A stretch of 64,000 nucleotides of DNA from an uncultured Kiloniellaceae bacterium (GCA_947493695.1 CANLSF010000002.1:62001-126000), one strand, 5' to 3'. Numbered from the stretch's first letter, positions 1-64,000 are shown. Program-made: numbers and translations. The notes: generated by a model not told the origin, from the sequence alone.

Positions 1-1272
1 ACGGATCCGATTGGACCCGCCCGACCCAAGTCCGATTAAACTGCCGTCTTCCCGGCGGGCAACAGTCGGCGCCATCATGGATGACATCCGCACGCCTTCC
101 TGCCAGCCGGTCATACCGCCGGGGTTGAGGTCTTCTTCGCCCATCATGTTATTGGGCATAACACCCGTTCCCGGCAGAAGGTATCCGCAGCCCTCGCCAT
201 TCGAAAGCGACATGGCAGCAACGTTACCCTGTGCATCCACCACACTGATATGGGTGGTTCCACGATCGGCCGGGGGCGCGACGGCAACCTCTTTTCTGTA
301 TCGCGCAAGCAGGTCCGGCGCATAAAGCTGTGCAGTTGGATTCTCTTCCCGACCGAGCTTCTCATCGAGCGCCACCTCGACCCTGGCACGATTGGTCAAA
401 GCCATAACCCGCGCGAGGGAATTTAGATGTGCTTCCTTGTCATCTGGTTTCGCCCCGGCGGTTTCCATGAGTTCAAGGGCGAAACCGATCAGGATACCGC
501 CGGCGGAGGGCGGGGGATTTGAGAAGATTTGCGCGTCGCGATACCGCTGGGCAATCGGCTTGCGGCGCTTGACCTCGTATCCCTGCAGGTCTTCCTGCGT
601 CAGATGCCCGCCGCTCTCCCGACAGGCCTCCAGCAGCAGCGTGCCGAGCCTGCCGCCCCCATAAAGCAGGTCTTCCCCTTCACGAAGGATAGCCTCGAAA
701 GTCTCGGCCAAATCCGATTGGCGCAGGAGGTCGCCGGTGCCGAGAAGCCGGCCATCGGGCCCACTGTAAATTGCCTTAGCTTCGGGACTTGCAGTCAAAA
801 TAGGCGCGACGACCCCGATCAGATACGCGTCCACCGATCGCAGGACCACACCTTCACGGGCAAGTTTGATGGCCGGCGCGATGATCCGCTCGAGCGGCAG
901 ACTGCCGAGATCCCGGTAAATTCGAAACAGGCCCTTAATTTGTCCGGGTACGGCAGAAGCCCCCAAACCGATGTGAAATTCCTGCGTTGCCGTTCCGAAG
1001 TCTGCATGAATTGGGTAAAAGGAGGTCTCTTCAACCGGACGCCGTCGCCGGGGGGTATCGACAAAGAAATCGTAAACCGTCGAGTCACCCGCCGCATCAC
1101 GTGCCAGCAAAAATCCACCGCCTCCTAAGGAGGAGAGGATCGGTTCTGCAACGCACGACGCGCAGAGACCGGCGAGGACAGCATCAAAGGCGTTGCCGCC
1201 GTCACGTAAAATTTCCTCGACCGCCGCTGCTGTGGCTGGATGGCCGCAGGCCACGGCACCGTGATTCTTCAT
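1..1272 (-). CDS. ggt: Gamma-glutamyltransferase, C-terminus cut by window edge
   Basis: Ntn-hydrolase of the gamma-glutamyltranspeptidase family, which cleaves or transfers gamma-glutamyl groups, for example from glutathione. The frame is open from an ATG at 1272 to the left edge, 424 codons, so roughly the last 100 residues lie outside. Residues 339-346 read TTHISVVD, the self-cleavage site; Thr339 would be the N-terminal nucleophile of the small subunit (Thr391 in E. coli). LGGGGF at 49-54 and a GSGGS box at the very edge (GS-G-GS oxyanion region) also fit. Translation enters the conserved enzyme fold at once (AVACGHPATAAA from residue 6), so no signal peptide is visible, unlike the periplasmic E. 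coli enzyme; a cytoplasmic location is inferred. It is the only minus-strand gene before apt, and whether it belongs to an operon to the left cannot be seen. Confidence 0.93.
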   Translation of the reverse strand, partial: MKNHGAVACGHPATAAAVEEILRDGGNAFDAVLAGLCASCVAEPILSSLGGGGFLLARDAAGDSTVYDFFVDTPRRRRPVEETSFYPIHADFGTATQEFHIGLGASAVPGQIKGLFRIYRDLGSLPLERIIAPAIKLAREGVVLRSVDAYLIGVVAPILTASPEAKAIYSGPDGRLLGTGDLLRQSDLAETFEAILREGEDLLYGGGRLGTLLLEACRESGGHLTQEDLQGYEVKRRKPIAQRYRDAQIFSNPPPSAGGILIGFALELMETAGAKPDDKEAHLNSLARVMALTNRARVEVALDEKLGREENPTAQLYAPDLLARYRKEVAVAPPADRGTTHISVVDAQGNVAAMSLSNGEGCGYLLPGTGVMPNNMMGEEDLNPGGMTGWQEGVRMSSMMAPTVARREDGSLIGLGSGGSNRIR

Positions 1273-1522
1273 ACTTCCGCCCTGACTTAAGATCACCCAG
1301 GCTTATTTCTGTTCCTGAGTTGGGCGGTTTTCTGGCATGTCCGACTTCGGATGTCGAGCCTTGGAGGTTCGATTCCGGCGGTCACAACCGCTTGGGATAA
1401 GGGTAACTACGGACCTTGACGCCCCAATACCGCCATGTTTGATAACTATCTTTCGAACTCATAGAACTTGTGACGATAGCAGGACAGCTATTCGGACGAC
1501 TTCAGGAAAGGATGACTTCGCC

Positions 1523-1807
1523 ATGCGTCGTGGACTTTTTGCATTAGGTTTGACGGCTTGCGTCCTCCTTACCGGGCCTTCTTCTGCCATAGCGGAAGAC
1601 GATCCAGCCGATCCAGGTGAACTTGCACGCGAAAGCATCGAACTGATGATGCGCTCGCTAAACCTTTTGATGGATAACATCCCGCAGTATGAACTGCCGG
1701 AAGTTACCGAAGACGGTGACATCATTATCCGGCGCAAACGCAATACGGTTGAGCCGGAAGAAAACGAACAAGACGACGACCTGGAACTCGAAAAGACACG
1801 CACGTAA
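1523..1807 (+). CDS. Small exported acidic protein, function unknown
   Basis: A 94-residue protein. The ATG at 1523 is chosen because it begins a clean signal peptide (MRRGLFALGLTACVLLTG..., cleavage probably after AIA near residue 23); the frame stays open upstream to 1337 but that part is not signal-like. The mature part is about 70 residues, strongly acidic at its end (EEN-EQDDD), with a conserved-looking core containing IPQYELPEV and GDIIIRRKR. I recall similar short periplasmic proteins in alphaproteobacteria but know no function. It stands alone, 250 nt from ggt (divergent) and 160 nt before the amidase. Shine-Dalgarno is weak (AGGAAAGG about 10 nt upstream of the start). Confidence 0.7.
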   Translation: MRRGLFALGLTACVLLTGPSSAIAEDDPADPGELARESIELMMRSLNLLMDNIPQYELPEVTEDGDIIIRRKRNTVEPEENEQDDDLELEKTRT

Positions 1808-1966
1808 CTGTCCGTTCTTTTTTGGGGCTACCCACTTTTAAGACCGCGGTTTCCGCCGCGGGTCCATCACGCTATCCGGCGGTCACGCCGGATGGGCTTG
1901 AGACTTGACAGACATCGCGAATGCCTCAAGCTATCGCCCTCAAACACTTTGAAAAATGAGCGGCAT

Positions 1967-3184
1967 ATGATCGATAGTCTGGGTGCTTTTGTTCCCGAGA
2001 ACGAAGTCAATATTGCAGGCGCTGCAGAAGGTCCCCTGCGCGGCGTGACCTTCGCGGCGAAAGACATATACGACATTGCCGGTCATACAACGGGTTGCGG
2101 CAATCCGGATTGGGCGCGCACCCATGCCGCAGCAACAGAAACCTCGCCCGTCGTTCAGCGTATGCTGGATGCGGGTGCCTTTCTGGTCGGAAAGACCATC
2201 ACCGACGAACTCGCCTATAGCCTGAACGGCCAAAACCATCACTACGGGACACCCTCGAACAGCAATGCCCCGGGCCGGATTCCTGGCGGGTCCTCGAGCG
2301 GATCCGCCTCTGCCGTTGCCGGCGGGCTGGTCGATACGGCCCTGGGCAGCGATACAGGTGGATCGATCAGAACACCTGCAAGTTACTGCGGACTTTACGG
2401 GTTACGCCCGACTCATGGCCGCATTTCCCTCGACAACGTTATGCCGCTGGCACCGAGTTTCGATACCGCGGGCTGGTTTGCCCGTGACGCTGAATTGTTG
2501 CGCAGGGTTGGAGAAGTCCTGTTCGAGGAAACAGCCGACCCGAACGCCATGCCCACCAAGCTTGTTATGGTCGAAGACGCTTTCGCCCTGGCGGAAGATA
2601 CGGTTCGCGCCGCGCTGGAACCCTTTGTCAAGAAGCTGCAGGCGCGCCTGGCATTAGGAGCAAGCATTCAGGCCGGCGAACCCGGTGGTGGGCTGGGCGA
2701 GTGGATGTGGCGCTTCCGAAAGCTGCAGGCCAAAGAAATCTGGGATGTTCACGGTGCGTGGATCGAAGCGCAAAAACCGACCTTCGGCCCGGAAGTCGCT
2801 GAACGTTTTGCCTGGGCGAGAGACGTCGATCCGGCTGAAGTTGCAGATGCGAATCAGGCACGCGCGGAGTATAAAAAACGGCTTGATGCACTGGTTCCGA
2901 ACGACACACTGCTCTGCCTGCCGAGCACCCCTGGCATTGCCCCATTGGTCACGGCAAGTGCGGAGTCACTCCTGGAGCACCGCGGCAGCGTGCTCAGCCT
3001 GAACTCGATCTCCGGCTTAAGTGGCCTGCCTCAGGTCACGATGCCGCTGGCAACGGTCTCCGGCTGCCCGGTCGGCCTCTCGCTGATCGGCGCGCGCAAC
3101 AGCGATGTCGCATTGCTGTCTTTTGCCGAGAGCTTCACGCGTGAAACCGCTGACGGGGCTTTCGAATCCCAGTTTGGCGTCTGA
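1967..3184 (+). CDS. Amidase (amidase-signature family)
   Basis: Amidase-signature hydrolase of 405 residues, cleaving a carboxamide; the substrate cannot be told. The Ser-cisSer-Lys triad is visible: Lys32 in AAKDIYD, Ser110 in PGGSSSGSAS and Ser133 in GSDTGGSIRTP, the usual amidase signature. The ATG at 1967 gives MIDSLGAFVP and the normal short N-terminus; the frame continues to 1892 without a better start. It is somewhat shorter than GatA (about 480 residues) and no gatB or gatC is near, so a catabolic amidase is more likely than tRNA-Gln amidotransferase. It converges with apt, their ends being only 24 nt apart with no obvious terminator. Confidence 0.9.
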   Translation: MIDSLGAFVPENEVNIAGAAEGPLRGVTFAAKDIYDIAGHTTGCGNPDWARTHAAATETSPVVQRMLDAGAFLVGKTITDELAYSLNGQNHHYGTPSNSNAPGRIPGGSSSGSASAVAGGLVDTALGSDTGGSIRTPASYCGLYGLRPTHGRISLDNVMPLAPSFDTAGWFARDAELLRRVGEVLFEETADPNAMPTKLVMVEDAFALAEDTVRAALEPFVKKLQARLALGASIQAGEPGGGLGEWMWRFRKLQAKEIWDVHGAWIEAQKPTFGPEVAERFAWARDVDPAEVADANQARAEYKKRLDALVPNDTLLCLPSTPGIAPLVTASAESLLEHRGSVLSLNSISGLSGLPQVTMPLATVSGCPVGLSLIGARNSDVALLSFAESFTRETADGAFESQFGV

Positions 3185-3208
3185 TCCGAACGTCTCGGGC
3201 GATCCAGG

Positions 3209-3724
3209 TCAGTCGTCGTATTGGATCAGGGTTGTAACAGGTATATCAAGGCCTTCCCGCCCCTTGAGGAAAGTCAATTCGATGATACAGGCCGCGGCCC
3301 GGACATCTGCACCGCTTTGGCGGAGCAGTTCGGCGGCGGCCTTCATAGTGCCGCCAGTCGCCAAAAGGTCATCGAGCAAAACCACCCGCTGACCTTCCTG
3401 GAACGCATCAGCCTGAACCTCAATCGTATCCGAACCATATTCGAGATCGTAGGTATAGGGGATGGTCTTGCCAGGCAACTTGCCTTTCTTGCGCACCATG
3501 GCGAAGCCGAGCCCCAGCTTCAGAGCGAGCGGCGCAGCGACCAGAAAGCCACGGGACTCGATTCCGGCCAGAATATCGGGTTTGTGTTCTGCGATGGCAT
3601 CCGCCAAACGATCAACCGTTGCCTGCCAGGCCTTTGGGTGCGCGAGCAGCGTCGAAATGTCATAGAAGAGAATTCCGGGCTTTGGAAAATCCGGGATCGA
3701 GCGGATGTGTTGTTTAAGATCCAT
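3209..3724 (-). CDS. apt: Adenine phosphoribosyltransferase
   Basis: Purine salvage enzyme: adenine + PRPP to AMP + diphosphate, cytoplasmic. With the start at 3724 ([18 protein letters not shown]) the product is 171 residues, the normal Apt length. The PRPP-binding loop [14 protein letters not shown] is present near residue 120, and the N-terminal [13 protein letters not shown] motif is typical. A GGGGGC stretch 8-14 nt upstream of the ATG could serve as ribosome site. The frame is open upstream to 3844 (an alternative start at 3790 would add 22 residues), but that extension matches nothing in Apt. It is monocistronic and convergent with the amidase. Confidence 0.95.
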
Positions 3725-4244
3725 GGTATCTGCGGCCCCCTGTGCCCGGTATCGAAAACGCTTGTCCAGCCCGCCAGACGCTTGGGTCATGTCAGGTCGC
3801 CAACAGCTTCCGAAGACGACGAAATAATCTAAAGAAATCTCCACACGGCATACTCGTGATGCCGGTCGCCATACCTATAGAGCAGAGCAGCGGCTGGCAA
3901 TGGTGTCGTTTGCCGGTAATACTGACAGTACGAAGTCGCTACATTTTAAAAACGGGTGTAATTTTTGTTTTATTATCGCAATGGTAGCGCCATCGTCTCA
4001 AATGCCTCAATTGCGGTGCAACATACTTAACGCTAGCCTCCTGCCGGGTAAGTATGTTCCAATTGACGGCTAAGCGCACTGAAACAAGATGCGCAATAAA
4101 GCAAATTGGTTCAGGGAATGCAGAAAAATCAGAAACTTGCTTCGGCTCGAAAAGTGCCTTGTGCTGCCCCAATTCAGCGCAGCGTTTCTGCACGTCTGGG
4201 CGAGTTCAATCAAACTACAAGGTCATAAACGGGAGAAAGACCCC
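3725..4244. other. Intergenic region with leader of the TAXI-TRAP genes
   Basis: 520 nt between divergent apt and the TRAP binding-protein gene. It contains an AT-rich stretch near 3940-3975 and an inverted repeat at 4020-4058. No convincing small gene or known riboswitch is seen. A GGGAGAAAG ribosome site ends it just before the ATG at 4245. Confidence 0.6.
4020..4058. repeat. 10-bp perfect inverted repeat upstream of the TAXI-TRAP genes
   Basis: AACATACTTA (4020-4029) is repeated in inverse as TAAGTATGTT (4049-4058) with a 19-nt spacer that itself contains GCTAGC. The centre-to-centre distance of the arms is 29 nt, close to three helical turns. It could be a two-site operator or an RNA hairpin in the 5' leader; no regulator gene is adjacent to assign it to. 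Confidence 0.5.
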
Positions 4245-5231
4245 ATGAAGAAGTTTGCGTTAAAGACAGCCGTCACCGGCGTTGCTATGGGCGCGCTGCT
4301 CAGTCTTGGCATGGGCGCGTCGACGGCATCCGCAGAAGACAAATTCGTCACCATCGGCACCGGCGGACAAACCGGTGTTTACTACGTGGTCGGCGGATCG
4401 ATTTGCCGTCTGGTCAATCGTGGCACCAAGAACCACAACATCAAGTGCACTCACACTACGGGTGGATCCGTAGCTAACATCAACGGTGTGCGTGCCGGTG
4501 ATCTGAACATGGGTGTTGCGCAGTCAGACTGGCAGTATCACGCCTACAACGGAACCGCCCCGGACAAGTTCCCCGACGGTGCATTTAAAGAGCTCCGGGC
4601 CGTATTCTCGGTTCATCCGGAACCCTTCACCGTTGTCGCAAGAGCCGATTCCGGCATCAAGTCCTTCGGAGACCTGAAAGGCAAACGTGTAAACGTCGGC
4701 AATCCAGGTTCTGGCCAGCGCGGCACCATGGAAGTCGTCATGGAGAAAATGGGCTGGACAATGGATGATTTTAAGCTCGCATCTGAGCTGAAGTCGGCTG
4801 AACAGTCCCAGGCACTCTGTGACAACAAGATCGACGCCATGGTCTTCACGGTCGGGCACCCCAGCGGTTCCATCAAGGAAGCCACAACGTCCTGTGAATC
4901 CGTACTGGTCCCAGTAACCGGCGCCGAAATCGACTCGCTGGTCAACGACAATGCCTACTACGCGACGGCAACGATTCCCGGCGGCATGTACACCGGCACA
5001 GACGGCGACACCTCAACCTTTGGTGTTGGTGCAACTTTCGTTGCCTCCACGGAAACCGACGAAGAGACCGTCTACCAGATGGTCAAAGCCGTATTCGACA
5101 ACTTTGATCGCTTCAAGAAACTGCATCCGGCCTTTGCCAATCTGGAGCAGGAGAAGATGATCAAGAACAATCTCTCCGCACCTCTGCACGATGGCGCGGT
5201 CCGGTACTACAAGGAAAAGGGCTGGATGTAG
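4245..5231 (+). CDS. TAXI-family TRAP transporter solute-binding protein
   Basis: Periplasmic substrate-binding subunit of a TRAP transporter of the TAXI type, 328 residues. A signal peptide covers about residues 1-27 (MKKFALKTAV... ending ASTASA), followed by the TAXI hallmark FVTIGTGGQTGVYYVVGG. The ATG at 4245 is preceded by GGGAGAAAG. Ligands reported for TAXI proteins include glutamate and other small carboxylates, but nothing here fixes the substrate. The fused permease lies 166 nt downstream behind an intrinsic terminator, an arrangement that would give more binding protein than permease. Only four Cys-containing positions are seen in the mature chain, which may form disulphides. Confidence 0.93.
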   Translation: MKKFALKTAVTGVAMGALLSLGMGASTASAEDKFVTIGTGGQTGVYYVVGGSICRLVNRGTKNHNIKCTHTTGGSVANINGVRAGDLNMGVAQSDWQYHAYNGTAPDKFPDGAFKELRAVFSVHPEPFTVVARADSGIKSFGDLKGKRVNVGNPGSGQRGTMEVVMEKMGWTMDDFKLASELKSAEQSQALCDNKIDAMVFTVGHPSGSIKEATTSCESVLVPVTGAEIDSLVNDNAYYATATIPGGMYTGTDGDTSTFGVGATFVASTETDEETVYQMVKAVFDNFDRFKKLHPAFANLEQEKMIKNNLSAPLHDGAVRYYKEKGWM

Positions 5232-5241
5232 TCCAACCCGG

Positions 5242-5270
5242 ACGGGCGGAGTTCAGGCTCCGCCCGTTTT
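5242..5270 (+). terminator. Intrinsic terminator after the TAXI gene
   Basis: Perfect 10-bp stem ACGGGCGGAG / CTCCGCCCGT (5242-5251 and 5258-5267) with a 6-nt loop, followed by TTTTCTTTC. It lies 10 nt after the stop codon and before the permease, so it probably acts as a partial terminator setting the binding protein : permease ratio. Confidence 0.85.
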
Positions 5271-5397
5271 CTTTCGATCATTATAATTTGGCTCTTTTTC
5301 AAGCCACCAAGTTGCAAGTGACAGAGCCAAAAGCCTCATTCTTAGGCCAATAAAAAAAACGGCTCGCAAAAATTCTATAAGAATATCGGGGGACGAT

Positions 5398-7989
5398 ATG
5401 AGCGATAACGATACGGGAACACCGGCTTCGGACGCAGAACTGCAGGATATGGTAGCCGCGGCGGATACAGGCGCCCGAAACCCGTCAGGATACGCAGCCA
5501 GAGTTGTTCTGGGCGCGGCCCTGATCTGGTCTCTGTTCCAGCTCTGGATCGCCTCCCCGCTGCCCTTCATTTTCGGCGGTGTGTTCAACACCACGGAATC
5601 CAGATCAATCCATCTGGCCCTTTCGGTGTTTCTGGCCTTCCTGGCCTATCCGGCGCTCAAGCGCTCACCGCGCGATTACATTCCGATCCAGGACTGGATC
5701 CTCGCCATCGTCGCCGCTTTAGCTGCAGCCTATAACTTTCTGCTCTACGCGGAGATTTCGACCCGCCCCAACAATCCGAACACGATGGACATCATCGTTG
5801 CCTGTATCGGTGTCGTAACTCTGCTGGAAGCAACCCGGCGCGCGCTGGGCCCGCCTTTGATGATCGTCGCCATCGTATTCCTGATCTACACCTTCGGCGG
5901 CCCTCACATGCCCGGGATTTTGGCCTGGAAGGGCGCGAGCTTCGGTGCGGTCGCCTATCATCAGTGGCTCTCTTCAGAAGGTGTCTTCGGCATCGCGCTT
6001 GGTGTCTCGACCAGTTTCGTTTTCCTCTTTGTCCTTTTCGGTGCGCTGCTGGATAAGGCAGGCGCGGGTAACTACTTCATCAAGGTCGCTTTCTCTCTGC
6101 TCGGTCACTACCGGGGCGGACCTGCGAAAGCAGCCGTGGTCGCGTCAGCCATGACCGGCCTGATTTCCGGCTCCTCGATCGCCAACGTGGTCACGACAGG
6201 AACCTTCACGATCCCTATGATGAAACGGGTCGGCTTTTCGTCAGAGAAAGCCGGCGCCGTCGAGGTCGCATCCTCGGTCAACGGACAGATCATGCCGCCC
6301 GTGATGGGCGCCGCCGCCTTCCTGATGGTTGAGTACGTCGGGATCTCATATTTCGAAGTGGTGACACATGCCTTTGTTCCTGCGCTGATCTCCTACATCG
6401 CACTGGTCTACATCGTGCACCTTGAGGCCATGAAGGCTGACATGCAGGGCCTGCCCCGCCGCGGCGAACCTACACCTCTTCTGAAGTTTCTGGTGATGAC
6501 GGCCTTTGGCATCGCCGTTGTCTGCGGCCTGTCGCTCGCAGTTTATTATGGCCTGGGCTGGATCAAACCAGCTGCGGGAGATGCCGCCGGCTTTGTGATC
6601 GCGGCGCTCCTGTTCGTCATCTATCTGGGTTTGATCCGGTTCTGCGCGAGGTACCCGGAACTGGAACTGGATGATCCCAACTCACCGGTCGTGGAGTTGC
6701 CGGAAGTTGGTCCAACCGTAAAATCGGGCCTCCACTACATTCTGCCTGTGATCGTATTGATCTGGTGTCTGATGGTTGAGCGCCTCTCACCGGGTCTCTC
6801 CGCCTTCTGGGCCACGGCCTTTATGATCTTCATCATGATCACCCAGCGCCCGTTGTTCGCAATGTTCCGGCAACTTGGCGATTTGGGCCGATACGTCCGT
6901 CAGGGCTGGGATGAGTTGATCGACGGACTGATTGCCGGCGCCCGCAACATGATCGGTATCGGCATCGCCACGGCTACTGCAGGCATCATTGTCGGCGCGG
7001 TCTCCCAGACCGGTGTGGGTCTGGTGTTGGCAGAACTGGTCGAGATCCTGTCCTTCGGCAACATCATGCTGATGCTGCTGCTGACAGCCGTTCTCAGCCT
7101 GATCCTGGGCATGGGACTGCCGACAACGGCCAACTACATCGTCGTGTCATCGCTGCTGGCCCCAGTCATTGTTCAGCTTGGGCAGGATTCTGGATTGATT
7201 GTACCGCTGATTGCCGTGCATCTCTTTGTCTTCTACTTCGGCATCATGGCGGATGTGACGCCTCCCGTCGGCCTCGCCTCCTTCGCTGCAGCGGCAGTTT
7301 CTGGCGGCGACCCGATAAAAACGGGCTTTGTGGCTTTCTTCTATAGCCTGCGTACCGCAGCGCTGCCGTTCCTCTTCATCTTCAACACCGATCTCCTGCT
7401 GATCAATGTGAGTGTGATCGAGGGAATCTTTGTGTTTATAACCGCGACCGCGGCCATGCTGGTGTTCGCGGCCGCAACGCAAGGGTATTTCCTGGCCCGC
7501 AACCGCGCCTATGAAACGGTGTTGCTCCTGCTGATCGCCTTCACGCTCTTCCGTCCGGGTTTCTGGATGGATATGGTTTCCCCACCGCATATCGAAACGG
7601 CCCCCAATCAGATCGTTCAAGTGGCCGATGCGATGGAATCCGGACAGAAGCTCCGTCTCAGGATTGACGGCGAAGATGCCGTTGGCGAACCTCGCAGTTT
7701 TGTGGCTCTGCTGGAACTCGGCGAGGGTGAAACCGGCGAAGACCGTCTCTTTAATGCCGGACTTGAGCTCTTGATCGACGGCGAGGATGTCGAAGTCGAC
7801 AATGCAGGCTTCGACAGCCCTGCACAGGCCGCCGGGCTTGATTTCGGACAGAAGATCGTGATTGTCTTCGCGCCCGTCGAACAGCCTGCCAAGCAGCTGA
7901 TGTATATCCCGGCACTGGTTGTCCTGGGTCTGATCATCATGATGCAACGTGGCCGACGGAGAAAAGACCCTGCCCCGGCTGCGGCGTAA
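5398..7989 (+). CDS. TRAP transporter fused permease (DctQM fusion) with C-terminal DUF3394-like domain
   Basis: Single-chain TRAP permease of 863 residues combining the small (4 TM) and large (12 TM) subunits, inner membrane, using an ion gradient with the TAXI protein encoded just upstream. The large-subunit motifs GLISGSSIANVVTTG, MPPVMGAAAFLM and GMGLPTTANYIV are clear. After the last TRAP helices (about residue 720) comes a soluble stretch with a PDZ-like core (DNAGFDSPAQAAGLDFGQKI, near residues 800-820) and a final membrane helix plus basic tail, matching the DUF3394 domain of such fusions. ATG at 5398 follows GGGGGACG. The universal stress gene begins 15 nt downstream, suggesting co-expression. 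Confidence 0.93.
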   Translation: MSDNDTGTPASDAELQDMVAAADTGARNPSGYAARVVLGAALIWSLFQLWIASPLPFIFGGVFNTTESRSIHLALSVFLAFLAYPALKRSPRDYIPIQDWILAIVAALAAAYNFLLYAEISTRPNNPNTMDIIVACIGVVTLLEATRRALGPPLMIVAIVFLIYTFGGPHMPGILAWKGASFGAVAYHQWLSSEGVFGIALGVSTSFVFLFVLFGALLDKAGAGNYFIKVAFSLLGHYRGGPAKAAVVASAMTGLISGSSIANVVTTGTFTIPMMKRVGFSSEKAGAVEVASSVNGQIMPPVMGAAAFLMVEYVGISYFEVVTHAFVPALISYIALVYIVHLEAMKADMQGLPRRGEPTPLLKFLVMTAFGIAVVCGLSLAVYYGLGWIKPAAGDAAGFVIAALLFVIYLGLIRFCARYPELELDDPNSPVVELPEVGPTVKSGLHYILPVIVLIWCLMVERLSPGLSAFWATAFMIFIMITQRPLFAMFRQLGDLGRYVRQGWDELIDGLIAGARNMIGIGIATATAGIIVGAVSQTGVGLVLAELVEILSFGNIMLMLLLTAVLSLILGMGLPTTANYIVVSSLLAPVIVQLGQDSGLIVPLIAVHLFVFYFGIMADVTPPVGLASFAAAAVSGGDPIKTGFVAFFYSLRTAALPFLFIFNTDLLLINVSVIEGIFVFITATAAMLVFAAATQGYFLARNRAYETVLLLLIAFTLFRPGFWMDMVSPPHIETAPNQIVQVADAMESGQKLRLRIDGEDAVGEPRSFVALLELGEGETGEDRLFNAGLELLIDGEDVEVDNAGFDSPAQAAGLDFGQKIVIVFAPVEQPAKQLMYIPALVVLGLIIMMQRGRRRKDPAPAAA

Positions 7990-8004
7990 TTGGAGTAAAT
8001 AGCT

Positions 8005-8436
8005 ATGTTTAACAACATCCTGTTGGCCGTCGATTTGAACAATACCGACAGCCAGGAAAAAGCCATGCAGGTAGCTTTGCAACAAGCGAAGTCATCTGGT
8101 GGCACGCTCCATATCATGACGGTCGTGCCGGATTTCGGCATGAGTATGGTTGGCTCCTTCTTTCCCAAAGACTACGAAGCCAAGGCCCGTGAGGCAGTCA
8201 CCGAGAAGCTTCACGCCTACGTCGCGGAGAAGATCCCGAAAGACATTGCAGTGCAGCATGCGGTCGGACATGGGACGATCTACGAGGAAATCCTTCGGAT
8301 TGCAGGTGAATGCAACGCGGATCTGATCGTGATGTCCTCTCATCGGCCGGAGCTTAAAGACTACCTTCTGGGTCCCAATGCCGCCCGGGTCGTCCGGCAC
8401 GCAAAGATGTCGGTAATGGTGGTTCGCGGCGACTGA
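8005..8436 (+). CDS. Universal stress protein, UspF/UspG type
   Basis: UspA-fold protein of 143 residues, cytoplasmic. It starts MFNNILLAVDLNNTDS and ends SSHRPELKDYLLGPNAARVVRHA...VMVVRGD, the pattern of the UspF/UspG group; the classical G-x2-G-x9-G nucleotide loop is replaced by HRP...LGPNA. TTGGAG precedes the ATG. The 15-nt gap to the TRAP permease recalls teaABC-teaD of Halomonas, where a Usp (TeaD) negatively affects transporter activity; a similar role here is an inference from position only. Confidence 0.9.
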   Translation: MFNNILLAVDLNNTDSQEKAMQVALQQAKSSGGTLHIMTVVPDFGMSMVGSFFPKDYEAKAREAVTEKLHAYVAEKIPKDIAVQHAVGHGTIYEEILRIAGECNADLIVMSSHRPELKDYLLGPNAARVVRHAKMSVMVVRGD

Positions 8437-8748
8437 GGATATCCGAGAAGGAATTTCAGGAAAAATTTAATAAAAACAAATATATAATCTTTCCTGAGTA
8501 AGAAGAATTGAGAACGCATTCAGCTTTTCGACAAATCATTCGAAGGCTGAATGCTCTTCAAAATTCATAGGCTTAGAGGCTTAACAGAGCGCCATGTACT
8601 TGCGATCCAAGGCAATCCTGCGCCGGTGTTAAACATGCCTTAACTGACCCATAGCTATAGTCAGACTGGATTTTCGCCCCAGGGTGCAGAAACAGCAGAT
8701 CGGCTGGATCCACCACCAAGCGAAGTGATGATGACAGGTATCGGGCCT
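8437..8748. other. Intergenic region, AT-rich, with one long hairpin
   Basis: 312 nt between the Usp gene and the DUF2336 gene. The first 80 nt are clearly AT-rich. It holds the hairpin at 8516-8554 and a short dyad CTGAC...GTCAG near 8645-8668 that may belong to the DUF2336 promoter. No gene is apparent. Confidence 0.5.
8516..8554. repeat. Long imperfect hairpin after the TRAP-Usp unit
   Basis: GCATTCAGC (8516-8524) pairs with GCTGAATGC (8546-8554); the inner TTCG/CGAA can extend the stem. No run of T follows on either strand, so it is not a standard terminator; it may protect mRNA ends or help Rho-dependent termination. Confidence 0.5.
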
Positions 8749-9864
8749 ATGACAAATAGCTTATCACAAGCAGACGTCGCCAAACTGATGGCCGACCCTT
8801 CGCCGAAGGTTCGCGCGGAGACGACTGAGAAACTCGCCAGCCAGTTCGCAAGTCAGGAACTGGGCGAAGCTGAACGTGAGATTGCGGAAGAAATTTTCCG
8901 CTCCCTCGTCAAGGATGTAGAGCTCTCTGTTCGAGAAACCTTGGCCAATCACCTTAAGACAAGCCGCGATCTGCCGCACGATGTCGCACTGGCCATGGCC
9001 AACGACGTCGATTCCGTCGCGTTGCCGGTGCTGAAGTTCTCCGACGTGCTGACTGACGAAGATCTGGTCGAGATCGTTGCCAGTGACGACTCAACCAAAC
9101 AGATGGCGGTTGCTCAACGTCCTACGGTGTCTTCCAAAGTCGCCGATGCCCTGATCGACACTGGCAATGAAAAGGCCGTTGCCCGTCTGGTCTCCAACGA
9201 AGGGGCCGATCTGAACGAAAAGGCGCTCAACCGCGTCATGGATAACTACAAGAACAGCGACGCTGTTTCTGATTCCATGGCCCGTCGGCCTACCCTGCCT
9301 GCCGCCATTGCGGAACAGCTTGTTTCCGCCCTGACCGAACAGCTTCAGGATTACATGGTCAAGAACCACGACCTGCCATCCGACAAAGCGCACAATCTTA
9401 TTCTGCAGGCTCGCGAACGCGCAACAGTTACCCTTCTCAAGGAAGGCTCCAGTGACGCGGAGCTGATCCAGTTGGTGCGTCAGTTGAACCGAAGCCAGCG
9501 CCTGTCGTCCTCGCTGATCCTGCGCGCACTCTGCACGGGTGATATCAAGTTCTTCGAATACGCCATGGCTGAATTGTCCGGCGTACCGATCCAGAATGCC
9601 CGCCAGCTCATTCATGACGGTGGCAAGCTGGGTCTGGAATCGATCCACAAAAAAGCGCAGATGCCGATCGTCCTTCTGCCAGCTGTCCGTGCCTGCATCG
9701 AGCTGGTGAACGAGACAGATTACGATGGTGGCAGCAACGACAGGTTCCGCTTCACCAACAAGATCCTTGAGCGGGTTTTGACCCAGTTCGAAGATCCGTC
9801 GAGCAAGATGACCGAAGACGATCTCGAATACCTCATGACCAAATTGGACCAGTTCGCGGCGTAG
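8749..9864 (+). CDS. DUF2336 domain-containing protein
   Basis: Alpha-helical protein of 371 residues belonging to the DUF2336 family, common in alphaproteobacteria. It is built of HEAT-like helical repeats, for example LSQADVAKLMADPSPKVRAE near the N-terminus; it is acidic and lacks membrane segments or a signal peptide. Several starts are possible: GTG 8725, ATG 8728, ATG 8731 and ATG 8749. None has a strong ribosome site; 8749 is preferred because MTNSLSQADVAKL resembles the usual family N-terminus. A biochemical role is not known to me. It is monocistronic with its own terminator. Confidence 0.85.
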   Translation: MTNSLSQADVAKLMADPSPKVRAETTEKLASQFASQELGEAEREIAEEIFRSLVKDVELSVRETLANHLKTSRDLPHDVALAMANDVDSVALPVLKFSDVLTDEDLVEIVASDDSTKQMAVAQRPTVSSKVADALIDTGNEKAVARLVSNEGADLNEKALNRVMDNYKNSDAVSDSMARRPTLPAAIAEQLVSALTEQLQDYMVKNHDLPSDKAHNLILQARERATVTLLKEGSSDAELIQLVRQLNRSQRLSSSLILRALCTGDIKFFEYAMAELSGVPIQNARQLIHDGGKLGLESIHKKAQMPIVLLPAVRACIELVNETDYDGGSNDRFRFTNKILERVLTQFEDPSSKMTEDDLEYLMTKLDQFAA

Positions 9865-9901
9865 TATAACCTCCTCTCGGTAAAAACCTGGCGAAACAGA
9901 A

Positions 9902-9936
9902 GCGGCGCAATCTAAACAGGTTGCGCCGTTTTCTTT
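9902..9936 (+). terminator. Intrinsic terminator after the DUF2336 gene
   Basis: Stem CGGCGCAA / TTGCGCCG (9903-9910 and 9921-9928), 10-nt loop, followed by TTTTCTTTTT. Confidence 0.88.
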
Positions 9937-10029
9937 TTGCAAAACATCAAAATTTGGCCATAAACTCCCTTACGCTCAACCTTCCACCTGGTAACGGCCT
10001 GGGCCAGGCCAGGAATTCCCATTGCAATA

Positions 10030-10058
10030 TTGCCAAATAAAATCCGGCAAGCTATAAC
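10030..10058 (+). promoter_or_regulatory. Promoter of tRNA-Pro
   Basis: TTGCCA (10030-10035) and TATAAC (10053-10058) are separated by 17 nt and end 11 nt before the first base of the tRNA, as expected for a sigma-70 promoter of a stable RNA. Confidence 0.75.
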
Positions 10059-10069
10059 CGCCGCGGCTC

Positions 10070-10146
10070 CGGGGAGTAGCTCAGCCTGGTAGAGCACTAC
10101 GTTCGGGACGTAGGGGCCGGAGGTTCGAATCCTCTCTCCCCGACCA
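10070..10146 (+). tRNA. tRNA-Pro (anticodon CGG)
   Basis: A 77-nt cloverleaf including an encoded CCA end. Acceptor stem CGGGGAG/CTCCCCG begins with C1, as in bacterial tRNA-Pro; the anticodon stem-loop is CTACG-TTCGGGA-CGTAG, giving anticodon CGG followed by G37; the T arm is GGAGG-TTCGAAT-CCTCT. It closely resembles E. coli proK. No duplicated 3' end is seen downstream, so there is no sign of an integrated element at this tRNA. Confidence 0.97.
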
Positions 10147-10520
10147 ATTAAAGAAAATCCAGCCCTCTCCTGCTTTGGTCCTTTACTGCTGTTTGGATCG
10201 AAAAGCATCGGCATGTGATACCCCTTTTGCATCACCTCAGCGGACATCTTGGTTAGGCTCCTGCTTTCGCTTCAACGCGAAAGACATTGATCAAAGCACA
10301 CGATCAACACTGCAGTAGGTGGACTCTGAACAGGAACAGCCTGCAAAGGAGGTCGAACCTGCTGTTCACTTTCCAGGCGCGCCTGTCGCACTTAGTTGCA
10401 TTCTCTGGCTCATGCCTCCGAAACCACCCGCCCAGGCGAAGAAACCCTATAGCCCTGAGAAAGTTACGTTTTCTTCCTCGTCACCTATAGATCGAAACGG
10501 CAAATGTCATAAATCCGCCA
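10147..10520. other. Intergenic region after tRNA-Pro, no gene seen
   Basis: About 370 nt between the tRNA and the promoter of the SahR-like gene. Short open frames exist but none has a ribosome site together with a recognisable sequence. Confidence 0.5.
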
Positions 10521-10550
10521 TTGACATAAAGATATCTTTATATCTACATT
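10521..10550 (+). promoter_or_regulatory. Promoter with overlapping palindromic operator of the SAM-cycle operon
   Basis: TTGACA (10521-10526) is followed after 18 nt by TACATT (10545-10550). Between them lies a perfect 16-bp palindrome, ATAAAGATATCTTTAT (10526-10541), so a protein bound there would cover the promoter. An ArsR-type dimer site with AAAGATATCTTT-like core is what I recall for SahR regulators of methionine metabolism. The SahR-like gene starts 38 nt downstream, pointing to autoregulation. Confidence 0.75.
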
Positions 10551-10587
10551 ATGACAATATTAACCCCTAACAGCGAAGATCGCCGAT

Positions 10588-11532
10588 ATGGATACGCTTC
10601 TCTCAGCCCTGAAAGCCGCCGGCGAATCGACACGGCTGCGGCTTCTCGCACTCTGCGCGCATAGCGATCTGACCGTGTCGGACCTGACCTCGATTCTGGG
10701 ACAGAGTCAGCCCCGGGTCTCACGTCACCTCAAACTGCTGTGTGACGGCGGATTGATGGACCGCTCCAGGGAAGGCAGCTGGGTTTACTTCCGGCTGACG
10801 ACCCATGGCACCGGCGCCGAGCTCGCCAGAACGCTGGTAGACGCCATTCCATCGAACGACCCCACTTTGACCCGCGACCTCGAACGCCTGGAACGCATCC
10901 GACGGGCGCGGAGTGAGCGGGCTTCAGATTATTTCCGCCGCAATGCCGAGCAGTGGGACCGTATCCGCTCGCTGTATGTTGACGAGCAGGAAGTCGAGCA
11001 GAAGCTGCTGGAACTGCTGCCCGGTGACCAGATTGGTGATTTGCTCGATGTCGGAACCGGCACAGGCCGCGTCATGGAACTTCTCGCGTCCCGGGTCACC
11101 AAGGCGGTTGGCGTCGACCTGTCACGGGAGATGCTGATGGTGGCGCGCGCCAATATTGAGCAGGCGGCGCTGCGAAACTGCACCGTCAAACAGGGCGATA
11201 TGTATCAGTTGCCGGTTCAGGGTGGCAGTTTCGATGCCGTTACGCTGCATCAGGTTCTTCACTTCGCGGAAACCCCCACTGAAGTGCTGGCCGAAGCCGC
11301 CCGCGCCCTGCGCCCTGGCGGAAAGTTGATCCTGGTGGATTTCCAGGCCCACGAACTGGACTACCTGCGGGAACAGCATTCCCATCGCTGGCTCGGGTTC
11401 AAGGATGAAGACATCAGGACCTGGTGCGAAGACGCCGGACTGATTTCCAGCCAGCATGTCGAACTCCCGGGCGACCCGCTGACGGTTGGTATCTGGACCG
11501 CCGAACGCCCCGCGGAAGACCAGCTCCACTGA
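10588..11532 (+). CDS. sahR: ArsR-family regulator fused to SAM methyltransferase (SahR-like)
   Basis: Two-domain protein of 314 residues. Residues 1-100 are an ArsR winged helix (LRLLALCAHSDLTVSDLTSILGQSQPRVSRHLKLL); the rest is a class I methyltransferase with motif I DVGTGTGRVMELLA and a post-motif LILVDF. In proteobacteria SahR senses S-adenosylhomocysteine and represses SAM-cycle genes; in this fused form the Rossmann domain may be the sensor or an active methyltransferase. The gene order regulator-metF-metH and the palindrome in its own promoter support this role. No metal-binding Cys pair of SmtB/ArsR type is evident in the DNA-binding part. It is 48 nt before metF. Confidence 0.85.
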   Translation: MDTLLSALKAAGESTRLRLLALCAHSDLTVSDLTSILGQSQPRVSRHLKLLCDGGLMDRSREGSWVYFRLTTHGTGAELARTLVDAIPSNDPTLTRDLERLERIRRARSERASDYFRRNAEQWDRIRSLYVDEQEVEQKLLELLPGDQIGDLLDVGTGTGRVMELLASRVTKAVGVDLSREMLMVARANIEQAALRNCTVKQGDMYQLPVQGGSFDAVTLHQVLHFAETPTEVLAEAARALRPGGKLILVDFQAHELDYLREQHSHRWLGFKDEDIRTWCEDAGLISSQHVELPGDPLTVGIWTAERPAEDQLH

Positions 11533-11580
11533 TCTAGAGCAACTTTTTTTAGGACTGTTACACAAAAGGATCACGAAGCC

Positions 11581-12546
11581 ATGAGTGCCTCGACCCAACC
11601 ACCGAATTCCGCATCAGCTGCCGAGCCGCGCACTGTCTTTGCGCCGGGCGACAAGATTGCCAAGGTTTCCTTCGAGTTCTTCCCGCCGAAAACCCCGGCG
11701 ATGGAGCAGAAGCTCTGGAGCACCATCGATCACCTGCGACCGCTTGCGCCCTGCTTCGTGTCCGTGACCTACGGCGCCGGTGGCGGAACCCAGGCGCAAA
11801 CTCTTGAAACCGTGAAGCGTATCCGCACCAAAACCGACCTGGAGCCTGCCGCCCATCTGACCTGTGTCGGGGCGAGCCGCGGCGAGATCGACGATGTGGC
11901 GCGGGCTTACTGGGACGCCGGCATTCGGCAGATCGTTGCACTGCGTGGCGACCCTCCCAAGTCGGACGGGCGCTACCACCCTCATCCGGATGGATACGCC
12001 TACGCATCGGATCTGGTTGCCGGATTAAAGCGGATCGCGAACTTCAAGGTTTCGGTTGCGGCTTATCCGGAAGTCCATCCGCAAGCCACCTCTGCATCAG
12101 CCGATCTCGATAACCTGAAGCGCAAACTGGACGCGGGCGCAAGCCAGGCGATTACACAGTTCTTCTTTAATCCCGACGACTATCTTCGTTTTCTGGACCG
12201 GGCACTGGCCGCTGGCATTACCCAGCCGATCATTCCCGGAATTCTGCCGATCACAAACTTTGAACGCACTATCGAGTTCGCTGCGCTCTGCGGCGCCAAG
12301 GTTCCAAGCTGGTTAGCCGACCTCTTCACCGACCTGGATGATGAGCCGGTGGCGCGTGGGTTTGTCGCCGCGGCGACGGCTGTGGAGCAATGCCGCTATC
12401 TGCAGACCCGTGGCGTCGAAGAGTTCCATTTCTACACCCTGAACCGCCATGAACTGACGGCGGCCATTTGCAGGATGTTGCGGACCCCAGGACTGGATCG
12501 TGTAACCGAAGCAAAAAAGAGCACACAAGAAGAGGCGCGGCTGTAA
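11581..12546 (+). CDS. metF: 5,10-methylenetetrahydrofolate reductase
   Basis: FAD enzyme reducing 5,10-methylene-THF to 5-methyl-THF, the methyl donor for MetH; 321 residues, slightly longer than E. coli MetF (296). Conserved segments are visible: SFEFFPPKTP near residue 27 (catalytic Glu), VTYGAGGGT, HLTCVGASR and ALRGDPP with the FAD-interacting Asp. The N-terminal 20 residues are a low-complexity extension. The stop is 4 nt before the metH start, so the two are translationally linked. Likely controlled by the SahR-like operator upstream. Confidence 0.97.
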   Translation: MSASTQPPNSASAAEPRTVFAPGDKIAKVSFEFFPPKTPAMEQKLWSTIDHLRPLAPCFVSVTYGAGGGTQAQTLETVKRIRTKTDLEPAAHLTCVGASRGEIDDVARAYWDAGIRQIVALRGDPPKSDGRYHPHPDGYAYASDLVAGLKRIANFKVSVAAYPEVHPQATSASADLDNLKRKLDAGASQAITQFFFNPDDYLRFLDRALAAGITQPIIPGILPITNFERTIEFAALCGAKVPSWLADLFTDLDDEPVARGFVAAATAVEQCRYLQTRGVEEFHFYTLNRHELTAAICRMLRTPGLDRVTEAKKSTQEEARL

Positions 12547-12550
12547 TTTT

Positions 12551-15500
12551 ATGAGCAATTTTCTTCAGGCGCTTCACGACCGTGTTTTGCTGTGTGACGG
12601 TGCCATGGGCAGCCGTGTGCAGGCCATGGACCTGCATATCGACCGCGACTATTGGGATAAGGAAAACTGCACTGAGGTTCTGAACCTTTCCCGACCTGAC
12701 GTCGTGATCGAGATTCATAAAGGCTACTATGCCGCCGGCTCTGATGTTGTACAGACCAACAGCTTTGGCGGATCGCCCCTGACCCTCGGCGAATTCGACC
12801 TCCAGGACCGCGCCTTTGAGATTAACCGCCGCGCCGGTGAGCTGGCGCGCGAAGCCGCGGAGACCTTCGGCCCGGACGGCCGTGAACGATTTGTGCTGGG
12901 ATCTGTTGGCCCGGGAACCCGCCTGCCCTCGCTGGGCCATGTGGGATACGACGAGCTGGAAACCGCGTTGCAGGTTCAGTGCGAGGGCCTGATCGATGGC
13001 GGGGTCGACGGCATTCTGATCGAGACCTGTCAGGATCCGCTACAGATCAAAGCAGCCGTGAACGCAGCGAAGCTGGCACGCGAAAAAGCCGGTCGAAACG
13101 GACTGCCGATCATGGTCCAGGTGACGGTTGAAACGACGGGCACTCTCCTCGTAGGCACCGATATCGCCGCGGCGGCAACGATTATCGATTCCCTGGATGT
13201 TCCGATCCTTGGTTTGAATTGCGCGACCGGTCCGCAGGAGATGGCGGCACACGTAAACTGGCTGTCCGAAAACTGGAGAGGCCTGCTGTCTCTGCAGCCG
13301 AATGCCGGTCTGCCGGAACTGGTTGACGGGCACACCCACTATCCCCTGACGCCAGGCGAGCTGGCCAAATGGCTGGAGCGTTTCATCACCGAGGACGGCC
13401 TGAACATGGTCGGCGGCTGTTGTGGCTCGACCACGGAACACATTACCGCTGTGGATGCGATGTTGCGCGATATATCAGGTTCAAACGATACCTTAGGCGC
13501 ACGCCCCAAGCCTATCGAACGCAAGCCTTTTTGGGTTCCCTCAATTGCCTCACTCTACAGTCCGGTTTCCATGCGCCAGGAGAACGCCTACCTCTCGATC
13601 GGCGAGCGCTGCAATGCAAACGGTAGCAAGAAATTCCGCCAGTTGCAGGAACAGGGCGACTGGGAAGGCTGTGTCGCCATGGGTGTGGATCAGGTCAAGG
13701 AAGGCTCGCACGCACTCGACGTCTGCACCGCCTTCGTTGGACGCGACGAATCTGCCGAGATGGAAGAGGTCGTGACCCGCATGCGTGGGTCAGTGACCGC
13801 GCCGCTGGTCCTGGATTCGACCGAGCTGCCCGTCCTGGAACAAGCCCTGAAGCTCTATGGCGGTAAAGGTATTCTCAATTCCATCAACTTCGAGGACGGG
13901 GAAGAGCCCGCGGAGAAGAGGGTCAAGCTGGCGCGCAAATTCGGCGCCGCCGTAGTCGCGCTCACCATCGACGAAGATGGTATGGCCAAAGACGTCGAGA
14001 AAAAGATCGAGATCGCTAAGCGGCTCCACGACTTTGCCTGCGTGCAACATGGCCTACCGCCGGAAGACCTGATCTTCGACCCTCTCACCTTCACTATCTG
14101 TACCGGCAATGAAGACGACCGGAAGCTGGGTCTCTGGACCCTGGAAGCCATCGAGCGGATTTCTCAAGAGCTGCCCGACTGTCAAATCGTGCTGGGCCTC
14201 TCGAACATCTCCTTCGGTTTGAATCCAGCGGCACGGCATGTGCTCAACTCGGTCTATCTGGATCATGCCATCAAGCGGGGTCTGACTGGCGCCATCGTGC
14301 ACCTCTCCAAGATCATGCCGCTGCACAAAATTCCCGAGGAAGAGGTCAAGATCGCAGAGGACCTGATCTTTGATCGGCGCGCCACACTCGAGAACGGCGA
14401 AACCTATGATCCCCTTCAGGCCTATCTTGCGCTCTTCGACGGCCGGACCGCCGCCAAAACCGAGAAGAAGGAACGGGCTACGGATGTGGAAACCCGTCTT
14501 CAGGAGCGCATCGTTGATGGGGACAAGCAGGGCCTGACCGACGATCTTGACGAAGCCCTGGCAAAAATGCCGCCGCTGGACATCATCAACATACACCTCT
14601 TGGCGGGCATGAAAGTCGTCGGCGAACTCTTTGGCGCCGGTAAAATGCAGTTGCCTTTTGTGCTGCAGTCCGCCGAGACCATGAAAACCGCTGTCGCTTA
14701 CCTGGAACCCTTCATGGAGAAAGAAGAAGGTCAGGAAAAAGGCATTATCGTTCTGGCCACCGTAAAGGGCGATGTCCACGACATCGGCAAGAATCTTGTC
14801 GACATCATCCTGACCAACAACGGCTACAAGGTTGTCAATCTGGGCATCAAGCAACCGATCGAGAGCATCGTTGCAGCGGTGCGCGAACACAACGCCGATG
14901 CGGTCGGTATGAGTGGACTTCTGGTTAAATCGACAGTGGTGATGCGCGAGAACCTGGAGCGCCTTTCCAAGGACGAAGTCGAGGTGCCGGTGATGCTCGG
15001 AGGTGCCGCTCTGACCCGTCACTACGTTGAAACCGATTGCGTTGCAGCCTACGATTCCGGCCGCGTGGCCTACGCCCGTGACGCATTTGACGGTCTCGAC
15101 CTGATGCAAAAAATCGTCGCCAACGATTTCGACAGCCATGTCGCCGAGCGCAAGACGAAGATCGAAGGCCGCAAGGTCAACACCAAGAAGCAACTGGGCC
15201 AACCCGCCGACGCCGACCAGCGTCCGGTGGATATGGAAGAAACCCGCCTGCGCAGGGAAGAACTGGCTGAAGGGGTCGAGATCCCCGAGCCGCCTTTCTG
15301 GGGCCCGCGTGTGATTGCGCGCGCACCGGTGGATGCCCTGCTTCCCTTTCTGAACGACCGCATGCTGTTCCAGTTCCAGTGGGGCTATCGCAAGGATGGC
15401 AGATCGCTGGAAGACTACATGGTCTGGGCGCGCAAGGAACTGCGCCCGGTTCTGAAGCGTATGCTAGATGTCTGTAAGCAGCAGGATGTGCTCCGGCCTC

Positions 15501-16075
15501 AGGCGGTGTACGGCTATTGGCCTGCCAATGCCGAAGGCAACGACATCATCCTGTTTGACGCCGAGGATCACGATAAGGAAGTCGGGCGCTTCACCCTGCC
15601 CCGCCAGGCACGTGAAGGCGGTCTTTGCATTGCTGACTTCCTGCGCGACATCTCAACAGGCCAACGCGATGTGCTGGGGATGCAGATCGCAACCATGGGC
15701 CAGCAGGTCGCCGATGTCGCCCGCGAGTGGTTCGCCGACAATCGCTATCAGGATTACCTCTATCTGCACGGCATGGGCGTAGAACTGACGGAGGCGCTGG
15801 CCGAGTATGTCCATAAGCGGATCCGCGGTGAACTGGGTTTCGGCCACGAGGATAACCGCGACATGTCGAAGATGCTGCAGCAAGGCTATCGCGGATCGCG
15901 CTATTCCTTCGGCTACCCGGCCTGTCCTAATCTGGAAGATCAGCACCACCTGCTGAAGCTGCTGAACGCAGAACAGATCGGTGTAGATTTCTCCGATGAG
16001 TTCCAGCTCCACCCTGAACAATCCACCAGCGCAATTGTACTGCATCATCCGCAGGCCAAGTACTTTTCGGTTTAA
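12551..16075 (+). CDS. metH: Cobalamin-dependent methionine synthase, full length
   Basis: Transfers the methyl group of 5-methyl-THF to homocysteine through methylcobalamin; cytoplasmic. The 1174 residues hold all four modules in one chain: homocysteine-binding barrel with zinc cysteines in GLNCATGP (near 222) and GGCCGST (near 288), pterin-binding barrel (about 340-620), cobalamin domain with VKGDVHDIGKNLVD (His near 740), and the C-terminal SAM-dependent reactivation domain (about 900-1174, YSFGYPACPNLEDQ). Some alphaproteobacteria split this enzyme; here it is intact. No B12 riboswitch is seen. Together with MetF and the regulator it forms the methyl branch of the SAM cycle. Confidence 0.98.
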   Translation: MSNFLQALHDRVLLCDGAMGSRVQAMDLHIDRDYWDKENCTEVLNLSRPDVVIEIHKGYYAAGSDVVQTNSFGGSPLTLGEFDLQDRAFEINRRAGELAREAAETFGPDGRERFVLGSVGPGTRLPSLGHVGYDELETALQVQCEGLIDGGVDGILIETCQDPLQIKAAVNAAKLAREKAGRNGLPIMVQVTVETTGTLLVGTDIAAAATIIDSLDVPILGLNCATGPQEMAAHVNWLSENWRGLLSLQPNAGLPELVDGHTHYPLTPGELAKWLERFITEDGLNMVGGCCGSTTEHITAVDAMLRDISGSNDTLGARPKPIERKPFWVPSIASLYSPVSMRQENAYLSIGERCNANGSKKFRQLQEQGDWEGCVAMGVDQVKEGSHALDVCTAFVGRDESAEMEEVVTRMRGSVTAPLVLDSTELPVLEQALKLYGGKGILNSINFEDGEEPAEKRVKLARKFGAAVVALTIDEDGMAKDVEKKIEIAKRLHDFACVQHGLPPEDLIFDPLTFTICTGNEDDRKLGLWTLEAIERISQELPDCQIVLGLSNISFGLNPAARHVLNSVYLDHAIKRGLTGAIVHLSKIMPLHKIPEEEVKIAEDLIFDRRATLENGETYDPLQAYLALFDGRTAAKTEKKERATDVETRLQERIVDGDKQGLTDDLDEALAKMPPLDIINIHLLAGMKVVGELFGAGKMQLPFVLQSAETMKTAVAYLEPFMEKEEGQEKGIIVLATVKGDVHDIGKNLVDIILTNNGYKVVNLGIKQPIESIVAAVREHNADAVGMSGLLVKSTVVMRENLERLSKDEVEVPVMLGGAALTRHYVETDCVAAYDSGRVAYARDAFDGLDLMQKIVANDFDSHVAERKTKIEGRKVNTKKQLGQPADADQRPVDMEETRLRREELAEGVEIPEPPFWGPRVIARAPVDALLPFLNDRMLFQFQWGYRKDGRSLEDYMVWARKELRPVLKRMLDVCKQQDVLRPQAVYGYWPANAEGNDIILFDAEDHDKEVGRFTLPRQAREGGLCIADFLRDISTGQRDVLGMQIATMGQQVADVAREWFADNRYQDYLYLHGMGVELTEALAEYVHKRIRGELGFGHEDNRDMSKMLQQGYRGSRYSFGYPACPNLEDQHHLLKLLNAEQIGVDFSDEFQLHPEQSTSAIVLHHPQAKYFSV

Positions 16076-16087
16076 ATGCTGTTTCTC

Positions 16088-16108
16088 CCGCAGGTCGGAA
16101 ACCTGCGG
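16088..16108. repeat. Hairpin between metH and the next gene
   Basis: Perfect 8-bp stem CCGCAGGT / ACCTGCGG with a 5-nt loop (CGGAA), in the 60-nt gap after metH. There is no T run, so it may moderate read-through or stabilise the metH message rather than stop transcription. Confidence 0.6.
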
Positions 16109-16135
16109 TCACGAGAAGCTATAAGGAGAGAGAAG

Positions 16136-16540
16136 ATGAGCACTCCCGCAACGATCCATACGCTGCCTCTGAGCACTCAAACCGCTGATCTCGGTGCTGC
16201 GCCTGCCTGCACTCTGAAGGGCGTTGAGGAAGCCGAACGCGCCGAACGCTGGTGGGCGGAACAATGGTCAGCCTTCCCGACCTACGAAGTCGATGCCGAT
16301 GGCACACCGCACTATTGGAATGTCGCTGCGGACAGCGGTGTCTACCAGGACGACTGGCCGCTCGGCGAGAAGTTGGCGGAAGAAACCGTGCGCCAGATGC
16401 GCCGTTTCCCGGAAGGCAGTACAGTGTTGCGTCACATCCTGCGCGAAATTAATCAGGATTCGACCGTCGCCCAGGGGTTTCTCAATCGCCTGGAAGACAT
16501 CCTGATTTCGCCGGATCTCTACGCGAAACTGGGCGAATAA
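16136..16540 (+). CDS. Protein of unknown function, last gene of the met operon
   Basis: 134 residues from the ATG at 16136, which is preceded by AAGGAGAGAG; the frame stays open to 16076 but that start has no ribosome site. The protein is soluble, without signal peptide or membrane helix, rich in Trp (RWWAEQWSAFPTY, HYWNVAADSGVYQDDWPLGE) and acidic. I do not recognise the family. Its place 60 nt after metH in the same direction suggests shared transcription with the methionine genes, but no role can be derived from the sequence. Confidence 0.75.
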   Translation: MSTPATIHTLPLSTQTADLGAAPACTLKGVEEAERAERWWAEQWSAFPTYEVDADGTPHYWNVAADSGVYQDDWPLGEKLAEETVRQMRRFPEGSTVLRHILREINQDSTVAQGFLNRLEDILISPDLYAKLGE

Positions 16541-16591
16541 GACCGCAGTCCCAGGCCGCCTGTGCAACCTGAGACGTCCCTGAAACCGGGC

Positions 16592-17614
16592 TCAGTAAGC
16601 CCGGTCGATGGAAAACTCGACGGCTTCAAGCATGGCGCTCTTAATCGCTGAATCCGGGAAGCCGGAGAGTGCCTCGCAAGCATCCCGGCCATAGCCACGG
16701 GCCCGCTCCATTGAGTCTTCCATGGCGTTATGCTTGGTCAGCAGGGCAATTGCCTGCTCCAGGTCCCCGTCTTTCTGATCGAGATCCTCGAGACAACGGC
16801 GCCAAAACGTCCGTTCATCGTCAGTCCCACGTTCGAAGGCGAGCACAACCGGCAGGGTAATCTTGCCTTCCCGGAAGTCATCACCAATCGTCTTGCCCAA
16901 TTCGGCCTGACGGGCGGAAAAATCCAGAACATCGTCGACCAGTTGGAAAGCAATACCCAGACTGCGGCCATATTGGTCCAGCGCCTCTGCATCCGCTTCA
17001 GGACGCTCGGCGACCACGGCACCGATTCGGCAGGCCGCAGCGAAAAGCGCAGCCGTCTTGGAGCTGATAACCTCCAGATAGGCTTCTTCCGTGGTCGTGG
17101 TGTCGTTCGAGGTCAGAAGCTGGTGCACCTCTCCTTCGGCAATGATCGCCGAAGCATCCGAAAGGATGCGCAGGACCTCAAGCGATCCATCCGCGACCAT
17201 CAGCTGAAAGGCCCGGCTGAAGAGAAAATCGCCTACCAAAACGCTTGGTTTGTTGCCAAAAAGCGCATTTGCCGTCGCGAGGCCACGCCGCAAATCACTC
17301 TCGTCGACGACATCATCATGCAGCAAAGTCGCCGTGTGTATGAATTCGACGCAGGTTGCCAGCGCCAGATGGCGCTCGCCCTGGTAACCGCAAAGCTGTG
17401 CCGACGACAGCGTCAGCATCGGACGCAGTCGCTTGCCTCCGGCGGCGACAATGTGGCCCGCAAGCTGTGGGATGAGAGCAACCGGAGAGTGCATGCGCTC
17501 TACAATGAGCCTATTCACCTCCTGCATGTCCTGAGCCACCAGGGCTGAAAGCGATTCCAGCCCTGCTTTCGCAGGTGCTCGTGCAGTATCATTTATGTCG
17601 AGGGCGACAGCCAC
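16592..17614 (-). CDS. ispB: Polyprenyl (octa/decaprenyl) diphosphate synthase
   Basis: Trans-prenyltransferase making the ubiquinone side chain by adding isopentenyl diphosphate units; 340 residues. Both aspartate-rich motifs are present: LLHDDVVDESDLRRG (near 97) and FQLVDDVLDF (near 225), with GGKRLRPML before the first. The chain length (C40 or C50) cannot be decided by eye; alphaproteobacteria usually make Q10. The start is a GTG at 17614 with GAGG 8 nt upstream; no better start exists. The end overlaps a hairpin ACCGGGCT/AGCCCGGT (16585-16605) in the convergent gap with the unknown met-operon gene. Confidence 0.95.
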   Translation of the reverse strand: MAVALDINDTARAPAKAGLESLSALVAQDMQEVNRLIVERMHSPVALIPQLAGHIVAAGGKRLRPMLTLSSAQLCGYQGERHLALATCVEFIHTATLLHDDVVDESDLRRGLATANALFGNKPSVLVGDFLFSRAFQLMVADGSLEVLRILSDASAIIAEGEVHQLLTSNDTTTTEEAYLEVISSKTAALFAAACRIGAVVAERPEADAEALDQYGRSLGIAFQLVDDVLDFSARQAELGKTIGDDFREGKITLPVVLAFERGTDDERTFWRRCLEDLDQKDGDLEQAIALLTKHNAMEDSMERARGYGRDACEALSGFPDSAIKSAMLEAVEFSIDRAY

Positions 17615-17844
17615 GTTTCTAGCCTCACTCTTCCTGCGATCCTCCGGGTATGCTTTACCCGGATGAAACCGACAGGCTATGTATTGACCTCAGAATAGGT
17701 TTAACCGCAGGCCGGTCAAGCCCGACAGGATGTCGCAGAATAAATCCTAGGTGATCGACGGGGTTTTGACAGCATACCGTCAATCCCTTCAAATCAGAAC
17801 CAGCCAAGCCACATATAGGACTGATAACCCTCGACTGGAAGCGT

Positions 17845-18060
17845 ATGAAAGAACTCTTTCGAAGCAATGACCCGGTAAAGTTATCCTGGCTTCAGGCCTT
17901 GTTAGCTGATTCCGGGATCGACTGTTTACTACTGGATAATCACTCATCTGTGATAGAAGGTTCAATCGGTGCCATTCAACGGCGCCTGATGGTGGCCGAC
18001 GACGATCTGGAGAGCGCCGTGCAACTTCTTAGTGAATCGGGCGAAGAGAGCGCCTGGTGA
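17845..18060 (+). CDS. DUF2007 protein (putative signal-transducing protein)
   Basis: Small 71-residue alpha/beta protein of the DUF2007 family: MKELFRSNDPVKLSWLQALL, then DCLLLDNHSS and RLMVADDDLESAVQLL. No catalytic motif. GGAAG precedes the ATG. In alphaproteobacteria DUF2007 often stands directly before the TrmN6-like methyltransferase, as here, where the two reading frames overlap (GTGA). Function is not established. Confidence 0.9.
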   Translation: MKELFRSNDPVKLSWLQALLADSGIDCLLLDNHSSVIEGSIGAIQRRLMVADDDLESAVQLLSESGEESAW

Positions 18061-18842
18061 GCCCCGCGGCTCCTCCCTCAGGCGGCTGCGCCGACCCTAC
18101 GGATACCACCGAAGACGCCCTTCTGGGCGGTCACATCGTACTTCAGCAGCCCAAGGACGGCTATCGGGCGGCCATTGACCCCGTATTTCTGGCCGCAGCC
18201 GTGGCCGCCAAGCCTGGTGAACGCATTCTGGATCTGGGCAGCGGAGTGGGCACAGCCGCCCTCTGCCTGCTCAGCAGGGTTGGCGGGATTAAAGCCACCG
18301 GCCTGGAGATTCAAAGCGATTTAGCGGAACTGTCGCGTCAAAATGCCGCAGGCAACAATCTGGGGGAGAGGTTTGAAGCGATAGAGGGCGATGTGCTCTC
18401 GGTTTCGAAGCTTCTGCCGCCTGAGTCCTTCGATCACGTCATCTGTAATCCGCCCTATCTGGCATCCGGCGCCGCGCGTCCATCGCCGAACCTCGCCCGA
18501 ACCACAGCAAACCATGAAGGCGACGCGCAACTCACCGACTGGATCGAAGCCGCAATCGCCCTGGTCAACCGTAAGGGCAGCATCACCTTTATTCATCGCG
18601 CCGACCGGATCGACACTTTGATCCACGGCCTCAGCAGGCAAACGGGCGGTTTTCGTGTTTTTCCTCTCTGGCCAAAGTCAGGAAAAGCCGCAAAGCGTGT
18701 CCTTCTGCAGTCCCGCAAAGCCATCGCAAGTCCCGCCATCATGGCACCGGGTCTCGTCCTTCACCGCGACGACGGCCAGTTTACCGAGGCTGCCGACGCA
18801 ATACTGCGTCGTGGCGCGGCGCTAGACCTGGGTGGATGTTGA
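18057..18842 (+). CDS. TrmN6-like adenine-N6 tRNA methyltransferase
   Basis: Class I SAM methyltransferase of 261 residues. Motif I is ILDLGSGVGTAALCLL and motif IV is NPPY (in VICNPPYLASG), the signature of enzymes methylating exocyclic amines; the overall layout matches the YfiC/TrmN6 group that modifies A37 of tRNA-Val. The start GTG at 18057 overlaps the stop of the DUF2007 gene, giving translational coupling. Alternatives within the NPPY group are RNA or protein-glutamine methylases, but size and N-terminal DAFLGGHIVLQQP-like segment (here ALLGGHIVLQQP) favour TrmN6. Confidence 0.85.
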   Translation: MSPAAPPSGGCADPTDTTEDALLGGHIVLQQPKDGYRAAIDPVFLAAAVAAKPGERILDLGSGVGTAALCLLSRVGGIKATGLEIQSDLAELSRQNAAGNNLGERFEAIEGDVLSVSKLLPPESFDHVICNPPYLASGAARPSPNLARTTANHEGDAQLTDWIEAAIALVNRKGSITFIHRADRIDTLIHGLSRQTGGFRVFPLWPKSGKAAKRVLLQSRKAIASPAIMAPGLVLHRDDGQFTEAADAILRRGAALDLGGC

Positions 18843-19051
18843 TCCTCCCACAGTTGCCTCTTCCCAAGCAGCTCCTGACGAGCCGGAATCTCCCTTAACA
18901 ATTTGCCGTTCGAACAGGCGATCGCTAAGCCGTTGAATTGGAACGAACCCACAAATCCGGACAATTCCACAAAGCGGTTACGTCAAAATATGCCCGGATC
19001 CGAGTCAGCTTGCTATTGGCAGGGCCTCTAGGGCTCCTTATGTTTCCTTCC

Positions 19052-19951
19052 ATGAATGTACAGAAACTACTCGCTTACCTTCCGATCAAAGCCTTCAAGA
19101 ATCCGGATCCCGTGGTCGCGGTGATCCGTCTGAACGGCGTCATCGGTGCAGCAGGACCCCTGCGCGGTGGCATGACCCTGGCCGGCCTGGAAAAACGCCT
19201 AGATCAGGCCTTCAAGATCAAAAACCTTGAAGCAGTGGCCCTGGCCATCAATTCACCAGGCGGATCACCGGTTCAATCGGACCTGATTGCCAGACGCGTT
19301 CGAGATCTTGCCGCCGAAAAGTCGCTGCCTGTCTATGCTTTCTGCGAGGACGTCGCAGCCTCGGGTGGCTACTGGCTCGCCTGTGCCGCCGACCATATTT
19401 ACGCTCAGGAATCCTCGATTATCGGATCGATCGGCGTAATTTCCTCGGGCTTCGGCTTCCCCGCCGTTCTGGACCGTCTTGGGATCGAGCGCCGGGTGCG
19501 CACCGCAGGCCACAAGAAATCGACCCTCGATCCCTTTGAAAAGGAAGATCCTGAAGACATCGCCCGGCTTGAAGGAATCCTGAAAGAACTGCACGACACC
19601 TTCAAATCGATGGTCATGGATCGGCGCAAGGACCGTCTTAAGGAAGATCCTGATGTGCTCTTCAGCGGCGAATTCTGGACCGGCAGCAAAGCCGTCGAGC
19701 TCGGCCTGATCGACGGGATCGGTGAGATGCGCGCCACGATGCGAGAACGCTTCGGCAAAAAGGTAAAGCTCCTGCCTCTCGAGGATGCAAGACCCTGGTG
19801 GCGTAAACGTTTGGGCTTTGGCGCTGCCGGTGGATTGGGTGCAATCCTGTCGGGACAGGGCGTGGGTGCCGTCGCCGAACCGCATGAATGGGTGCAGGGG
19901 CTTGCGTCGGCGGCAGAAGAGCGGGCACTCTGGTCCAGATTCGGGCTATAG
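19052..19951 (+). CDS. S49-family serine peptidase (SppA/SohB-like)
   Basis: Membrane-associated signal-peptide peptidase-like protein, 299 residues from the ATG at 19052 (MNVQKLLAYLPIKAFKNPDP). The frame is open from a TTG at 18938 but the extra 38 residues are not conserved-looking, though they include a hydrophobic stretch that could anchor the protein. The Ser-Lys dyad is visible: Ser in EDVAASGGYWLACAADHI and Lys in AGHKKSTLDPF; SPGGSPVQS forms the oxyanion region. Single catalytic unit, about half of E. coli SppA, as in many alphaproteobacteria. The next small gene follows after 28 nt. Confidence 0.9.
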   Translation: MNVQKLLAYLPIKAFKNPDPVVAVIRLNGVIGAAGPLRGGMTLAGLEKRLDQAFKIKNLEAVALAINSPGGSPVQSDLIARRVRDLAAEKSLPVYAFCEDVAASGGYWLACAADHIYAQESSIIGSIGVISSGFGFPAVLDRLGIERRVRTAGHKKSTLDPFEKEDPEDIARLEGILKELHDTFKSMVMDRRKDRLKEDPDVLFSGEFWTGSKAVELGLIDGIGEMRATMRERFGKKVKLLPLEDARPWWRKRLGFGAAGGLGAILSGQGVGAVAEPHEWVQGLASAAEERALWSRFGL

Positions 19952-19979
19952 TAGTTTCGGCGTAACTTAAGGACTGACG

Positions 19980-20234
19980 ATGTTCGGACTTCCCTCAATC
20001 GGAAAGCTTTTGGTCTTGGCGGCCATATTGGGCGCCGTTTGGTATGGCTTTAAGATGATTGGTCGGATGCAACAGTCGCGAGATGCGCAGAACCGTCAGA
20101 AATCGCGCGTATCGGGCGACACGCCCTCGTCTGCGAAAGACCCGTCGGATGGCGCTCTCGAGCTGGTTCAATGCCCGGCCTGCAAATCCTACATTCCACC
20201 CGACAGCAAGTGTCATTGCGGTGCTCAGGGATAA
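19980..20234 (+). CDS. Small membrane-anchored zinc-ribbon protein
   Basis: 84 residues: an N-terminal membrane helix (IGKLLVLAAILGAVWYGF), a polar linker rich in Lys, Gln and Ser, and a C-terminal ribbon with CPACKSYIP...KCHCG, four cysteines that could bind zinc. It probably faces the cytoplasm at the membrane. Located 28 nt after the S49 peptidase gene, so likely co-transcribed; no partner or function is known to me. Confidence 0.85.
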   Translation: MFGLPSIGKLLVLAAILGAVWYGFKMIGRMQQSRDAQNRQKSRVSGDTPSSAKDPSDGALELVQCPACKSYIPPDSKCHCGAQG

Positions 20235-20298
20235 CGAACACCCTCCTGCCCTGGCCCCACGGCGAGGGCATGGCCGATTTTTCCGAAGATTCTTCTCA

Positions 20299-20709
20299 AT
20301 GACCAGAAGTAAGACAACAGCGTTTTTGATCTACTCGGCGCTGACAGCCATGGTGGCGAGTGAAGCGTCGGCTACTGGTGATGGAGAAGGCAAGTGGCGC
20401 GCGTATTCTCAGGAATTGAATGGCGATGTCTATTTTTTCGATACTTCGCGCTTGGAAAGGATCAAGAGCTTACATCGAGTTTGGAGTAGGGTTCGGTACA
20501 AAACCTCCGTTATGGGAGCTTCAAGTTATCAAAGCCTCTTGGAGATCGACTGCTCTGAGGGTACGGAGAGAATACTGCAGAATACTTTTTTCTCAGATAA
20601 GAGCTGGAAAAATCCTGCGATGAACACCGATATGACGGAAAAGCCAAAGCGTCAGATACCAGAGGCCTCAGCCACAGAGCGGCTTTCCGGCATCTTGTGC
20701 GATCAATAA
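20299..20709 (+). CDS. Exported surface-adhesin-E-like protein
   Basis: 136 residues from ATG 20299, with a signal peptide (MTRSKTTAFLIYSALTAMVASEASA). The mature part WRAYSQELNGDVYFFDTSRLER... and Cys in LLEIDCSEGTERIL match the small surface-adhesin protein E family (first described in Haemophilus), one domain of beta strands. The frame is open far upstream (20059) but only this start gives a signal sequence. No obvious ribosome site (CTTCTCA). Base composition is more AT-rich than the genes before it, and this continues through the PQQ dehydrogenase. Confidence 0.7.
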   Translation: MTRSKTTAFLIYSALTAMVASEASATGDGEGKWRAYSQELNGDVYFFDTSRLERIKSLHRVWSRVRYKTSVMGASSYQSLLEIDCSEGTERILQNTFFSDKSWKNPAMNTDMTEKPKRQIPEASATERLSGILCDQ

Positions 20710-20777
20710 AATGTTTTAGCAGTTGAGCCTTCGCGACCGAGATTTCGCACTGGGTCATGAACTCATAAACCTATTCG

Positions 20778-20814
20778 AAAAAAAACACCCGCGCCACATC
20801 TGTGGCACGGGTGC
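20778..20814 (-). terminator. Intrinsic terminator of the PQQ dehydrogenase gene
   Basis: On the minus strand the stem GCACCCGTGCCAC / GTGGCGCGGGTG (20786-20814, one mismatch) is followed by a run of T (AAAAAAAA at 20778-20785 on the plus strand). It sits 14 nt after the dehydrogenase stop. Confidence 0.85.
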
Positions 20815-20827
20815 TCATATTGCCGAA

Positions 20828-22153
20828 TTACTTCATGCTTTCTGCTGTCACTCTGTAGATTTCGCCTGCATCAACAGAAACGTAAAGCGCGTTATCTGGC
20901 CCCATGACCAGACCACGAAATCTCTTCGAGAATCCGAGAGGCATCCGCGTGATACCATTGATGCCCAAGCCATCAGGAGTAAGGCTGATCATGTCAACTC
21001 TCGAGCCTGGTGGTGTGCCACCAAAACCGATACCCATGATGCCGACTGCCAAGCGGCCCTCGTAGATACCCCAGTTGCCACCTTTGAGGAAAGCGGCAGA
21101 GCCGGTTCCTTGGGAGAACCCATTGTTGTTCCATGAAGGCGGCATCAAGTCTTTGAAGCGAGTGTCGCTCATCGGGGTGTACGCAGCACGCACTGCGGGA
21201 TCCATTTCGCCCTTCTGATTTGGCTCGTAACCACAGTATTCGTCCGGGCACTCACCTCTGCCGCCTCTGTTCTGCGCGGGGTCCCAACCGGCATTGCCGC
21301 CATTGACAAGAGCGGTGATTTCATCGTTATGCCACGGGCCATGTTCAGCCGTGAAGGCTTTGCCATCGCTTGGACGGAAATCTATGCCCTGAACATTTCT
21401 GTGGCCATAGGTGTATATGCGCTTGTCAAAGCCTTCGGGTGGATTGTTGTCCGGGTGAGCATTCCCGTCCATATCGATCCGCAGAACCTTACCGCACAGT
21501 AGCTGTCCATCCTGAGGACAAACTCCCCTGTGACGGTCGCCACCAGCTACCCAAAGATAGCCTCCAGGTCCAACGCGGAGTCTGCCGCCATTGTGAGCAC
21601 CTGGATCACCAAAAGGCTGATCGGACTTGAAGGGTTTATACTGAATATCAGTTACGATATCCGTCCGGTTAGAGACGCTCTTGAGGTCATCGCTGACCTT
21701 GAACCTCATGACAATGTTGCCGTCGCATCTTTCAAAGTTGGTTTTGCAGCCATCGCCGCGATATTTCATTGAAGATGAGTAGAGGTAAAGGATGCGGTTC
21801 TTCGCGAAATGCCTGTCCGGCACCACGCCAAGCACTCCTGCTTGTGCTTCACAAAAAAGGTCATCGCCGACATCGGCATAACCCGAGGAACCCTTCACTC
21901 CATAGAGTGCATTCACGGTTCCATCTGCGGTTCTTACCGAGAGACCTTTACACTTTTCAGTGAAGAACATCGTGCCGTCCGGCAGGAAAGCCATGTCCCA
22001 AGGATTCTCCAGTCCTTTCAACAGAACCTCAGCTTTGATCTTGGGTACGTCCATCGCGCCTTCGTGACCGTCGGCCTGAGCAGCCAAGGACACGCCGAGA
22101 ATCAGGGCAGACGCCATGACTCCCGATAACAAACTACCAGATATATTTTTCAT
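20828..22153 (-). CDS. PQQ-dependent aldose sugar dehydrogenase (soluble, Yli type)
   Basis: Periplasmic six-bladed beta-propeller quinoprotein, 441 residues, oxidising sugars and passing electrons to a quinone or cytochrome. Signal peptide MKNISGSLLSGVMASALILGVSLAAQA. Conserved elements: AHNGGRLRVGPGGYLWVAGG (catalytic His), GHRNVQGIDFRPSDG, and TAEHGPWHNDEI...GGNAGW. The ATG at 22153 is preceded by GGGAGGGA; an in-frame TTG at 22174 is less likely. A c-type cytochrome gene lies 27 nt upstream on the same strand and is the likely electron acceptor. No PQQ biosynthesis genes are in the window, so PQQ must be made elsewhere or taken up. Confidence 0.92.
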   Translation of the reverse strand: MKNISGSLLSGVMASALILGVSLAAQADGHEGAMDVPKIKAEVLLKGLENPWDMAFLPDGTMFFTEKCKGLSVRTADGTVNALYGVKGSSGYADVGDDLFCEAQAGVLGVVPDRHFAKNRILYLYSSSMKYRGDGCKTNFERCDGNIVMRFKVSDDLKSVSNRTDIVTDIQYKPFKSDQPFGDPGAHNGGRLRVGPGGYLWVAGGDRHRGVCPQDGQLLCGKVLRIDMDGNAHPDNNPPEGFDKRIYTYGHRNVQGIDFRPSDGKAFTAEHGPWHNDEITALVNGGNAGWDPAQNRGGRGECPDEYCGYEPNQKGEMDPAVRAAYTPMSDTRFKDLMPPSWNNNGFSQGTGSAAFLKGGNWGIYEGRLAVGIMGIGFGGTPPGSRVDMISLTPDGLGINGITRMPLGFSKRFRGLVMGPDNALYVSVDAGEIYRVTAESMK

Positions 22154-22180
22154 TTTTCCCTCCCTATTCAACAACCTACT

Positions 22181-22507
22181 TTATTCAACAACGTACTTCG
22201 CATCTTTCAAATACGCCGCCAAATTTGCAATTTCCTCATCAGTCAATGGCTGGGCCATCGAAATCATGAGGAATGAGTTTGGACCTTGTTCTATGCCTTT
22301 CCTGTAGGCCTCTAATTTGGCAGTGGTATATGAGATCTCTTTGCCAGAAATTTTTGGATAACTGGCTGCGCCTTTTCCGGCTGGTCCGTGGCAGTTGATA
22401 CAAGTTTCCTCATATCTGGCTTCCCCCAGTGCTTTGTCCGCACTGTACGCAGTATGAGGAGCGATTAACGCTGTTAAAACCAATAGTGTGCTGGAAAATC
22501 TCAACAA
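22181..22507 (-). CDS. Periplasmic class I cytochrome c, TTG start
   Basis: Small monohaem cytochrome of 108 residues. Signal peptide to about residue 22 (APHTAYSA), haem motif CINCHG, axial Met probably in FLMISMAQPL, and a C-terminal helix NLAAYLKDAK. The start codon is TTG at 22507; AGGAGCG lies 5 nt upstream and no in-frame ATG precedes the signal peptide. It is the first gene of a two-gene unit with the PQQ sugar dehydrogenase, so it most likely takes electrons from that enzyme and feeds the respiratory chain. Confidence 0.9.
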   Translation of the reverse strand: MLRFSSTLLVLTALIAPHTAYSADKALGEARYEETCINCHGPAGKGAASYPKISGKEISYTTAKLEAYRKGIEQGPNSFLMISMAQPLTDEEIANLAAYLKDAKYVVE

Positions 22508-23021
22508 GACGCGCTCCTAAAAATTAGTAACTGTTGTAAGCGTTTGAAATAGACAAAGAAAAACTCAGCGCATTTCCCATCTAAACGGACCAGCACACCT
22601 CGAAGGCTGGAAGATTCGGGGAATTGTGTCAAGGTGCCTCACGTATGTACTTTGGTCCCAATTCGTTTCACTCAGTTGTTGGTGTCAGGTGATACGAACG
22701 TCGACGTTAAATGAATTCTTCTACTCTCAGCCCTTCCCCAAAGTCCTGCCTTCCCAACACGCCGGCAGGTTTCAAAAAGCCTACTTACACCTATGGCCAT
22801 GAGCGATCTGGGACAATAACGGCTGGTCTCGAGACACATCGTCGGCTGCGTTCCTGGTTGGCGACGCCTGGGGTAATTTGCACGGCAATTTCCAGATATA
22901 CGAGGGTCCACGGGAAATACTTCAAGGCCTACTCATTCACCAAGAGGCCGGTGTTCCCCTGCAGCCGCATCATGGTAAGTGAAGAGTGTTTCGTCATGTA
23001 AGTCCGAAGGAGGCCACTCCA
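22508..23021. other. Intergenic region, no gene seen
   Basis: 514 nt between the divergent cytochrome and cupin genes. It must carry both promoters. Short open frames (for example 22711-23001 on the plus strand) show no recognisable protein. The last 16 nt hold the strong AAGGAGG ribosome site of the cupin gene. Confidence 0.5.
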
Positions 23022-23408
23022 GTGAAATGCCTGCGCATCTATGCCACGCCGGATGGGGAGTCGCGTTTCGATGAAGTCGAGATACCGACGGAAAAACTCT
23101 CGGTCCACCCCGAAGCCGCAGCCTTCGACGTTACCGCCAGCTATCCGGCATCGCGCATTCGCTTTACCCGCATCCCTGCGGGCATGCGCCAGGTCGATTG
23201 GCACACAGTACCTGATCGCGTGCTGACAGTGAGGCTGGATGGATCGGTTGAATATGAGACGAGTGACGGCGAGGTCCGGAGCGTTGCCGCCGGTGAATTC
23301 GTTCTGGTCGAAGACACCCATGGCAAAGGTCATCTCTCACGCCATTCGCCTGACGCTCAACTCGTACTGTGGATTTCTCTGCCGAACGGCCTGGATGAAC
23401 CGCTGTAG
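23022..23408 (+). CDS. Cupin-domain protein, unknown substrate
   Basis: Single-domain beta-barrel protein of 128 residues, cytoplasmic. The GTG at 23022 is set by AAGGAGG nine nt upstream. The cupin strands are visible around TRIPAGMRQVDWHTVP, VRLDGSVEY and GEFVLVEDTHGKGHLSRHS; the second motif has two His residues that could bind a metal, while the first motif has only one, so metal binding is uncertain. It stands alone, 254 nt before glyQ. Confidence 0.75.
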   Translation: MKCLRIYATPDGESRFDEVEIPTEKLSVHPEAAAFDVTASYPASRIRFTRIPAGMRQVDWHTVPDRVLTVRLDGSVEYETSDGEVRSVAAGEFVLVEDTHGKGHLSRHSPDAQLVLWISLPNGLDEPL

Positions 23409-23662
23409 TCAAGGCACGGTGCGGAGCGCCGCCCGACAGCAGCTTTTTTCGGTTAACCATGTAATGAGATGGCTGTTTCCAGTCGTCTCAAATGCACAAA
23501 GCATCGCCGCAGCCTTCGCTTTCCAGAGCGACGGGTGAGTCACGGGATTAAGCGCCCCCTCTCCGCCCTCCGAGGCCCCGCGTTCCACCGCTTGATTCCC
23601 GCGCCAGCCGGGGATAAGGTGCGCCCCGTTTCGCAGCGCAACAAAAATGGGGCTTTAAGTCC

Positions 23663-24583
23663 GTGGCCGGTACAGTTCGTCCCGCAAATCCCGAAACCTG
23701 TTTTCAACGTCTGATCCTAAAACTACAGGATTACTGGGCGCGTCAAGGTTGTGTCATTCTACAGCCCTACGACCTTGAAGTCGGTGCAGGCACCTTTCAT
23801 CCGGCGACCACCCTGCGGGCCTTGGGTCCAGGCACCTGGAATACAGCCTATGTGCAGCCGTCGCGGCGCCCCACCGATGGACGCTACGGCGAGAATCCGA
23901 ACAGATTGCAGCACTATTATCAGTTTCAGGTCCTGATGAAACCCTGCCCGCCGAACAGCCAGGAGCTCTACCTGGGTTCGCTCGACGTTCTGGGGATCGA
24001 CCGCAAGCTTCATGACATCCGTTTTGTCGAAGATGACTGGGAGAGCCCGACCCTGGGCGCCTGGGGCCTTGGCTGGGAAGTCTGGTGCGACGGCATGGAA
24101 GTCAGCCAGTACACCTATTTTCAACAGGTTGGCGGCATCGACTGTGATCCGGTTCCGGTTGAACTGACTTACGGGCTGGAGCGTCTGATTATGTACGTTC
24201 AGGGCGTTGAAAACGTCTACGACCTGGACTGGGACGGCATTCCGAAGGACCAGGGCGGCAAGACTTACGGCGATGTCTTTCTGCAGGCCGAAAAAGAGTT
24301 CTCGACCTTTAACTTCGAGGTCGCAACGACGGATATTCTGTTTCAGCACTTCGCCGACGCACAAAAGGAATGCCAGCATATTCTGGAATTCGGTCGCGAG
24401 AACGGACGCCTGATGCCCCTGCCCGCCTACGATCAGTGCATGAAGGCCAGTCATATCTTCAATCTGCTCGATGCGCGCGGCGTGATCTCGGTTACCGAGC
24501 GCCAGGCCTACATCGGACGCGTCAGGGAGCTGGCGAAAGCCTGCTGCGAAGCCTGGTACGAAACCCAAAAGGATAAGGCGTAA
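23663..24583 (+). CDS. glyQ: Glycyl-tRNA synthetase alpha subunit
   Basis: Catalytic subunit of the alpha2-beta2 bacterial glycyl-tRNA synthetase, 306 residues. The opening [39 protein letters not shown] is the family hallmark in shortened form ([17 protein letters not shown]). A GTG at 23663 begins the frame; no closer ATG exists. The stop is 4 nt before glyS. Class II synthetase motif regions are complete and length is normal. Confidence 0.97.
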
Positions 24584-24587
24584 AGCC

Positions 24588-26666
24588 ATGGCCGAGTTGC
24601 TTTTCGAGCTCCTCAGCGAGGAAATCCCCGCCCGCATGCAAGCCAAGGCGGCTGCGGATCTGAAACGACTGGTGAGCGAACGCCTCAAGGGCGCAGGCCT
24701 CGCCTTTACTTCGGTTGAAAGCTACGGCACGCCCCGTCGGATCATGCTGGTAGCCGAGGGTCTGCCGGATAAACAGCCGGATGTGTCGGAAGAGAAAAAG
24801 GGCCCAAAGGTCGGAGCTCCCGAACAGGCAATCGGTGGCTTCCTCAAAGCCAATGGCCTGAACTCGGTCGATGAGGCCGAAGTGCGCGAAACCCCAAAAG
24901 GCAGCTTTTACTTCCTGGTCAAGGAAATCGCCGGGCAAGCCACATCCGAGGTCCTGCCGAGCATTCTGATCGAGTCGGTTCAGGCCCTGCCCTGGGCCAA
25001 ATCCATGCGTTGGGCCCGTACCGGGTTCCGCTGGGTTCGCCCGCTACACTCGATCGTCGCCCTCTTTGACGGCAAAGTGCTGGAGGGCCGCCTGGACCTG
25101 GGCAATGACATGAGCCTGACTTTTGGCAACAGCACGCTTGGTCACCGCTTTATGAGTGACGGCGCGCCGATCACGGTCACCGACTTCGCGGATTACAAAA
25201 GCAAGCTGACAGCGGCCAAGGTGATGCTCGACCCGGGTGAGCGCCGCAAGACCATCGCCGATGCCGCCGCAAAGATCACCGCTGCCGAGGGTCTCGTTCT
25301 GAAGGCAGACGACGCTTTGCTCGATGAGGTCAGCGGGCTGGTGGAATGGCCGGTGGTCATGATGGGACGGATCGACGAGGACTTCATGTCCCTGCCGCCG
25401 GAAGTTCTTTCGACCTCCATGCGCAGTCATCAGAAGTACTTCTCGGTGCAAAACGGCGAAGCTCTCGCAAATCGCTTCGTCTTTATCGCCAACATGGAAG
25501 CCTCCGACGGTGGTGCGACCATTATTCAGGGTAATGAGCGGGTTCTGAGCGCTCGCCTCTCCGATGCCCGCTTCTTCTGGGATCAGGATCGACAGCAGCC
25601 ACTGGCCAGCCGGACGCCCGCATTGTCGGATATCGTGTTTCATGCCAAGCTGGGCACGCTGGATCAAAAGGTTGACCGGGTCGAGGCGCTCGCTGCCGAA
25701 CTCAGCGCTTACATTCCTGGTGCAGACAAGTACCGCGCCCGTTCCGCCGCACGTCTGGCCAAGGCCGACTTGGTGACCGGTATGGTGGGCGAATTCCCAG
25801 AACTTCAAGGCATAATGGGTCGCTATTATGCGCTGCAGGACGGTGAGCACACCGAGGTCGCTCAGGCGATTGCAGAGCACTACTCACCGCTTGGTCCGGG
25901 TGATGCCTGCCCGTCAGCACCGGTTTCCGTCGCAGTAGCGCTGGCCGACAAGATAGATATCCTGACCGGCTTCTTCGCGATTGATGAAAAGCCGACCGGT
26001 TCCAAAGACCCTTATGCTCTCCGCCGGGCTGCCCTCGGCGTCATCCGCCTGATCGTGGAAAACGGATTGCGGCTGCCCCTGGAAAAAGCCTTCGACGCCG
26101 CACAAAAACTCTATCCACATATGGGTGGCGATTCTGTCGGGCCGGATCTGATGGCGTTCTTCGCCGACCGCCTGAAGGTGGTCCTAAAGGATAAGGGCGT
26201 GCGCCATGATCTCGTTACTGCGGTCTTTGCACTGGGCGGTGAAGACGATCTGGTACGCCTGCTGGCCCGCGTCGAGGCTCTTGGGTCCTTCATCGAGAGC
26301 GAGGATGGCGCGAACCTGCTGGTCGCCTTCCGGCGTGCCGCCAACATCGTACGCATAGAAGAAAAGAAGGACGGCACCAGCCATAACGGCGCCGTCACGC
26401 AGAACGCATTTGAGCAGGACGAGGAAAAGCAGTTGTTCGACGCGCTCGAACAAGGCTCTTCCGCCGCCGACACAGCGCTTTCAAGCGAAGATTTTACGGC
26501 CGCCATGGCGGCTCTGGCCCAGCTGCGGCAACCGGTGGACCGTTATTTCGAAGATGTGACGGTCAACGCCGAGAACGCCGATTTACGGGCCAACAGATTA
26601 AGGCTTCTTTCTCGTATTGGTGCGACCTTGGGTCAGGTCGCGGATTTCTCCAAAATTGAAGGGTAA
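24588..26666 (+). CDS. glyS: Glycyl-tRNA synthetase beta subunit
   Basis: tRNA-binding subunit of the tetrameric glycyl-tRNA synthetase, 692 residues, normal length. It begins [18 protein letters not shown] and ends in the anticodon-binding-like region [22 protein letters not shown]; the HD-like core segment [22 protein letters not shown] is also present. It follows glyQ after 4 nt and is followed by ppdK after 9 nt, so the three genes form one transcript. Confidence 0.97.
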
Positions 26667-26675
26667 TCGAGTTCA

Positions 26676-29345
26676 ATGACTAAGTGGGTCTACAGTTTCG
26701 GCGGCGGTACCGCAGATGGCAGTACCGACATGCGAAACCTTCTGGGTGGTAAGGGTGCCAATCTGGCCGAAATGTCGTCTCTTGGACTTCCGGTTCCCGC
26801 CGGATTTACGATCACGACCGAAGTCTGTACGGCCTACTATGACAACGACCGGCGCTATCCGGATGAACTCTCGGCACAGCTTGATACCGCGCTGGCCCAG
26901 ATCGAAAGTCAGGTCGGCGTCAAGTTCGGCGACCCGAAGGACCCTCTTCTGGTCTCGGTACGCTCCGGTGCCCGCGCCTCCATGCCCGGCATGATGGATA
27001 CCGTTCTCAATCTGGGGCTTAACGACGAGACGGTGCGGGGCCTTGCAACAGCCTCCGGCGATGAACGCTTCGCCTACGACAGCTACCGCCGCTTCATCCA
27101 GATGTTCGGCGATGTTGTGCTGGAAGTCGATCACCATCACTTCGAGGATATTCTCGAACTTCACAAGGAAGACCGTGGCTATGCCATGGACACCGACCTG
27201 ACCGCCGATGACTGGCGCAAGGTGATCGAAGGTTTCAAAGCCAAGATCGTCGACGAGACCGGCAGTGATTTCCCTCAAAATCCCAAGGATCAGCTATGGG
27301 CCGCGATTTCGGCGGTCTTCGGGTCCTGGATGAACCAGCGCGCCATCACCTACCGGCGCCTCAATTCGATCCCGGCTTCCTGGGGTACGGCCGTCAACGT
27401 TCAGGCGATGGTCTTCGGCAATATGGGCGATGACTGCGCAACCGGCGTCGCCTTCACCCGCGACCCTTCAACCGGCGAAAACCTCTTTTACGGCGAGTAT
27501 CTGGTCAATGCCCAGGGCGAAGACGTAGTTGCGGGCATCCGCACACCGCAACATCTGACCGTCCAGGGCAAGGAAGCCAACGGCTCCGACCTACCCGCCA
27601 TGGAAGAGGTCATGCCCGAGGTCTTCGGCCAACTCAACGATGTGCGCCTGCGTCTGGAAAAGCACTACCGGGATATTCAAGACATCGAATTCACCGTTCA
27701 GCGCGGTACGCTTTACATGCTGCAGACCCGCGCCGGAAAGCGCACGGCACCTGCCGCACTGAAAATTGCCGTTGATTTTGTGAACGAAGGCCTGATCACC
27801 AAGGAAGAAGCCGTCGGTCGCGTCGATCCGGCCTCGTTGGATCAGTTGCTTCATCCGACGCTCGATCCGAACGCACAGCGCCACGTCCTGACACGCGGTC
27901 TGCCTGCGTCTCCCGGCGCGGCCTCCGGCAAGATTGTTTTCAGCGCTGACGCAGCCGAGAAACAGGCTGCTGCCGGGGAAGACGTCATTCTCTGCAGGAT
28001 CGAGACCTCGCCCGATGACATTCACGGCATGCACGCCGCCAAGGGTATCCTGACAACGCGTGGCGGTATGACAAGCCACGCAGCCGTAGTAGCCCGCGGG
28101 ATGGGCCGTGCCTGCGTGGCCGGGGCCGGTGAACTTCGCATCGACTACAAGACCGGCGTATTGCGGACACGGACCGACGAGCTGCATGAAGGCGACCTGA
28201 TCACTATCGACGGGGGCAGCGGCGAAGTTATGAAGGGTGAAGTTCCCACCCTTCAGCCTGAACTTTCTGGTGACTTCGGCATTCTGATGGGCTGGGCGGA
28301 TTCAATTCGTCAAATGCAGGTGCGTGCCAATGCCGATACACCGACCGATTGCCGCACAGCCCGTGATTTCGGCGCCGAAGGCGTGGGCCTCTGCCGTACG
28401 GAGCATATGTTCTTCGAGGGCGAGCGGATCGTCGCGGTTCGCGAGATGATCATGGCGGATGACGCAGGTGAGCGTCGCGCGGCCTTGGCAAAGATCCTGC
28501 CGATGCAACGTCAGGATTTCATCAAGATCTTCGAAATCATGGATGGCCTACCGGTGACCATCCGATTGCTCGACCCGCCGCTGCATGAGTTCCTGCCTCA
28601 CGGCGAAGCCGAACTGGCTGAGTTTGCCGAGGCGTCAAACACACCGCTCGACCTGGTCCGCAGCCGGGCCGGAAAACTCAACGAGAACAATCCGATGCTC
28701 GGTCACAGAGGGTGCCGCCTCGGTATTTCCTATCCCGAGATCTACGAAATGCAGGTTCGCGCGATCTTCGAGGCTGCCGCCCACGTCGCTAAGGAACAGG
28801 GCAAGAGCGTGGAGCCCGAAGTCATGATCCCGCTGATTGCTGTCAAACGGGAAATCGAAATCCTGAAAGAACTGGTGGATCGGATTGCAAAGGAAGTGAT
28901 GCAGGCCGAGGGCACTGAGATCAAATATCTTGTCGGCACCATGATCGAGCTGCCTCGTGCGGCTCTGCGGGCCAGCGAGATCGCAGAAGAGGCCGAATTC
29001 TTCAGCTTCGGCACCAACGACCTGACCCAGACAACCTACGGCCTGTCCCGTGACGACGCCGGCAGTTTCCTGGGCACTTACGAACAACGCGGTATTATCG
29101 AGCAGGATCCATTTATCTCGCTCGATGACGTCGGTGTCGGTGAACTTGTGAGCATCGCGACAGAGCGCGGTCAGGCCCAGCGCCCCGGTATCAAACTCGG
29201 CATTTGCGGTGAGCACGGTGGCGACCCGGCCTCGATCCACTTCTGCCAAAAGGTCGGGTTGGATTATGTTTCCTGCTCGCCTTACCGCGTACCGATTGCC
29301 CGTCTGGCTGCAGCTCAGGCCGCGCTTGCTGCGAAATCGGAGTAG
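26676..29345 (+). CDS. ppdK: Pyruvate, phosphate dikinase
   Basis: Interconverts pyruvate + ATP + phosphate with phosphoenolpyruvate + AMP + diphosphate; 889 residues, three domains. The N-terminal nucleotide-binding part starts WVYSFGGG and LGGKGANLAEM; the swivelling domain has the phospho-histidine motif TRGGMTSHAAVVARGMG; the C-terminal PEP-binding barrel has FGTNDLTQTTYG and LGICGEHGGDP. It could supply PEP for gluconeogenesis on the pyruvate made by sulfolactate cleavage (genes at 50-57 kb), an inference only. The glyQ-glyS-ppdK order is common in alphaproteobacteria. Confidence 0.97.
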   Translation: MTKWVYSFGGGTADGSTDMRNLLGGKGANLAEMSSLGLPVPAGFTITTEVCTAYYDNDRRYPDELSAQLDTALAQIESQVGVKFGDPKDPLLVSVRSGARASMPGMMDTVLNLGLNDETVRGLATASGDERFAYDSYRRFIQMFGDVVLEVDHHHFEDILELHKEDRGYAMDTDLTADDWRKVIEGFKAKIVDETGSDFPQNPKDQLWAAISAVFGSWMNQRAITYRRLNSIPASWGTAVNVQAMVFGNMGDDCATGVAFTRDPSTGENLFYGEYLVNAQGEDVVAGIRTPQHLTVQGKEANGSDLPAMEEVMPEVFGQLNDVRLRLEKHYRDIQDIEFTVQRGTLYMLQTRAGKRTAPAALKIAVDFVNEGLITKEEAVGRVDPASLDQLLHPTLDPNAQRHVLTRGLPASPGAASGKIVFSADAAEKQAAAGEDVILCRIETSPDDIHGMHAAKGILTTRGGMTSHAAVVARGMGRACVAGAGELRIDYKTGVLRTRTDELHEGDLITIDGGSGEVMKGEVPTLQPELSGDFGILMGWADSIRQMQVRANADTPTDCRTARDFGAEGVGLCRTEHMFFEGERIVAVREMIMADDAGERRAALAKILPMQRQDFIKIFEIMDGLPVTIRLLDPPLHEFLPHGEAELAEFAEASNTPLDLVRSRAGKLNENNPMLGHRGCRLGISYPEIYEMQVRAIFEAAAHVAKEQGKSVEPEVMIPLIAVKREIEILKELVDRIAKEVMQAEGTEIKYLVGTMIELPRAALRASEIAEEAEFFSFGTNDLTQTTYGLSRDDAGSFLGTYEQRGIIEQDPFISLDDVGVGELVSIATERGQAQRPGIKLGICGEHGGDPASIHFCQKVGLDYVSCSPYRVPIARLAAAQAALAAKSE

Positions 29346-29390
29346 TCTGAGTTAAACGGGATTAGCGCCCTACCAGCGGCCGAAATATAA

Positions 29391-29428
29391 AAAAAGCGGG
29401 TCAGAATTTCCTCTGACCCGCTTTTTTT
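29391..29428. terminator. Bidirectional terminator between ppdK and the MCP-like gene
   Basis: AAAAAGCGGGTCAGA (29391-29405) pairs with TCTGACCCGCTTTTTT (29412-29427) around a 6-nt loop. T runs on both strands let it end both convergent transcripts. Confidence 0.92.
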
Positions 29429-29449
29429 ACTGAAGATTTAGGGCCGACA

Positions 29450-30007
29450 TTACATCAGCACACCACCCTGCATGGGTGTGTCGGCAACTTCCGCCGCAGG
29501 CGCAGGCGTAGCAACGGGCTCCGTCACCACGGGTGCAGGCGCCGCTGTGCGTGAAGCGGAAATCTGTTCAAGCGTTGGCTGACCGGATTCAGTGCTCAAG
29601 GCAGCCTTCGCGGAGTGGCTGCGGGATGTCAGGCGCTCTGCCTGATCCGTCAGGGTTTTCAGAGTTTCGCTGATTTCAGAGGTTGCCGCCGAGGTCTGAT
29701 TGGCAAGCTGCTTCACTTCACCCGCGACAACAGCAAAGCCCTTACCGGCTTCACCCGCGCGTGCGGCCTCGATGGTGGCATTCAGCGCCAGCAGGTTCGT
29801 CTGCTTTGCAATAGCATCGATCTGCTGCGCGACCTTGCCGACTTTCTGAATTTCTTCACTCAGAATACGTGATTCTTCTTCGATGCTCTCGATTACATCG
29901 ACGACTTTGTTAAAGCCCTCATTGGATGCAGTGTTCATATTGGCGGACCGACCAGCTCCCATCGATATACGAGTTTTAGAAATAGACATACGGCAAACGC
30001 GCGTCAT
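29450..30007 (-). CDS. Minimal soluble MCP signalling-domain protein
   Basis: At most 185 residues, containing only the tip of a chemoreceptor coiled coil: [40 protein letters not shown] at about residues 65-105, the region that binds CheA and CheW. There is no sensor, HAMP or membrane segment. The C-terminal 40 residues are Ala/Pro/Val-rich and end GGVLM. Possible starts are 30007, 29989 (MSISKTRIS) and 29938 (MNTASNEGF); none has a clear ribosome site. It could be a cytoplasmic scaffold of a chemosensory array or the stable remnant of a longer receptor. It is cut off from neighbours by the terminator and by a divergent gene. Confidence 0.8.
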
Positions 30008-30201
30008 GTGATTGAGAGATAGCAGTTCGATCTTAACAGCGGATTAAGTATACATACGTTCTGAACAATTGATGTTCTCTCCGGCGATTTACTCGATGGA
30101 ATTCGCCCTATTGGAGTCAATCCCAGACCGCTGACTGGCCAGAATCGATCCGAACGTGATAAGCAAAATGCTGTGAAAACTTCAGGCGTGGTCCTCCAGC
30201 C

Positions 30202-31521
30202 GTGAATGGTATTTTCTTCGCAATCGTCATTATTGCCTTCGCCGTTGCAGGCATCCGCCAATTCAATTGGGATTCCAGGTCCGGCAGCTCCAGTCCTATG
30301 GAAGTGCTCTCCATCGGGATGATCGATGCAGCCGGTGGCGCTGTGACTCTGGCCATTGGACTGGTCGGGGCAATGGCATTGTTTCTGGGACTGATGAAAG
30401 TCGCGGAAGCCGGCGGCCTTTTGACGATCATTGCGAAAACCCTGCGTCCGTTGATGATACGCCTGTTCCCTGAAGTTCCCGCGGACCATCCGGCCATGGG
30501 CGCGATCGTCATGAATCTCTCCGCCAACGCACTAGGGTTAGGGAATGCAGCAACCCCATTCGGCATTCGTGCGATGGAGGAACTGGACAAGCTCAACCCG
30601 AACCCCGGCACGGCAACAAATGCCATGGCGCTCTTTCTCGCCATCAATACCTCCAGCGTCACCCTCTTGCCGACCGGTGTGATCGCTCTGCGCGCTGCTG
30701 CTGGTTCCCAGGACCCCGCAGGCATCCTGCCCACGACACTCTTTGCGACAATCTGTTCGACAACGATCGCAATTCTGGTCGCCAAACTCTGCCAGAACCT
30801 CTGGCCGGCAACGCGCGGCCCCGCAAAAACCGATCCCGCCGCTGAAACGCCAAAGGAGGCAACAGTACAGCAGGAATACTCGCAGGAAGTCCGCGCCATG
30901 GCGGAAAAGGCCGAGAAAAGCACCTACCCCTTCTGGGTTTCCGCCCTCGCTCTGGCAACCATCATATGCTTCGTTCCCGTAACCATTATGTTCGGACAAT
31001 CCATCTCGCCCTGGATCATTCCAGGCCTGATGGTCACGCTGCTGGGCTTCGGGGTCGCACGCCGGGTCGCGATCTATGAAGTCTTCGTGGAGGGCGCCAA
31101 GGACGGCTTTCAGGTTGCACTTCGCATTATCCCCTATCTGGTTGCAATTCTGGTCGCGGTGGGCATGTTCCGGGCCAGTGGGGCGATGGAGCTGATGATC
31201 GAGCCGCTGGGTGAGGTTACCCGTCTGTTCGGCTTACCGCCGGAGGCGCTTCCCATGGCTCTGCTGCGACCGCTCTCAGGATCCGGCGCCTACGGCATCC
31301 TGGCGTCGATTATCGAGAACCCCGCCATCGGCCCCGACAGCTATACAGGCTATCTGGTCAGCACCTTTCAGGGGTCGACTGAAACGACGTTTTACGTTCT
31401 TGCCGTTTATTTCGGTGCCGTCCAGATCCGCCGGATACGCCATGCTCTGGTCGCTGCGCTCGCCGCAGATGCCACAGGGGTGGCAGCAGCGATCGTCATC
31501 TGCACCCTGCTCTACGCCTGA
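30202..31521 (+). CDS. SpmA-SpmB fusion, nucleoside-recognition (GATE) membrane protein
   Basis: Polytopic inner-membrane protein of 439 residues made of two Gate domains corresponding to Bacillus spore-maturation proteins SpmA (about 1-200, MNLSANALGLGNAATPFG) and SpmB (about 240-439, ALLRPLSGSGAYGIL, FQGSTETTFYVLAVYFGAV). A charged cytoplasmic linker joins them. Fused SpmAB is known from non-sporulating bacteria, where its substrate is unknown. The start is a GTG at 30202 without a clear ribosome site. It is single, divergent from the MCP-like gene and convergent with the methyltransferase. Confidence 0.9.
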   Translation: MNGIFFAIVIIAFAVAGIRQFNWDSRSGSSSPMEVLSIGMIDAAGGAVTLAIGLVGAMALFLGLMKVAEAGGLLTIIAKTLRPLMIRLFPEVPADHPAMGAIVMNLSANALGLGNAATPFGIRAMEELDKLNPNPGTATNAMALFLAINTSSVTLLPTGVIALRAAAGSQDPAGILPTTLFATICSTTIAILVAKLCQNLWPATRGPAKTDPAAETPKEATVQQEYSQEVRAMAEKAEKSTYPFWVSALALATIICFVPVTIMFGQSISPWIIPGLMVTLLGFGVARRVAIYEVFVEGAKDGFQVALRIIPYLVAILVAVGMFRASGAMELMIEPLGEVTRLFGLPPEALPMALLRPLSGSGAYGILASIIENPAIGPDSYTGYLVSTFQGSTETTFYVLAVYFGAVQIRRIRHALVAALAADATGVAAAIVICTLLYA

Positions 31522-31609
31522 ATGCTTCCAACAGGCTCACGACCGGGTCCTGCAAATCCCTCTAAGTGCTATATTTGGAGGCACCACAGGCCGCCTTTGG
31601 CGTTTCCAG

Positions 31610-32395
31610 CTAAACCTGTTCTGCTCTGGGAGGCTTTGTGAAGGAAATACAACCCTTTTCGCAATGGCGATAGGCCTCCTCGAAAGTCGGGAAATCCCGG
31701 CGCCAGGCTTCAAACGTCGGCACCTCCTCCGGCCTGTGGGCGTCATCCGCAAAGACGACACCACCATTCGACAAGCGCTTGAAGAGCCGCTCCCCTGCCG
31801 GATAACGCGCCATATCGCCCACCAGATGAGGCGGCCCATCGATAACAACCATATCGATGTTCCCTTCAGGTAGAACCTTATCGTCGTACCAGGAAAACCG
31901 CTTTCCACCAATCTTGTGATCGGTCAGGGGCGCACGCAACACTGTCGCCCATTGACTTAAACCTTCACGCTCGAGGTTCGCCTCGGTCATCCTGGCATAA
32001 GCTTCATCATGTTCCAGGCTGTAGACATGTCCTTGCCCATTGTCGCGCATGCAGGACGCAAGAACCAGGGTTGAGACGCCGGAACTGCACTCAACAATCC
32101 TCATCGGTTTGGCGTCATGAGCATGCCGTGCAATTGTAAGCAAAAAGTCCGGTGAAGCCGCCCAGCCCCGGGTTGGCGGCAAGGGATGGCTTAGAGAGAG
32201 TTCATGATCGAGGGTGCTCAGATGCTGATGCTGTTGAAAGATGTCGACGAGATCTGTGTGCTGAATTTTTCGGACCTGAAACAGTAACTCGAACACATGG
32301 GTGTCAATACGTTTAATCTTGTAAAAACAGTAGGATAAAAGAAGTAAGACTCCGAGTAACACCAGAAGAGTGAGAAAATCCAAGTAGTATTGCAT
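31610..32395 (-). CDS. Membrane-anchored class I SAM methyltransferase
   Basis: 261 residues. An N-terminal membrane helix (LDFLTLLVLLGVLLLLSYCF) is followed by a basic linker and a methyltransferase of the Methyltransf_24 type: motif I RIVECSSGVSTLVLA, an acidic strand end HVYSLEHDE, and DMVVIDGPPHLVGDMARYP. GGVVFADDAHR resembles the catechol-O-methyltransferase-like fold, but the substrate is unknown. The helix would hold the enzyme at the inner membrane facing the cytoplasm. Ribosome site is weak (GGAAGC 11 nt upstream). Confidence 0.85.
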   Translation of the reverse strand: MQYYLDFLTLLVLLGVLLLLSYCFYKIKRIDTHVFELLFQVRKIQHTDLVDIFQQHQHLSTLDHELSLSHPLPPTRGWAASPDFLLTIARHAHDAKPMRIVECSSGVSTLVLASCMRDNGQGHVYSLEHDEAYARMTEANLEREGLSQWATVLRAPLTDHKIGGKRFSWYDDKVLPEGNIDMVVIDGPPHLVGDMARYPAGERLFKRLSNGGVVFADDAHRPEEVPTFEAWRRDFPTFEEAYRHCEKGCISFTKPPRAEQV

Positions 32396-32727
32396 AGGAA
32401 AACGCTTCCCGAACCAAAATGAATGTTTTAATGACCGGAGTTTCTAAAGACGGCCGCCATCGCATCAATAGGGGCAAGCACTATGCTCTAAGAGCATGAC
32501 TTATTTATGTTTTTGCTGCCACACCCCGCAATGTTAAACACACCTAGGTGGACGAACAATGAATGGGGGGGGCAGGTTACTTAAAAAGAGTCCGAAAGCG
32601 CATCTTCATTCGACTTCCAACCCCGTTCCCGTCTCCGGAACCGCCGCAGGATATAACGTCTGTTCTGTGGCGACCAAGGCGCTTAGACTGGCGGGAACGA
32701 GGATGGCGACCAGAGGAGGTCTGAGCT
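32396..32727. other. Divergent intergenic region with two short palindromes
   Basis: 332 nt between the methyltransferase and the ACT-domain gene. It holds ATGCTCT-A-AGAGCAT (32483-32497) and a perfect 10-bp palindrome CACCTAGGTG (32541-32550); either could be an operator. A run of eight G lies near 32565. The AGAGGAGG ribosome site of the ACT gene closes the region. No gene is apparent. Confidence 0.5.
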
Positions 32728-33252
32728 ATGGCAACATCATTGGTCCTGACGATTTTAGGTGACGACAAGCCAGGTTTCGTAGAAGTCCTGGCCGAAGCAG
32801 TGACTTCCAATGGTGCAAACTGGCTTGAAAGCCGCATGACCCATCTAGCCGGCAAATTCGCCGGGATCGTCCATATCGAATCACCTGATCAGAAGGTCGA
32901 CGCCGTTCTCGCGGCACTAGATGCCTTGAGCTCACAGGATCTACAGCTTGCTGTAGAGCGGAGCCGGGCAGTACCGGCTGCCGGTAAACACCTTGAACGT
33001 ATCGTCGAACTCACAGGCTCCGACCATCCGGGTATCGTTCACGACTTCACCCGCGTTCTGGCCAACAGAAAAATCAGCATTGAAGAACTGACAACGGATA
33101 CGGACAGCGCCTCAATGGCCGGCGGCAAGGTGTTCCGGGCGACGGCCGTCGTCCACGTCCCCGAAACCGTGGATCTCGCAGACTTGCAGAATGATCTCGA
33201 AGAACTCGCAAACGACCTCATGGTTGATATTTCTCTAGGAGACGACCACTAA
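32728..33252 (+). CDS. Double ACT-domain regulator, GcvR-like
   Basis: 174 residues with two ACT domains: SLVLTILGDDKPGFVEVLAE at the N-terminus and IVELTGSDHPGIVHDFTRVL from about residue 92. This is the layout of GcvR, which in enterobacteria binds GcvA and represses glycine cleavage genes in response to glycine. No gcv genes are nearby, so the partner here is unknown. AGAGGAGG lies 8 nt before the ATG. Cytoplasmic, acidic. Confidence 0.85.
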   Translation: MATSLVLTILGDDKPGFVEVLAEAVTSNGANWLESRMTHLAGKFAGIVHIESPDQKVDAVLAALDALSSQDLQLAVERSRAVPAAGKHLERIVELTGSDHPGIVHDFTRVLANRKISIEELTTDTDSASMAGGKVFRATAVVHVPETVDLADLQNDLEELANDLMVDISLGDDH

Positions 33253-33443
33253 TCAGCATGAAGGTCATGCGGATTTCGCATAGCAGCAACTCGAAATTTA
33301 ACAAAATATTATCACCTTTCAAGGTAGTTAGGTGTTGATATTTACCAGATGAGTCGCTAACTATGTTGCACCGCAATAAAAACAGATCCGCGAACGGACG
33401 CTCCGGGATGAGAAACGCCTCTGACACGAATTCGGAGGTTACC

Positions 33444-33665
33444 ATGTCGATGCATGAAGATTTTACGGCGCCAGTGTCCCACTATAACGACGTGTCGCCA
33501 GAAACTATCCAATACCACATTGCCCGCGCCCGCGTGCTCAGAAGTCAGGCTTTCACATCTCACCTCGCTGGGATGGTAAAGATGATTTCGAAGCTCTTCA
33601 CGCGTCACGCCGACACCGCAGAAAATGCTCCCGGTTCAGCCGGTTTCGCCGCGAATCAAAGCTGA
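33444..33665 (+). CDS. Small unknown protein with strong ribosome site
   Basis: 73 residues from ATG 33444, eleven nt after GGAGG. The frame is open to 33363, but this start is far better. The sequence has a short acidic head (MSMHEDFTAPVSHYND), then an amphipathic helix YHIARARVLRSQAFTSHLAG with the R-x-LRSQA pattern seen in small alphaproteobacterial proteins, and an Ala-rich tail. No membrane helix or signal peptide. A perfect terminator follows 25 nt after the stop, supporting a real monocistronic gene. Function unknown. Confidence 0.75.
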   Translation: MSMHEDFTAPVSHYNDVSPETIQYHIARARVLRSQAFTSHLAGMVKMISKLFTRHADTAENAPGSAGFAANQS

Positions 33666-33687
33666 TCGCCATCTACACGCGTTTTTA

Positions 33688-33718
33688 GAGGCCTCCGCAG
33701 CGCGGAGGCCTTTTTTTT
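33688..33718 (+). terminator. Intrinsic terminator
   Basis: AGGCCTCCGC (33689-33698) pairs with GCGGAGGCCT (33702-33711) around a 3-nt loop and runs into eight T residues. It ends the small gene at 33444-33665. Confidence 0.93.
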
Positions 33719-33987
33719 GCTCCGATGCTGAAATAGATCCTCACAAAAACGAGCGCGCAGCTCAATCTCCACACTCACTGCAAGAATTGTTTTTCAAATA
33801 CCGCTTTAAGTCTAAGCAAAATTCTCATCAATTCTTCAAGTTCTTTCGCCAATCCAAATCATTGCAAGATATTTTAACGAAAAATACAATCCTAGGTCAC
33901 TTGACGATTCACATATCTTAGTCCGAATATCGCCGCGCTAAAGAAACAACATTATTTTCAGTACGAATCCAGATAATCGGACAGGTT
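33719..33987. other. AT-rich intergenic region
   Basis: 269 nt after the terminator, markedly AT-rich and Lys/Phe-coding in all frames, which suggests non-coding promoter DNA. GGACAGG near 33979 may be the ribosome site of the next gene. Confidence 0.5.
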
Positions 33988-34764
33988 TTGGCCAAATCAA
34001 CAACAGGAAGACTTCTTGAGGAAATGACCTGGCCGGAAGCTGCTGAGCGCTTCGAAGCTGGCGCGGTGGTGGTCATTCCGGTCGGTGCTATAGCCAAGGA
34101 GCACGGACACCACCTGCCGCTGAATGCAGAGTATCTTATTGTAAAAGAACTGGTGAGTGGCCTGGCCCTGACCCTTCCAATTGTTGCTGCACCGGTCGTC
34201 ACCTTTACCTATGCCCCGGTCTTCAAGAGCTATCCCGGCAGTCAGCATATTGCGGCCGATACCTTTATCGCGATGATGACGGATTTACTGGTGAACCTGG
34301 TCGAACAGGGTGCCCAGCATATTGCGATCGTCAACAGCGGTGATTCGACCGAAGGCCCCTTGCGACTGGTGATCAATCAGTTCTTCGACCGCACATCCAT
34401 CAGAGTTGGATTATCAAACCTCCGGCTGCTCGGGCGTGATCTCGACGGCATCCTGGAACAGGATCAGGGCGGGCATGCGGACGAGCGCATGACTTCAATG
34501 ATGCTCGCCATAGCGCCGGAAACCGTGCGAATGGAACGAACGCGCCCGGATTACGGTCGGCGACGGCCTGTAAACCGGGCCTTCACTCAGCCGGTTCGAT
34601 TCTCAGGCGACAAAAATGCAGAAGATATCGATTTCAGCGAAACCGGCATTATCGGCGATCCCACTCTTGCAACCGCGAAAAAGGGTAAACGCCTTTTGAA
34701 TCAGATTTCCGAGCAGCTGAGTGAAGGTTTACGCGACCTTTTTCCGGGTATCGACAAGACCTGA
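33988..34764 (+). CDS. Creatininase-fold protein lacking most metal ligands
   Basis: 258 residues, clearly a creatininase-family fold: VVIPVGAIAKEHGHHLPLNAE near residue 28, GSQHIAADTFIAMM, and GGHADERMTSMML near 165. In creatininase the two metals are held by E34, H36, D45, H120 and E122. Aligned by eye, only H36 is kept (His39); E34 becomes Lys37 (with Glu38 next to it), D45 becomes Glu48, and the NGHxEN loop reads NSGDST, losing both H120 and E122. The protein may be a non-metal or altered-metal hydrolase, or a binding protein. Start TTG 33988 with GGACAGG upstream. It converges with an MFS gene. Confidence 0.8.
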   Translation: MAKSTTGRLLEEMTWPEAAERFEAGAVVVIPVGAIAKEHGHHLPLNAEYLIVKELVSGLALTLPIVAAPVVTFTYAPVFKSYPGSQHIAADTFIAMMTDLLVNLVEQGAQHIAIVNSGDSTEGPLRLVINQFFDRTSIRVGLSNLRLLGRDLDGILEQDQGGHADERMTSMMLAIAPETVRMERTRPDYGRRRPVNRAFTQPVRFSGDKNAEDIDFSETGIIGDPTLATAKKGKRLLNQISEQLSEGLRDLFPGIDKT

Positions 34765-34829
34765 CAAACCGACGATCAATCGATACCGCGCCCGCCTCCC
34801 TTCGGCCAGGCACCCGAGCAGCTAATTCT

Positions 34830-36083
34830 TCAGTCGGACAACACGGTATTCAGTGTCTTGGACCGGGCCATCAGCGCGGCGCCAAGCGCCAGTATCATCG
34901 CCCCTGCCGCGGCGTAGAAGATCCAAGGCGTTTGGCCCTGATCCAATATCCAGCCAAACAGTAGGGGCGCGATAGCCCCTCCGACATTCATACCTGAGGT
35001 CACAAAACCAAATACCTTCCCAACCGACCCGGCGGGGGCCGCAGAGCGAACCATGATGTCGCGCGACGGGCGAATAGCCCCGTTCATAAGCCCGGCCAGG
35101 GCAATCGACAGAGTAACCGCCATCAGCGGCAGCCATGAGCTGCCGACGAGTACAAGGGCGACGGCGGCAATGCAAAAACCTGCAATAAGCACCAGATCGT
35201 GCCGTTTGGTCCGATCTGCAATCACGCCGCCCAGCAGGACACCCCCGGCACTGCAGGAGAGAAAGACGGTCAACACCAGATTGGCGGAATCCAAGGAAGT
35301 GTCATAAAGATCAACCAACGCCACGACGGTGAAACTGTTCAGGCCGATGGCAGCGACAGATGCCATGATCATGTAACAGAAAAGCAGCAACATAGGTGCT
35401 GTGAACAACAAGCCTATATTGGACGCAGCGCTGGCCTTGTCTTTGCTTTCGTCTTCCCTTTCGCGCGGTTTTTCCTGCTTCGGCGCGGGACTGTCGTCAA
35501 GAACGCGTCCGTAAAGAAGCATTGCGCCAAGCACGAAAAGGCCGCCCAGTCCAACCGCGATGAGCGCAGGACGCCACCCCCAGATTGCGGTCAGCGTGAT
35601 CATGACCGTCGGCGCAATGGCCCAGCCCAGGTGACCGCTGAAGGTGTGCAGGCTGAAGGCCCGCCCCAGAAGCGAGTGCTCGACCCGTGCTGAAAGAATC
35701 GCATAGTCAGCGGGGTGGAACACGCTGTTCCCCGCCCCAAGCAACAGCATCATGGCAAGGAGCGTGTAATAGCTGGACGTCAGGCCGCTCAGGATCACTG
35801 CTGCACTCATGCATAGAAGACCGAGCATGAGTAGCCGGCGCGCGCCAAAGCGGTCGACCAGAAAACCCACCGGCACTTGGATAAGACCGGTCGTTACGCT
35901 CGAAACCGTCAGGAGCAGCCCGAGTGCCGAGTACGACACCCCAAACTCCTTTTGCAAAAGCGGAAACAGAGGCGGCAAGACAATTACATAGAAATGAGCA
36001 AAGAAATGTCCCGAGGAAACCAGCCCAATGACCTTTGTCCTATCCGATAGGCTGCGTTTGCGATCCGCCGTGGCAAGAGTCAT
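34830..36083 (-). CDS. MFS transporter, Fsr-like
   Basis: Major facilitator with 12 predicted helices, 417 residues. SGHFFAHFYVIVLPPLFPLL and GVSYSALGLLL at the N-terminus match the fosmidomycin-resistance-like group; motif A is GFLVDRFGARRLLML. A charged loop rich in Glu and Lys (EKPREREDESKDKA) links the two halves at about residue 205. Substrate is unknown and an efflux role is inferred from the group. Start ATG 36083. The gene stands alone, 66 nt from the convergent creatininase-like gene. Confidence 0.9.
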   Translation of the reverse strand: MTLATADRKRSLSDRTKVIGLVSSGHFFAHFYVIVLPPLFPLLQKEFGVSYSALGLLLTVSSVTTGLIQVPVGFLVDRFGARRLLMLGLLCMSAAVILSGLTSSYYTLLAMMLLLGAGNSVFHPADYAILSARVEHSLLGRAFSLHTFSGHLGWAIAPTVMITLTAIWGWRPALIAVGLGGLFVLGAMLLYGRVLDDSPAPKQEKPREREDESKDKASAASNIGLLFTAPMLLLFCYMIMASVAAIGLNSFTVVALVDLYDTSLDSANLVLTVFLSCSAGGVLLGGVIADRTKRHDLVLIAGFCIAAVALVLVGSSWLPLMAVTLSIALAGLMNGAIRPSRDIMVRSAAPAGSVGKVFGFVTSGMNVGGAIAPLLFGWILDQGQTPWIFYAAAGAMILALGAALMARSKTLNTVLSD

Positions 36084-36748
36084 TTAGCTTCCGCTCTTTC
36101 TGTCATTTTATGAACCCGCAACTGATTTAATTACTGCCATCGAGGTGTCAGACTTGCGCCATTGGTAGGTCGGCACATCAAAGATCAGTAACTTGAAGGG
36201 TGAGCCAATGAACCGACCGGGAGTCTTTTCGGAACAGCAAAAGACAGTAGGGCGGCCCCAAAAGCCATGCCTCTAAACAGTTCGTGTGGCAGAACTGAAA
36301 CTCGCGGGAGCGACATAAGCGATGCAAATCTCGGCTCGGCCATACGAGGCAAAGGATCCCAACTGCGCGCGTCTATGGCAAGCAGGATTGTGTCTTGCGG
36401 ACAACTCAGCGGTCTCTCTCGAAAACGGGCAAATAGATTGCAGGCAAACAACAAAACTGGCAGTTCTCACAAAAATCTATCGATGGTCACTTGACTGGAG
36501 CAAGCTATCAGTCTTTTACTGATCCGAGGTAAACTGAACGGTGTAGTTTAATAGAATTTGATCACGCGTTTGATCGTTTACCCACGACTGTCGATACGGC
36601 ATGTTTGGTTTGCGCAGGAATGCACGGCCATTCTTAAATAAAGCAATCTGGGGCGTGGAGCGCGCCCTGATAGTGTAATAGAGAGTCTCAGTGTTTTCTC
36701 CGACGCCGCGAGGAACGCGCCGACTCTGATGAAGTGAGAGGGGAACCT
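36084..36748. other. Long divergent intergenic region, possible gene remnant
   Basis: 665 nt between the MFS gene and the RND operon. A short plus-strand frame at 36322-36522 begins MQISARPYEAKDPNCARLW, which resembles the start of a GNAT acetyltransferase, but the rest does not and no full domain follows; it may be a decayed copy. The last 60 nt should contain the operon promoter, and GAGAGGGG at 36737-36744 is the ribosome site of the RND gene. Confidence 0.45.
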
Positions 36749-39229
36749 ATGCCAGCGCAACCTGGAGACCAGGGATCGCAATCCGGATCGTCCGGTTCGG
36801 GACACAAGACTGATAGCGCCCCCATGAATACATCAGACGATGCCCTCGCGCTTGCCAGAAGCCGTGCGCGAACCGGTTTTGACCGCAAGGTCATAAATTT
36901 TGCCGGCTGGGTTTTGCGCTGGCGCTGGCCCGTCCTGATATTCTGTATCCTCTTCGCCGTCGCCGCAGCCTCTGGCGCACGCCACCTCAGCTTCACCAGT
37001 GACTACAGGGTCTTTTTCGGGGACGACAATCCGCAGCTTCTCACCTACGAAGCGCTCCAGAAAACCTACACCAAGGATGACAATGTCAGCTTTGTGCTAA
37101 AGCCGGATGATGGGCAGGTCTTTTCCCCCACCTTCCTCACGGCATTGCGTGATCTGACCGATGCCTCCTGGCAGGTTCCCTACAGCACGCGCGTCGACAG
37201 TATCACCAACTTTCAGCACAGCTTTGCCGATGGTGACGATCTGACTGTCCAGGATCTCGTAGGTAAGAACCTGGAGTTGAACCCGGCGGAGATCGCGAAC
37301 ATTCGCGCGGTAGCTTTGGATGAACCACTGCTGCTGCACAGGGTGATATCAAGTGATGCCCAAACAACCAGCGTAAATGTCACAATCACTTTACCGCAAA
37401 AAAGCGAGCATGAAACCGCCGAAGTTATGAGCTTCGTGCGGGACATGGCGGAGAAATTCCGCGCAGAGAACCCAAATGTCACACTGGTCATGACCGGTGT
37501 CGTGCCACTCAATAATGCCTTCTCTGAATCCAGTATCCGCGACATCAAAACACTAATTCCATACATGTGTGGAATTTTACTGCTGGTCATGTTTGCCCTG
37601 CTGCGCTCACTTAACGGGACCATAACGGCACTTGTCTTGATTGGGTTATCAGCGCTCACTGCACTTGGCTTTGCCGGGTACATGGGGATCAAATTGACCC
37701 CACCCTCCGCGGTGGCACCGACCGTGATCCTCACCATTGCCATCGCCGACTCGATTCACCTCCTCGTGACCATGTTTCGTGAAATGCGCAAGGGTGCTTC
37801 AAAGTACGCGGCCATTGTCGAAAGCCTGCGAGTCAACTTTGGTCCCGTATTCCTGACCAGCCTGACGACAGTCATGGGCTTCCTGAGTCTGAACTTCAGC
37901 GATGCGCCTCCCTTCCATGATCTGGGTAATATTTCGTCCATTGGCGTAGCCGCTGCCTGGCTATACTCGATCCTCTTGCTCCCTGCGATGATTGCCGTAC
38001 TTCCGGTGCGCATCAAAGCGGGACAAGGCGGTTCCGAGAAAGCCGCCGGCATGGATATGCTTGCAGAGTTTGTGATCAGCAAGCGGCGCCCTGTGCTTAT
38101 CCTGATGACGTTGATCGTCGTGGGTCTGGGCGCCATGATTCCGCAGATCGAACTCAACGATCAGTTTGTCAGGTATTTCGACGAATCACTCGAATTCCGG
38201 TCCGACACTGATTTCGCGACCGAGCATCTCTCGGGGGTCTACCAGGTCAACTGGTCCCTGCCCGCCGCCGAATCCGGCGGCATCAGTGATCCGGAATACC
38301 TTGCCAAAGCGGAAGCCTTCTCGAACTGGCTGAAGGGGCAGAATGGTGTCGCCCACGTCCAGACGCTAACCGATACCTTTAAGCGCCTAAACATGAATAT
38401 GCATGGCGACGAGCCTGAATGGTATAGGCTGCCCGAGCTTCGCGATCTGGCCGCGCAGTACCTGCTGTTGTTTGAGCTTTCCCTCCCATATGGCCTCGAT
38501 CTCAATAACCAGATCAATGTCGATAAGTCGGCAATGCGCGTCATTGTCACGACAGACGACATCAGCACCAACCAATTGCGTACTCTTGAGCGCGGGGCAA
38601 CGGCATGGTTTGACGCCAACTTCCCGGCAGGAAAAACCGAAGCCAGCAGCCCCTTCGTGATGTTCGCCTATATTTCCCAACGCAACATCGTCGGCATGCT
38701 GACCGGTACCGTAACGGCCTTCATCCTGATTTCCCTGTCACTGATGTTTGCCCTGCGCAACTTCCGGCTCGGTGTTGTCAGCCTTGTCCCGAATCTGGTT
38801 CCTATCATCATGGCATTCGGGATCTGGTCGATTTTTGTTGGCGAGGTCGGGTTGGCATCATCGGTGGTCACGGCCACCAGCCTGGGGATCATCGTGGATG
38901 CGACAGTCCATTTTCTATCCAAGTATCAGCGCGGTCGACGCGACCGGAATGAAGACGCGGCAGGTGCTGTTCGTTATGCATTCTCGACGGTCGGAACAGC
39001 CCTTTGGGTGACCTCGGCCATTCTCATCGCCGGCTTTGCCGTTCTGTCCTTCTCGACCTTCCGGATCAATGAAGACATGGGCATGCTGACGGCGATCGCC
39101 ATTGCTGTCGCCCTGATCGCCGACTTCCTGCTTCTTCCAACGCTGTTGCTCACGGTCGACAAAGGACGCAAGCATAGCGGCGAAGCAAGTATCGGCACCT
39201 CTCAACTCGCCACCAAACCCGCGGAGTAG
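36749..39229 (+). CDS. RND/MMPL-family exporter
   Basis: Inner-membrane permease of 826 residues with two repeats of one helix, a large periplasmic loop and five helices. The intramembrane motifs AIADSIHLLVTMFREM (first half) and GIIVDATVHFLSKYQRG (second half) are those of the RND superfamily branch near HpnN and MmpL, which move lipids, hopanoids or other hydrophobic compounds. The N-terminal 30 residues are Gln/Ser/Gly-rich and cytoplasmic. ATG 36749 is chosen for its GAGAGGGG; a GTG at 36734 is possible. It is followed within 8 nt by the LolA-like gene and is the motor of the three-gene operon. Confidence 0.92.
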   Translation: MPAQPGDQGSQSGSSGSGHKTDSAPMNTSDDALALARSRARTGFDRKVINFAGWVLRWRWPVLIFCILFAVAAASGARHLSFTSDYRVFFGDDNPQLLTYEALQKTYTKDDNVSFVLKPDDGQVFSPTFLTALRDLTDASWQVPYSTRVDSITNFQHSFADGDDLTVQDLVGKNLELNPAEIANIRAVALDEPLLLHRVISSDAQTTSVNVTITLPQKSEHETAEVMSFVRDMAEKFRAENPNVTLVMTGVVPLNNAFSESSIRDIKTLIPYMCGILLLVMFALLRSLNGTITALVLIGLSALTALGFAGYMGIKLTPPSAVAPTVILTIAIADSIHLLVTMFREMRKGASKYAAIVESLRVNFGPVFLTSLTTVMGFLSLNFSDAPPFHDLGNISSIGVAAAWLYSILLLPAMIAVLPVRIKAGQGGSEKAAGMDMLAEFVISKRRPVLILMTLIVVGLGAMIPQIELNDQFVRYFDESLEFRSDTDFATEHLSGVYQVNWSLPAAESGGISDPEYLAKAEAFSNWLKGQNGVAHVQTLTDTFKRLNMNMHGDEPEWYRLPELRDLAAQYLLLFELSLPYGLDLNNQINVDKSAMRVIVTTDDISTNQLRTLERGATAWFDANFPAGKTEASSPFVMFAYISQRNIVGMLTGTVTAFILISLSLMFALRNFRLGVVSLVPNLVPIIMAFGIWSIFVGEVGLASSVVTATSLGIIVDATVHFLSKYQRGRRDRNEDAAGAVRYAFSTVGTALWVTSAILIAGFAVLSFSTFRINEDMGMLTAIAIAVALIADFLLLPTLLLTVDKGRKHSGEASIGTSQLATKPAE

Positions 39230-39237
39230 TCAGACGC

Positions 39238-40074
39238 ATGAATTCCTTCCAATCTCAACATTCGCCCAGACGCTCAGGCGTTACTGCGATCATGCTTGCG
39301 GCCCTCAGTGTTACAGCTGCTTTCGGCGCAGGTTCTGCCCTGGCCGAGACTCCTGAAGAGAAAGGCCTCGCAATCGCTGTTGAAGCTGACAAACGCGACC
39401 TGGGCTGGGTCGACAGCGAATCAGAACTCAAGATGATCCTGACCAATCGCAACGGCGAAACCAGTACGCGGGAACTCCGGATCAAGTCGCTTGAAGTTGA
39501 GGATCCCACTGTTGGGGACAAGAGCCTTACCATCTTTGACCGCCCCAGAGATATCGAAGGCACGGCCTTCCTGTCTCACACTAAGATTACGGAACCGGAT
39601 GATCAGTGGCTTTATCTTCCGGCTCTGAAACGGGTCAAGCGGATCTCCTCCGCAAACAAATCTGGCCCCTTTGTGGGGAGTGAATTTGCCTACGAAGACC
39701 TGATCAGTCAGGAAGTCGCGAAATACACCTACAAATGGCTGCGCGACGAAGCCTGCGGCGATCTTCAGTGCTTCGTTGTCGAGCGCTTCCCGGTATATGA
39801 AAACTCCGGCTACACCAAGCAGGTCGTCTGGATCGATCAGCAGGAATACCGCCCCATGAAGACTGACTTCTACGATCGTAAGGACAGTCTGCTGAAAACA
39901 CTCGTCAACACAGACTACAACCAATATCTGGATCAATACTGGCGCGCGCACACTCTGCAGATGGACAACCATCAGACCGGCAAATCAACAACCCTTACAT
40001 TTGACGGCTATAAGTTTAGAATAGGCAGCAGTGAAGGTGATTTTACCTCGAACAGGCTTAAGCGGGCGCGTTAG
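39238..40074 (+). CDS. Periplasmic LolA-like outer-membrane lipoprotein-sorting family protein
   Basis: 278 residues. After a twin-charged N-terminus a hydrophobic segment and cleavage site (ALA near residue 34) direct export. The mature part follows the LolA-like fold used with MMPL exporters: GETSTRELRIKSLE, TAFLSHTKITEPDDQWLYLPALKRVKRI, GSEFAYEDL and TKQVVWIDQQEYRPMKTDFYD. Such proteins present a hydrophobic half-barrel and could carry the exported lipid through the periplasm. Start 8 nt after the RND gene; the stop overlaps the GTG of the barrel gene by one base. Confidence 0.9.
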   Translation: MNSFQSQHSPRRSGVTAIMLAALSVTAAFGAGSALAETPEEKGLAIAVEADKRDLGWVDSESELKMILTNRNGETSTRELRIKSLEVEDPTVGDKSLTIFDRPRDIEGTAFLSHTKITEPDDQWLYLPALKRVKRISSANKSGPFVGSEFAYEDLISQEVAKYTYKWLRDEACGDLQCFVVERFPVYENSGYTKQVVWIDQQEYRPMKTDFYDRKDSLLKTLVNTDYNQYLDQYWRAHTLQMDNHQTGKSTTLTFDGYKFRIGSSEGDFTSNRLKRAR

Positions 40075-41351
40075 TGATTTTCGGTTCAGACAAGGGACGA
40101 CTCCTTAAGGGCGACGGAAATGTAAGGGCTTCAGCAGTCGCTGGAGCCCTCGCTCTTAGCGCATTCAGCGCAGCCTTAAGCCTGCCGAACGTAGTGCAGG
40201 CCGGCGATTGGGATTTTTCCGGTTCCGTCGCCGGCGAACTGCGGGTCTTTCCAAATGCGCCAGCGTTTGACGAACAGGACGACACCAGGTTCTCACCCTC
40301 AATTGCCGTCGAACCAGAAGTCGTTTACGAGTGGAGCGGCGGTGATGACCGCATTACCTTCGTGCCCTTTGCGCGCCTGGATGCTCACGACGACAATCGC
40401 AGCCACGTCGATCTGCGTGAGTTGAACTGGCTGCATGTTGCCGACGACTGGGACTCGGTGATCGGCGTTGATAAGGTTTTCTGGGGCGTTACCGAATCCC
40501 GTCATCTGGTCGATATCATCAACCAGGACGATGCCGTCGAGGACGTGGATGGTGAAGACAAGCTTGGCCAGCCCATGCTCAATCTAAACCTCTTTCGGGA
40601 CTGGGGAACCCTCAGCGGGTTTGTCCTGCCGGGCTTCCGCGAACGACCATTTCGCTCGAACGATGCCCGTCTACGGGGCGGCTTGCCGGTTGATGACGAT
40701 AATGCGACCTACGAGTCCAACGCCGAAGAGTATCACGTAGACTTCGCAGTTCGCTGGGCTCACACCTTCGATGATCTGGACGTCGGCATCGCCCACTTCC
40801 ACGGCACCAGCCGGGAACCGCGCCTGCTGCCGCGCGTAAACGACGATGGTCGCGTGGTGCTGGTGCCCCGCTATGACCAGATCGATCAGACCAGTCTGGA
40901 TGCACAGCTCACAAAGGACGCGTGGCTCTGGAAACTGGAGGCGATTTCCCGCAGTGGCCAGGGCGACCGGTTCTTCGCAACGGTTGCCGGATTCGAATAC
41001 ACCATCTTTGGCCTCCTAGACAGCAACGCGGATCTGGGACTTCTCGCCGAGTACCTTTATGACGGGCGGGATGAAGACGACGCGCCGGCGGTTCTGACCG
41101 ATGACGATTTTTTCCTGGGCGCACGTGCCACACTCAATGACGAACAGGACACGACTTTCCTGATCGGCGGAATTGTTGACCGGGACACCCAGTCCACTTC
41201 TTTCTCAGTCGAGGCGGAACGACGCATCGGTCAGCACTGGAAAGCAGAGTTGGAGGGACGTTTCTTTGTCAATGTCGACGATGAAGACCTCATCCTGAAC
41301 GGAATCCGCGACGACGATGTGATCACGCTCCGGCTGACCCGGTTCTTTTAG
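40074..41351 (+). CDS. Outer-membrane beta-barrel protein, DUF1302-like
   Basis: 425 residues starting with GTG at 40074, which shares a base with the preceding stop (TAGTG). Signal peptide extends to about residue 43 (LPNVVQA). The mature chain alternates polar and hydrophobic residues and ends RLTRFF, the C-terminal aromatic signal for barrel assembly. The segment LRELNWLHVADDWDSVIGVD-KVFWGVTES resembles DUF1302 barrels, which often accompany RND/MMPL exporters. It is very rich in Asp. The likely role is the outer-membrane end or acceptor of the export path formed with the two preceding genes. Confidence 0.85.
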   Translation: MIFGSDKGRLLKGDGNVRASAVAGALALSAFSAALSLPNVVQAGDWDFSGSVAGELRVFPNAPAFDEQDDTRFSPSIAVEPEVVYEWSGGDDRITFVPFARLDAHDDNRSHVDLRELNWLHVADDWDSVIGVDKVFWGVTESRHLVDIINQDDAVEDVDGEDKLGQPMLNLNLFRDWGTLSGFVLPGFRERPFRSNDARLRGGLPVDDDNATYESNAEEYHVDFAVRWAHTFDDLDVGIAHFHGTSREPRLLPRVNDDGRVVLVPRYDQIDQTSLDAQLTKDAWLWKLEAISRSGQGDRFFATVAGFEYTIFGLLDSNADLGLLAEYLYDGRDEDDAPAVLTDDDFFLGARATLNDEQDTTFLIGGIVDRDTQSTSFSVEAERRIGQHWKAELEGRFFVNVDDEDLILNGIRDDDVITLRLTRFF

Positions 41352-41364
41352 CGCGTATCGCATT

Positions 41365-41388
41365 CCTTCGAACAGGCCTGTTCGAAGG
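41365..41388. repeat. 24-bp perfect palindrome between convergent genes
   Basis: CCTTCGAACAGG (41365-41376) is followed directly by its reverse complement (41377-41388). It lies between the converging barrel and cyclase genes. As RNA it would form a 10-bp stem with a GGCC loop, but no T run follows on either side. Confidence 0.75.
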
Positions 41389-41432
41389 CATATGCTAGAG
41401 AACGCACTTAAGTCCGTGCACGCCAGATGAGA

Positions 41433-43088
41433 TTATTCTCCATCCGGCATGGGCGCAGGTTCTGTGCTCTCCAATGTGAAGATCTCACGGTCGTTCCGAA
41501 CACCGCGCAAGCTATGCCGACCAAGAGAAACGGCTCCCCTGCAGAGGTGACTGGCAATTTCAGCAGAGAAGAGAATCTGTTGATCCAGGTGTTTGCAGAT
41601 GTTGCCGATACGCACTGCTTCATTCGCAGCCGGTCCGATCACTGTAAAGTCGAGACGCTGATCAACCCCGACGTTGCCGTAGGTGACCTTGCCTTTATGG
41701 ATCGAGAGTGCAAAGCGCAGTTCCGCTTCGCCGCGCGCGGTCCGCTCGGCGTTAAGCGTCTCGAGGCGGCGGCTAGAGTCTTTCGCCGCCTCAATAGCCC
41801 GAAAGCAGGCGGCCGCGACCGGCGTGCAGTTCAGACAGCCGGGAACAGGGTTCTCATCGTCGATCGGGAAAATCGCGAGAACAGCGTCACCGATAAACTT
41901 CAGAACCTCGCCGCCCCGTTCCAGCACGGCACTGGCAGTACACTCGAAAAAGCTGTTTAGGACATTCAGGTATTCCGCTCGTGAGAGGTTCTCCGCCATC
42001 TCGGTCGAATCCCGCAGATCGCAAAACCAGATTACCGCATTGATATCTTCTCCATCGCCCCGTTGGACACGGCCGTTCAGGACGCGCTCTCCCGTGTAGG
42101 CGCCGAGGTAGGTGTCCAGCAATGAGCGGGACATCTGGCGGAGCGCATGAACCTCGAAGAGACGGCTGAGCAGCGGCAGGATTTCATAGATATGCCCAAG
42201 GTCCCGCGTGGAAAAGCCGCCGGGTTCGTCTGTGGTCAAGGTCAGGGCATTGGCCTGCCCATTGGAGAACGGCAGCGGCATTGCGACATAGTCGGTCGCG
42301 CCATCCGCCTGAAGGTCACGCAGGATTGGAAAATCGAGAACCGGGTTGTCCCCTTCCAGGCGCCGGCGAATACCGCCAACGCCGTCGAAAATCGGAACCA
42401 GAGGTGAGTTAAGGTAGGCGGAGGACGTCAGAGCCTCGTAAGGCACTTCGGTCTGGTTCGAAGTCTCACTGCCCCGATGCCAGCGATAGGCGTTCCCAAG
42501 CAGTTGCGGATGCAGAGTCCGCACAATCAACGCCAGACGCATCAGCGGCACCTGCTCTTCCACCAGCTTGCGACCCAGGCGCGCCACAAGCTCCGGCGTT
42601 GTCGCCGCCTCCCAGGCTTCGCTCATCAACCAACCCGTGAAGGGATTCCCGCGGGTGTAGACCACGTTTCCCGGTTCGATCGAGACTTCCGCGTCTTCCT
42701 CGTACCAGGAGTCCATCCGGTTCTGATAAAACGCGATGTAACCGTCCAGCTCAGCGACCTCGGGTAAGGGGTCCTCGTAGCTCCAGACCACGTTCTCGGC
42801 GAACTTGTCGCCAACCGTCAGACTCCAATAGGAAGCGTTGCCCTTGAAGGGACAATGGGTGTGATGACTGGTTCGCTCCATGAGGTCCATACGCACATCT
42901 TCGCGCGGCAGATAGTAAACCGGCGCGTAGCGGGTCTCCCGGAGCAGCAGCGCAGATCTGGTATCCGCAACGACTGTACCGTTGAAGACAACCTTGACGC
43001 GCTTGTCGGAAGGCAGGATTTCCAGTTTGTAGTCAGGATTACCCTCGAGCTGCGCCCGCTCGCCTGGAACTGCGATCACTTCACCCAT
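41433..43088 (-). CDS. DUF427-class III adenylate/guanylate cyclase fusion
   Basis: 551 residues, soluble. Residues 1-130 are a DUF427 domain (VVADTRSALLLRET, YYLPREDVRMDL, HCPFKGNASYWSL, ENVVWSYEDPLPEV). A middle part (about 140-330; MRLALIVRTLHPQLLGN) resembles N-terminal regions of rhizobial cyclases. The C-terminal class III catalytic domain looks active: metal Asp in WFCDLRDSTEM and KFIGDAVLAIF, the Lys/Asp pair for adenine (KFIGD, RLDFTVIG) and transition-state Asn and Arg in GPAANEAVRIGN. It probably makes cAMP. GAGGGCAGG precedes the ATG, and a 10-bp inverted repeat lies 25 nt upstream. A second, free-standing DUF427 gene is at 57896-58294. Confidence 0.9.
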   Translation of the reverse strand: MGEVIAVPGERAQLEGNPDYKLEILPSDKRVKVVFNGTVVADTRSALLLRETRYAPVYYLPREDVRMDLMERTSHHTHCPFKGNASYWSLTVGDKFAENVVWSYEDPLPEVAELDGYIAFYQNRMDSWYEEDAEVSIEPGNVVYTRGNPFTGWLMSEAWEAATTPELVARLGRKLVEEQVPLMRLALIVRTLHPQLLGNAYRWHRGSETSNQTEVPYEALTSSAYLNSPLVPIFDGVGGIRRRLEGDNPVLDFPILRDLQADGATDYVAMPLPFSNGQANALTLTTDEPGGFSTRDLGHIYEILPLLSRLFEVHALRQMSRSLLDTYLGAYTGERVLNGRVQRGDGEDINAVIWFCDLRDSTEMAENLSRAEYLNVLNSFFECTASAVLERGGEVLKFIGDAVLAIFPIDDENPVPGCLNCTPVAAACFRAIEAAKDSSRRLETLNAERTARGEAELRFALSIHKGKVTYGNVGVDQRLDFTVIGPAANEAVRIGNICKHLDQQILFSAEIASHLCRGAVSLGRHSLRGVRNDREIFTLESTEPAPMPDGE

Positions 43089-43112
43089 GCCTGCCCTCGT
43101 TTCACCTTCATC

Positions 43113-43140
43113 AAATCACCCCCCTTAGATGGGGTGATTT
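43113..43140. repeat. 10-bp perfect inverted repeat upstream of the cyclase
   Basis: AAATCACCCC (43113-43122) and GGGGTGATTT (43131-43140) with an 8-nt spacer. Centred about 38 nt before the cyclase ATG, it could be an operator overlapping the promoter or a leader hairpin. Confidence 0.65.
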
Positions 43141-43306
43141 CTCCGGAGTTACCATCGAAACATCAGCAGTTTACCACGATTTCCATAAGAATTATTGAAA
43201 CGATCTGCCTCTATAGCGAAGCGATTGAATTGCCGATCACGGAATCAAGCAATTCGTTCGCGAAGATGTGACTTCCCAGCTCTCATGTCAGCCGCAACTA
43301 TCACTT

Positions 43307-43705
43307 ATGTCTGTTCCCGCAAGCATTCTTCTGGTCGAAGACGACCCCGATTTCGCAATGGCGGTTCACAGCATTCTCGTGGATGCCGGGTACGAAATTT
43401 CAGGTGTCGCCCGCAGCTGCACAGACGCTTTGGCCTTGGCAAGCGAGCAGCGACCGGATCTTGCGATTCTCGATTTTAATCTGGAAGACAATATCGATGG
43501 CGTCACCCTGGGTTTTGAACTTGCCGCAAGTGGTATTCCGATCATTTACCTGACCGGCGAAATCACAGTCACTATTCAACGCGCCTACGAAATAGCTTCG
43601 GATTTTCTGGAAAAGCCGGTCCGAAAGGAAGATTTGCTTAGTTCGGTGGAAGGAATTTTCGCAAACGGTGCTGCGAACGCGCGAAACAGCCCGCTCTCAC
43701 CTTAA
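43307..43705 (+). CDS. Stand-alone response-regulator receiver
   Basis: 132 residues holding a single CheY-like receiver and no output domain. ILLVEDDPDFAM has the acidic pocket, LAILDFNLED the phospho-accepting Asp, YLTGE the Thr switch and DFLEKPVRKEDLL the Lys-Pro. Residues after 118 are a short tail. Start ATG 43307 (MSVPASILLVED) is preferred over an upstream in-frame start at 43268. It is divergent from the cyclase gene; no kinase is encoded nearby, so its partner is unknown. Confidence 0.9.
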   Translation: MSVPASILLVEDDPDFAMAVHSILVDAGYEISGVARSCTDALALASEQRPDLAILDFNLEDNIDGVTLGFELAASGIPIIYLTGEITVTIQRAYEIASDFLEKPVRKEDLLSSVEGIFANGAANARNSPLSP

Positions 43706-43809
43706 TTTGAGCTGCACGAACTCTTCAGGCAAAATTCAATCCGAATCTTTCCTGTCGTTCAAACCAACAGACTCACTGCTATCTGTCGCTCGCTCCGCAA
43801 AACTTGCTT

Positions 43810-43947
43810 TCAGACGCTGGTTAACAGCCCAAAAACATAAGCGACGACCACAAAAACAACGACACCAACCACGACACCCTCCGCCCAGAACAACAAGCTC
43901 CGTTGCTCGTGTCGCGTGTCCTTGCTTTCCTTTACCGACCTGTACAT
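43810..43947 (-). CDS. 45-residue single-span membrane protein
   Basis: A short frame of 45 codons plus stop. It has a charged head (MYRSVKESKDTRHEQRS), a hydrophobic helix (LLFWAEGVVVGVVVFVVVAYVFGLL) and no tail. GGGAGAGC lies 8 nt before the ATG at 43947. Positive residues in front of the helix predict a cytoplasmic N-terminus. No family is recognised. It faces the receiver gene tail to tail. Confidence 0.65.
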   Translation of the reverse strand: MYRSVKESKDTRHEQRSLLFWAEGVVVGVVVFVVVAYVFGLLTSV

Positions 43948-44274
43948 AACGCTCTCCCGACACAACTTGTGTTATGACCTTCGAGTGGTGCTTTACGCCT
44001 TCGTTACGACTTCAGTATAGCCGGTCTCGGATCGATTTGCATGGAAACATTTGTGACACTTGGTCAGCATGCAATGAAACCCTCGACTGACTGCCTCCAG
44101 CAGTAGTGAGATTGTTGTTTTTCAACCTCTTACTGGATGACAGGCGCTTTTTCCCCATGGCCGGTACGGTTTCAGCGTGTTAACATTCCAAATCCGGTGG
44201 TTCGCAGCAGCCACCGGTCAGTTCATAACGTCAGAGTTGCAAGAATGCACCCCCGGTGCTTTGGAGTTCGAAAT
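43948..44274. other. Divergent intergenic region
   Basis: 327 nt between the 45-residue membrane protein and the DUF4197 gene. I see no gene and no clear repeat; it should carry both promoters. Confidence 0.4.
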
Positions 44275-45039
44275 ATGCGCAAAGCCTTCGTCACCACAAT
44301 TGTACTCCTCACAGCATTGCCGCTCTCGCAGAGCATGGCGCAATCGGATTGGCTGAAAAAGGGTACGGACCTGCTCAATTCTTCCGGCGTGACGTCCGGA
44401 TCTGAGAGCTCGGGCGGTTCCGGCATCGGCGGCCTCTCGGTCAACGAGATCAGCGACGGTCTGCGCGAGGCGCTGAAAGTGGGTTCACAGCGCGTCGTCG
44501 ATCAGGTCGGTCAAGCCGACGGTTATAACGGCGATTCCAATATCCACCTGCCCCTGCCGGACTCCCTGAAGAAAGTCCAATCCGCATTGGAACTGGCCGG
44601 CATGTCATCGATGCTGGACGATCTGGAACTGCGCTTGAATCGCGCCGCTGAAGCGGCAGCACCGAAAGCAAAAGCACTGTTCCTGGATGCTATCAGCGAA
44701 ATGTCGCTGGAGGACGCCGAAAAGATTTACAGCGGACCGGACGATGCCGCGACCCGTTATTTTCAGGAGAAGATGACCGGCCCACTGGCCAAGGAGATGG
44801 AACCGGTGGTGAACCAGAGCCTGTCCGAGGTCGGCGCGATTCAGTCCTACGATCAGGTGATGGGCGAATACCGCAGCATCCCATTTGTCCCTGACGCCAA
44901 AGCCGATCTGACGGATTATGTCGTCGACAAAGGCATGGACGGCATCTTCTATTACCTGGCGCAGGAAGAAGCAGCGATCCGCAAGGACCCGTTAAAGCGA
45001 AGCACCGCCCTGCTGCAGAAAGTCTTCAGTGCCCAGTAA
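44275..45039 (+). CDS. DUF4197 exported protein
   Basis: 254 residues with a signal peptide (MRKAFVTTIVLLTALPLSQSMAQ). The mature part follows the DUF4197 pattern: GLREALKVGSQRVVDQVGQADGY, PLPDSLKKVQSALELAG, and a helical C-terminal half ending KDPLKRSTALLQKVF. A Gly/Ser-rich linker (residues 40-60) precedes the domain. Start ATG 44275 has GGAG upstream; the frame continues to 44137 without a signal peptide. The next gene starts inside its last codons. Periplasmic, function unknown. Confidence 0.9.
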   Translation: MRKAFVTTIVLLTALPLSQSMAQSDWLKKGTDLLNSSGVTSGSESSGGSGIGGLSVNEISDGLREALKVGSQRVVDQVGQADGYNGDSNIHLPLPDSLKKVQSALELAGMSSMLDDLELRLNRAAEAAAPKAKALFLDAISEMSLEDAEKIYSGPDDAATRYFQEKMTGPLAKEMEPVVNQSLSEVGAIQSYDQVMGEYRSIPFVPDAKADLTDYVVDKGMDGIFYYLAQEEAAIRKDPLKRSTALLQKVFSAQ

Positions 45040-46150
45040 TCCTGTCCCCGAAAACGAGAGCACAGAAGCCAAGGAAACAGACGATCGGGTCAGAGCCCAC
45101 TTCCGGGCTCAAAGCAAATCCTGTGGTGCAATGGGCTCGCCTTTCATGGAAGGGCTTCTCGAGACTGCTGCGGATAAACTGACGTCGGAAACTACGGTCG
45201 GCGCCCGAATACTACAGTGGCAAGGAAACCCAAGCGACGATGCGCTCGGCCTCCGCTTTGCCGCTGGTCTGCACTGGCTGGCGCTTTGCGGCGCCGACCA
45301 GGGCCTTATCGATCTCTACGGCAATGGCGCTATCCCCGGGCTGAACCCAGCGGCCTGGGACTGCATTGAGCAGGCTTTGGAGAATCGCGCCCCTGCCCTG
45401 ATGCGCTTTATTGAAGGTCCACCGCAGACAAACGAGGTCGGTCGTTCTGCGGTTCTGTTTGGCGGTTTCATGGCCGCGGCAAACCGCACCGGTCTGCCTC
45501 TGTCTCTACATGAAATAGGCTCGAGCGCGGGACTGAATCTCAATTGGCACCGCTACGGTTATGCCCCCGCCGGAACGGACCTGGAATGGGGGAACGTCCA
45601 GGGCTCGGTGGTTCTGCGCCCCGATTGGGAGGGACCGCTGCCTGTAGTCTGCGATGTTCAAATCAATGACGCCGCAGGATGCGACCTCAATCCTGCCGAT
45701 CTGAGTGCACTGGGGTCTGAAGTTCCTGAGTGCGACGAGGCGAAACGACTGCTTTCCTATATCTGGCCGGACCAGAAGGAGCGATTGGCGCGCATGCGTG
45801 GGGCACTGGAGATCGCGGGCAAACACCCCCCTCTTGTCGTGCGCGAGAGTGCAGCTACCTGGCTGAAGCGGGTCGTCCCGGAACAGAAATCCGGAACTGT
45901 ACAGATTCTGTTTCACTCCATCGTCTGGCAGTATCTGCCCGAGGATGAACGCACGCGGATCAGGGGCGTCATAGACGATGCTTCCGTTGCGGCAACCGCA
46001 GACAAGCCCTTCGCATGGCTGCGTATGGAACCCTCGGAAAACGGTAAGTGGGCCGAGCTCAGGCTATCGCTGTGGCCTGGGTCGCAGGACCTGCACCTCG
46101 CAGATGTTTGCTATCACGGCAAATGGGTTCGCTGGTTCGAGGCTGAGTAG
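45029..46150 (+). CDS. DUF2332 family protein
   Basis: 373 residues, cytoplasmic. Signature stretches of DUF2332: HFRAQSKSCGAMGSPFMEGL, LHWLALCGADQGL, NEVGRSAVLFGGFMA, LHEIGSSAGLNLNWHRYGY, and VQILFHSIVWQYLP. The fold resembles SAM-dependent methyltransferases (EIGSSAGLNL in motif-I position), but activity is not known to me. GTG 45029 overlaps the DUF4197 stop by 11 nt, so the pair is translationally linked, although one product is exported and the other is not. Confidence 0.9.
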   Translation: MPSNPVPENESTEAKETDDRVRAHFRAQSKSCGAMGSPFMEGLLETAADKLTSETTVGARILQWQGNPSDDALGLRFAAGLHWLALCGADQGLIDLYGNGAIPGLNPAAWDCIEQALENRAPALMRFIEGPPQTNEVGRSAVLFGGFMAAANRTGLPLSLHEIGSSAGLNLNWHRYGYAPAGTDLEWGNVQGSVVLRPDWEGPLPVVCDVQINDAAGCDLNPADLSALGSEVPECDEAKRLLSYIWPDQKERLARMRGALEIAGKHPPLVVRESAATWLKRVVPEQKSGTVQILFHSIVWQYLPEDERTRIRGVIDDASVAATADKPFAWLRMEPSENGKWAELRLSLWPGSQDLHLADVCYHGKWVRWFEAE

Positions 46151-46239
46151 CGCAAGGAACGGAACCGATTTCGATGAAGGCAGTTTAGTTGACGCGGCGA
46201 CTCAGCAGGTTGCCTCTAATCACGTGAACATGAGCCCAT

Positions 46240-46932
46240 TCAACGCTTCGCCTCAAGCGTATCGGGATAGATAAAACCGGAGACCTTGTAGGCTCGCTTA
46301 CCGTACTTCTGACCCGGCGTGTACCAGACGCGAACCGAAGACCAGTCGTTGTTTGGCGAGACGTCGATCACAGGCGTGTAACGATGAATACGGCCCCGGT
46401 TGAGCCAGTTGGCCTGATGCACCAAGACTTCACGGTCGTTCAGCACTTCGGCAACCACTGCCAAATGCCCATAGCGCAAACGTTTGGTCTTACTGAGTAC
46501 GAGCACCGACCCGACCGAGGGTTCCTGCCCTCGCGCATAACGGCCTTTGGCGCTGCGCCACCAGGTCCAGGCGTCACCACGGATCCCGATCGACGAGACC
46601 TCACGAGCGTAGGGAACACATTGCAGAGACCGCTTCCCGGTATGAATCGCCGGCTTCATCCTCGGCTTCGGGATCGCAAAAGATGCAGTCACAATGCTGG
46701 GCCTTAAAACTTCGGGCTTTCGCAGCGGTGCGCCATTCTCCGGCGAGAAAACAGAGAAATACGGAGGCTCCACAGGCTCAGGGTCCTGCCCTGCCGTCGA
46801 CAGCCAATCGGCGTCATCCATGGGGGATCCTGAAAAGTCACCTAACGTGTTTTCGGGCGCAGGCTGCCGCGCGGCACAAGCCGTCAGCAGAAAAGCAGAA
46901 AAAACCACGAACGCGATACGCACGGATATCAT
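46240..46932 (-). CDS. CHAP-domain lipoprotein (cell-wall amidase/peptidase)
   Basis: 230 residues from ATG 46932. A lipoprotein signal MISVRIAFVVFSAFLLTAC places the acylated Cys at 19. After a Pro-rich linker comes a CHAP domain (about 115-225): nucleophile Cys in LQCVPYAREVSSIGIRGDAW, His in RYGHLAVVAEV, and VHQANWL. CHAP enzymes cut peptidoglycan peptides or cross-bridges; here it would be tethered to a membrane. The frame is open upstream to 47037 but only this start gives a lipobox. It converges with the DUF2332 gene. Confidence 0.85.
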   Translation of the reverse strand: MISVRIAFVVFSAFLLTACAARQPAPENTLGDFSGSPMDDADWLSTAGQDPEPVEPPYFSVFSPENGAPLRKPEVLRPSIVTASFAIPKPRMKPAIHTGKRSLQCVPYAREVSSIGIRGDAWTWWRSAKGRYARGQEPSVGSVLVLSKTKRLRYGHLAVVAEVLNDREVLVHQANWLNRGRIHRYTPVIDVSPNNDWSSVRVWYTPGQKYGKRAYKVSGFIYPDTLEAKR

Positions 46933-47263
46933 TGCGCGCCACTGAACGGCGAACGCGCGTTGCGCAACCGAAACACCATAATGAACAACTTCCCCGATCC
47001 TTCCACGTGATACCTGGCTAAAACGATCAGCCTGCACGCGGTTGAAAACTTCCCGACCTCAGACTTCGCAGTATTGAACAACAACTCAGCCAGAAGGCAA
47101 AGACTAACACAGCAAAGAATCACGATAAAGCGACCATGTCCATCGTTTGTCACAAGGATTCCATAGCAAACGGCCTGATTCCCGCCTCATTTATGCCTGA
47201 CACATGAGAAATACCGCGATTTGCACGCGGCGATACTGATGAAGAAACAAAATGGAGCCTCTG
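46933..47263. other. Divergent intergenic region
   Basis: 331 nt between the CHAP lipoprotein and the glycine-zipper lipoprotein. A minus-strand frame inside it (to 47153) has a hydrophobic stretch but no ribosome site and overlaps the CHAP start, so it is not called. The ribosome site of the next gene (GGAG, 47254-47257) ends the region. Confidence 0.4.
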
Positions 47264-47497
47264 ATGTACCGAATCCCCTTTCTCGCCGTTGCCCTCCTGC
47301 TGTCGGCTTGTGGCAGCACCGACAAGGATCGCGGCCTGAGCGGCGCAGCAATCGGTGCCGGCGCAGGCGCCGTTGTTGGCGCCGTGACGGGCTTAACCGT
47401 CGTCCAGGGCGTGGTGCTTGGCGCAGGCGCAGGCGGCCTGACCGGTATTCTGACCGACGAGGACCAGATCGACCTGGGCAAACCGCTCTGGGAATAA
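47264..47497 (+). CDS. Glycine-zipper lipoprotein
   Basis: 77 residues. Lipobox LLLSAC puts the acylated Cys near residue 16. The mature part is a glycine zipper (SGAAIGAGAGAVVGAVTGLTV, then LGAGAGGLTGIL) of the type found in outer-membrane and envelope lipoproteins such as SlyB/OmpA-linked 2TM domains. ATG 47264 is six nt after GGAG; an earlier ATG at 47252 lies inside the ribosome site and is less likely. Envelope-structural role inferred. Confidence 0.85.
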   Translation: MYRIPFLAVALLLSACGSTDKDRGLSGAAIGAGAGAVVGAVTGLTVVQGVVLGAGAGGLTGILTDEDQIDLGKPLWE

Positions 47498-47547
47498 GAT
47501 CTCAGCGGCCCACATAGAGAATGAAGGGCCTTTAGGACCCAAGCGGT

Positions 47548-48087
47548 CTACTTATCCTGCTTCTGATCCACGAAGAGGTCCCGGGCGATCTGTCCGATGA
47601 GTTTAGGGTACTTTTCGTCGTCCCGGTTTTTCAGCTTTTCGACCCAGCCCGAAACCGTGGCGTAGCGCGCGTCGTTGCCGCAGAAGCTGGCCGTGACATC
47701 GATGCGGGCGTCATCGCCACGCGGTGAACCGCCTTTTGTCTTCCCGCCGCATTGGGACTGGCCGCTCAGGCTTTTTCCGCCATTGAAGGTCATCAGGACG
47801 TAAAGGCTGGGCTGCGGTGCCTGCGTGGGATCCGTGGTGACTGTGATCCGACGCTTCTGGATTGCGCCGGCAATGAGGCTTGCGACCTCTTCCTCAAACG
47901 CAGGCTGATCCATATCGAAGGCCGCGCCCTGTATTTTCAGCAGCAGGGGACCTTCCTTGGTCGCTTCGATCAGAAAATCGAGGGTTCCCGCCGGGTGGAG
48001 ATAACTCCTGTTGGTGGCCGGCTCGTCGCAAGCCGCCAAAAGAAAGACCAACGAAAGTGCGGCGCCGCGCAGACAGGTTCTAAACAT
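47548..48087 (-). CDS. Lipoprotein of unknown function
   Basis: 179 residues. Signal peptide with lipobox (LVFLLAAC; acylated Cys near 20) followed by a mainly alpha/beta domain: TLDFLIEATKEGPLLLKIQG, FEEEVASLIAGAIQKRRITV and LYVLMTFNGG. It has two further Cys (QCGG, SFCGN) that could form a disulphide. ATG 48087 follows GAGGAA; a TTG directly before it is not needed. No family is recognised. It converges with the glycine-zipper lipoprotein gene. Confidence 0.8.
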   Translation of the reverse strand: MFRTCLRGAALSLVFLLAACDEPATNRSYLHPAGTLDFLIEATKEGPLLLKIQGAAFDMDQPAFEEEVASLIAGAIQKRRITVTTDPTQAPQPSLYVLMTFNGGKSLSGQSQCGGKTKGGSPRGDDARIDVTASFCGNDARYATVSGWVEKLKNRDDEKYPKLIGQIARDLFVDQKQDK

Positions 48088-48251
48088 CAAAATTCCTCAA
48101 GCAAAAGCAGCGCCTCCTTCGGCGCGTCGCAATATTCCCGATCCATTGCTTATACTGCAGTCTTGCTCAAGCGAACACAGTTGTTCAACATGCGTTGAAT
48201 TACCTTCGCTGCCGAAGTTTCCACCTGATACCGATTAAAGATAGTAACACC

Positions 48252-48500
48252 ATGCCGAACAACATTATCCCAACCCTGATTAAATTGATCATCGCGTGCC
48301 TGATCGTCGGTTTCGTGATGTCTTATCTGAATCTGACGCCGCGGCAGGCGTTCGAGTCCATGGGTTCGGCAGCGGTCGAAGTCTTTGAGATGGGATCATC
48401 AGTTTTCGAATGGGGCTTTACCTATATCCTGCTGGGCGCTGCAGTCGTCATTCCCATCTGGCTGATCGCGATGGGCTGGAAGATGTTGCGCAATAAGTAG
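48252..48500 (+). CDS. Small two-helix membrane protein (DUF6460-like)
   Basis: 82 residues with two hydrophobic helices (LIKLIIACLIVGFVMSYL and YILLGAAVVIPIWLIAMGW) joined by a short loop TPRQAFESMGSAAVEVFE. The LTPRQAF segment recalls the small alphaproteobacterial DUF6460 family, a match from memory only. ATG 48252; weak ribosome site. Followed in the same direction by the NIPSNAP gene after 115 nt. Confidence 0.7.
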   Translation: MPNNIIPTLIKLIIACLIVGFVMSYLNLTPRQAFESMGSAAVEVFEMGSSVFEWGFTYILLGAAVVIPIWLIAMGWKMLRNK

Positions 48501-48614
48501 GCTTTGCACCTGACCGGCCCCTACGGCATTCTTTTTGGACATCCCTGCGGCCCGGCTTTCTGTTTAGTCGACCTTCCGCAAAAACCAACAAACAAAGCTT
48601 GAGGAACTCCCTTC

Positions 48615-48929
48615 ATGATCTTCGATCATCGCACTTATCGCGTCCGCCCCGGCACCCTGCCGAAGCAAATGGCCCTCTATAAGGAGTTCGGCTATGCCGC
48701 CCAGTGCCGGAACCTCGGTAAGCCCGTGCTATACGCCACAACGGAAGTCGGTGACGTGAACAGCTACGTGCACGTCTGGGCCTACAAAGACATCGCAGAA
48801 CGTGCTGAAAAACGTGCGGCGATGCTCGCCGACCCAGATTGGCAGACCTACATGAAGAAAAGCGCCGAAGCCGGTTATCTGGTCGAGCAGGAGAACAAGA
48901 TTCTCATCGGCTCCGAGTTTATGGGCTGA
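48615..48929 (+). CDS. NIPSNAP-family protein
   Basis: 104-residue ferredoxin-like alpha/beta barrel protein: MIFDHRTYRVRPGTLPKQM, then VNSYVHVWAYKDIAERAEKR and LADPDWQTYMKK, the typical NIPSNAP layout (dimeric alpha-beta barrel). Bacterial members occur near many catabolic genes and their function is not settled. TTGAGGAA lies before the ATG. It converges with the carbonic-anhydrase-like gene. Confidence 0.92.
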   Translation: MIFDHRTYRVRPGTLPKQMALYKEFGYAAQCRNLGKPVLYATTEVGDVNSYVHVWAYKDIAERAEKRAAMLADPDWQTYMKKSAEAGYLVEQENKILIGSEFMG

Positions 48930-48946
48930 GCCAGCCTAAAGCAGAA

Positions 48947-49477
48947 TCAATCGATCCGGCGAAGTTGATTTCTATAATCGGGGATTTTCGTGACGTAGGA
49001 TTCCGCCGACATCTGCAAGCGCTTGATGTGATCTTCCGATAGTTCCCGCATCACTTTGGCCGGCGCGCCGAAAACCAGGGAATTGTCGGGGATCTCCTTT
49101 CCCTCACCGATAAAACTGTTCGCGCCGATCAAACAGTTCCGCCCGACCTTCGCGCCGTTCAGGATGATCGCGCCGATACCGACCAAGGTGCCGTCACCGA
49201 TGCTGCATCCGTGGAGCGTCACGCTGTGGCCGATAGTTACACCATCACCGATGCTGCAGGGATAACCCGGGTCGACGTGCACCACCGAGTTTTCCTGAAT
49301 ATTGCTGCCCTTGCCTAATGTGATGCTATCGTTGTCACCGCGCATAACGACGCCCCACCAAACCGAACTGTCGCGCGCCAGCGTCACATCGCCAATGACG
49401 ACCGCCGTCGGCGCAATATAGCTCGAGTCTTCCTCGGCGAACCGCGGCGCTTTATCGCCGATTGCGTAAAGCATCAT
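48947..49477 (-). CDS. Gamma-carbonic anhydrase-like hexapeptide-repeat protein
   Basis: 176 residues forming a left-handed beta helix of hexapeptide repeats (YIAPTAVVIGDVTL, SVWWGVVMRGDNDSITLGKGS, IQENSVVHVDPGYPCSIGDG). The three metal-binding His of the family are at VVHVD, IGHSVTLHGC, as expected for gamma-carbonic anhydrase homologues (YrdA/PaaY group). Whether it hydrates CO2 or acts otherwise is uncertain. GGAGAGAAG precedes two adjacent ATGs; the first (49477) is used. It lies 38 nt after the glutathione-transferase gene, in one unit with it. Confidence 0.93.
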   Translation of the reverse strand: MMLYAIGDKAPRFAEEDSSYIAPTAVVIGDVTLARDSSVWWGVVMRGDNDSITLGKGSNIQENSVVHVDPGYPCSIGDGVTIGHSVTLHGCSIGDGTLVGIGAIILNGAKVGRNCLIGANSFIGEGKEIPDNSLVFGAPAKVMRELSEDHIKRLQMSAESYVTKIPDYRNQLRRID

Positions 49478-49515
49478 CTTCTCTCCAGTTACACGCCGTT
49501 TTTCGGGATACCCGC

Positions 49516-50151
49516 TCAGGGCATCGGGACTTCACCCATCTGCTTGGGCACGTGGTAGCCGCGCTGAAACGCAGGGCGCTCCGCCAGTTCTGTGTACCAG
49601 CGCGCCAGGTTCGGGAAGGAATTCAGATCGATCTGCTGCCATTCGAAGCGCGAGATCCACGGCCAGGTGGCGATATCGGCGATAGAGAGTTCATCACCGG
49701 CGAGGTATTTCGACTCACCAAGCTGCTTATCCAGAACGCCGTAAAGGCGCTTTGCCTCATTGCTGTAGCGCTCCTCAGCGTAGGGCGCCTTGCCTGGATT
49801 GAACTTCACGAAATGATGTACCTGTCCCAGCATCGGTCCGACGCCACCCATCTGCAGCATCAGCCACTCCATCATGCGCCAGTAACCGGCCTCGTCACTG
49901 GGAACCAGCTTGCCGCCAGCCTTCTTCGAGAGATAGAGCATGATCGCGCCGGACTCCATAACGGAGGTCCCGGTCTCGGTGTCGACAATGGCAGGGATCT
50001 TGTTGTTGGGGCTGATCTTCAGAAAGTCAGGCGCGAACTGATCGTCGTTGGTGATGTTGATGGGTATCGCACGATAGGGCATTCCCAGCTCTTCAAGCAT
50101 AATCGAGACCTTGCGGCCATTGGGAGTTGTCCAGGTGTAGAGATCAATCAC
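49516..50151 (-). CDS. Glutathione S-transferase, YfcG/Nu-like
   Basis: 211 residues from a GTG at 50151 (MIDLYTWTTPNGRKVSIMLEE), with AAAGGACAG upstream. The thioredoxin half has TTPNGRKVS in place of a catalytic Tyr/Ser and NNKIPAIVD...ESGAIMLYL for glutathione; the C-terminal half is helical with LSIADIATWPWI. This matches YfcG-type disulphide-bond reductases. The frame is open to 50208. With the gamma-CA gene it follows the sulfolactate operon on the same strand after a 152-nt gap. Confidence 0.92.
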   Translation of the reverse strand: MIDLYTWTTPNGRKVSIMLEELGMPYRAIPINITNDDQFAPDFLKISPNNKIPAIVDTETGTSVMESGAIMLYLSKKAGGKLVPSDEAGYWRMMEWLMLQMGGVGPMLGQVHHFVKFNPGKAPYAEERYSNEAKRLYGVLDKQLGESKYLAGDELSIADIATWPWISRFEWQQIDLNSFPNLARWYTELAERPAFQRGYHVPKQMGEVPMP

Positions 50152-50303
50152 GGAGAGCTGTCCTTTCGCGGATGAGACCGGGCGTAACGAGATGTATGGA
50201 GAAAACATGCGCCGGTTATAACGGCGTCAGTTTAGACCGACAGCAGTGGTCCGCAGCAAGAGATTTTAAGCCTCGCCGTCGCACTCTCCGCAGCCGACGT
50301 GTT

Positions 50304-51320
50304 TTAACGCTGCGCAAGCCGTTCCAATTCTTCGATAAAAGCGCTGTCAACCGCGACGCCCTCTTTTGCAGCTTTCTCCCGCGCCGTTAGACGCCGCACA
50401 CCAGGTAAACGTGCACCCGGTTGCACAAGGATGGCGCTCAGCAAGACTTCGAGACGATCGGCAAAGCCGTCTCCTGACAAGCGTTTCGGGTCTATGGCGA
50501 TGACACTCTGCCCTACCCCAGGCGGCGGTCCGTCGGCGGTAAAGAAGGAGGAAGCTTCAAAGCCGAAGTTCGCGCCGGTGACGGCAGCAGCCAGAATCTC
50601 GACCATCAGAACCAGCGCCGCCCCCTTGGCATCGCCGATGGGAATCATCGTACCTTCCAGCGCCGCTTTCGCATCAGTCGTAGGCTGCCCGTCCTTATCC
50701 AGCGCCCAGCCTTGGGGGATCGGCGTAGCGTTCTTGGCGGCCACCATCACCTTGCCACGGGCGGCCTTGCTGAGACTCAAGTCGATCAGCAGAGGTTCGG
50801 CCGCACAGCGCGGAGCGGCAAAGGCAATGGGGTTGGTTCCAAACACACCGTCCCGGCCACCCCAGGGCGCAATGGCCTTTGGGCTGTTACCCAGGATCAG
50901 ACCAATCAGACCAAGATTTGCCAAACGTTCGGCGTGATACCCCGCCTGACCGAAATGATGAGACCGGAAAATGCCGGCCATGGCGATCCCACTCACCGGC
51001 GCCATCTGCGATAGCTTTTCGATCGCAAGATCCATCGCTGGGAACGCAAAACCTGATTTGGCGTCGATGCGCAGGGCCGCCGAACCGGCAGACTCGAATG
51101 CCGGCACCGCATGACCCTGAACTTTGCCGGACGCTGCCTGGGCAGCGTAAGCGGCCAGACGGGACAGACCATGCCCTTTTTGACCATCGATCTCGGCAGC
51201 CACCAAGGCAGCAGCAACACTGGCGGCATTTTCCGCCGAGGTGTCGTGTGCCACAAGAACCCGCACCGCCAGATCGCTGAGTTCGTCCGGGCTCAAGTGC
51301 TTTACCTCACCTGCAGTCAT
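50304..51320 (-). CDS. comC: (R)-sulfolactate dehydrogenase, LDH2 family
   Basis: NAD(P)-dependent oxidoreductase of the LDH2/malate dehydrogenase family, 338 residues. RSHHFGQAGYHAE holds the catalytic His, and GTNPIAFAAP and LSLSKAARGK bind cofactor. In the sulfolactate pathway ComC reduces sulfopyruvate to (R)-sulfolactate, completing with SlcC the conversion of the (S) form into the one cleaved by SuyAB. The assignment rests on neighbours; on sequence alone it could be another 2-oxoacid reductase. GGAGAAAGGGG precedes the ATG, which overlaps the slcC stop (ATGA). Last gene of the operon. Confidence 0.87.
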   Translation of the reverse strand: MTAGEVKHLSPDELSDLAVRVLVAHDTSAENAASVAAALVAAEIDGQKGHGLSRLAAYAAQAASGKVQGHAVPAFESAGSAALRIDAKSGFAFPAMDLAIEKLSQMAPVSGIAMAGIFRSHHFGQAGYHAERLANLGLIGLILGNSPKAIAPWGGRDGVFGTNPIAFAAPRCAAEPLLIDLSLSKAARGKVMVAAKNATPIPQGWALDKDGQPTTDAKAALEGTMIPIGDAKGAALVLMVEILAAAVTGANFGFEASSFFTADGPPPGVGQSVIAIDPKRLSGDGFADRLEVLLSAILVQPGARLPGVRRLTAREKAAKEGVAVDSAFIEELERLAQR

Positions 51321-52249
51321 GCCCCTTTCTCCAGCACTCGTCTTACATTATCGGCAGTCACGCCGCTGACCCGGACGTTGCCTTCTTCAGTGACGCCGGC
51401 AATATGCGGGGTCAGGAAAAGATTTGGCACAGCCGCAAAATGACTTCCGGCTTCGGCGGTTACCGGCTCGCTCGCAAAGACATCAAGCGCGGCCCCGTCC
51501 AGCGCCCCTGCCTTCAACGCCTCGGCCAAAGCCGCTTCATCGACAACACCGCCGCGAGCCGTATTGATGACGACCGCACCTCTTTTCAACCGGGCTATTG
51601 CAGACGCATTCATGAGATTGCGGGTCGCGTCGTTCAGCGGGACATGCAAGCTGATCACATCGCTGGATGCCAGAAGGTCGTTAAACTCCAGTTTTTCGCA
51701 GTCCGACCACGCCAGATCATCAGCAGGTAAGAAAGGATCAAAGGCGGCAATCCGCATCCCCATCGCACGGGCACGGGCCGCAACATTGCGCGCGATGCCG
51801 CCATAGCCGATCAACCCCATCTGCTTGCCCGCCACTTCCCGCCCGATGGAGGCCTGTCTCGGCCAACCCCCGGCAATCACGGCGTCGCTGGTCTGAAAGG
51901 CACCACGCAACAAAACCAGTGTCATGGCAATGACGTATTCCGCCACGGAATCATCGTTGGCTCCGCTCGCCGGGCAAACCTCGATGTTGCCTGCGGCACA
52001 GGCATCCAGATCGATGTTGTCTAGCCCTACTCCAAGGCGCCCGACCACCTGCAGGTTTTTCGCGGCCTCAAGCAATTCGTCGCGCACCTGCGTCCGGTTT
52101 CGAACCACCAGCGCGCGGGCATCAGTGACCAGCCGCAGCAATTCGTCAGGGCGGTCCACCAGATCGGGATTGTAGTGAACATCGAAATCCTTGCTGAGAC
52201 CCTCAACCGCGGCCTGGTCCATGAATTCTGAAATGACGATATCGGGCAT
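51317..52249 (-). CDS. slcC: (S)-sulfolactate dehydrogenase, D-2-hydroxyacid dehydrogenase family
   Basis: 310-residue NAD-dependent dehydrogenase of the phosphoglycerate-dehydrogenase fold. GLIGYGGIARNVAARA is the nucleotide loop; the catalytic Arg is in INTARGGVVDEAAL, Glu follows in FASEPV and His in TPHIAGVTEEG. In sulfolactate degraders SlcC oxidises (S)-sulfolactate to sulfopyruvate. The gene order with comC and suyAB makes this the best call, though the fold also fits other hydroxyacids. AGGTAA upstream of ATG 52249; 4-nt overlap with comC. Confidence 0.87.
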   Translation of the reverse strand: MPDIVISEFMDQAAVEGLSKDFDVHYNPDLVDRPDELLRLVTDARALVVRNRTQVRDELLEAAKNLQVVGRLGVGLDNIDLDACAAGNIEVCPASGANDDSVAEYVIAMTLVLLRGAFQTSDAVIAGGWPRQASIGREVAGKQMGLIGYGGIARNVAARARAMGMRIAAFDPFLPADDLAWSDCEKLEFNDLLASSDVISLHVPLNDATRNLMNASAIARLKRGAVVINTARGGVVDEAALAEALKAGALDGAALDVFASEPVTAEAGSHFAAVPNLFLTPHIAGVTEEGNVRVSGVTADNVRRVLEKGA

Positions 52250-52282
52250 AGTTGGATTACCTGTGGAAATCAGCTGACGATC

Positions 52283-52780
52283 TCAGCGAAACCAAAAACC
52301 TATGGGAAGCGGAACGAGCAGCACTTTGGAAAAAAGCGTGTAAAAACCCAAAACCACCACCAGGGCTGCCGATGGAAATACAATGCGGCGGCGCGGCGTC
52401 CAGGGATCGTACATGGCAAAGAGCATGATCGCGCCAAATGCAAATACACCGGAGAGTAAAAACCCGGTCCAGGGCATCGCGAGACTGGAGAGCAGCATTG
52501 CGGCAACAAGCCCCACTCGTCGCGGGGTGGATGTTACGCCTGCGGCACCGGAAGCCGCATCAGTCTCTGCGTTGTCCCCTGCCCCATTTATAAAATTATA
52601 TGCGATCAGCAGGATACAGAAGACGATCATCGCCGCCGCGATTGCCCTCGGGAAGACATAGGAATCGGAATCCGTCATCGTTGTTGTGTCCCACAAGGCC
52701 AGACTGGCCAGCAGGATGAACGCAACAGCTGCGATGGTTCCCGCGAGGTCCTTCACACCGCCTTTGGACTCAATCTGCAT
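52283..52780 (-). CDS. slcF: Tripartite tricarboxylate transporter small membrane subunit (TctB-type, SlcF-like)
   Basis: 165 residues, four predicted helices (AGTIAAVAFILLASLALW, FPRAIAAAMIVFCILLIAY, VGLVAAMLLSSLAMPW, VVVLGFYTLFSKVLLVPLPIG), the TctB pattern. It partners the large TctA-type subunit whose end it overlaps by 11 nt; GGGAGG precedes the ATG. In characterised sulfolactate clusters the corresponding genes are named slcHFG; the letter assignment is from memory and context. Confidence 0.82.
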   Translation of the reverse strand: MQIESKGGVKDLAGTIAAVAFILLASLALWDTTTMTDSDSYVFPRAIAAAMIVFCILLIAYNFINGAGDNAETDAASGAAGVTSTPRRVGLVAAMLLSSLAMPWTGFLLSGVFAFGAIMLFAMYDPWTPRRRIVFPSAALVVVLGFYTLFSKVLLVPLPIGFWFR

Positions 52781-54278
52781 TTGCCGTGCCTCCCGCCGTA
52801 GACCAGCGCTTTCTGATCAGGGGATAAAACAGGGAAATCAGCGTGAAGGCGATAATCACCAGACTGATCGGGCGACCGAAGAACATCCCGGTGAGGTCCT
52901 CGGTTGCCGCGCCGATGGTCCAGGCCTGCACGAAGCCCTGCTCGGCGATCCGCCCGAGAATCAGCCCCAGAACAATCGGCGAAGGGCTGAAGCCAAAGCG
53001 GTTAAGGAACCAGCCGACCACGCCCAGAACAATCATGATCACCACGTCGGAAATTGAGTTCCGAATGGCGTAGGTGCCGATCATGGTCATGAAGGCGACC
53101 GTGGGCACCAGCAACGCTTTGGGGATCGTGATGATCGACTTGTAAGCATAGCGGCCAATGATCAGACCGGCGGGCAACATCAGTACCGTGGCCAGGATCA
53201 GACCGAATATGAAGGTGTAGACGATCGCCCCGTTCTCAGTGAAGAGGCTCGGGCCGGTGCGCACGCCCTGAATCAGCAGCGCCCCCAGGATAACCGCATC
53301 GGGCGGCGTACCGGGAATGCCCAGAACCAGAGTGGGGATAAAGCCGCCGCCGACCGTCGCATTGTTGGCGGACTCGGTGGCCTGAATGCCCTCCGGTTCG
53401 CCCGTGCCAAACGAATCGCTGCGCTTGGAACTGCGGCGGGCTTCAGAGTAGGCAACCAGTCCGGCAATCGAACCACCCGCGCCAGGCAGGATACCAACCA
53501 GAGTACCAATCACCGAGCTGCGGATCAGATTGAACTTACCCAGCCAGGAGATCTTCAGCGCCTCCTTCAGCCGGAAACCCTTGGCCTTCTGCGTGACCTT
53601 CAGATGCCGGTCCGGCGTTGCCACCAGATCGATCATAACCGGGATACAATAGAGACCGATCAAGGCCGATACAGTTTCGATCCCGCCCAGGAGCACCTGA
53701 CTGCCAAAGGTAAAACGGATGTCGGCAGAAATCTCAGCCACGCCGATGCAGGCCAGCAGCAAACCGAAACAGGCACCGATCAACCCCTTGAGAAGGTTCC
53801 CCTCGGAGAGGGCCGAGATCAGGGTCAGGCCGAAGACGGCGAGCCAGAAGTACTCTACCGGCCCGAAGGCCAGGGCCACTTCGGCCAGTGGTGGCGCAAG
53901 TCCCAATAGAAACGCGGCGCCGACCAGACCACCGACCACGGAGGAAACACAAGCCAGAGTAATTGCCAGGTCCCCGTCGCCCTGCTTGGCCATCGGATAA
54001 CCGTCAAAGGTCGTCGCAATGGCGGACGGGGTTCCCGGTGTGTTCAGCAGAATGGCGGAATAGGCGCCGCCATAAATCGCACCGGTGTAGATGGCGCCCA
54101 TGAGAATGAGCGCCGAAGCCGGCTCCATGGAGAAGGTTATTGGAACCAGAACCGCTACGGCCATGGTCGCGGTCAGGCCCGGCAGAGAGCCGATCACTGT
54201 GCCCGCCACCACACCGGCAAGCGCCAGCAGAATGTTAAGCGGCGTCAGCGCCTGCCAGAGATAATCCAATCCGGTCAT
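52770..54278 (-). CDS. slcG: Tripartite tricarboxylate transporter large permease (TctA-type, SlcG-like)
   Basis: 502 residues, about 12 helices, ion-coupled symporter subunit. Conserved TctA blocks: GSLPGLTATMAVAVLVPITF, YGGAYSAILLNTPGTPSA, GILPGAGGSIAGLVAYSEAR and GGGFIPTLVLGIPGTPPDAV. With the small subunit and the periplasmic protein it should import sulfolactate. It is clearly longer than DctM-type permeases. Weak ribosome site before ATG 54278. Confidence 0.92.
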   Translation of the reverse strand: MTGLDYLWQALTPLNILLALAGVVAGTVIGSLPGLTATMAVAVLVPITFSMEPASALILMGAIYTGAIYGGAYSAILLNTPGTPSAIATTFDGYPMAKQGDGDLAITLACVSSVVGGLVGAAFLLGLAPPLAEVALAFGPVEYFWLAVFGLTLISALSEGNLLKGLIGACFGLLLACIGVAEISADIRFTFGSQVLLGGIETVSALIGLYCIPVMIDLVATPDRHLKVTQKAKGFRLKEALKISWLGKFNLIRSSVIGTLVGILPGAGGSIAGLVAYSEARRSSKRSDSFGTGEPEGIQATESANNATVGGGFIPTLVLGIPGTPPDAVILGALLIQGVRTGPSLFTENGAIVYTFIFGLILATVLMLPAGLIIGRYAYKSIITIPKALLVPTVAFMTMIGTYAIRNSISDVVIMIVLGVVGWFLNRFGFSPSPIVLGLILGRIAEQGFVQAWTIGAATEDLTGMFFGRPISLVIIAFTLISLFYPLIRKRWSTAGGTANAD

Positions 54279-54343
54279 AGCTTCGGGGTCCCGGTTCCGA
54301 TAACCAGTTGCTCAAGGAAAGGTGAGACGCGCCAAAGCGCAGC

Positions 54344-55318
54344 CTACTTGATCACCCCGGCTTCACGAGCTGCCGCTTCGTAGGCTTTTGCCTGTTCCGC
54401 AACAAAGGCATCCAGATCCTTGTAGCCGACATCAAGCAACGCCATGCCGTCGTTCTCCATGCGCTTGCGGAACTCGGGATCGGCATTGATCTCACCGATC
54501 ATCTCCGAGAGTTTCACGCGTACATCCTCCGGTGTGGATTTCGGAACGGCGATGCCGCGATAGGCGCCCGAGACAAGATCGAAGCCGAGCTCCTTAAAGG
54601 TCGGAACATCGGGGAACTTCGGATGGCGCTCTTCCATGGCAACTGCAAGCAGCCGGACTTTACCTTCGTGTTTGGCGCCTACCGAAGTGTAGCCCCACTC
54701 TGCCTTGACCTGATTTCCGAGCAGTGCCGCAACGGCCTTGCCCGTGCCTTTAAAGGCGACATAGGTCGTCTTTACGCCAGCCATCTTGTCGAAGCGGACC
54801 TGGGCCAGATGATTGGCGGTCCCCTTGCCCGAACCGGACATGGTCAGTTTTTTGGGATTGGCCTTCGCATAGTCGATGAGATCCTGCAGCGATTTGATAT
54901 CACTGTCCGCATTCACCACGATCGCGTCGGGCGTGTAGTGGAACATGTAGACGCCGGTGATATCTTCAGTCTTGAAGCCCACGTCCTTCTGCAAGGGTTT
55001 GACCACGATGTGCGGCAGGTTAATGCCCATCATGGTGTAGCCGTCACCGATCATCCCGTTGAGCTGCGACCAGCCAACCGCGCCGCCGCCACCTGGCTTG
55101 TACGCGATGACCAGGTCCTGCCCGAACTTGTCCTTGAAGAAGGACTGCTGGTGACGCGCCGTAATATCGGACTCACCGCCCGGTCCGAAGGGAATGATGT
55201 AGTTGACGGGTTTGTCGGGAAAGGCCTGTGCCTGCGGCACGCCCGAGATCAGAACAGATGCGGCCAGGGTAATGGCCGCTGACGCAGCGGTCGCGCCGAT
55301 TTTCCTCAGAATATCCAT
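54344..55318 (-). CDS. slcH: Tripartite tricarboxylate transporter periplasmic binding protein (TctC-type, SlcH-like)
   Basis: 324 residues with signal peptide (MDILRKIGATAASAAITLAASVLISGVPQAQA). The mature start FPDKPVNYIIPFGPGGESDITAR is the Bug/TctC signature, where the backbone and Asp hold the substrate carboxylate; GSGKGTANHLAQVRF and PSEMIGEI-like end segments follow. AGGAGG precedes ATG 55318. It lies between suyB and the permease in the same direction and should bind sulfolactate. Confidence 0.92.
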   Translation of the reverse strand: MDILRKIGATAASAAITLAASVLISGVPQAQAFPDKPVNYIIPFGPGGESDITARHQQSFFKDKFGQDLVIAYKPGGGGAVGWSQLNGMIGDGYTMMGINLPHIVVKPLQKDVGFKTEDITGVYMFHYTPDAIVVNADSDIKSLQDLIDYAKANPKKLTMSGSGKGTANHLAQVRFDKMAGVKTTYVAFKGTGKAVAALLGNQVKAEWGYTSVGAKHEGKVRLLAVAMEERHPKFPDVPTFKELGFDLVSGAYRGIAVPKSTPEDVRVKLSEMIGEINADPEFRKRMENDGMALLDVGYKDLDAFVAEQAKAYEAAAREAGVIK

Positions 55319-55392
55319 AGGTTCCTCCTGTGCTTATGTTCGTTTTTATTGCCCGCTGTATCGGGGCATTTTTTATGAGAGCCAGTCGACTT

Positions 55393-55426
55393 CTCCGGGC
55401 GGCCTGACTCTCAGCACCGCCCGGAG
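55393..55426. repeat. Strong hairpin between suyB and slcH
   Basis: CTCCGGGCGG (55393-55402) pairs with CCGCCCGGAG (55417-55426) around 14 nt. No T run follows on the minus strand; it may protect the suyAB part of the message or reduce read-through into the transporter genes. Confidence 0.65.
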
Positions 55427-55441
55427 ATCGCAGAGTATTAG

Positions 55442-56611
55442 TTACGCACTCCGATAGAGCTTGGTCATAACGAATTCGCGGTGCCCGAGAGCTTCCGCGG
55501 CGGTCATGCGGCCGTTACAGGTCCGGATCGTCATGTCGAGCAGGGCATCGCCCGCCTCATCCATATTCATCTCACGGCGCAGAATTCCGGAGACATCGAC
55601 ATCGACATGCTCACCCATGGTCCGCACTGTTCTCGGATTCGCGGTCAGCTTGATCACCGGCTCGATCGGGTTGCCGATGATGTTGCCCTGTCCCGTCGGG
55701 AAGAGATGGACAACAAACCCGGCCGCGGCCTGCAGGGTTACGCATTCCGCTGCTGCCGAAGAGGTGTCCATGAAGTAGAGACCCGGCCCACTGGAAGGCT
55801 GCTCGGCAGGCTCGAGAACATCCACGAACTTCGTGTTTTTGCCGATCTTCTCAAAGTTACCGAAGGCCTTTTCCTCGATAGTGGTCAGGCCACCTTCAAT
55901 GTTGCCCTTGGTCGGCTGAGAGTCCGAAAGATCGCTGGTTTTGAAGGGCTCGATCACCTCGTCCATATAGGCCTGCCAGGTGTTGAGGAACTTCTTGCCG
56001 ATTTCCGGAGTCACGCCACGCTTGGCACATTCCAGTTCCGCACCGGTCAGCTCGGAAGTTTCGCCGAAACAGGTGGTTGCGCCCTGCACATCGACCTTGT
56101 CGATCAGATTGCCCACAGTCGGGTTGGATGCCAGGCCAGATGTGGTATCGGACTCACCGCACTTGGTTGAAATCCAGAGTTCGCCAAGACCGCATTCTTC
56201 GCGGGTCTTTTCACTGGCCCACTGGACGTATTCCTTGGCCTTGCGCGAGGCGGCGGCAATGGTATTGATATCGCCGTTCTGCTCGATGGCGAAACCCTCG
56301 ACCGGCTTACCTGTTGCGGCAATACCGTCGACGATACGCTTGGTCCAGACCGGCTCAATCCCGATCACAATTACGGCGGCCACGTTCGGATTACTGCCGG
56401 TGCCGATCAGTGTGCGGAAATGCAGCTCCAGATCTTCACCGAACTGCAGACGGCCGTAGTGATGCGGCAATGCCATGCAGCCCTTGATGTTGTTGGCAAC
56501 CGCTTCACAGGCAGCGTTGGAAAGATCGTCAAGCGGCAGAATGACGACGTGGTTTCGCACGCCAACGCGGTTGTTCTCGCGTCGATATCCCCAGAAACTT
56601 GAATGCGCCAT
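55442..56611 (-). CDS. suyB: (R)-sulfolactate sulfo-lyase large subunit
   Basis: 389 residues of the UxaA/altronate dehydratase C-terminal family, the large subunit of SuyAB that splits (R)-sulfolactate into pyruvate and sulfite. Begins [20 protein letters not shown], with the family pattern R-N-x-V-x-V-x-N replaced by [14 protein letters not shown]; iron-binding Cys candidates are in STKCGESD and AECVTL. Length fits SuyB (about 390). ATG 56611 follows AGAGGTGG; the frame continues to 56809 through the suyA region in a wrong phase, so that extension is rejected. Two nt after suyA. Confidence 0.92.
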
Positions 56612-56613
56612 GC

Positions 56614-56901
56614 CTACCACCTCTTGGTTTTGACGTTGTGAACATGGACGTGATGTCCCTTGCCGATGCCGGCAATCGCCTTGCCGATGTCGTGGCTGTA
56701 TTTGATGATCGTGTCGCCATCCGCGATATCGCCCAGCGCAATCTTGTGGCCCAGCGGAATCGGATCGAGCGCAATTACCGAAAGCGTCTCGTCGGTTTCC
56801 ATCAACCATCCACTCAGCGTCTGGCCCGCTTCAATGCCTTCGACCACGATGACACCGACAGTGTCCTTCGTCTCATGGACGAGAAAATCGGGTGCTGTCA
56901 C
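56614..56901 (-). CDS. suyA: (R)-sulfolactate sulfo-lyase small subunit
   Basis: 95-residue SAF-domain protein, the UxaA N-terminal counterpart and partner of Suy[40 protein letters not shown] and [11 protein letters not shown] at the C-terminus. Start GTG 56901 with GGGAGGA upstream; a sigma-70-like promoter lies at 56972-56999. First gene of the minus-strand sulfolactate operon. Confidence 0.92.
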
Positions 56902-56971
56902 TTAGTCCTCCCATAGTGAAATCCGCCCACAGAACATCAGTTCATCGGGGCGGTGTGAAATCTGAATTGAC

Positions 56972-56999
56972 GTTATGCCCCTCACGCTCGCCCGGTCAA
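56972..56999 (-). promoter_or_regulatory. Probable promoter of the suyA operon
   Basis: On the minus strand TTGACC (56999-56994), 16 nt, CATAAC (56977-56972). This would start transcription near 56965, about 65 nt before the suyA GTG. The 18-bp palindrome lies 12 nt upstream of the -35 box. Confidence 0.55.
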
Positions 57000-57010
57000 G
57001 ATATTCTTTT

Positions 57011-57028
57011 AACTCTTATATAAGAGTT
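57011..57028. promoter_or_regulatory. Perfect 18-bp palindrome, likely GntR operator
   Basis: AACTCTTATATAAGAGTT is its own reverse complement. It lies in the divergent region between suyA and the GntR gene, where a dimeric regulator would be expected to bind; its TATATAA centre could also be a -10 element for the regulator gene. Confidence 0.75.
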
Positions 57029-57153
57029 GCATGATTTTCCTACAGCTGCAGTATAATGCGGACGAGACAAACGCCCTTAAACGCGCTATTTGGAAAACTG
57101 TAATTGAAGCAGGCGACAAAACCGCCGGCAAAGGTGGCAAAACCTTGAACGAA

Positions 57154-57879
57154 ATGAAAACAATCCGCGGCAGCGCGCCGCTTTACAGTCAGGTCAAGGA
57201 ACTGATCATCCAGCAGATCTATCAGGGCGCGTGGAGTCCCGGCGATCTGCTGCCCAGCGAAACCCGCCTGGGTCAGGACTATGGCGTCAGCCAGGGGACC
57301 GTCCGCAAGGCGCTCGACGAGCTGGCGGCTGAGAACCTGGTCATCCGACATCAGGGCAAAGGGACTTTCGTAGCCGCCCACACGCCGGACCGGGCGCTAT
57401 TTCACTTCTTTCACATCACGAGCAACAGCGGCGTGCGCCAGATGCCATCGAGTCAGGAGAAAGGCATGACTCGCCGCCGGGCGCTACGCGAAGAAACGCT
57501 TAAACTCGGCCTGCAGTCAGCAGCCCGTGTTATTCAGATTGACCGGGTGCGCACCCTGGAAGGCAAGCCGGTCATCGCAGAGAGCATCGTCGTGCCGGCC
57601 AAAATTTTTCCGGACCTGGATAAGCTGCCCCTGGGTGATCTGCCGAACAATCTCTACCAACTCTATGAAGAGCGCTACAGCGTCACTATCAGCCGCGCGG
57701 TCGAGCACCTGCGGGCCGTCGCAGCATCAGCACAGGATGCTGCGTGGCTGGGTATAAAGAAAGGCACACCGCTGCAATCGATTGAGCGGGTCGCACATAA
57801 TCTGAAGAGCGTTCCTGTCGAATTGCGCATCAGCCGCTGCAACACCGAGGATCACTACTACGAAAGCGTAATCGTCTAG
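57154..57879 (+). CDS. GntR-family (HutC subfamily) regulator of the sulfolactate genes
   Basis: 241 residues from ATG 57154 (MKTIRGSAPLYSQVKELI), the usual size for the HutC group. An N-terminal winged helix (PSETRLGQDYGVSQGTVRKAL, LVIRHQGKGTFVA) is followed by a UTRA ligand-binding domain (VIQIDRVRTLEGKPVIAESI ... DAAWLGIKKGTPLQSIERVAH). The frame is open to 57031, but that ATG sits three nt after the palindrome and adds 41 unmatched residues. It is divergent from suyA, so it most likely controls the operon and itself; known names for such regulators are slcR or suyR, not assigned here. Confidence 0.9.
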   Translation: MKTIRGSAPLYSQVKELIIQQIYQGAWSPGDLLPSETRLGQDYGVSQGTVRKALDELAAENLVIRHQGKGTFVAAHTPDRALFHFFHITSNSGVRQMPSSQEKGMTRRRALREETLKLGLQSAARVIQIDRVRTLEGKPVIAESIVVPAKIFPDLDKLPLGDLPNNLYQLYEERYSVTISRAVEHLRAVAASAQDAAWLGIKKGTPLQSIERVAHNLKSVPVELRISRCNTEDHYYESVIV

Positions 57880-57895
57880 TATCGAGTCAAAACCG

Positions 57896-58294
57896 TCAGT
57901 GTTCGGAAACGATATCTTCGTCCACAAACCGCTTATCAAAGGCGATGCAATCCGCAAGCTCCGTGACTTCTTCGTAGCTTCTCGGATAGGCCCAGGCGGC
58001 ATTTTCCGCGGTCTCGCCCCCCACCTTGATCGACCAGTAAGACGCGTAACCCTTAAAGGGGCAATGGGTTTCGCGGGACGTCTCGCTGAGAAATTCCGTG
58101 CGAACATCGCTGCGCGGGATGTACGCAACGGGCGGATAGCCCGCCTCATGAACCATAATCACATTCGAACTGTCCGCAAGAATCTCGCCGTGAAACATCA
58201 CGCGAACGCGCCTGTGGTCACGGTTAAGTTCGACTGTATGCTCCGGGTGTTTTTCATATCCGGGCCCGGGCCCCATTACCGCCACACCATGCAT
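57896..58294 (-). CDS. DUF427 domain protein
   Basis: 132 residues with one DUF427 domain: VRVMFHGEILADSSNVIMVHE, AYIPRSDVRTEFL, THCPFKGYASYWSI and ENAAWAYPRSYEEV. This is the same domain found at the N-terminus of the cyclase at 41433-43088. GGAGG lies 6 nt before ATG 58294; the frame is open to 58351. Cytoplasmic, no catalytic function known to me. It converges with the GntR gene, 17 nt apart. Confidence 0.9.
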   Translation of the reverse strand: MHGVAVMGPGPGYEKHPEHTVELNRDHRRVRVMFHGEILADSSNVIMVHEAGYPPVAYIPRSDVRTEFLSETSRETHCPFKGYASYWSIKVGGETAENAAWAYPRSYEEVTELADCIAFDKRFVDEDIVSEH

Positions 58295-58609
58295 ATGCAC
58301 CTCCAGTTGTCGAAACCTTAGTCTATTCACGTAGTTTCGCAAAACGAACAAACAAGAGGCCGTCCCGGAGTTTACGATCTCACCATGTCATGTCATCAAG
58401 CAGTGAGCTCTGAGACAAGCATCTGAAAACCAACTGTTTCTGAATGTTTTAATAAACTCCGATTACAATCCCGCTCAACAACTGCTCTGATCGGAAGCGC
58501 ACTGCACAGCGCGCTCCAGCATGGCGCTTGCTGGGTTACGCTGCAGGACTCAACCATTATACTTGTTATCCTGCGTGTCGGTGTATACCAACTAATCTCG
58601 TTAAGAGGC
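58295..58609. other. Divergent intergenic region
   Basis: 315 nt between the DUF427 gene and the IclR gene. No gene seen. AAGAGGC at 58600-58606 may be the ribosome site of the IclR start at 58610. Confidence 0.4.
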
Positions 58610-59524
58610 ATGGCCGGTCGAGCCTCATCACGCAATGCTGAGAAGATGAACTCTGCTCTTCTCGATACCGGTCAAAAAAGGCCAGATTCTAGTGAGCATA
58701 TAAGAATGGCGCAGCAAGGCGACGCAAAGAAAGAAGACAAAGCGGACCGCACGCCGCCCGGCCTGAGACGGCTGTACATTCTCGAAGTCCTCACGCGGGC
58801 GGGTTTTCCGATGACCCCCACCGACATTAATGAGAGTCTGGGCCTGCCGAAGCCGACCCTGCATCGGCTTTGTAACGAACTCTACCTGGATGGATATCTG
58901 ACCAAGGATATCGATGGCCGCAGGTATCTGCCGGGCAACCGCCTGCGCAGCATAGCCGCAGGTGTTTTGAGTTTCGCGCCTCTGGCTCAACTGCGTCATA
59001 CGATCCTGAAGCAAGTATCTGAACAGGTTGGTGAAACCTGTAACATCACCTTGCCCGACAGCAGCGGCATGATTTATCTGGACCGGGTCGAGACCCATTG
59101 GCCGATCCGCATCGAGCTGCCTGTTGGCGGCCACGTACCCTTCTATTGCACCGCAAGCGGCAAACTTTATCTCAGCACCCTGCGGCGCTCACAGCAACGC
59201 CGGCTTGTCGACGGTCTGACGTTGAAGCGCCATGCGCCCAATACCATCACTGACAAAGACGCCTTGCTTGAAGCCCTTGAGGTCACCCGCAAGAATCGCC
59301 TGGGCGTCGACAATGAAGAATTCGTTGAAGGTATGATTGCCGTTGCCGTTCCGGTCGAAAATGACGACGGTGACTTCGTCGCCACGCTTGCGATCCATGC
59401 ACCTGCCCAGCGAATGAGCCTCGAAGACGCGATGAAGCATGTCGATCTATTGCGCAACGCAGCCAGAGAACTCTATCGTGTCGCGCTTGACCCTGCATCG
59501 TCAGTGACCAGCTCGTCAAGCTGA
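58610..59524 (+). CDS. IclR-family transcriptional regulator
   Basis: 304 residues. After a polar N-terminal 50 residues comes the IclR winged helix (LYILEVLTRAGFPMTPTDIN, GLPKPTLHRLCNEL) and the GAF-like effector domain (GETCNITLPDSSGMIYLDRVE, PVGGHVPFYCTASGKLYLS, GVDNEEFVEGMIAVAVPV). Starts at 58610, 58646 (MNSALL) and 58706 (MAQQGDAK) are all possible. It ends with its own terminator. Placed between the sulfolactate cluster and pta, it may control one of them; the effector is unknown. Confidence 0.9.
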   Translation: MAGRASSRNAEKMNSALLDTGQKRPDSSEHIRMAQQGDAKKEDKADRTPPGLRRLYILEVLTRAGFPMTPTDINESLGLPKPTLHRLCNELYLDGYLTKDIDGRRYLPGNRLRSIAAGVLSFAPLAQLRHTILKQVSEQVGETCNITLPDSSGMIYLDRVETHWPIRIELPVGGHVPFYCTASGKLYLSTLRRSQQRRLVDGLTLKRHAPNTITDKDALLEALEVTRKNRLGVDNEEFVEGMIAVAVPVENDDGDFVATLAIHAPAQRMSLEDAMKHVDLLRNAARELYRVALDPASSVTSSSS

Positions 59525-59638
59525 CGCTGCCACGGTGGCGGCATCGACTCTCAGCTGAAGCCTGGCATCATCGTAGATGCCTAACGAGGTCACTGGACGA
59601 CAGGTTTTACTTGACTTGATTCCTACATTTACTCTTAT

Positions 59639-59661
59639 TGAGACTCGTAGTCTCATTTTTT
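59639..59661 (+). terminator. Intrinsic terminator after the IclR gene
   Basis: TGAGACT / AGTCTCA (59639-59645 and 59649-59655) with a CGT loop, then TTTTTT. It separates the IclR gene from pta, which therefore has its own promoter in the following 150 nt. Confidence 0.8.
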
Positions 59662-59814
59662 AAAAAATGAAGTGTCGCGCCGCCAAAGCTGCCCGCCCAG
59701 GATTTCGCGAACAGCGGTCGTTGCGTAACAACACCGGAACGCACGATCACGCTGGAACCCGGCGGGAAGAAGCAAGCGGTTCGGGGTGGTAAATTAAAGC
59801 TCGGGAGTCAGTAA

Positions 59815-60744
59815 ATGCTCGGAAAAAACCAGGTTGAGTGCCCGCAGAGCCTCCTGCGTGCAGCAAGATCATCAGCCCCACTTCGCACCGCCATCGTAAA
59901 TGCAGGTGCCGCGGTGGTTATGGAAAGCGCCTATGATGCGGCGAGCGCCGGTGTGATCGAACCGGTCTTTTTTGGCAACAGCGACGCTATCCAACAGCAT
60001 GCATCCGAGTTGAACTGGGATATTTCTTCCTATCAGATCATGGCGTGCGACGACGAACAGGCTTCCGCAAGCGCTGCAGCCAGCGCTGCGAGCAGCAGTG
60101 ACGTTGCCGCAGTTATGAAAGGACATATCCATACGGATGTTTTCATGAGGGCGCTGCTCAACCGAGCTGCCAACCTGCGCACGGAAAGACGCCTGACACA
60201 CGTCTTTCACATGACGGTCCCCGGTCGGGAGGGGCAGCTTCTGCTGACTGATTGCGCGGTGAACATCCACCCCGACATCGAGACCAAGAAAGCGGTGATT
60301 CAAAATGCTGTAGACATGGCGCATGCGCTCGGCATCACAAGCCCGAAAGTCGCGCTTCTCTCGGCGACCGAAGAACAGATGGAGCAGATGCCTTCCAGCA
60401 CCGAGGCCAAAACTCTGACCGACTGGGCGCAAGACAACGTCACCGGTGCAGAGGTCTATGGTCCTCTGGCAATGGATCTGGCCCTATCGGTAGATGCGGC
60501 GCGCACCAAGGGCGTAAACAACCCTGTCGCAGGACACGCCGACATCATCGTCGTACCGGATATCGTGACGGGCAACGCGCTGTTCAAAATGATGGTGCAT
60601 TATATGAATGCCTGCGCCGCCGGGATAGGACTGGGCGCCAAAGTTCCCATCCTCCTGACCAGCCGCGCGGATCCGCCGGCAGCCCGCCTGGCATCCGCTG
60701 CGCTCGCGGCCATTGTAAAGAATCACGGCGATCAAAGCACATAG
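59815..60744 (+). CDS. pta: Phosphate acetyl/butyryltransferase
   Basis: 309-residue PTA_PTB-domain enzyme, transferring an acyl group between phosphate and CoA. Key blocks: AAVMKGHIHTDVFMRALL, LLLTDCAVNIHPD, NPVAGHADIIVVPDIVTGNAL. This short, single-domain form is the type found with sulfoacetaldehyde acetyltransferase (Xsc) in organosulfonate degraders, where it turns acetyl phosphate into acetyl-CoA. No xsc or ackA is in the window, so that link is inferred; a butyryl-specific enzyme is the alternative. GGGAG precedes ATG 59815. Confidence 0.87.
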   Translation: MLGKNQVECPQSLLRAARSSAPLRTAIVNAGAAVVMESAYDAASAGVIEPVFFGNSDAIQQHASELNWDISSYQIMACDDEQASASAAASAASSSDVAAVMKGHIHTDVFMRALLNRAANLRTERRLTHVFHMTVPGREGQLLLTDCAVNIHPDIETKKAVIQNAVDMAHALGITSPKVALLSATEEQMEQMPSSTEAKTLTDWAQDNVTGAEVYGPLAMDLALSVDAARTKGVNNPVAGHADIIVVPDIVTGNALFKMMVHYMNACAAGIGLGAKVPILLTSRADPPAARLASAALAAIVKNHGDQST

Positions 60745-60762
60745 GGTTCGCGCGCTTCGGGG

Positions 60763-62139
60763 CTATTGTGCCGCTGGTGTGACGGATCTGATGAAAGCCA
60801 GGGCGTCCTCGGCCGGCATCGACTGCGCGAAGTGATAGCCCTGCCCGAAGGAACAGTTCATCTCTTTCAGCATCTCAGCCTGTTCCGGTTTCTCAATGCC
60901 TTCCGCAATGACATCCTTACCAAGCGCTCCGGACATGGCACAGATCGACGCAATGATTGTTTTGCTCTGCTGTGAACGGGTCATGGCTTTCACGAAACTG
61001 CGGTCGATCTTGAGAATGTCGATTGGCAGACGGGCAAGGTAACTGAGCGACGAATAGCCGGTCCCGAAATCATCAAGCAAAACACCAATGCCCCGGCTGC
61101 GCAGTTCCGAGAGAATAGCGATGGCCTGCTGTGCATCCCGAATCAAGACCTGTTCATTGACCTCGACCTTAAGCATAGCGGGGTCGACTGCATGCTCGGC
61201 CAGGGCCGCATCGATATCGCCGATGACGCTGCCGTCAGACAGCCTGACGGTTGAGAGATTGAAAGACACATGGATCGGCGGACAGTCACGTTGAGAGGCG
61301 CAGGCTTCCTCGCGGACCCTGTTTGCCTCCGAAATAAAGGAGAGGCTGCGCGCAATAATTTCGCGGTCCAGCTGAACCACCGCTTCCAGGTTCTCGGCAA
61401 CCGGAATAAAGCGCTGCGGAGAGACATTGCCCAGATCGGGATGCCGCCAGCGCACCAAAGCCTCAAACCCTGCCAGATCACCGGTCTCCAACCCCATGAT
61501 AGGCTGGAATTCGACAAAGAACTGATCGTTCTCCAGGCCGGCGATCAGCTGACGCTCGAAGCGAAGGATCTGCCTGACATCCTCCGTACCCGCACGTGCC
61601 GACAACAATGCCCCGTCGCCCGGCTCACTCACCGTATGGGTCAGACTCGGCGCCCCGACAAGGCTCTGCATGGAGCGCAGACGATTGGTCAGCGTGTCGA
61701 TCAAGAGCGCAATCGTAGGATCCGCGTTGCGGATTTTGGCGTCGATCTGCAGCCGGTCGATCGAGAGCAAAGTCGTCTCTTCCACCGCCACAACAGTCGC
61801 GGAGCGAGGGGCATTGTCGAACAACGCCATCTCACCGACTATTTCGCCGTGACCGAGACGTGCCAGAGTTACAGAGCCTTCCGAGGTCTGTTTGACAACC
61901 TCGACAACGCCGTTCTCGACAACGTAGGCACGCTCTCCCTGCTCGCCTTCGCTGAAGAGCAAATCTCCAGGCTGAAGGGTTACCTTGTAGGGTTGCGAAA
62001 TATCGTGGGGCACTTCGTTGATGTTAATCGCTCCGGTCAGGCGCAGTCTTGAGTCAAAGATGGAACGAAACGTGGCTGTGTCACCTACCCGCCGCCGATT
62101 AAGCTCTTGCGCCTTAATGCCGGATAGATTTTGGCCCAA
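60763..62139 (-). CDS. cNMP-binding domain fused to EAL c-di-GMP phosphodiesterase
   Basis: 458 residues, soluble. Residues about 45-165 form a CRP-type cyclic-nucleotide domain (LQPGDLLFSEGEQGERAYVV, GEIVGEMALFDNAPRSATVV). An EAL domain follows (about 205-450) with the catalytic residues apparently intact: GFEALVRW, VEVNEQ, LLDDFGTGYSSLSYL, LKIDRSFV, AEGIEKPEQ and GQGYHFAQSMP. It should hydrolyse c-di-GMP under control of cAMP or another small nucleotide. Start TTG 62139 with GAGG 5 nt upstream. Its tail-to-tail gap with pta is 18 nt. Confidence 0.92.
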   Translation of the reverse strand: MGQNLSGIKAQELNRRRVGDTATFRSIFDSRLRLTGAININEVPHDISQPYKVTLQPGDLLFSEGEQGERAYVVENGVVEVVKQTSEGSVTLARLGHGEIVGEMALFDNAPRSATVVAVEETTLLSIDRLQIDAKIRNADPTIALLIDTLTNRLRSMQSLVGAPSLTHTVSEPGDGALLSARAGTEDVRQILRFERQLIAGLENDQFFVEFQPIMGLETGDLAGFEALVRWRHPDLGNVSPQRFIPVAENLEAVVQLDREIIARSLSFISEANRVREEACASQRDCPPIHVSFNLSTVRLSDGSVIGDIDAALAEHAVDPAMLKVEVNEQVLIRDAQQAIAILSELRSRGIGVLLDDFGTGYSSLSYLARLPIDILKIDRSFVKAMTRSQQSKTIIASICAMSGALGKDVIAEGIEKPEQAEMLKEMNCSFGQGYHFAQSMPAEDALAFIRSVTPAAQ

Positions 62140-62473
62140 TTAGCCTCGTCACAAACAATATTGTACGACCACTTACGACATACAAGCACCAAGCCTGTCA
62201 CACAGGCGTGAAATCTCGGTGACAATAAAAGGCGATATTGGAAGTACTTGGAATTCAATAATATACCTAGAATTGAACGGACCCAATTATTCCCCTGAAA
62301 TATGCGGTTTTAAAGCAAAACTTTGGGCCAGGTTGAATAGCGTGACCCGGCAGGTCCTCCTTCGGCGTGACCCACTGCAGGTGAACCTCGGGGAATACAA
62401 AATCGCCACCCGGACAAAAATTTGTGATAATATATGCTTACTTACAATAAATGAATCAGAGTGGCGGGGAGCG
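62140..62473. other. Divergent intergenic region
   Basis: 334 nt between the EAL gene and the GH19 gene. The GH19 frame stays open back to 62219, but that part has no ribosome site and an atypical AT-rich composition (TTTGTGATAATATATG near 62419), so it is treated as promoter region. GGGGAGCG precedes the ATG at 62474. Confidence 0.45.
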
Positions 62474-63271
62474 ATGGCAACACTAAAACGAGGCATGCGC
62501 GGTGAAGAAGTCAGGCGACTTCAGGAGAAACTGAAGCTTGCGGGTTTCAATCCGGGTGGTATCGACGGTCATTTCGGCAGGGGAACCGAGACTGCTCTGC
62601 GCGCTTTCCAAGCCAGCGAAGCATTGCTCGTCGATGGCGTCGCCGGTCCACAAACGCTCGCTGCACTCTCGGCGGATATCGAACCCGACCCGCCTCTCGC
62701 CATTGCCAGCGTTACGGTGGAGCGGGTTTCAAAGATGTTCCCATCGACCCCACGCAGTAACATCGAAACAAACCTGCCGCCTGTTCTGAATTCGCTGGTT
62801 GCATCAGAACTTGCCGACAAGAATATGGTGCTGATGGCGCTGGCCACGATCCGTGCGGAGACTGCCGGATTCCTCCCGATCTCGGAAGGCAGATCACGTT
62901 TCAACACCTCCCCGGGCGGCCATCCTTTCGATCTCTACGATAACCGCCGCGACCTGGGAAACCAGGGCAAGCCTGATGGCGATCTCTTCAAAGGGCGTGG
63001 ATATATTCAACTGACCGGACGCGACAACTACGCACGAATCGGCGAAAAAATCGGACTGGGAAATGAATTGGTGGAGAACCCGGACCGAGCCAACGAGCCC
63101 TCAGTTGCTGCCGATATTCTTGCAGCGTTCCTGAAGGTCAAAGAACGACGCATCAAGGAAGCCATAACCCTGAACGACCTGCGCGCGGCAAGGCGTCTGG
63201 TCAACGGCGGCAGTCACGGACTGGAAAACTTTCGCCGCGCATTCAGAACGGGAGAAACAGTCATCACCTGA
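62474..63271 (+). CDS. Peptidoglycan-binding GH19 lysozyme/chitinase-like protein
   Basis: 265 residues, two domains. Residues 5-65 are a PG_binding_1 repeat (LKRGMRGEEVRRLQEKLKLA, GIDGHFGRGTETALRAFQ). The rest is a glycoside hydrolase 19 lysozyme-like domain: Glu129 in ATIRAETAGFLPISEGRSRF is the likely acid catalyst and FKGRGYIQLTGRDNYARIG the conserved substrate segment. No signal peptide is seen, so release would need lysis, a holin or a secretion system, as for endolysins and some effectors. No phage genes are visible around it. A partial unknown gene follows after 108 nt. Confidence 0.88.
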   Translation: MATLKRGMRGEEVRRLQEKLKLAGFNPGGIDGHFGRGTETALRAFQASEALLVDGVAGPQTLAALSADIEPDPPLAIASVTVERVSKMFPSTPRSNIETNLPPVLNSLVASELADKNMVLMALATIRAETAGFLPISEGRSRFNTSPGGHPFDLYDNRRDLGNQGKPDGDLFKGRGYIQLTGRDNYARIGEKIGLGNELVENPDRANEPSVAADILAAFLKVKERRIKEAITLNDLRAARRLVNGGSHGLENFRRAFRTGETVIT

Positions 63272-63379
63272 GCTCTGGCACAAAGCGCGGGACGCGTGGT
63301 GTCGTGTTCCGTTACAGCCACCGCCTGTGCTAAGCTACTCCAGGGTGTAACATCAGCATAAAAAAGTAGGGGAAGCCGC

Positions 63380-64000
63380 GTGGCGATACCTGTGTCGGTT
63401 ATTATGTCTGCGATCACGGCGGTTTTAAAATACCGGGGCCGCGTCGACACGATACTCTCGTTGAACGAAACAACCAAAGGCCTGCCTTTTCGCCTGCCTC
63501 CCGCTCCCAAACGCGAGGATCGCACAAAATTTCTCAGACCGATGTGGGCCTTTTTCGAGACGCCGAATGGCTTGGCGATCCTCCATACTCAAGATCTTGT
63601 CGCTGATTTCGAGGCTGTCAAATCTGCAGCGACCAATGGCCTCAATCCGCCACCAGACAAACTGAACAGCTGTTACAAACTCTATTTCGAAGCCGCAGAC
63701 GTACCGGCAACACTGCTTGCGGCAGATAACGCCGACCCTGGCGATCTGAGGGCACTTGCCAGTTCCGGACCCAACGCCGAGATGCGCCTGGCCTACTATG
63801 TGGTCGAGTCTCAGCGCCTCTCCAGAAACCCGGTATACGCGCGCCTTGCGCTTGCAACTGTAGACACAGCGTTGGAGTTTCTGGGCGAAAACGCTTCAAG
63901 CTTCATCGCAAATCCCAGGACCCGCGTCCTGGTGGAATCCATAATCTCCGAATTTGCAGTCAAGCAGGATTTCGACGACTTCTCGATCAGAAGTATCTAC
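63380..64000 (+). CDS. Unknown protein, C-terminus cut by window edge
   Basis: Open from GTG 63380 to the right edge, 207 codons visible. AGGGGAAG lies 6 nt upstream of the GTG. The protein starts with a short hydrophobic segment (AIPVSVIMSAITAVL), which may be a membrane anchor, then a soluble alpha-helical part with an Arg/Pro-rich stretch (FRLPPAPKREDRTKFL) and a segment rich in Ala and Leu that looks repeat-like (YAADN/VDTALEF region). No family is recognised. It may share a transcript with the GH19 gene. Confidence 0.65.
   Translation, partial: MAIPVSVIMSAITAVLKYRGRVDTILSLNETTKGLPFRLPPAPKREDRTKFLRPMWAFFETPNGLAILHTQDLVADFEAVKSAATNGLNPPPDKLNSCYKLYFEAADVPATLLAADNADPGDLRALASSGPNAEMRLAYYVVESQRLSRNPVYARLALATVDTALEFLGENASSFIANPRTRVLVESIISEFAVKQDFDDFSIRSIY

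Follow-up and report, generated by a model that had tools for sequence, protein, structure and literature searches.

Among the systems described to date, AmeABCD of Castellaniella defragrans is the nearest studied analogue of the locus presented here. It is a monoterpene efflux system encoded in the order DUF1302-DUF1329-YCF48-HAE3 RND, and mutants deleted for it tolerate monoterpenes less well and accumulate more Nile Red (PMC6394551). In Thalassolituus oleivorans, the MMPL+LolA fusion TOL_3187 is 42-fold up on the n-C28 alkane, and the next gene encodes a porin in which no known domain is recognised, TOL_3188, seen on n-C28 only (PMC6304351). The BstABC sterol line of Methylococcus capsulatus is a three-compartment lipid route headed by an MMPL-family RND protein (PMC10942540). 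The passage of hydrophobic metabolites through the Gram-negative periplasm where no TolC tunnel is used is poorly understood. In the literature searched we found no characterisation of the trio reported below, and a search for RND + LolA-like exporters gave no papers.

The window, a stretch of 64,000 nucleotides from an uncultured Kiloniellaceae bacterium, carries three consecutive genes for an inner-membrane pump, a periplasmic carrier and an outer-membrane barrel, together with flanking elements:

36530..36550, no strand assigned, putative TetR operator, a 21-bp palindrome (TAAACTGAACGGTGTAGTTTA) conserved across relatives
36568..36608, plus strand, conserved block downstream of the operator (TTGATC-N17-GATACG)
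36749..39229, plus strand, gene for an RND/MMPL (HAE3-like) inner-membrane transporter of 826 aa
39238..40074, plus strand, gene for a periplasmic LolA-like carrier (PF17131) of 278 aa
40074..41351, plus strand, gene for an outer-membrane 18-strand beta-barrel of 425 aa, a diverged DUF1302 relative
41362..41391, no strand assigned, inverted repeat between the barrel gene and the DUF427/cyclase gene, with 15-nt arms that are 93% complementary

The set resembles AmeABCD, whose substrates are hydrophobic, in bringing together an HAE3-type RND, a LolA-superfamily periplasmic protein and a DUF1302-type outer-membrane protein in one cassette. AmeABCD, however, includes YCF48/COG4447 as a fourth protein, relies on a DUF1329 carrier and is ordered barrel-carrier-YCF48-RND, whereas the window's set consists of three genes in the order RND-carrier-barrel, with a PF17131 carrier and a barrel that lies outside Pfam's DUF1302. 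Because YCF48 is missing and the carrier family and gene order are different, the trio lacks the four-gene composition of the Ame type and is not a member of that group, although it would work in a similar way. The likeness to TOL_3187/TOL_3188 is one of layout alone (MMPL + LolA-like, then porin), and differs in that RND and carrier are fused in TOL_3187. BstABC shares the three-compartment lipid route with an MMPL-family RND, but by description BstB is of the phosphonate-binding type (pfam12974) and BstC belongs to a non-DUF1302 family. Nor is the trio a pump of the HAE1 AcrAB-TolC type: a profile scan of the operon found no membrane-fusion protein or TolC-type gene, and the RND protein is 826 aa long, with MmpL-type proteins as its nearest folds in Foldseek.

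The operon and its three proteins

The initial annotation had described the genes as separated by 8 nt and then overlapping by one base, and the ORFs and junctions match this exactly, with a gap at 39230-39237 and the carrier's stop codon (TAG, 40072-40074) running into the GTG of the barrel at 40074. The RND start at 36749 is backed by a GAGAGGG ribosome-binding stretch and an ATG, kept in three relatives. The 1-nt overlap is shared with three relatives (L009-L011), and 4-nt overlaps are seen in L014, L018 and L019. Upstream, an MFS gene (34830-36083, minus strand) is directed away from the trio, and downstream a DUF427/cyclase gene (from 41433) converges on it; the trio is thus a candidate for a single operon, and has an upstream region of its own of 665 bp. 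The inverted repeat at 41362..41391 could act as a bidirectional terminator.

The RND protein belongs to the MMPL family (PF03176, 108.4 bits against a cut-off of 20.5). Its best NCBIfam match is the HAE3 subfamily TIGR00921, at 158.6 bits and below the cut-off of 351.9. In Foldseek searches with its AF2 model (pTM 0.76), the nearest folds were MmpL4/MmpL5, NPC1-type proteins, HpnN and MmpL3, bearing out a lipid-transport fold for the pump. In keeping with the two periplasmic domains of such proteins, about 680 residues of the model align with MmpL4/5 at a VIA-align Z of 44-45; as many RND classes are level at about Z 42-45 in VIA-align, the protein was assigned to its class by its length, its rank in Foldseek and its sequence. 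The mycobacterial MmpL proteins, the closest in fold by Foldseek, are set apart by about 15% identity and by the context of the window's set, which is Gram-negative and in which the RND is partnered by a LolA-like protein and a beta-barrel. HpnN is similar in fold (Z 42.3 to 5KHN) and in its general role as a lipid RND, but the scores of our protein are far below the HpnN thresholds (55.9 of 1100 bits for NF052374 and 102.4 of 751.85 for TIGR03480). The transmembrane Asp residues that couple RND proteins to protons are present: Asp717 of TM10 is invariant in 42 of 42 homologues, as is His337, while His721 is kept in 41 and Asp334 of TM4 in 38, being replaced in the other four.

The carrier is a member of PF17131 (LolA_like; 213 bits, cut-off 30) and a clear homologue of the Vibrio parahaemolyticus protein of PDB 3BK5 (E=5e-91), a structural-genomics entry. 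Its family therefore has a solved structure, and no assigned function was found for it in the literature searched. The protein has a signal peptide and no evident lipoprotein Cys. It does not match PF03548, the family of LolA proper, which places it outside LolA and the Lol pathway.

A failed barrel prediction had been named beforehand as grounds for giving up the reading of the operon, and the prediction holds. The AlphaFold2 model, built from 15 sequences (mean pLDDT 78.7, pTM 0.74), has 18 long strands and resembles OprD/Occ porins and AlgE at VIA-align Z values of 22-24.5; the protein has a signal peptide and a C-terminal Phe, as befits an outer-membrane beta-barrel. With the MMPL and PF17131 matches, this upholds the three-part envelope anatomy. 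The barrel finds no match in Pfam (even at E<=10) or NCBIfam, and the DUF1302 (PF06980) gathering score is not reached by it or by the scanned homologues, divergent ones included. First, narrower comparisons of its profile with this genome's own DUF1302 proteins gave weak scores. A broad barrel profile, on the other hand, aligns in hhalign with a Prevotella DUF1302 protein over 313 columns that take in the WGV motif (probability 95.6%, E=1e-8). On the strength of this remote homology, the barrel is a diverged DUF1302 relative, though missed by Pfam, and the kinship with MMPL/DUF1302 sets suggested in the initial annotation is supported. The best-conserved stretch of the barrel, WGVTESRHLVDIINQ...EDKLGQPM, lies in a loop of low pLDDT, which may form a plug or constriction. 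The barrel had also been singled out as unusually rich in Asp, and its mature form is indeed 14.5% Asp. However, the genome's other DUF1302 barrel reaches 13.7% and related alphaproteobacterial members 11-13%, as compared with 6-10% in most other members, and the richness is therefore a trait of the lineage and not a special feature of this system.

Inheritance of the set and its biosynthetic neighbours

In 249 evenly drawn Pseudomonadota genomes, the RND (counted at E<=1e-100) is present in 25, and carrier and barrel homologues occur in the same 25, so that the three genes do stay together in relatives and the reading also survives the second check named beforehand. They are adjacent and in the order RND-carrier-barrel in 24 of these; in the remaining one (G096) the RND gene is cut short where a contig ends, and the final residues of the protein recur beside the carrier, indicating a contig break. 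One genome outside the 25 has a 39% identical carrier beside ABC-2 genes and no barrel match. The set is common in Gammaproteobacteria, where a second sample has a relative of the carrier in 117 of 370 genomes. Among 50 of these loci that were read, all three genes stand in order at 34 and at least one partner lies directly beside the carrier at 48; only one partner is near the carrier at 14, some of which are cut by contig ends. These 14 have carrier and barrel, or RND and carrier, with the third gene not nearby. The set is also found on Myxococcota and Zixibacteria contigs, and on plasmids.

In two loci, RND and carrier are fused in one ORF (L012, 1041 aa; L136, 1069 aa) and the barrel gene comes next in each. 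A hydrophobic signal-like segment is retained between the two parts, and as a linker helix it would place the carrier domain on the periplasmic side.

In four divergent relatives, the set lies within PKS/NRPS-type or fatty-acid-type clusters. G242 has the trio at the end of a PKS/NRPS run of roughly 36 kb, and in G164 the genes immediately before it encode a PKS, a condensation-domain protein and a sulfotransferase; no other type I PKS is encoded in that genome. On a plasmid of Sulfitobacter sp. DSM 110093, the set is accompanied by condensation proteins, a type I PKS and GalE, and on a plasmid of Halioglobus pacificus by an AMP ligase, an SDR, a P450 and KAS III, but with a different RND. Cluster-linked L073 and L096 have Ser in place of the TM4 Asp of the RND, and cluster-linked L074 has a different RND. 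These are the most divergent members of the family, and their cargo class may therefore not hold for the window's set. Mapped on the RND tree, linkage to clusters takes two changes, one forced by starred branches, and a single origin of the linkage is possible. Loci outside clusters have variable neighbours; an acyl-CoA dehydrogenase gene is divergent to the trio in three genomes of one genus.

Hopanoid or polyketide genes had been suggested as neighbours to look for in relatives. Polyketide genes are indeed near the trio in some divergent ones. The window's own genome has no squalene-hopene cyclase (PF13243) and no match to type I PKS (PF16197), making a hopanoid or an in-house type I polyketide an unlikely cargo here, and both candidates were set aside.

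Mycobacterial mmpL genes adjoin PKS genes, a further likeness to the set as found in some relatives. It is conceivable, and we put it forward as a tentative generalisation, that RND, PF17131 carrier and DUF1302-like barrel serve Gram-negative bacteria in general as a line for exporting lipids and polyketides, a counterpart of mycobacterial MmpL export with a soluble LolA-fold shuttle replacing the sealed tunnel. The line would come in two forms, one standing alone under TetR control, as in the window, the other recruited by PKS/NRPS clusters as their dedicated exporter.

A putative operator upstream of the trio

TetR repressor genes are the immediate upstream neighbours of the RND start in 21 of 30 cases. 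No TetR gene adjoins the RND start in the four Kiloniellaceae loci, of which the window's is one. They do have a palindrome, within a stretch of the aligned upstream regions that is strongly conserved: that at 36530-36550 in the window recurs at the same place in L009 and L010, where it is perfect (TAAACTACACAGTGTAGTTTA), and in L011. In L075 (11334) and L013 (4406, 4452), variants of it that differ by 3-4 mismatches are located between the TetR gene and the RND gene. The chance expectation in shuffles of the window is 0.00, and apart from 36530-36550 no site in the genome comes within 0-1 mismatches of the palindrome. In an alignment of the upstream regions, the block at 36568..36608 is nearly identical in the four Kiloniellaceae while its flanks have diverged. 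It is probably the promoter region, the match being weak, and a sigma-70 scan gave no strong site.

Two genes elsewhere in the genome (35-37% identity) are candidates for a TetR protein working in trans. One of them, at C8:102760-103344, is 37% identical to the L075 repressor and has the recognition-helix sequence VSKRTVYSYF in common with it; there is no few-mismatch copy of the operator near the C8:102760 gene. Presumably, a TetR repressor acts in trans on the putative operator in this genome, as far as can be judged from sequence.

Transport model and alternative readings

Of the full path for a hydrophobic molecule that the initial annotation saw in the trio, the three-part anatomy and the linkage stand, and export of such a molecule is our interpretation of them. 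We favour, with some confidence, the reading of the trio as an export line complete in itself, whose cargo would be a small hydrophobic molecule or a lipid. Its cargo class, direction, hand-off steps and repressor-operator binding we infer as follows. The RND would draw its cargo from the inner membrane at the expense of the proton gradient and pass it to the soluble LolA-fold protein, which would shield it across the periplasm and deliver it to the 18-strand barrel for release into or through the outer membrane; expression would probably be released when a ligand binds the TetR repressor. A TetR-controlled, proton-driven line with a soluble carrier in place of a TolC-type tunnel is the best reading of these features, though the barrel could serve uptake instead.

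We counted in favour of an export line the all-or-none inheritance, the fusions, the lipid and siderophore RND folds and the lack of a membrane-fusion or TolC-type gene, as well as the TetR association, the conserved operator, the PKS and fatty-acid clusters and AmeABCD efflux. Counted against it were the loci without a third gene nearby, the lack of an adjacent TetR gene and the divergence of the cluster-linked members. The search for cargo and inducer has concrete starting points in the fused proteins, in the copies linked to PKS genes and in the predicted operator.

Unlikely, but the strongest of the alternatives, is a role in outer-membrane lipid homeostasis, in which phospholipids, fatty acids or acyl-amino acids would be moved between the membranes and there would be no dedicated metabolite or toxicant. 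Lacking squalene-hopene cyclase and type I PKS, the genome would have to supply the cargo from ordinary lipid metabolism or take it from outside; the divergent acyl-CoA dehydrogenase gene in three genomes agrees with this, as does a gene near the paralogous set L027 that encodes an N-acyl amino acid synthase (FeeM) domain. However, the patchy spread (25/249), the occurrence on plasmids and the TetR control better suit an inducible accessory exporter.

It is rather improbable that the trio takes up or handles long-chain hydrocarbons or fatty acids, with the barrel admitting the substrate and the carrier and RND processing it. Such a role could account for the response of TOL_3187 and TOL_3188 to n-C28, and L136, a member of this family, has the same fused layout. 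But RND proteins are outward pumps of the inner membrane, efflux or biosurfactant export would fit induction by a hydrophobic growth substrate just as well, and TOL_3187 is likened to the family by layout, not by sequence.

That the trio exports a siderophore or metallophore is very doubtful. In both sequence and fold, the siderophore exporters MmpL4/MmpL5 rank among the best matches to the RND, and a Prevotella operon has the order TetR-ABC-ABC-MMPL-carrier-DUF1302; in P. gingivalis and P. intermedia, operons with comparable gene annotations are 13- to 223-fold up under iron limitation (PMC10434189). The Bacteroidota carrier is only 30% identical to that of the window, though, and the flanking genes scanned include no siderophore genes.

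Lipoprotein sorting, the function implied by the product name 'outer membrane lipoprotein-sorting protein', is scarcely credible: the carrier does have a LolA/LolB fold and 3BK5 is the nearest DALI match of a P. gingivalis LolB-like protein (PMC13103446), but a genuine LolA is encoded elsewhere in the genome (PF03548, 102.7 bits), the operon has no LolCDE-type ABC transporter, and sorting is a general process, yet the trio is absent from most sampled Pseudomonadota.

An export line for a hydrophobic cargo, as we prefer to read the trio, would not be the only one of its kind in this genome. L027 is a second RND-PF17131-DUF1302 set, adjoining a PrsK/PrsR-like kinase and regulator pair. L028, separate from the window's trio, has all four genes of the Ame type, DUF1302-DUF1329-YCF48-RND, with acyl-CoA dehydrogenase and thioesterase genes at its flanks. 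The presence of three lines of like design in one genome argues for different cargoes.

Neighbours of the trio and further putative export sets in the same genome

In the window, these two genes lie downstream of the RND–carrier–barrel trio:
41433-43088, minus strand: DUF427 (NTP_transf_9) and a guanylate/adenylate cyclase domain, fused in one gene
43268-43705: single-domain response regulator gene, following the DUF427/cyclase gene

The fusion gene shows 90-94% identity in three Kiloniellaceae, a conservation higher than that of the trio. The genome from which the window comes carries two further sets of similar design:
C1:1073000-1090000: a second RND-PF17131-DUF1302 set (L027)
C4:27000-45000: a complete cassette with the make-up of AmeABCD, DUF1302-DUF1329-YCF48-RND (L028)

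L027 lies beside genes for a PrsK/PrsR-like sensor kinase and a sigma-54 regulator; glycosyltransferases and a protein that contains an N-acyl amino acid synthase (FeeM) domain are encoded nearby. Genes for acyl-CoA dehydrogenase and 4HBT thioesterase border L028.

Carriers and transporters in other company

At one locus (L099, G100 C15), a PF17131-type carrier (38-39%) is adjoined by ABC-2 transporter genes in place of an RND gene, which suggests partner exchange. At another (L137, G442 C325, 2221-4896), the carrier domain (42%) forms the C-terminal end of an 891-aa ORF, in which BLAST detected no similarity to the window's RND protein. A third (L096, G164) has consecutive genes for a PKS, a condensation-domain protein, a sulfotransferase and an RND transporter, an arrangement that may resemble the mycobacterial sulfolipid gene set.

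Sets on plasmids

On a 24-kb Pseudoalteromonas plasmid (L072, NZ_CP118497.1), a gamma-mobile-trio recombination module directly adjoins the RND and carrier genes, with the barrel gene upstream in opposite orientation. A Prevotella nigrescens plasmid carries the operon TetR-ABC-ABC-MMPL-carrier-DUF1302 (L171). In P. gingivalis and P. intermedia, operons whose annotation shows a similar composition respond to iron limitation with strong induction (PMC10434189).
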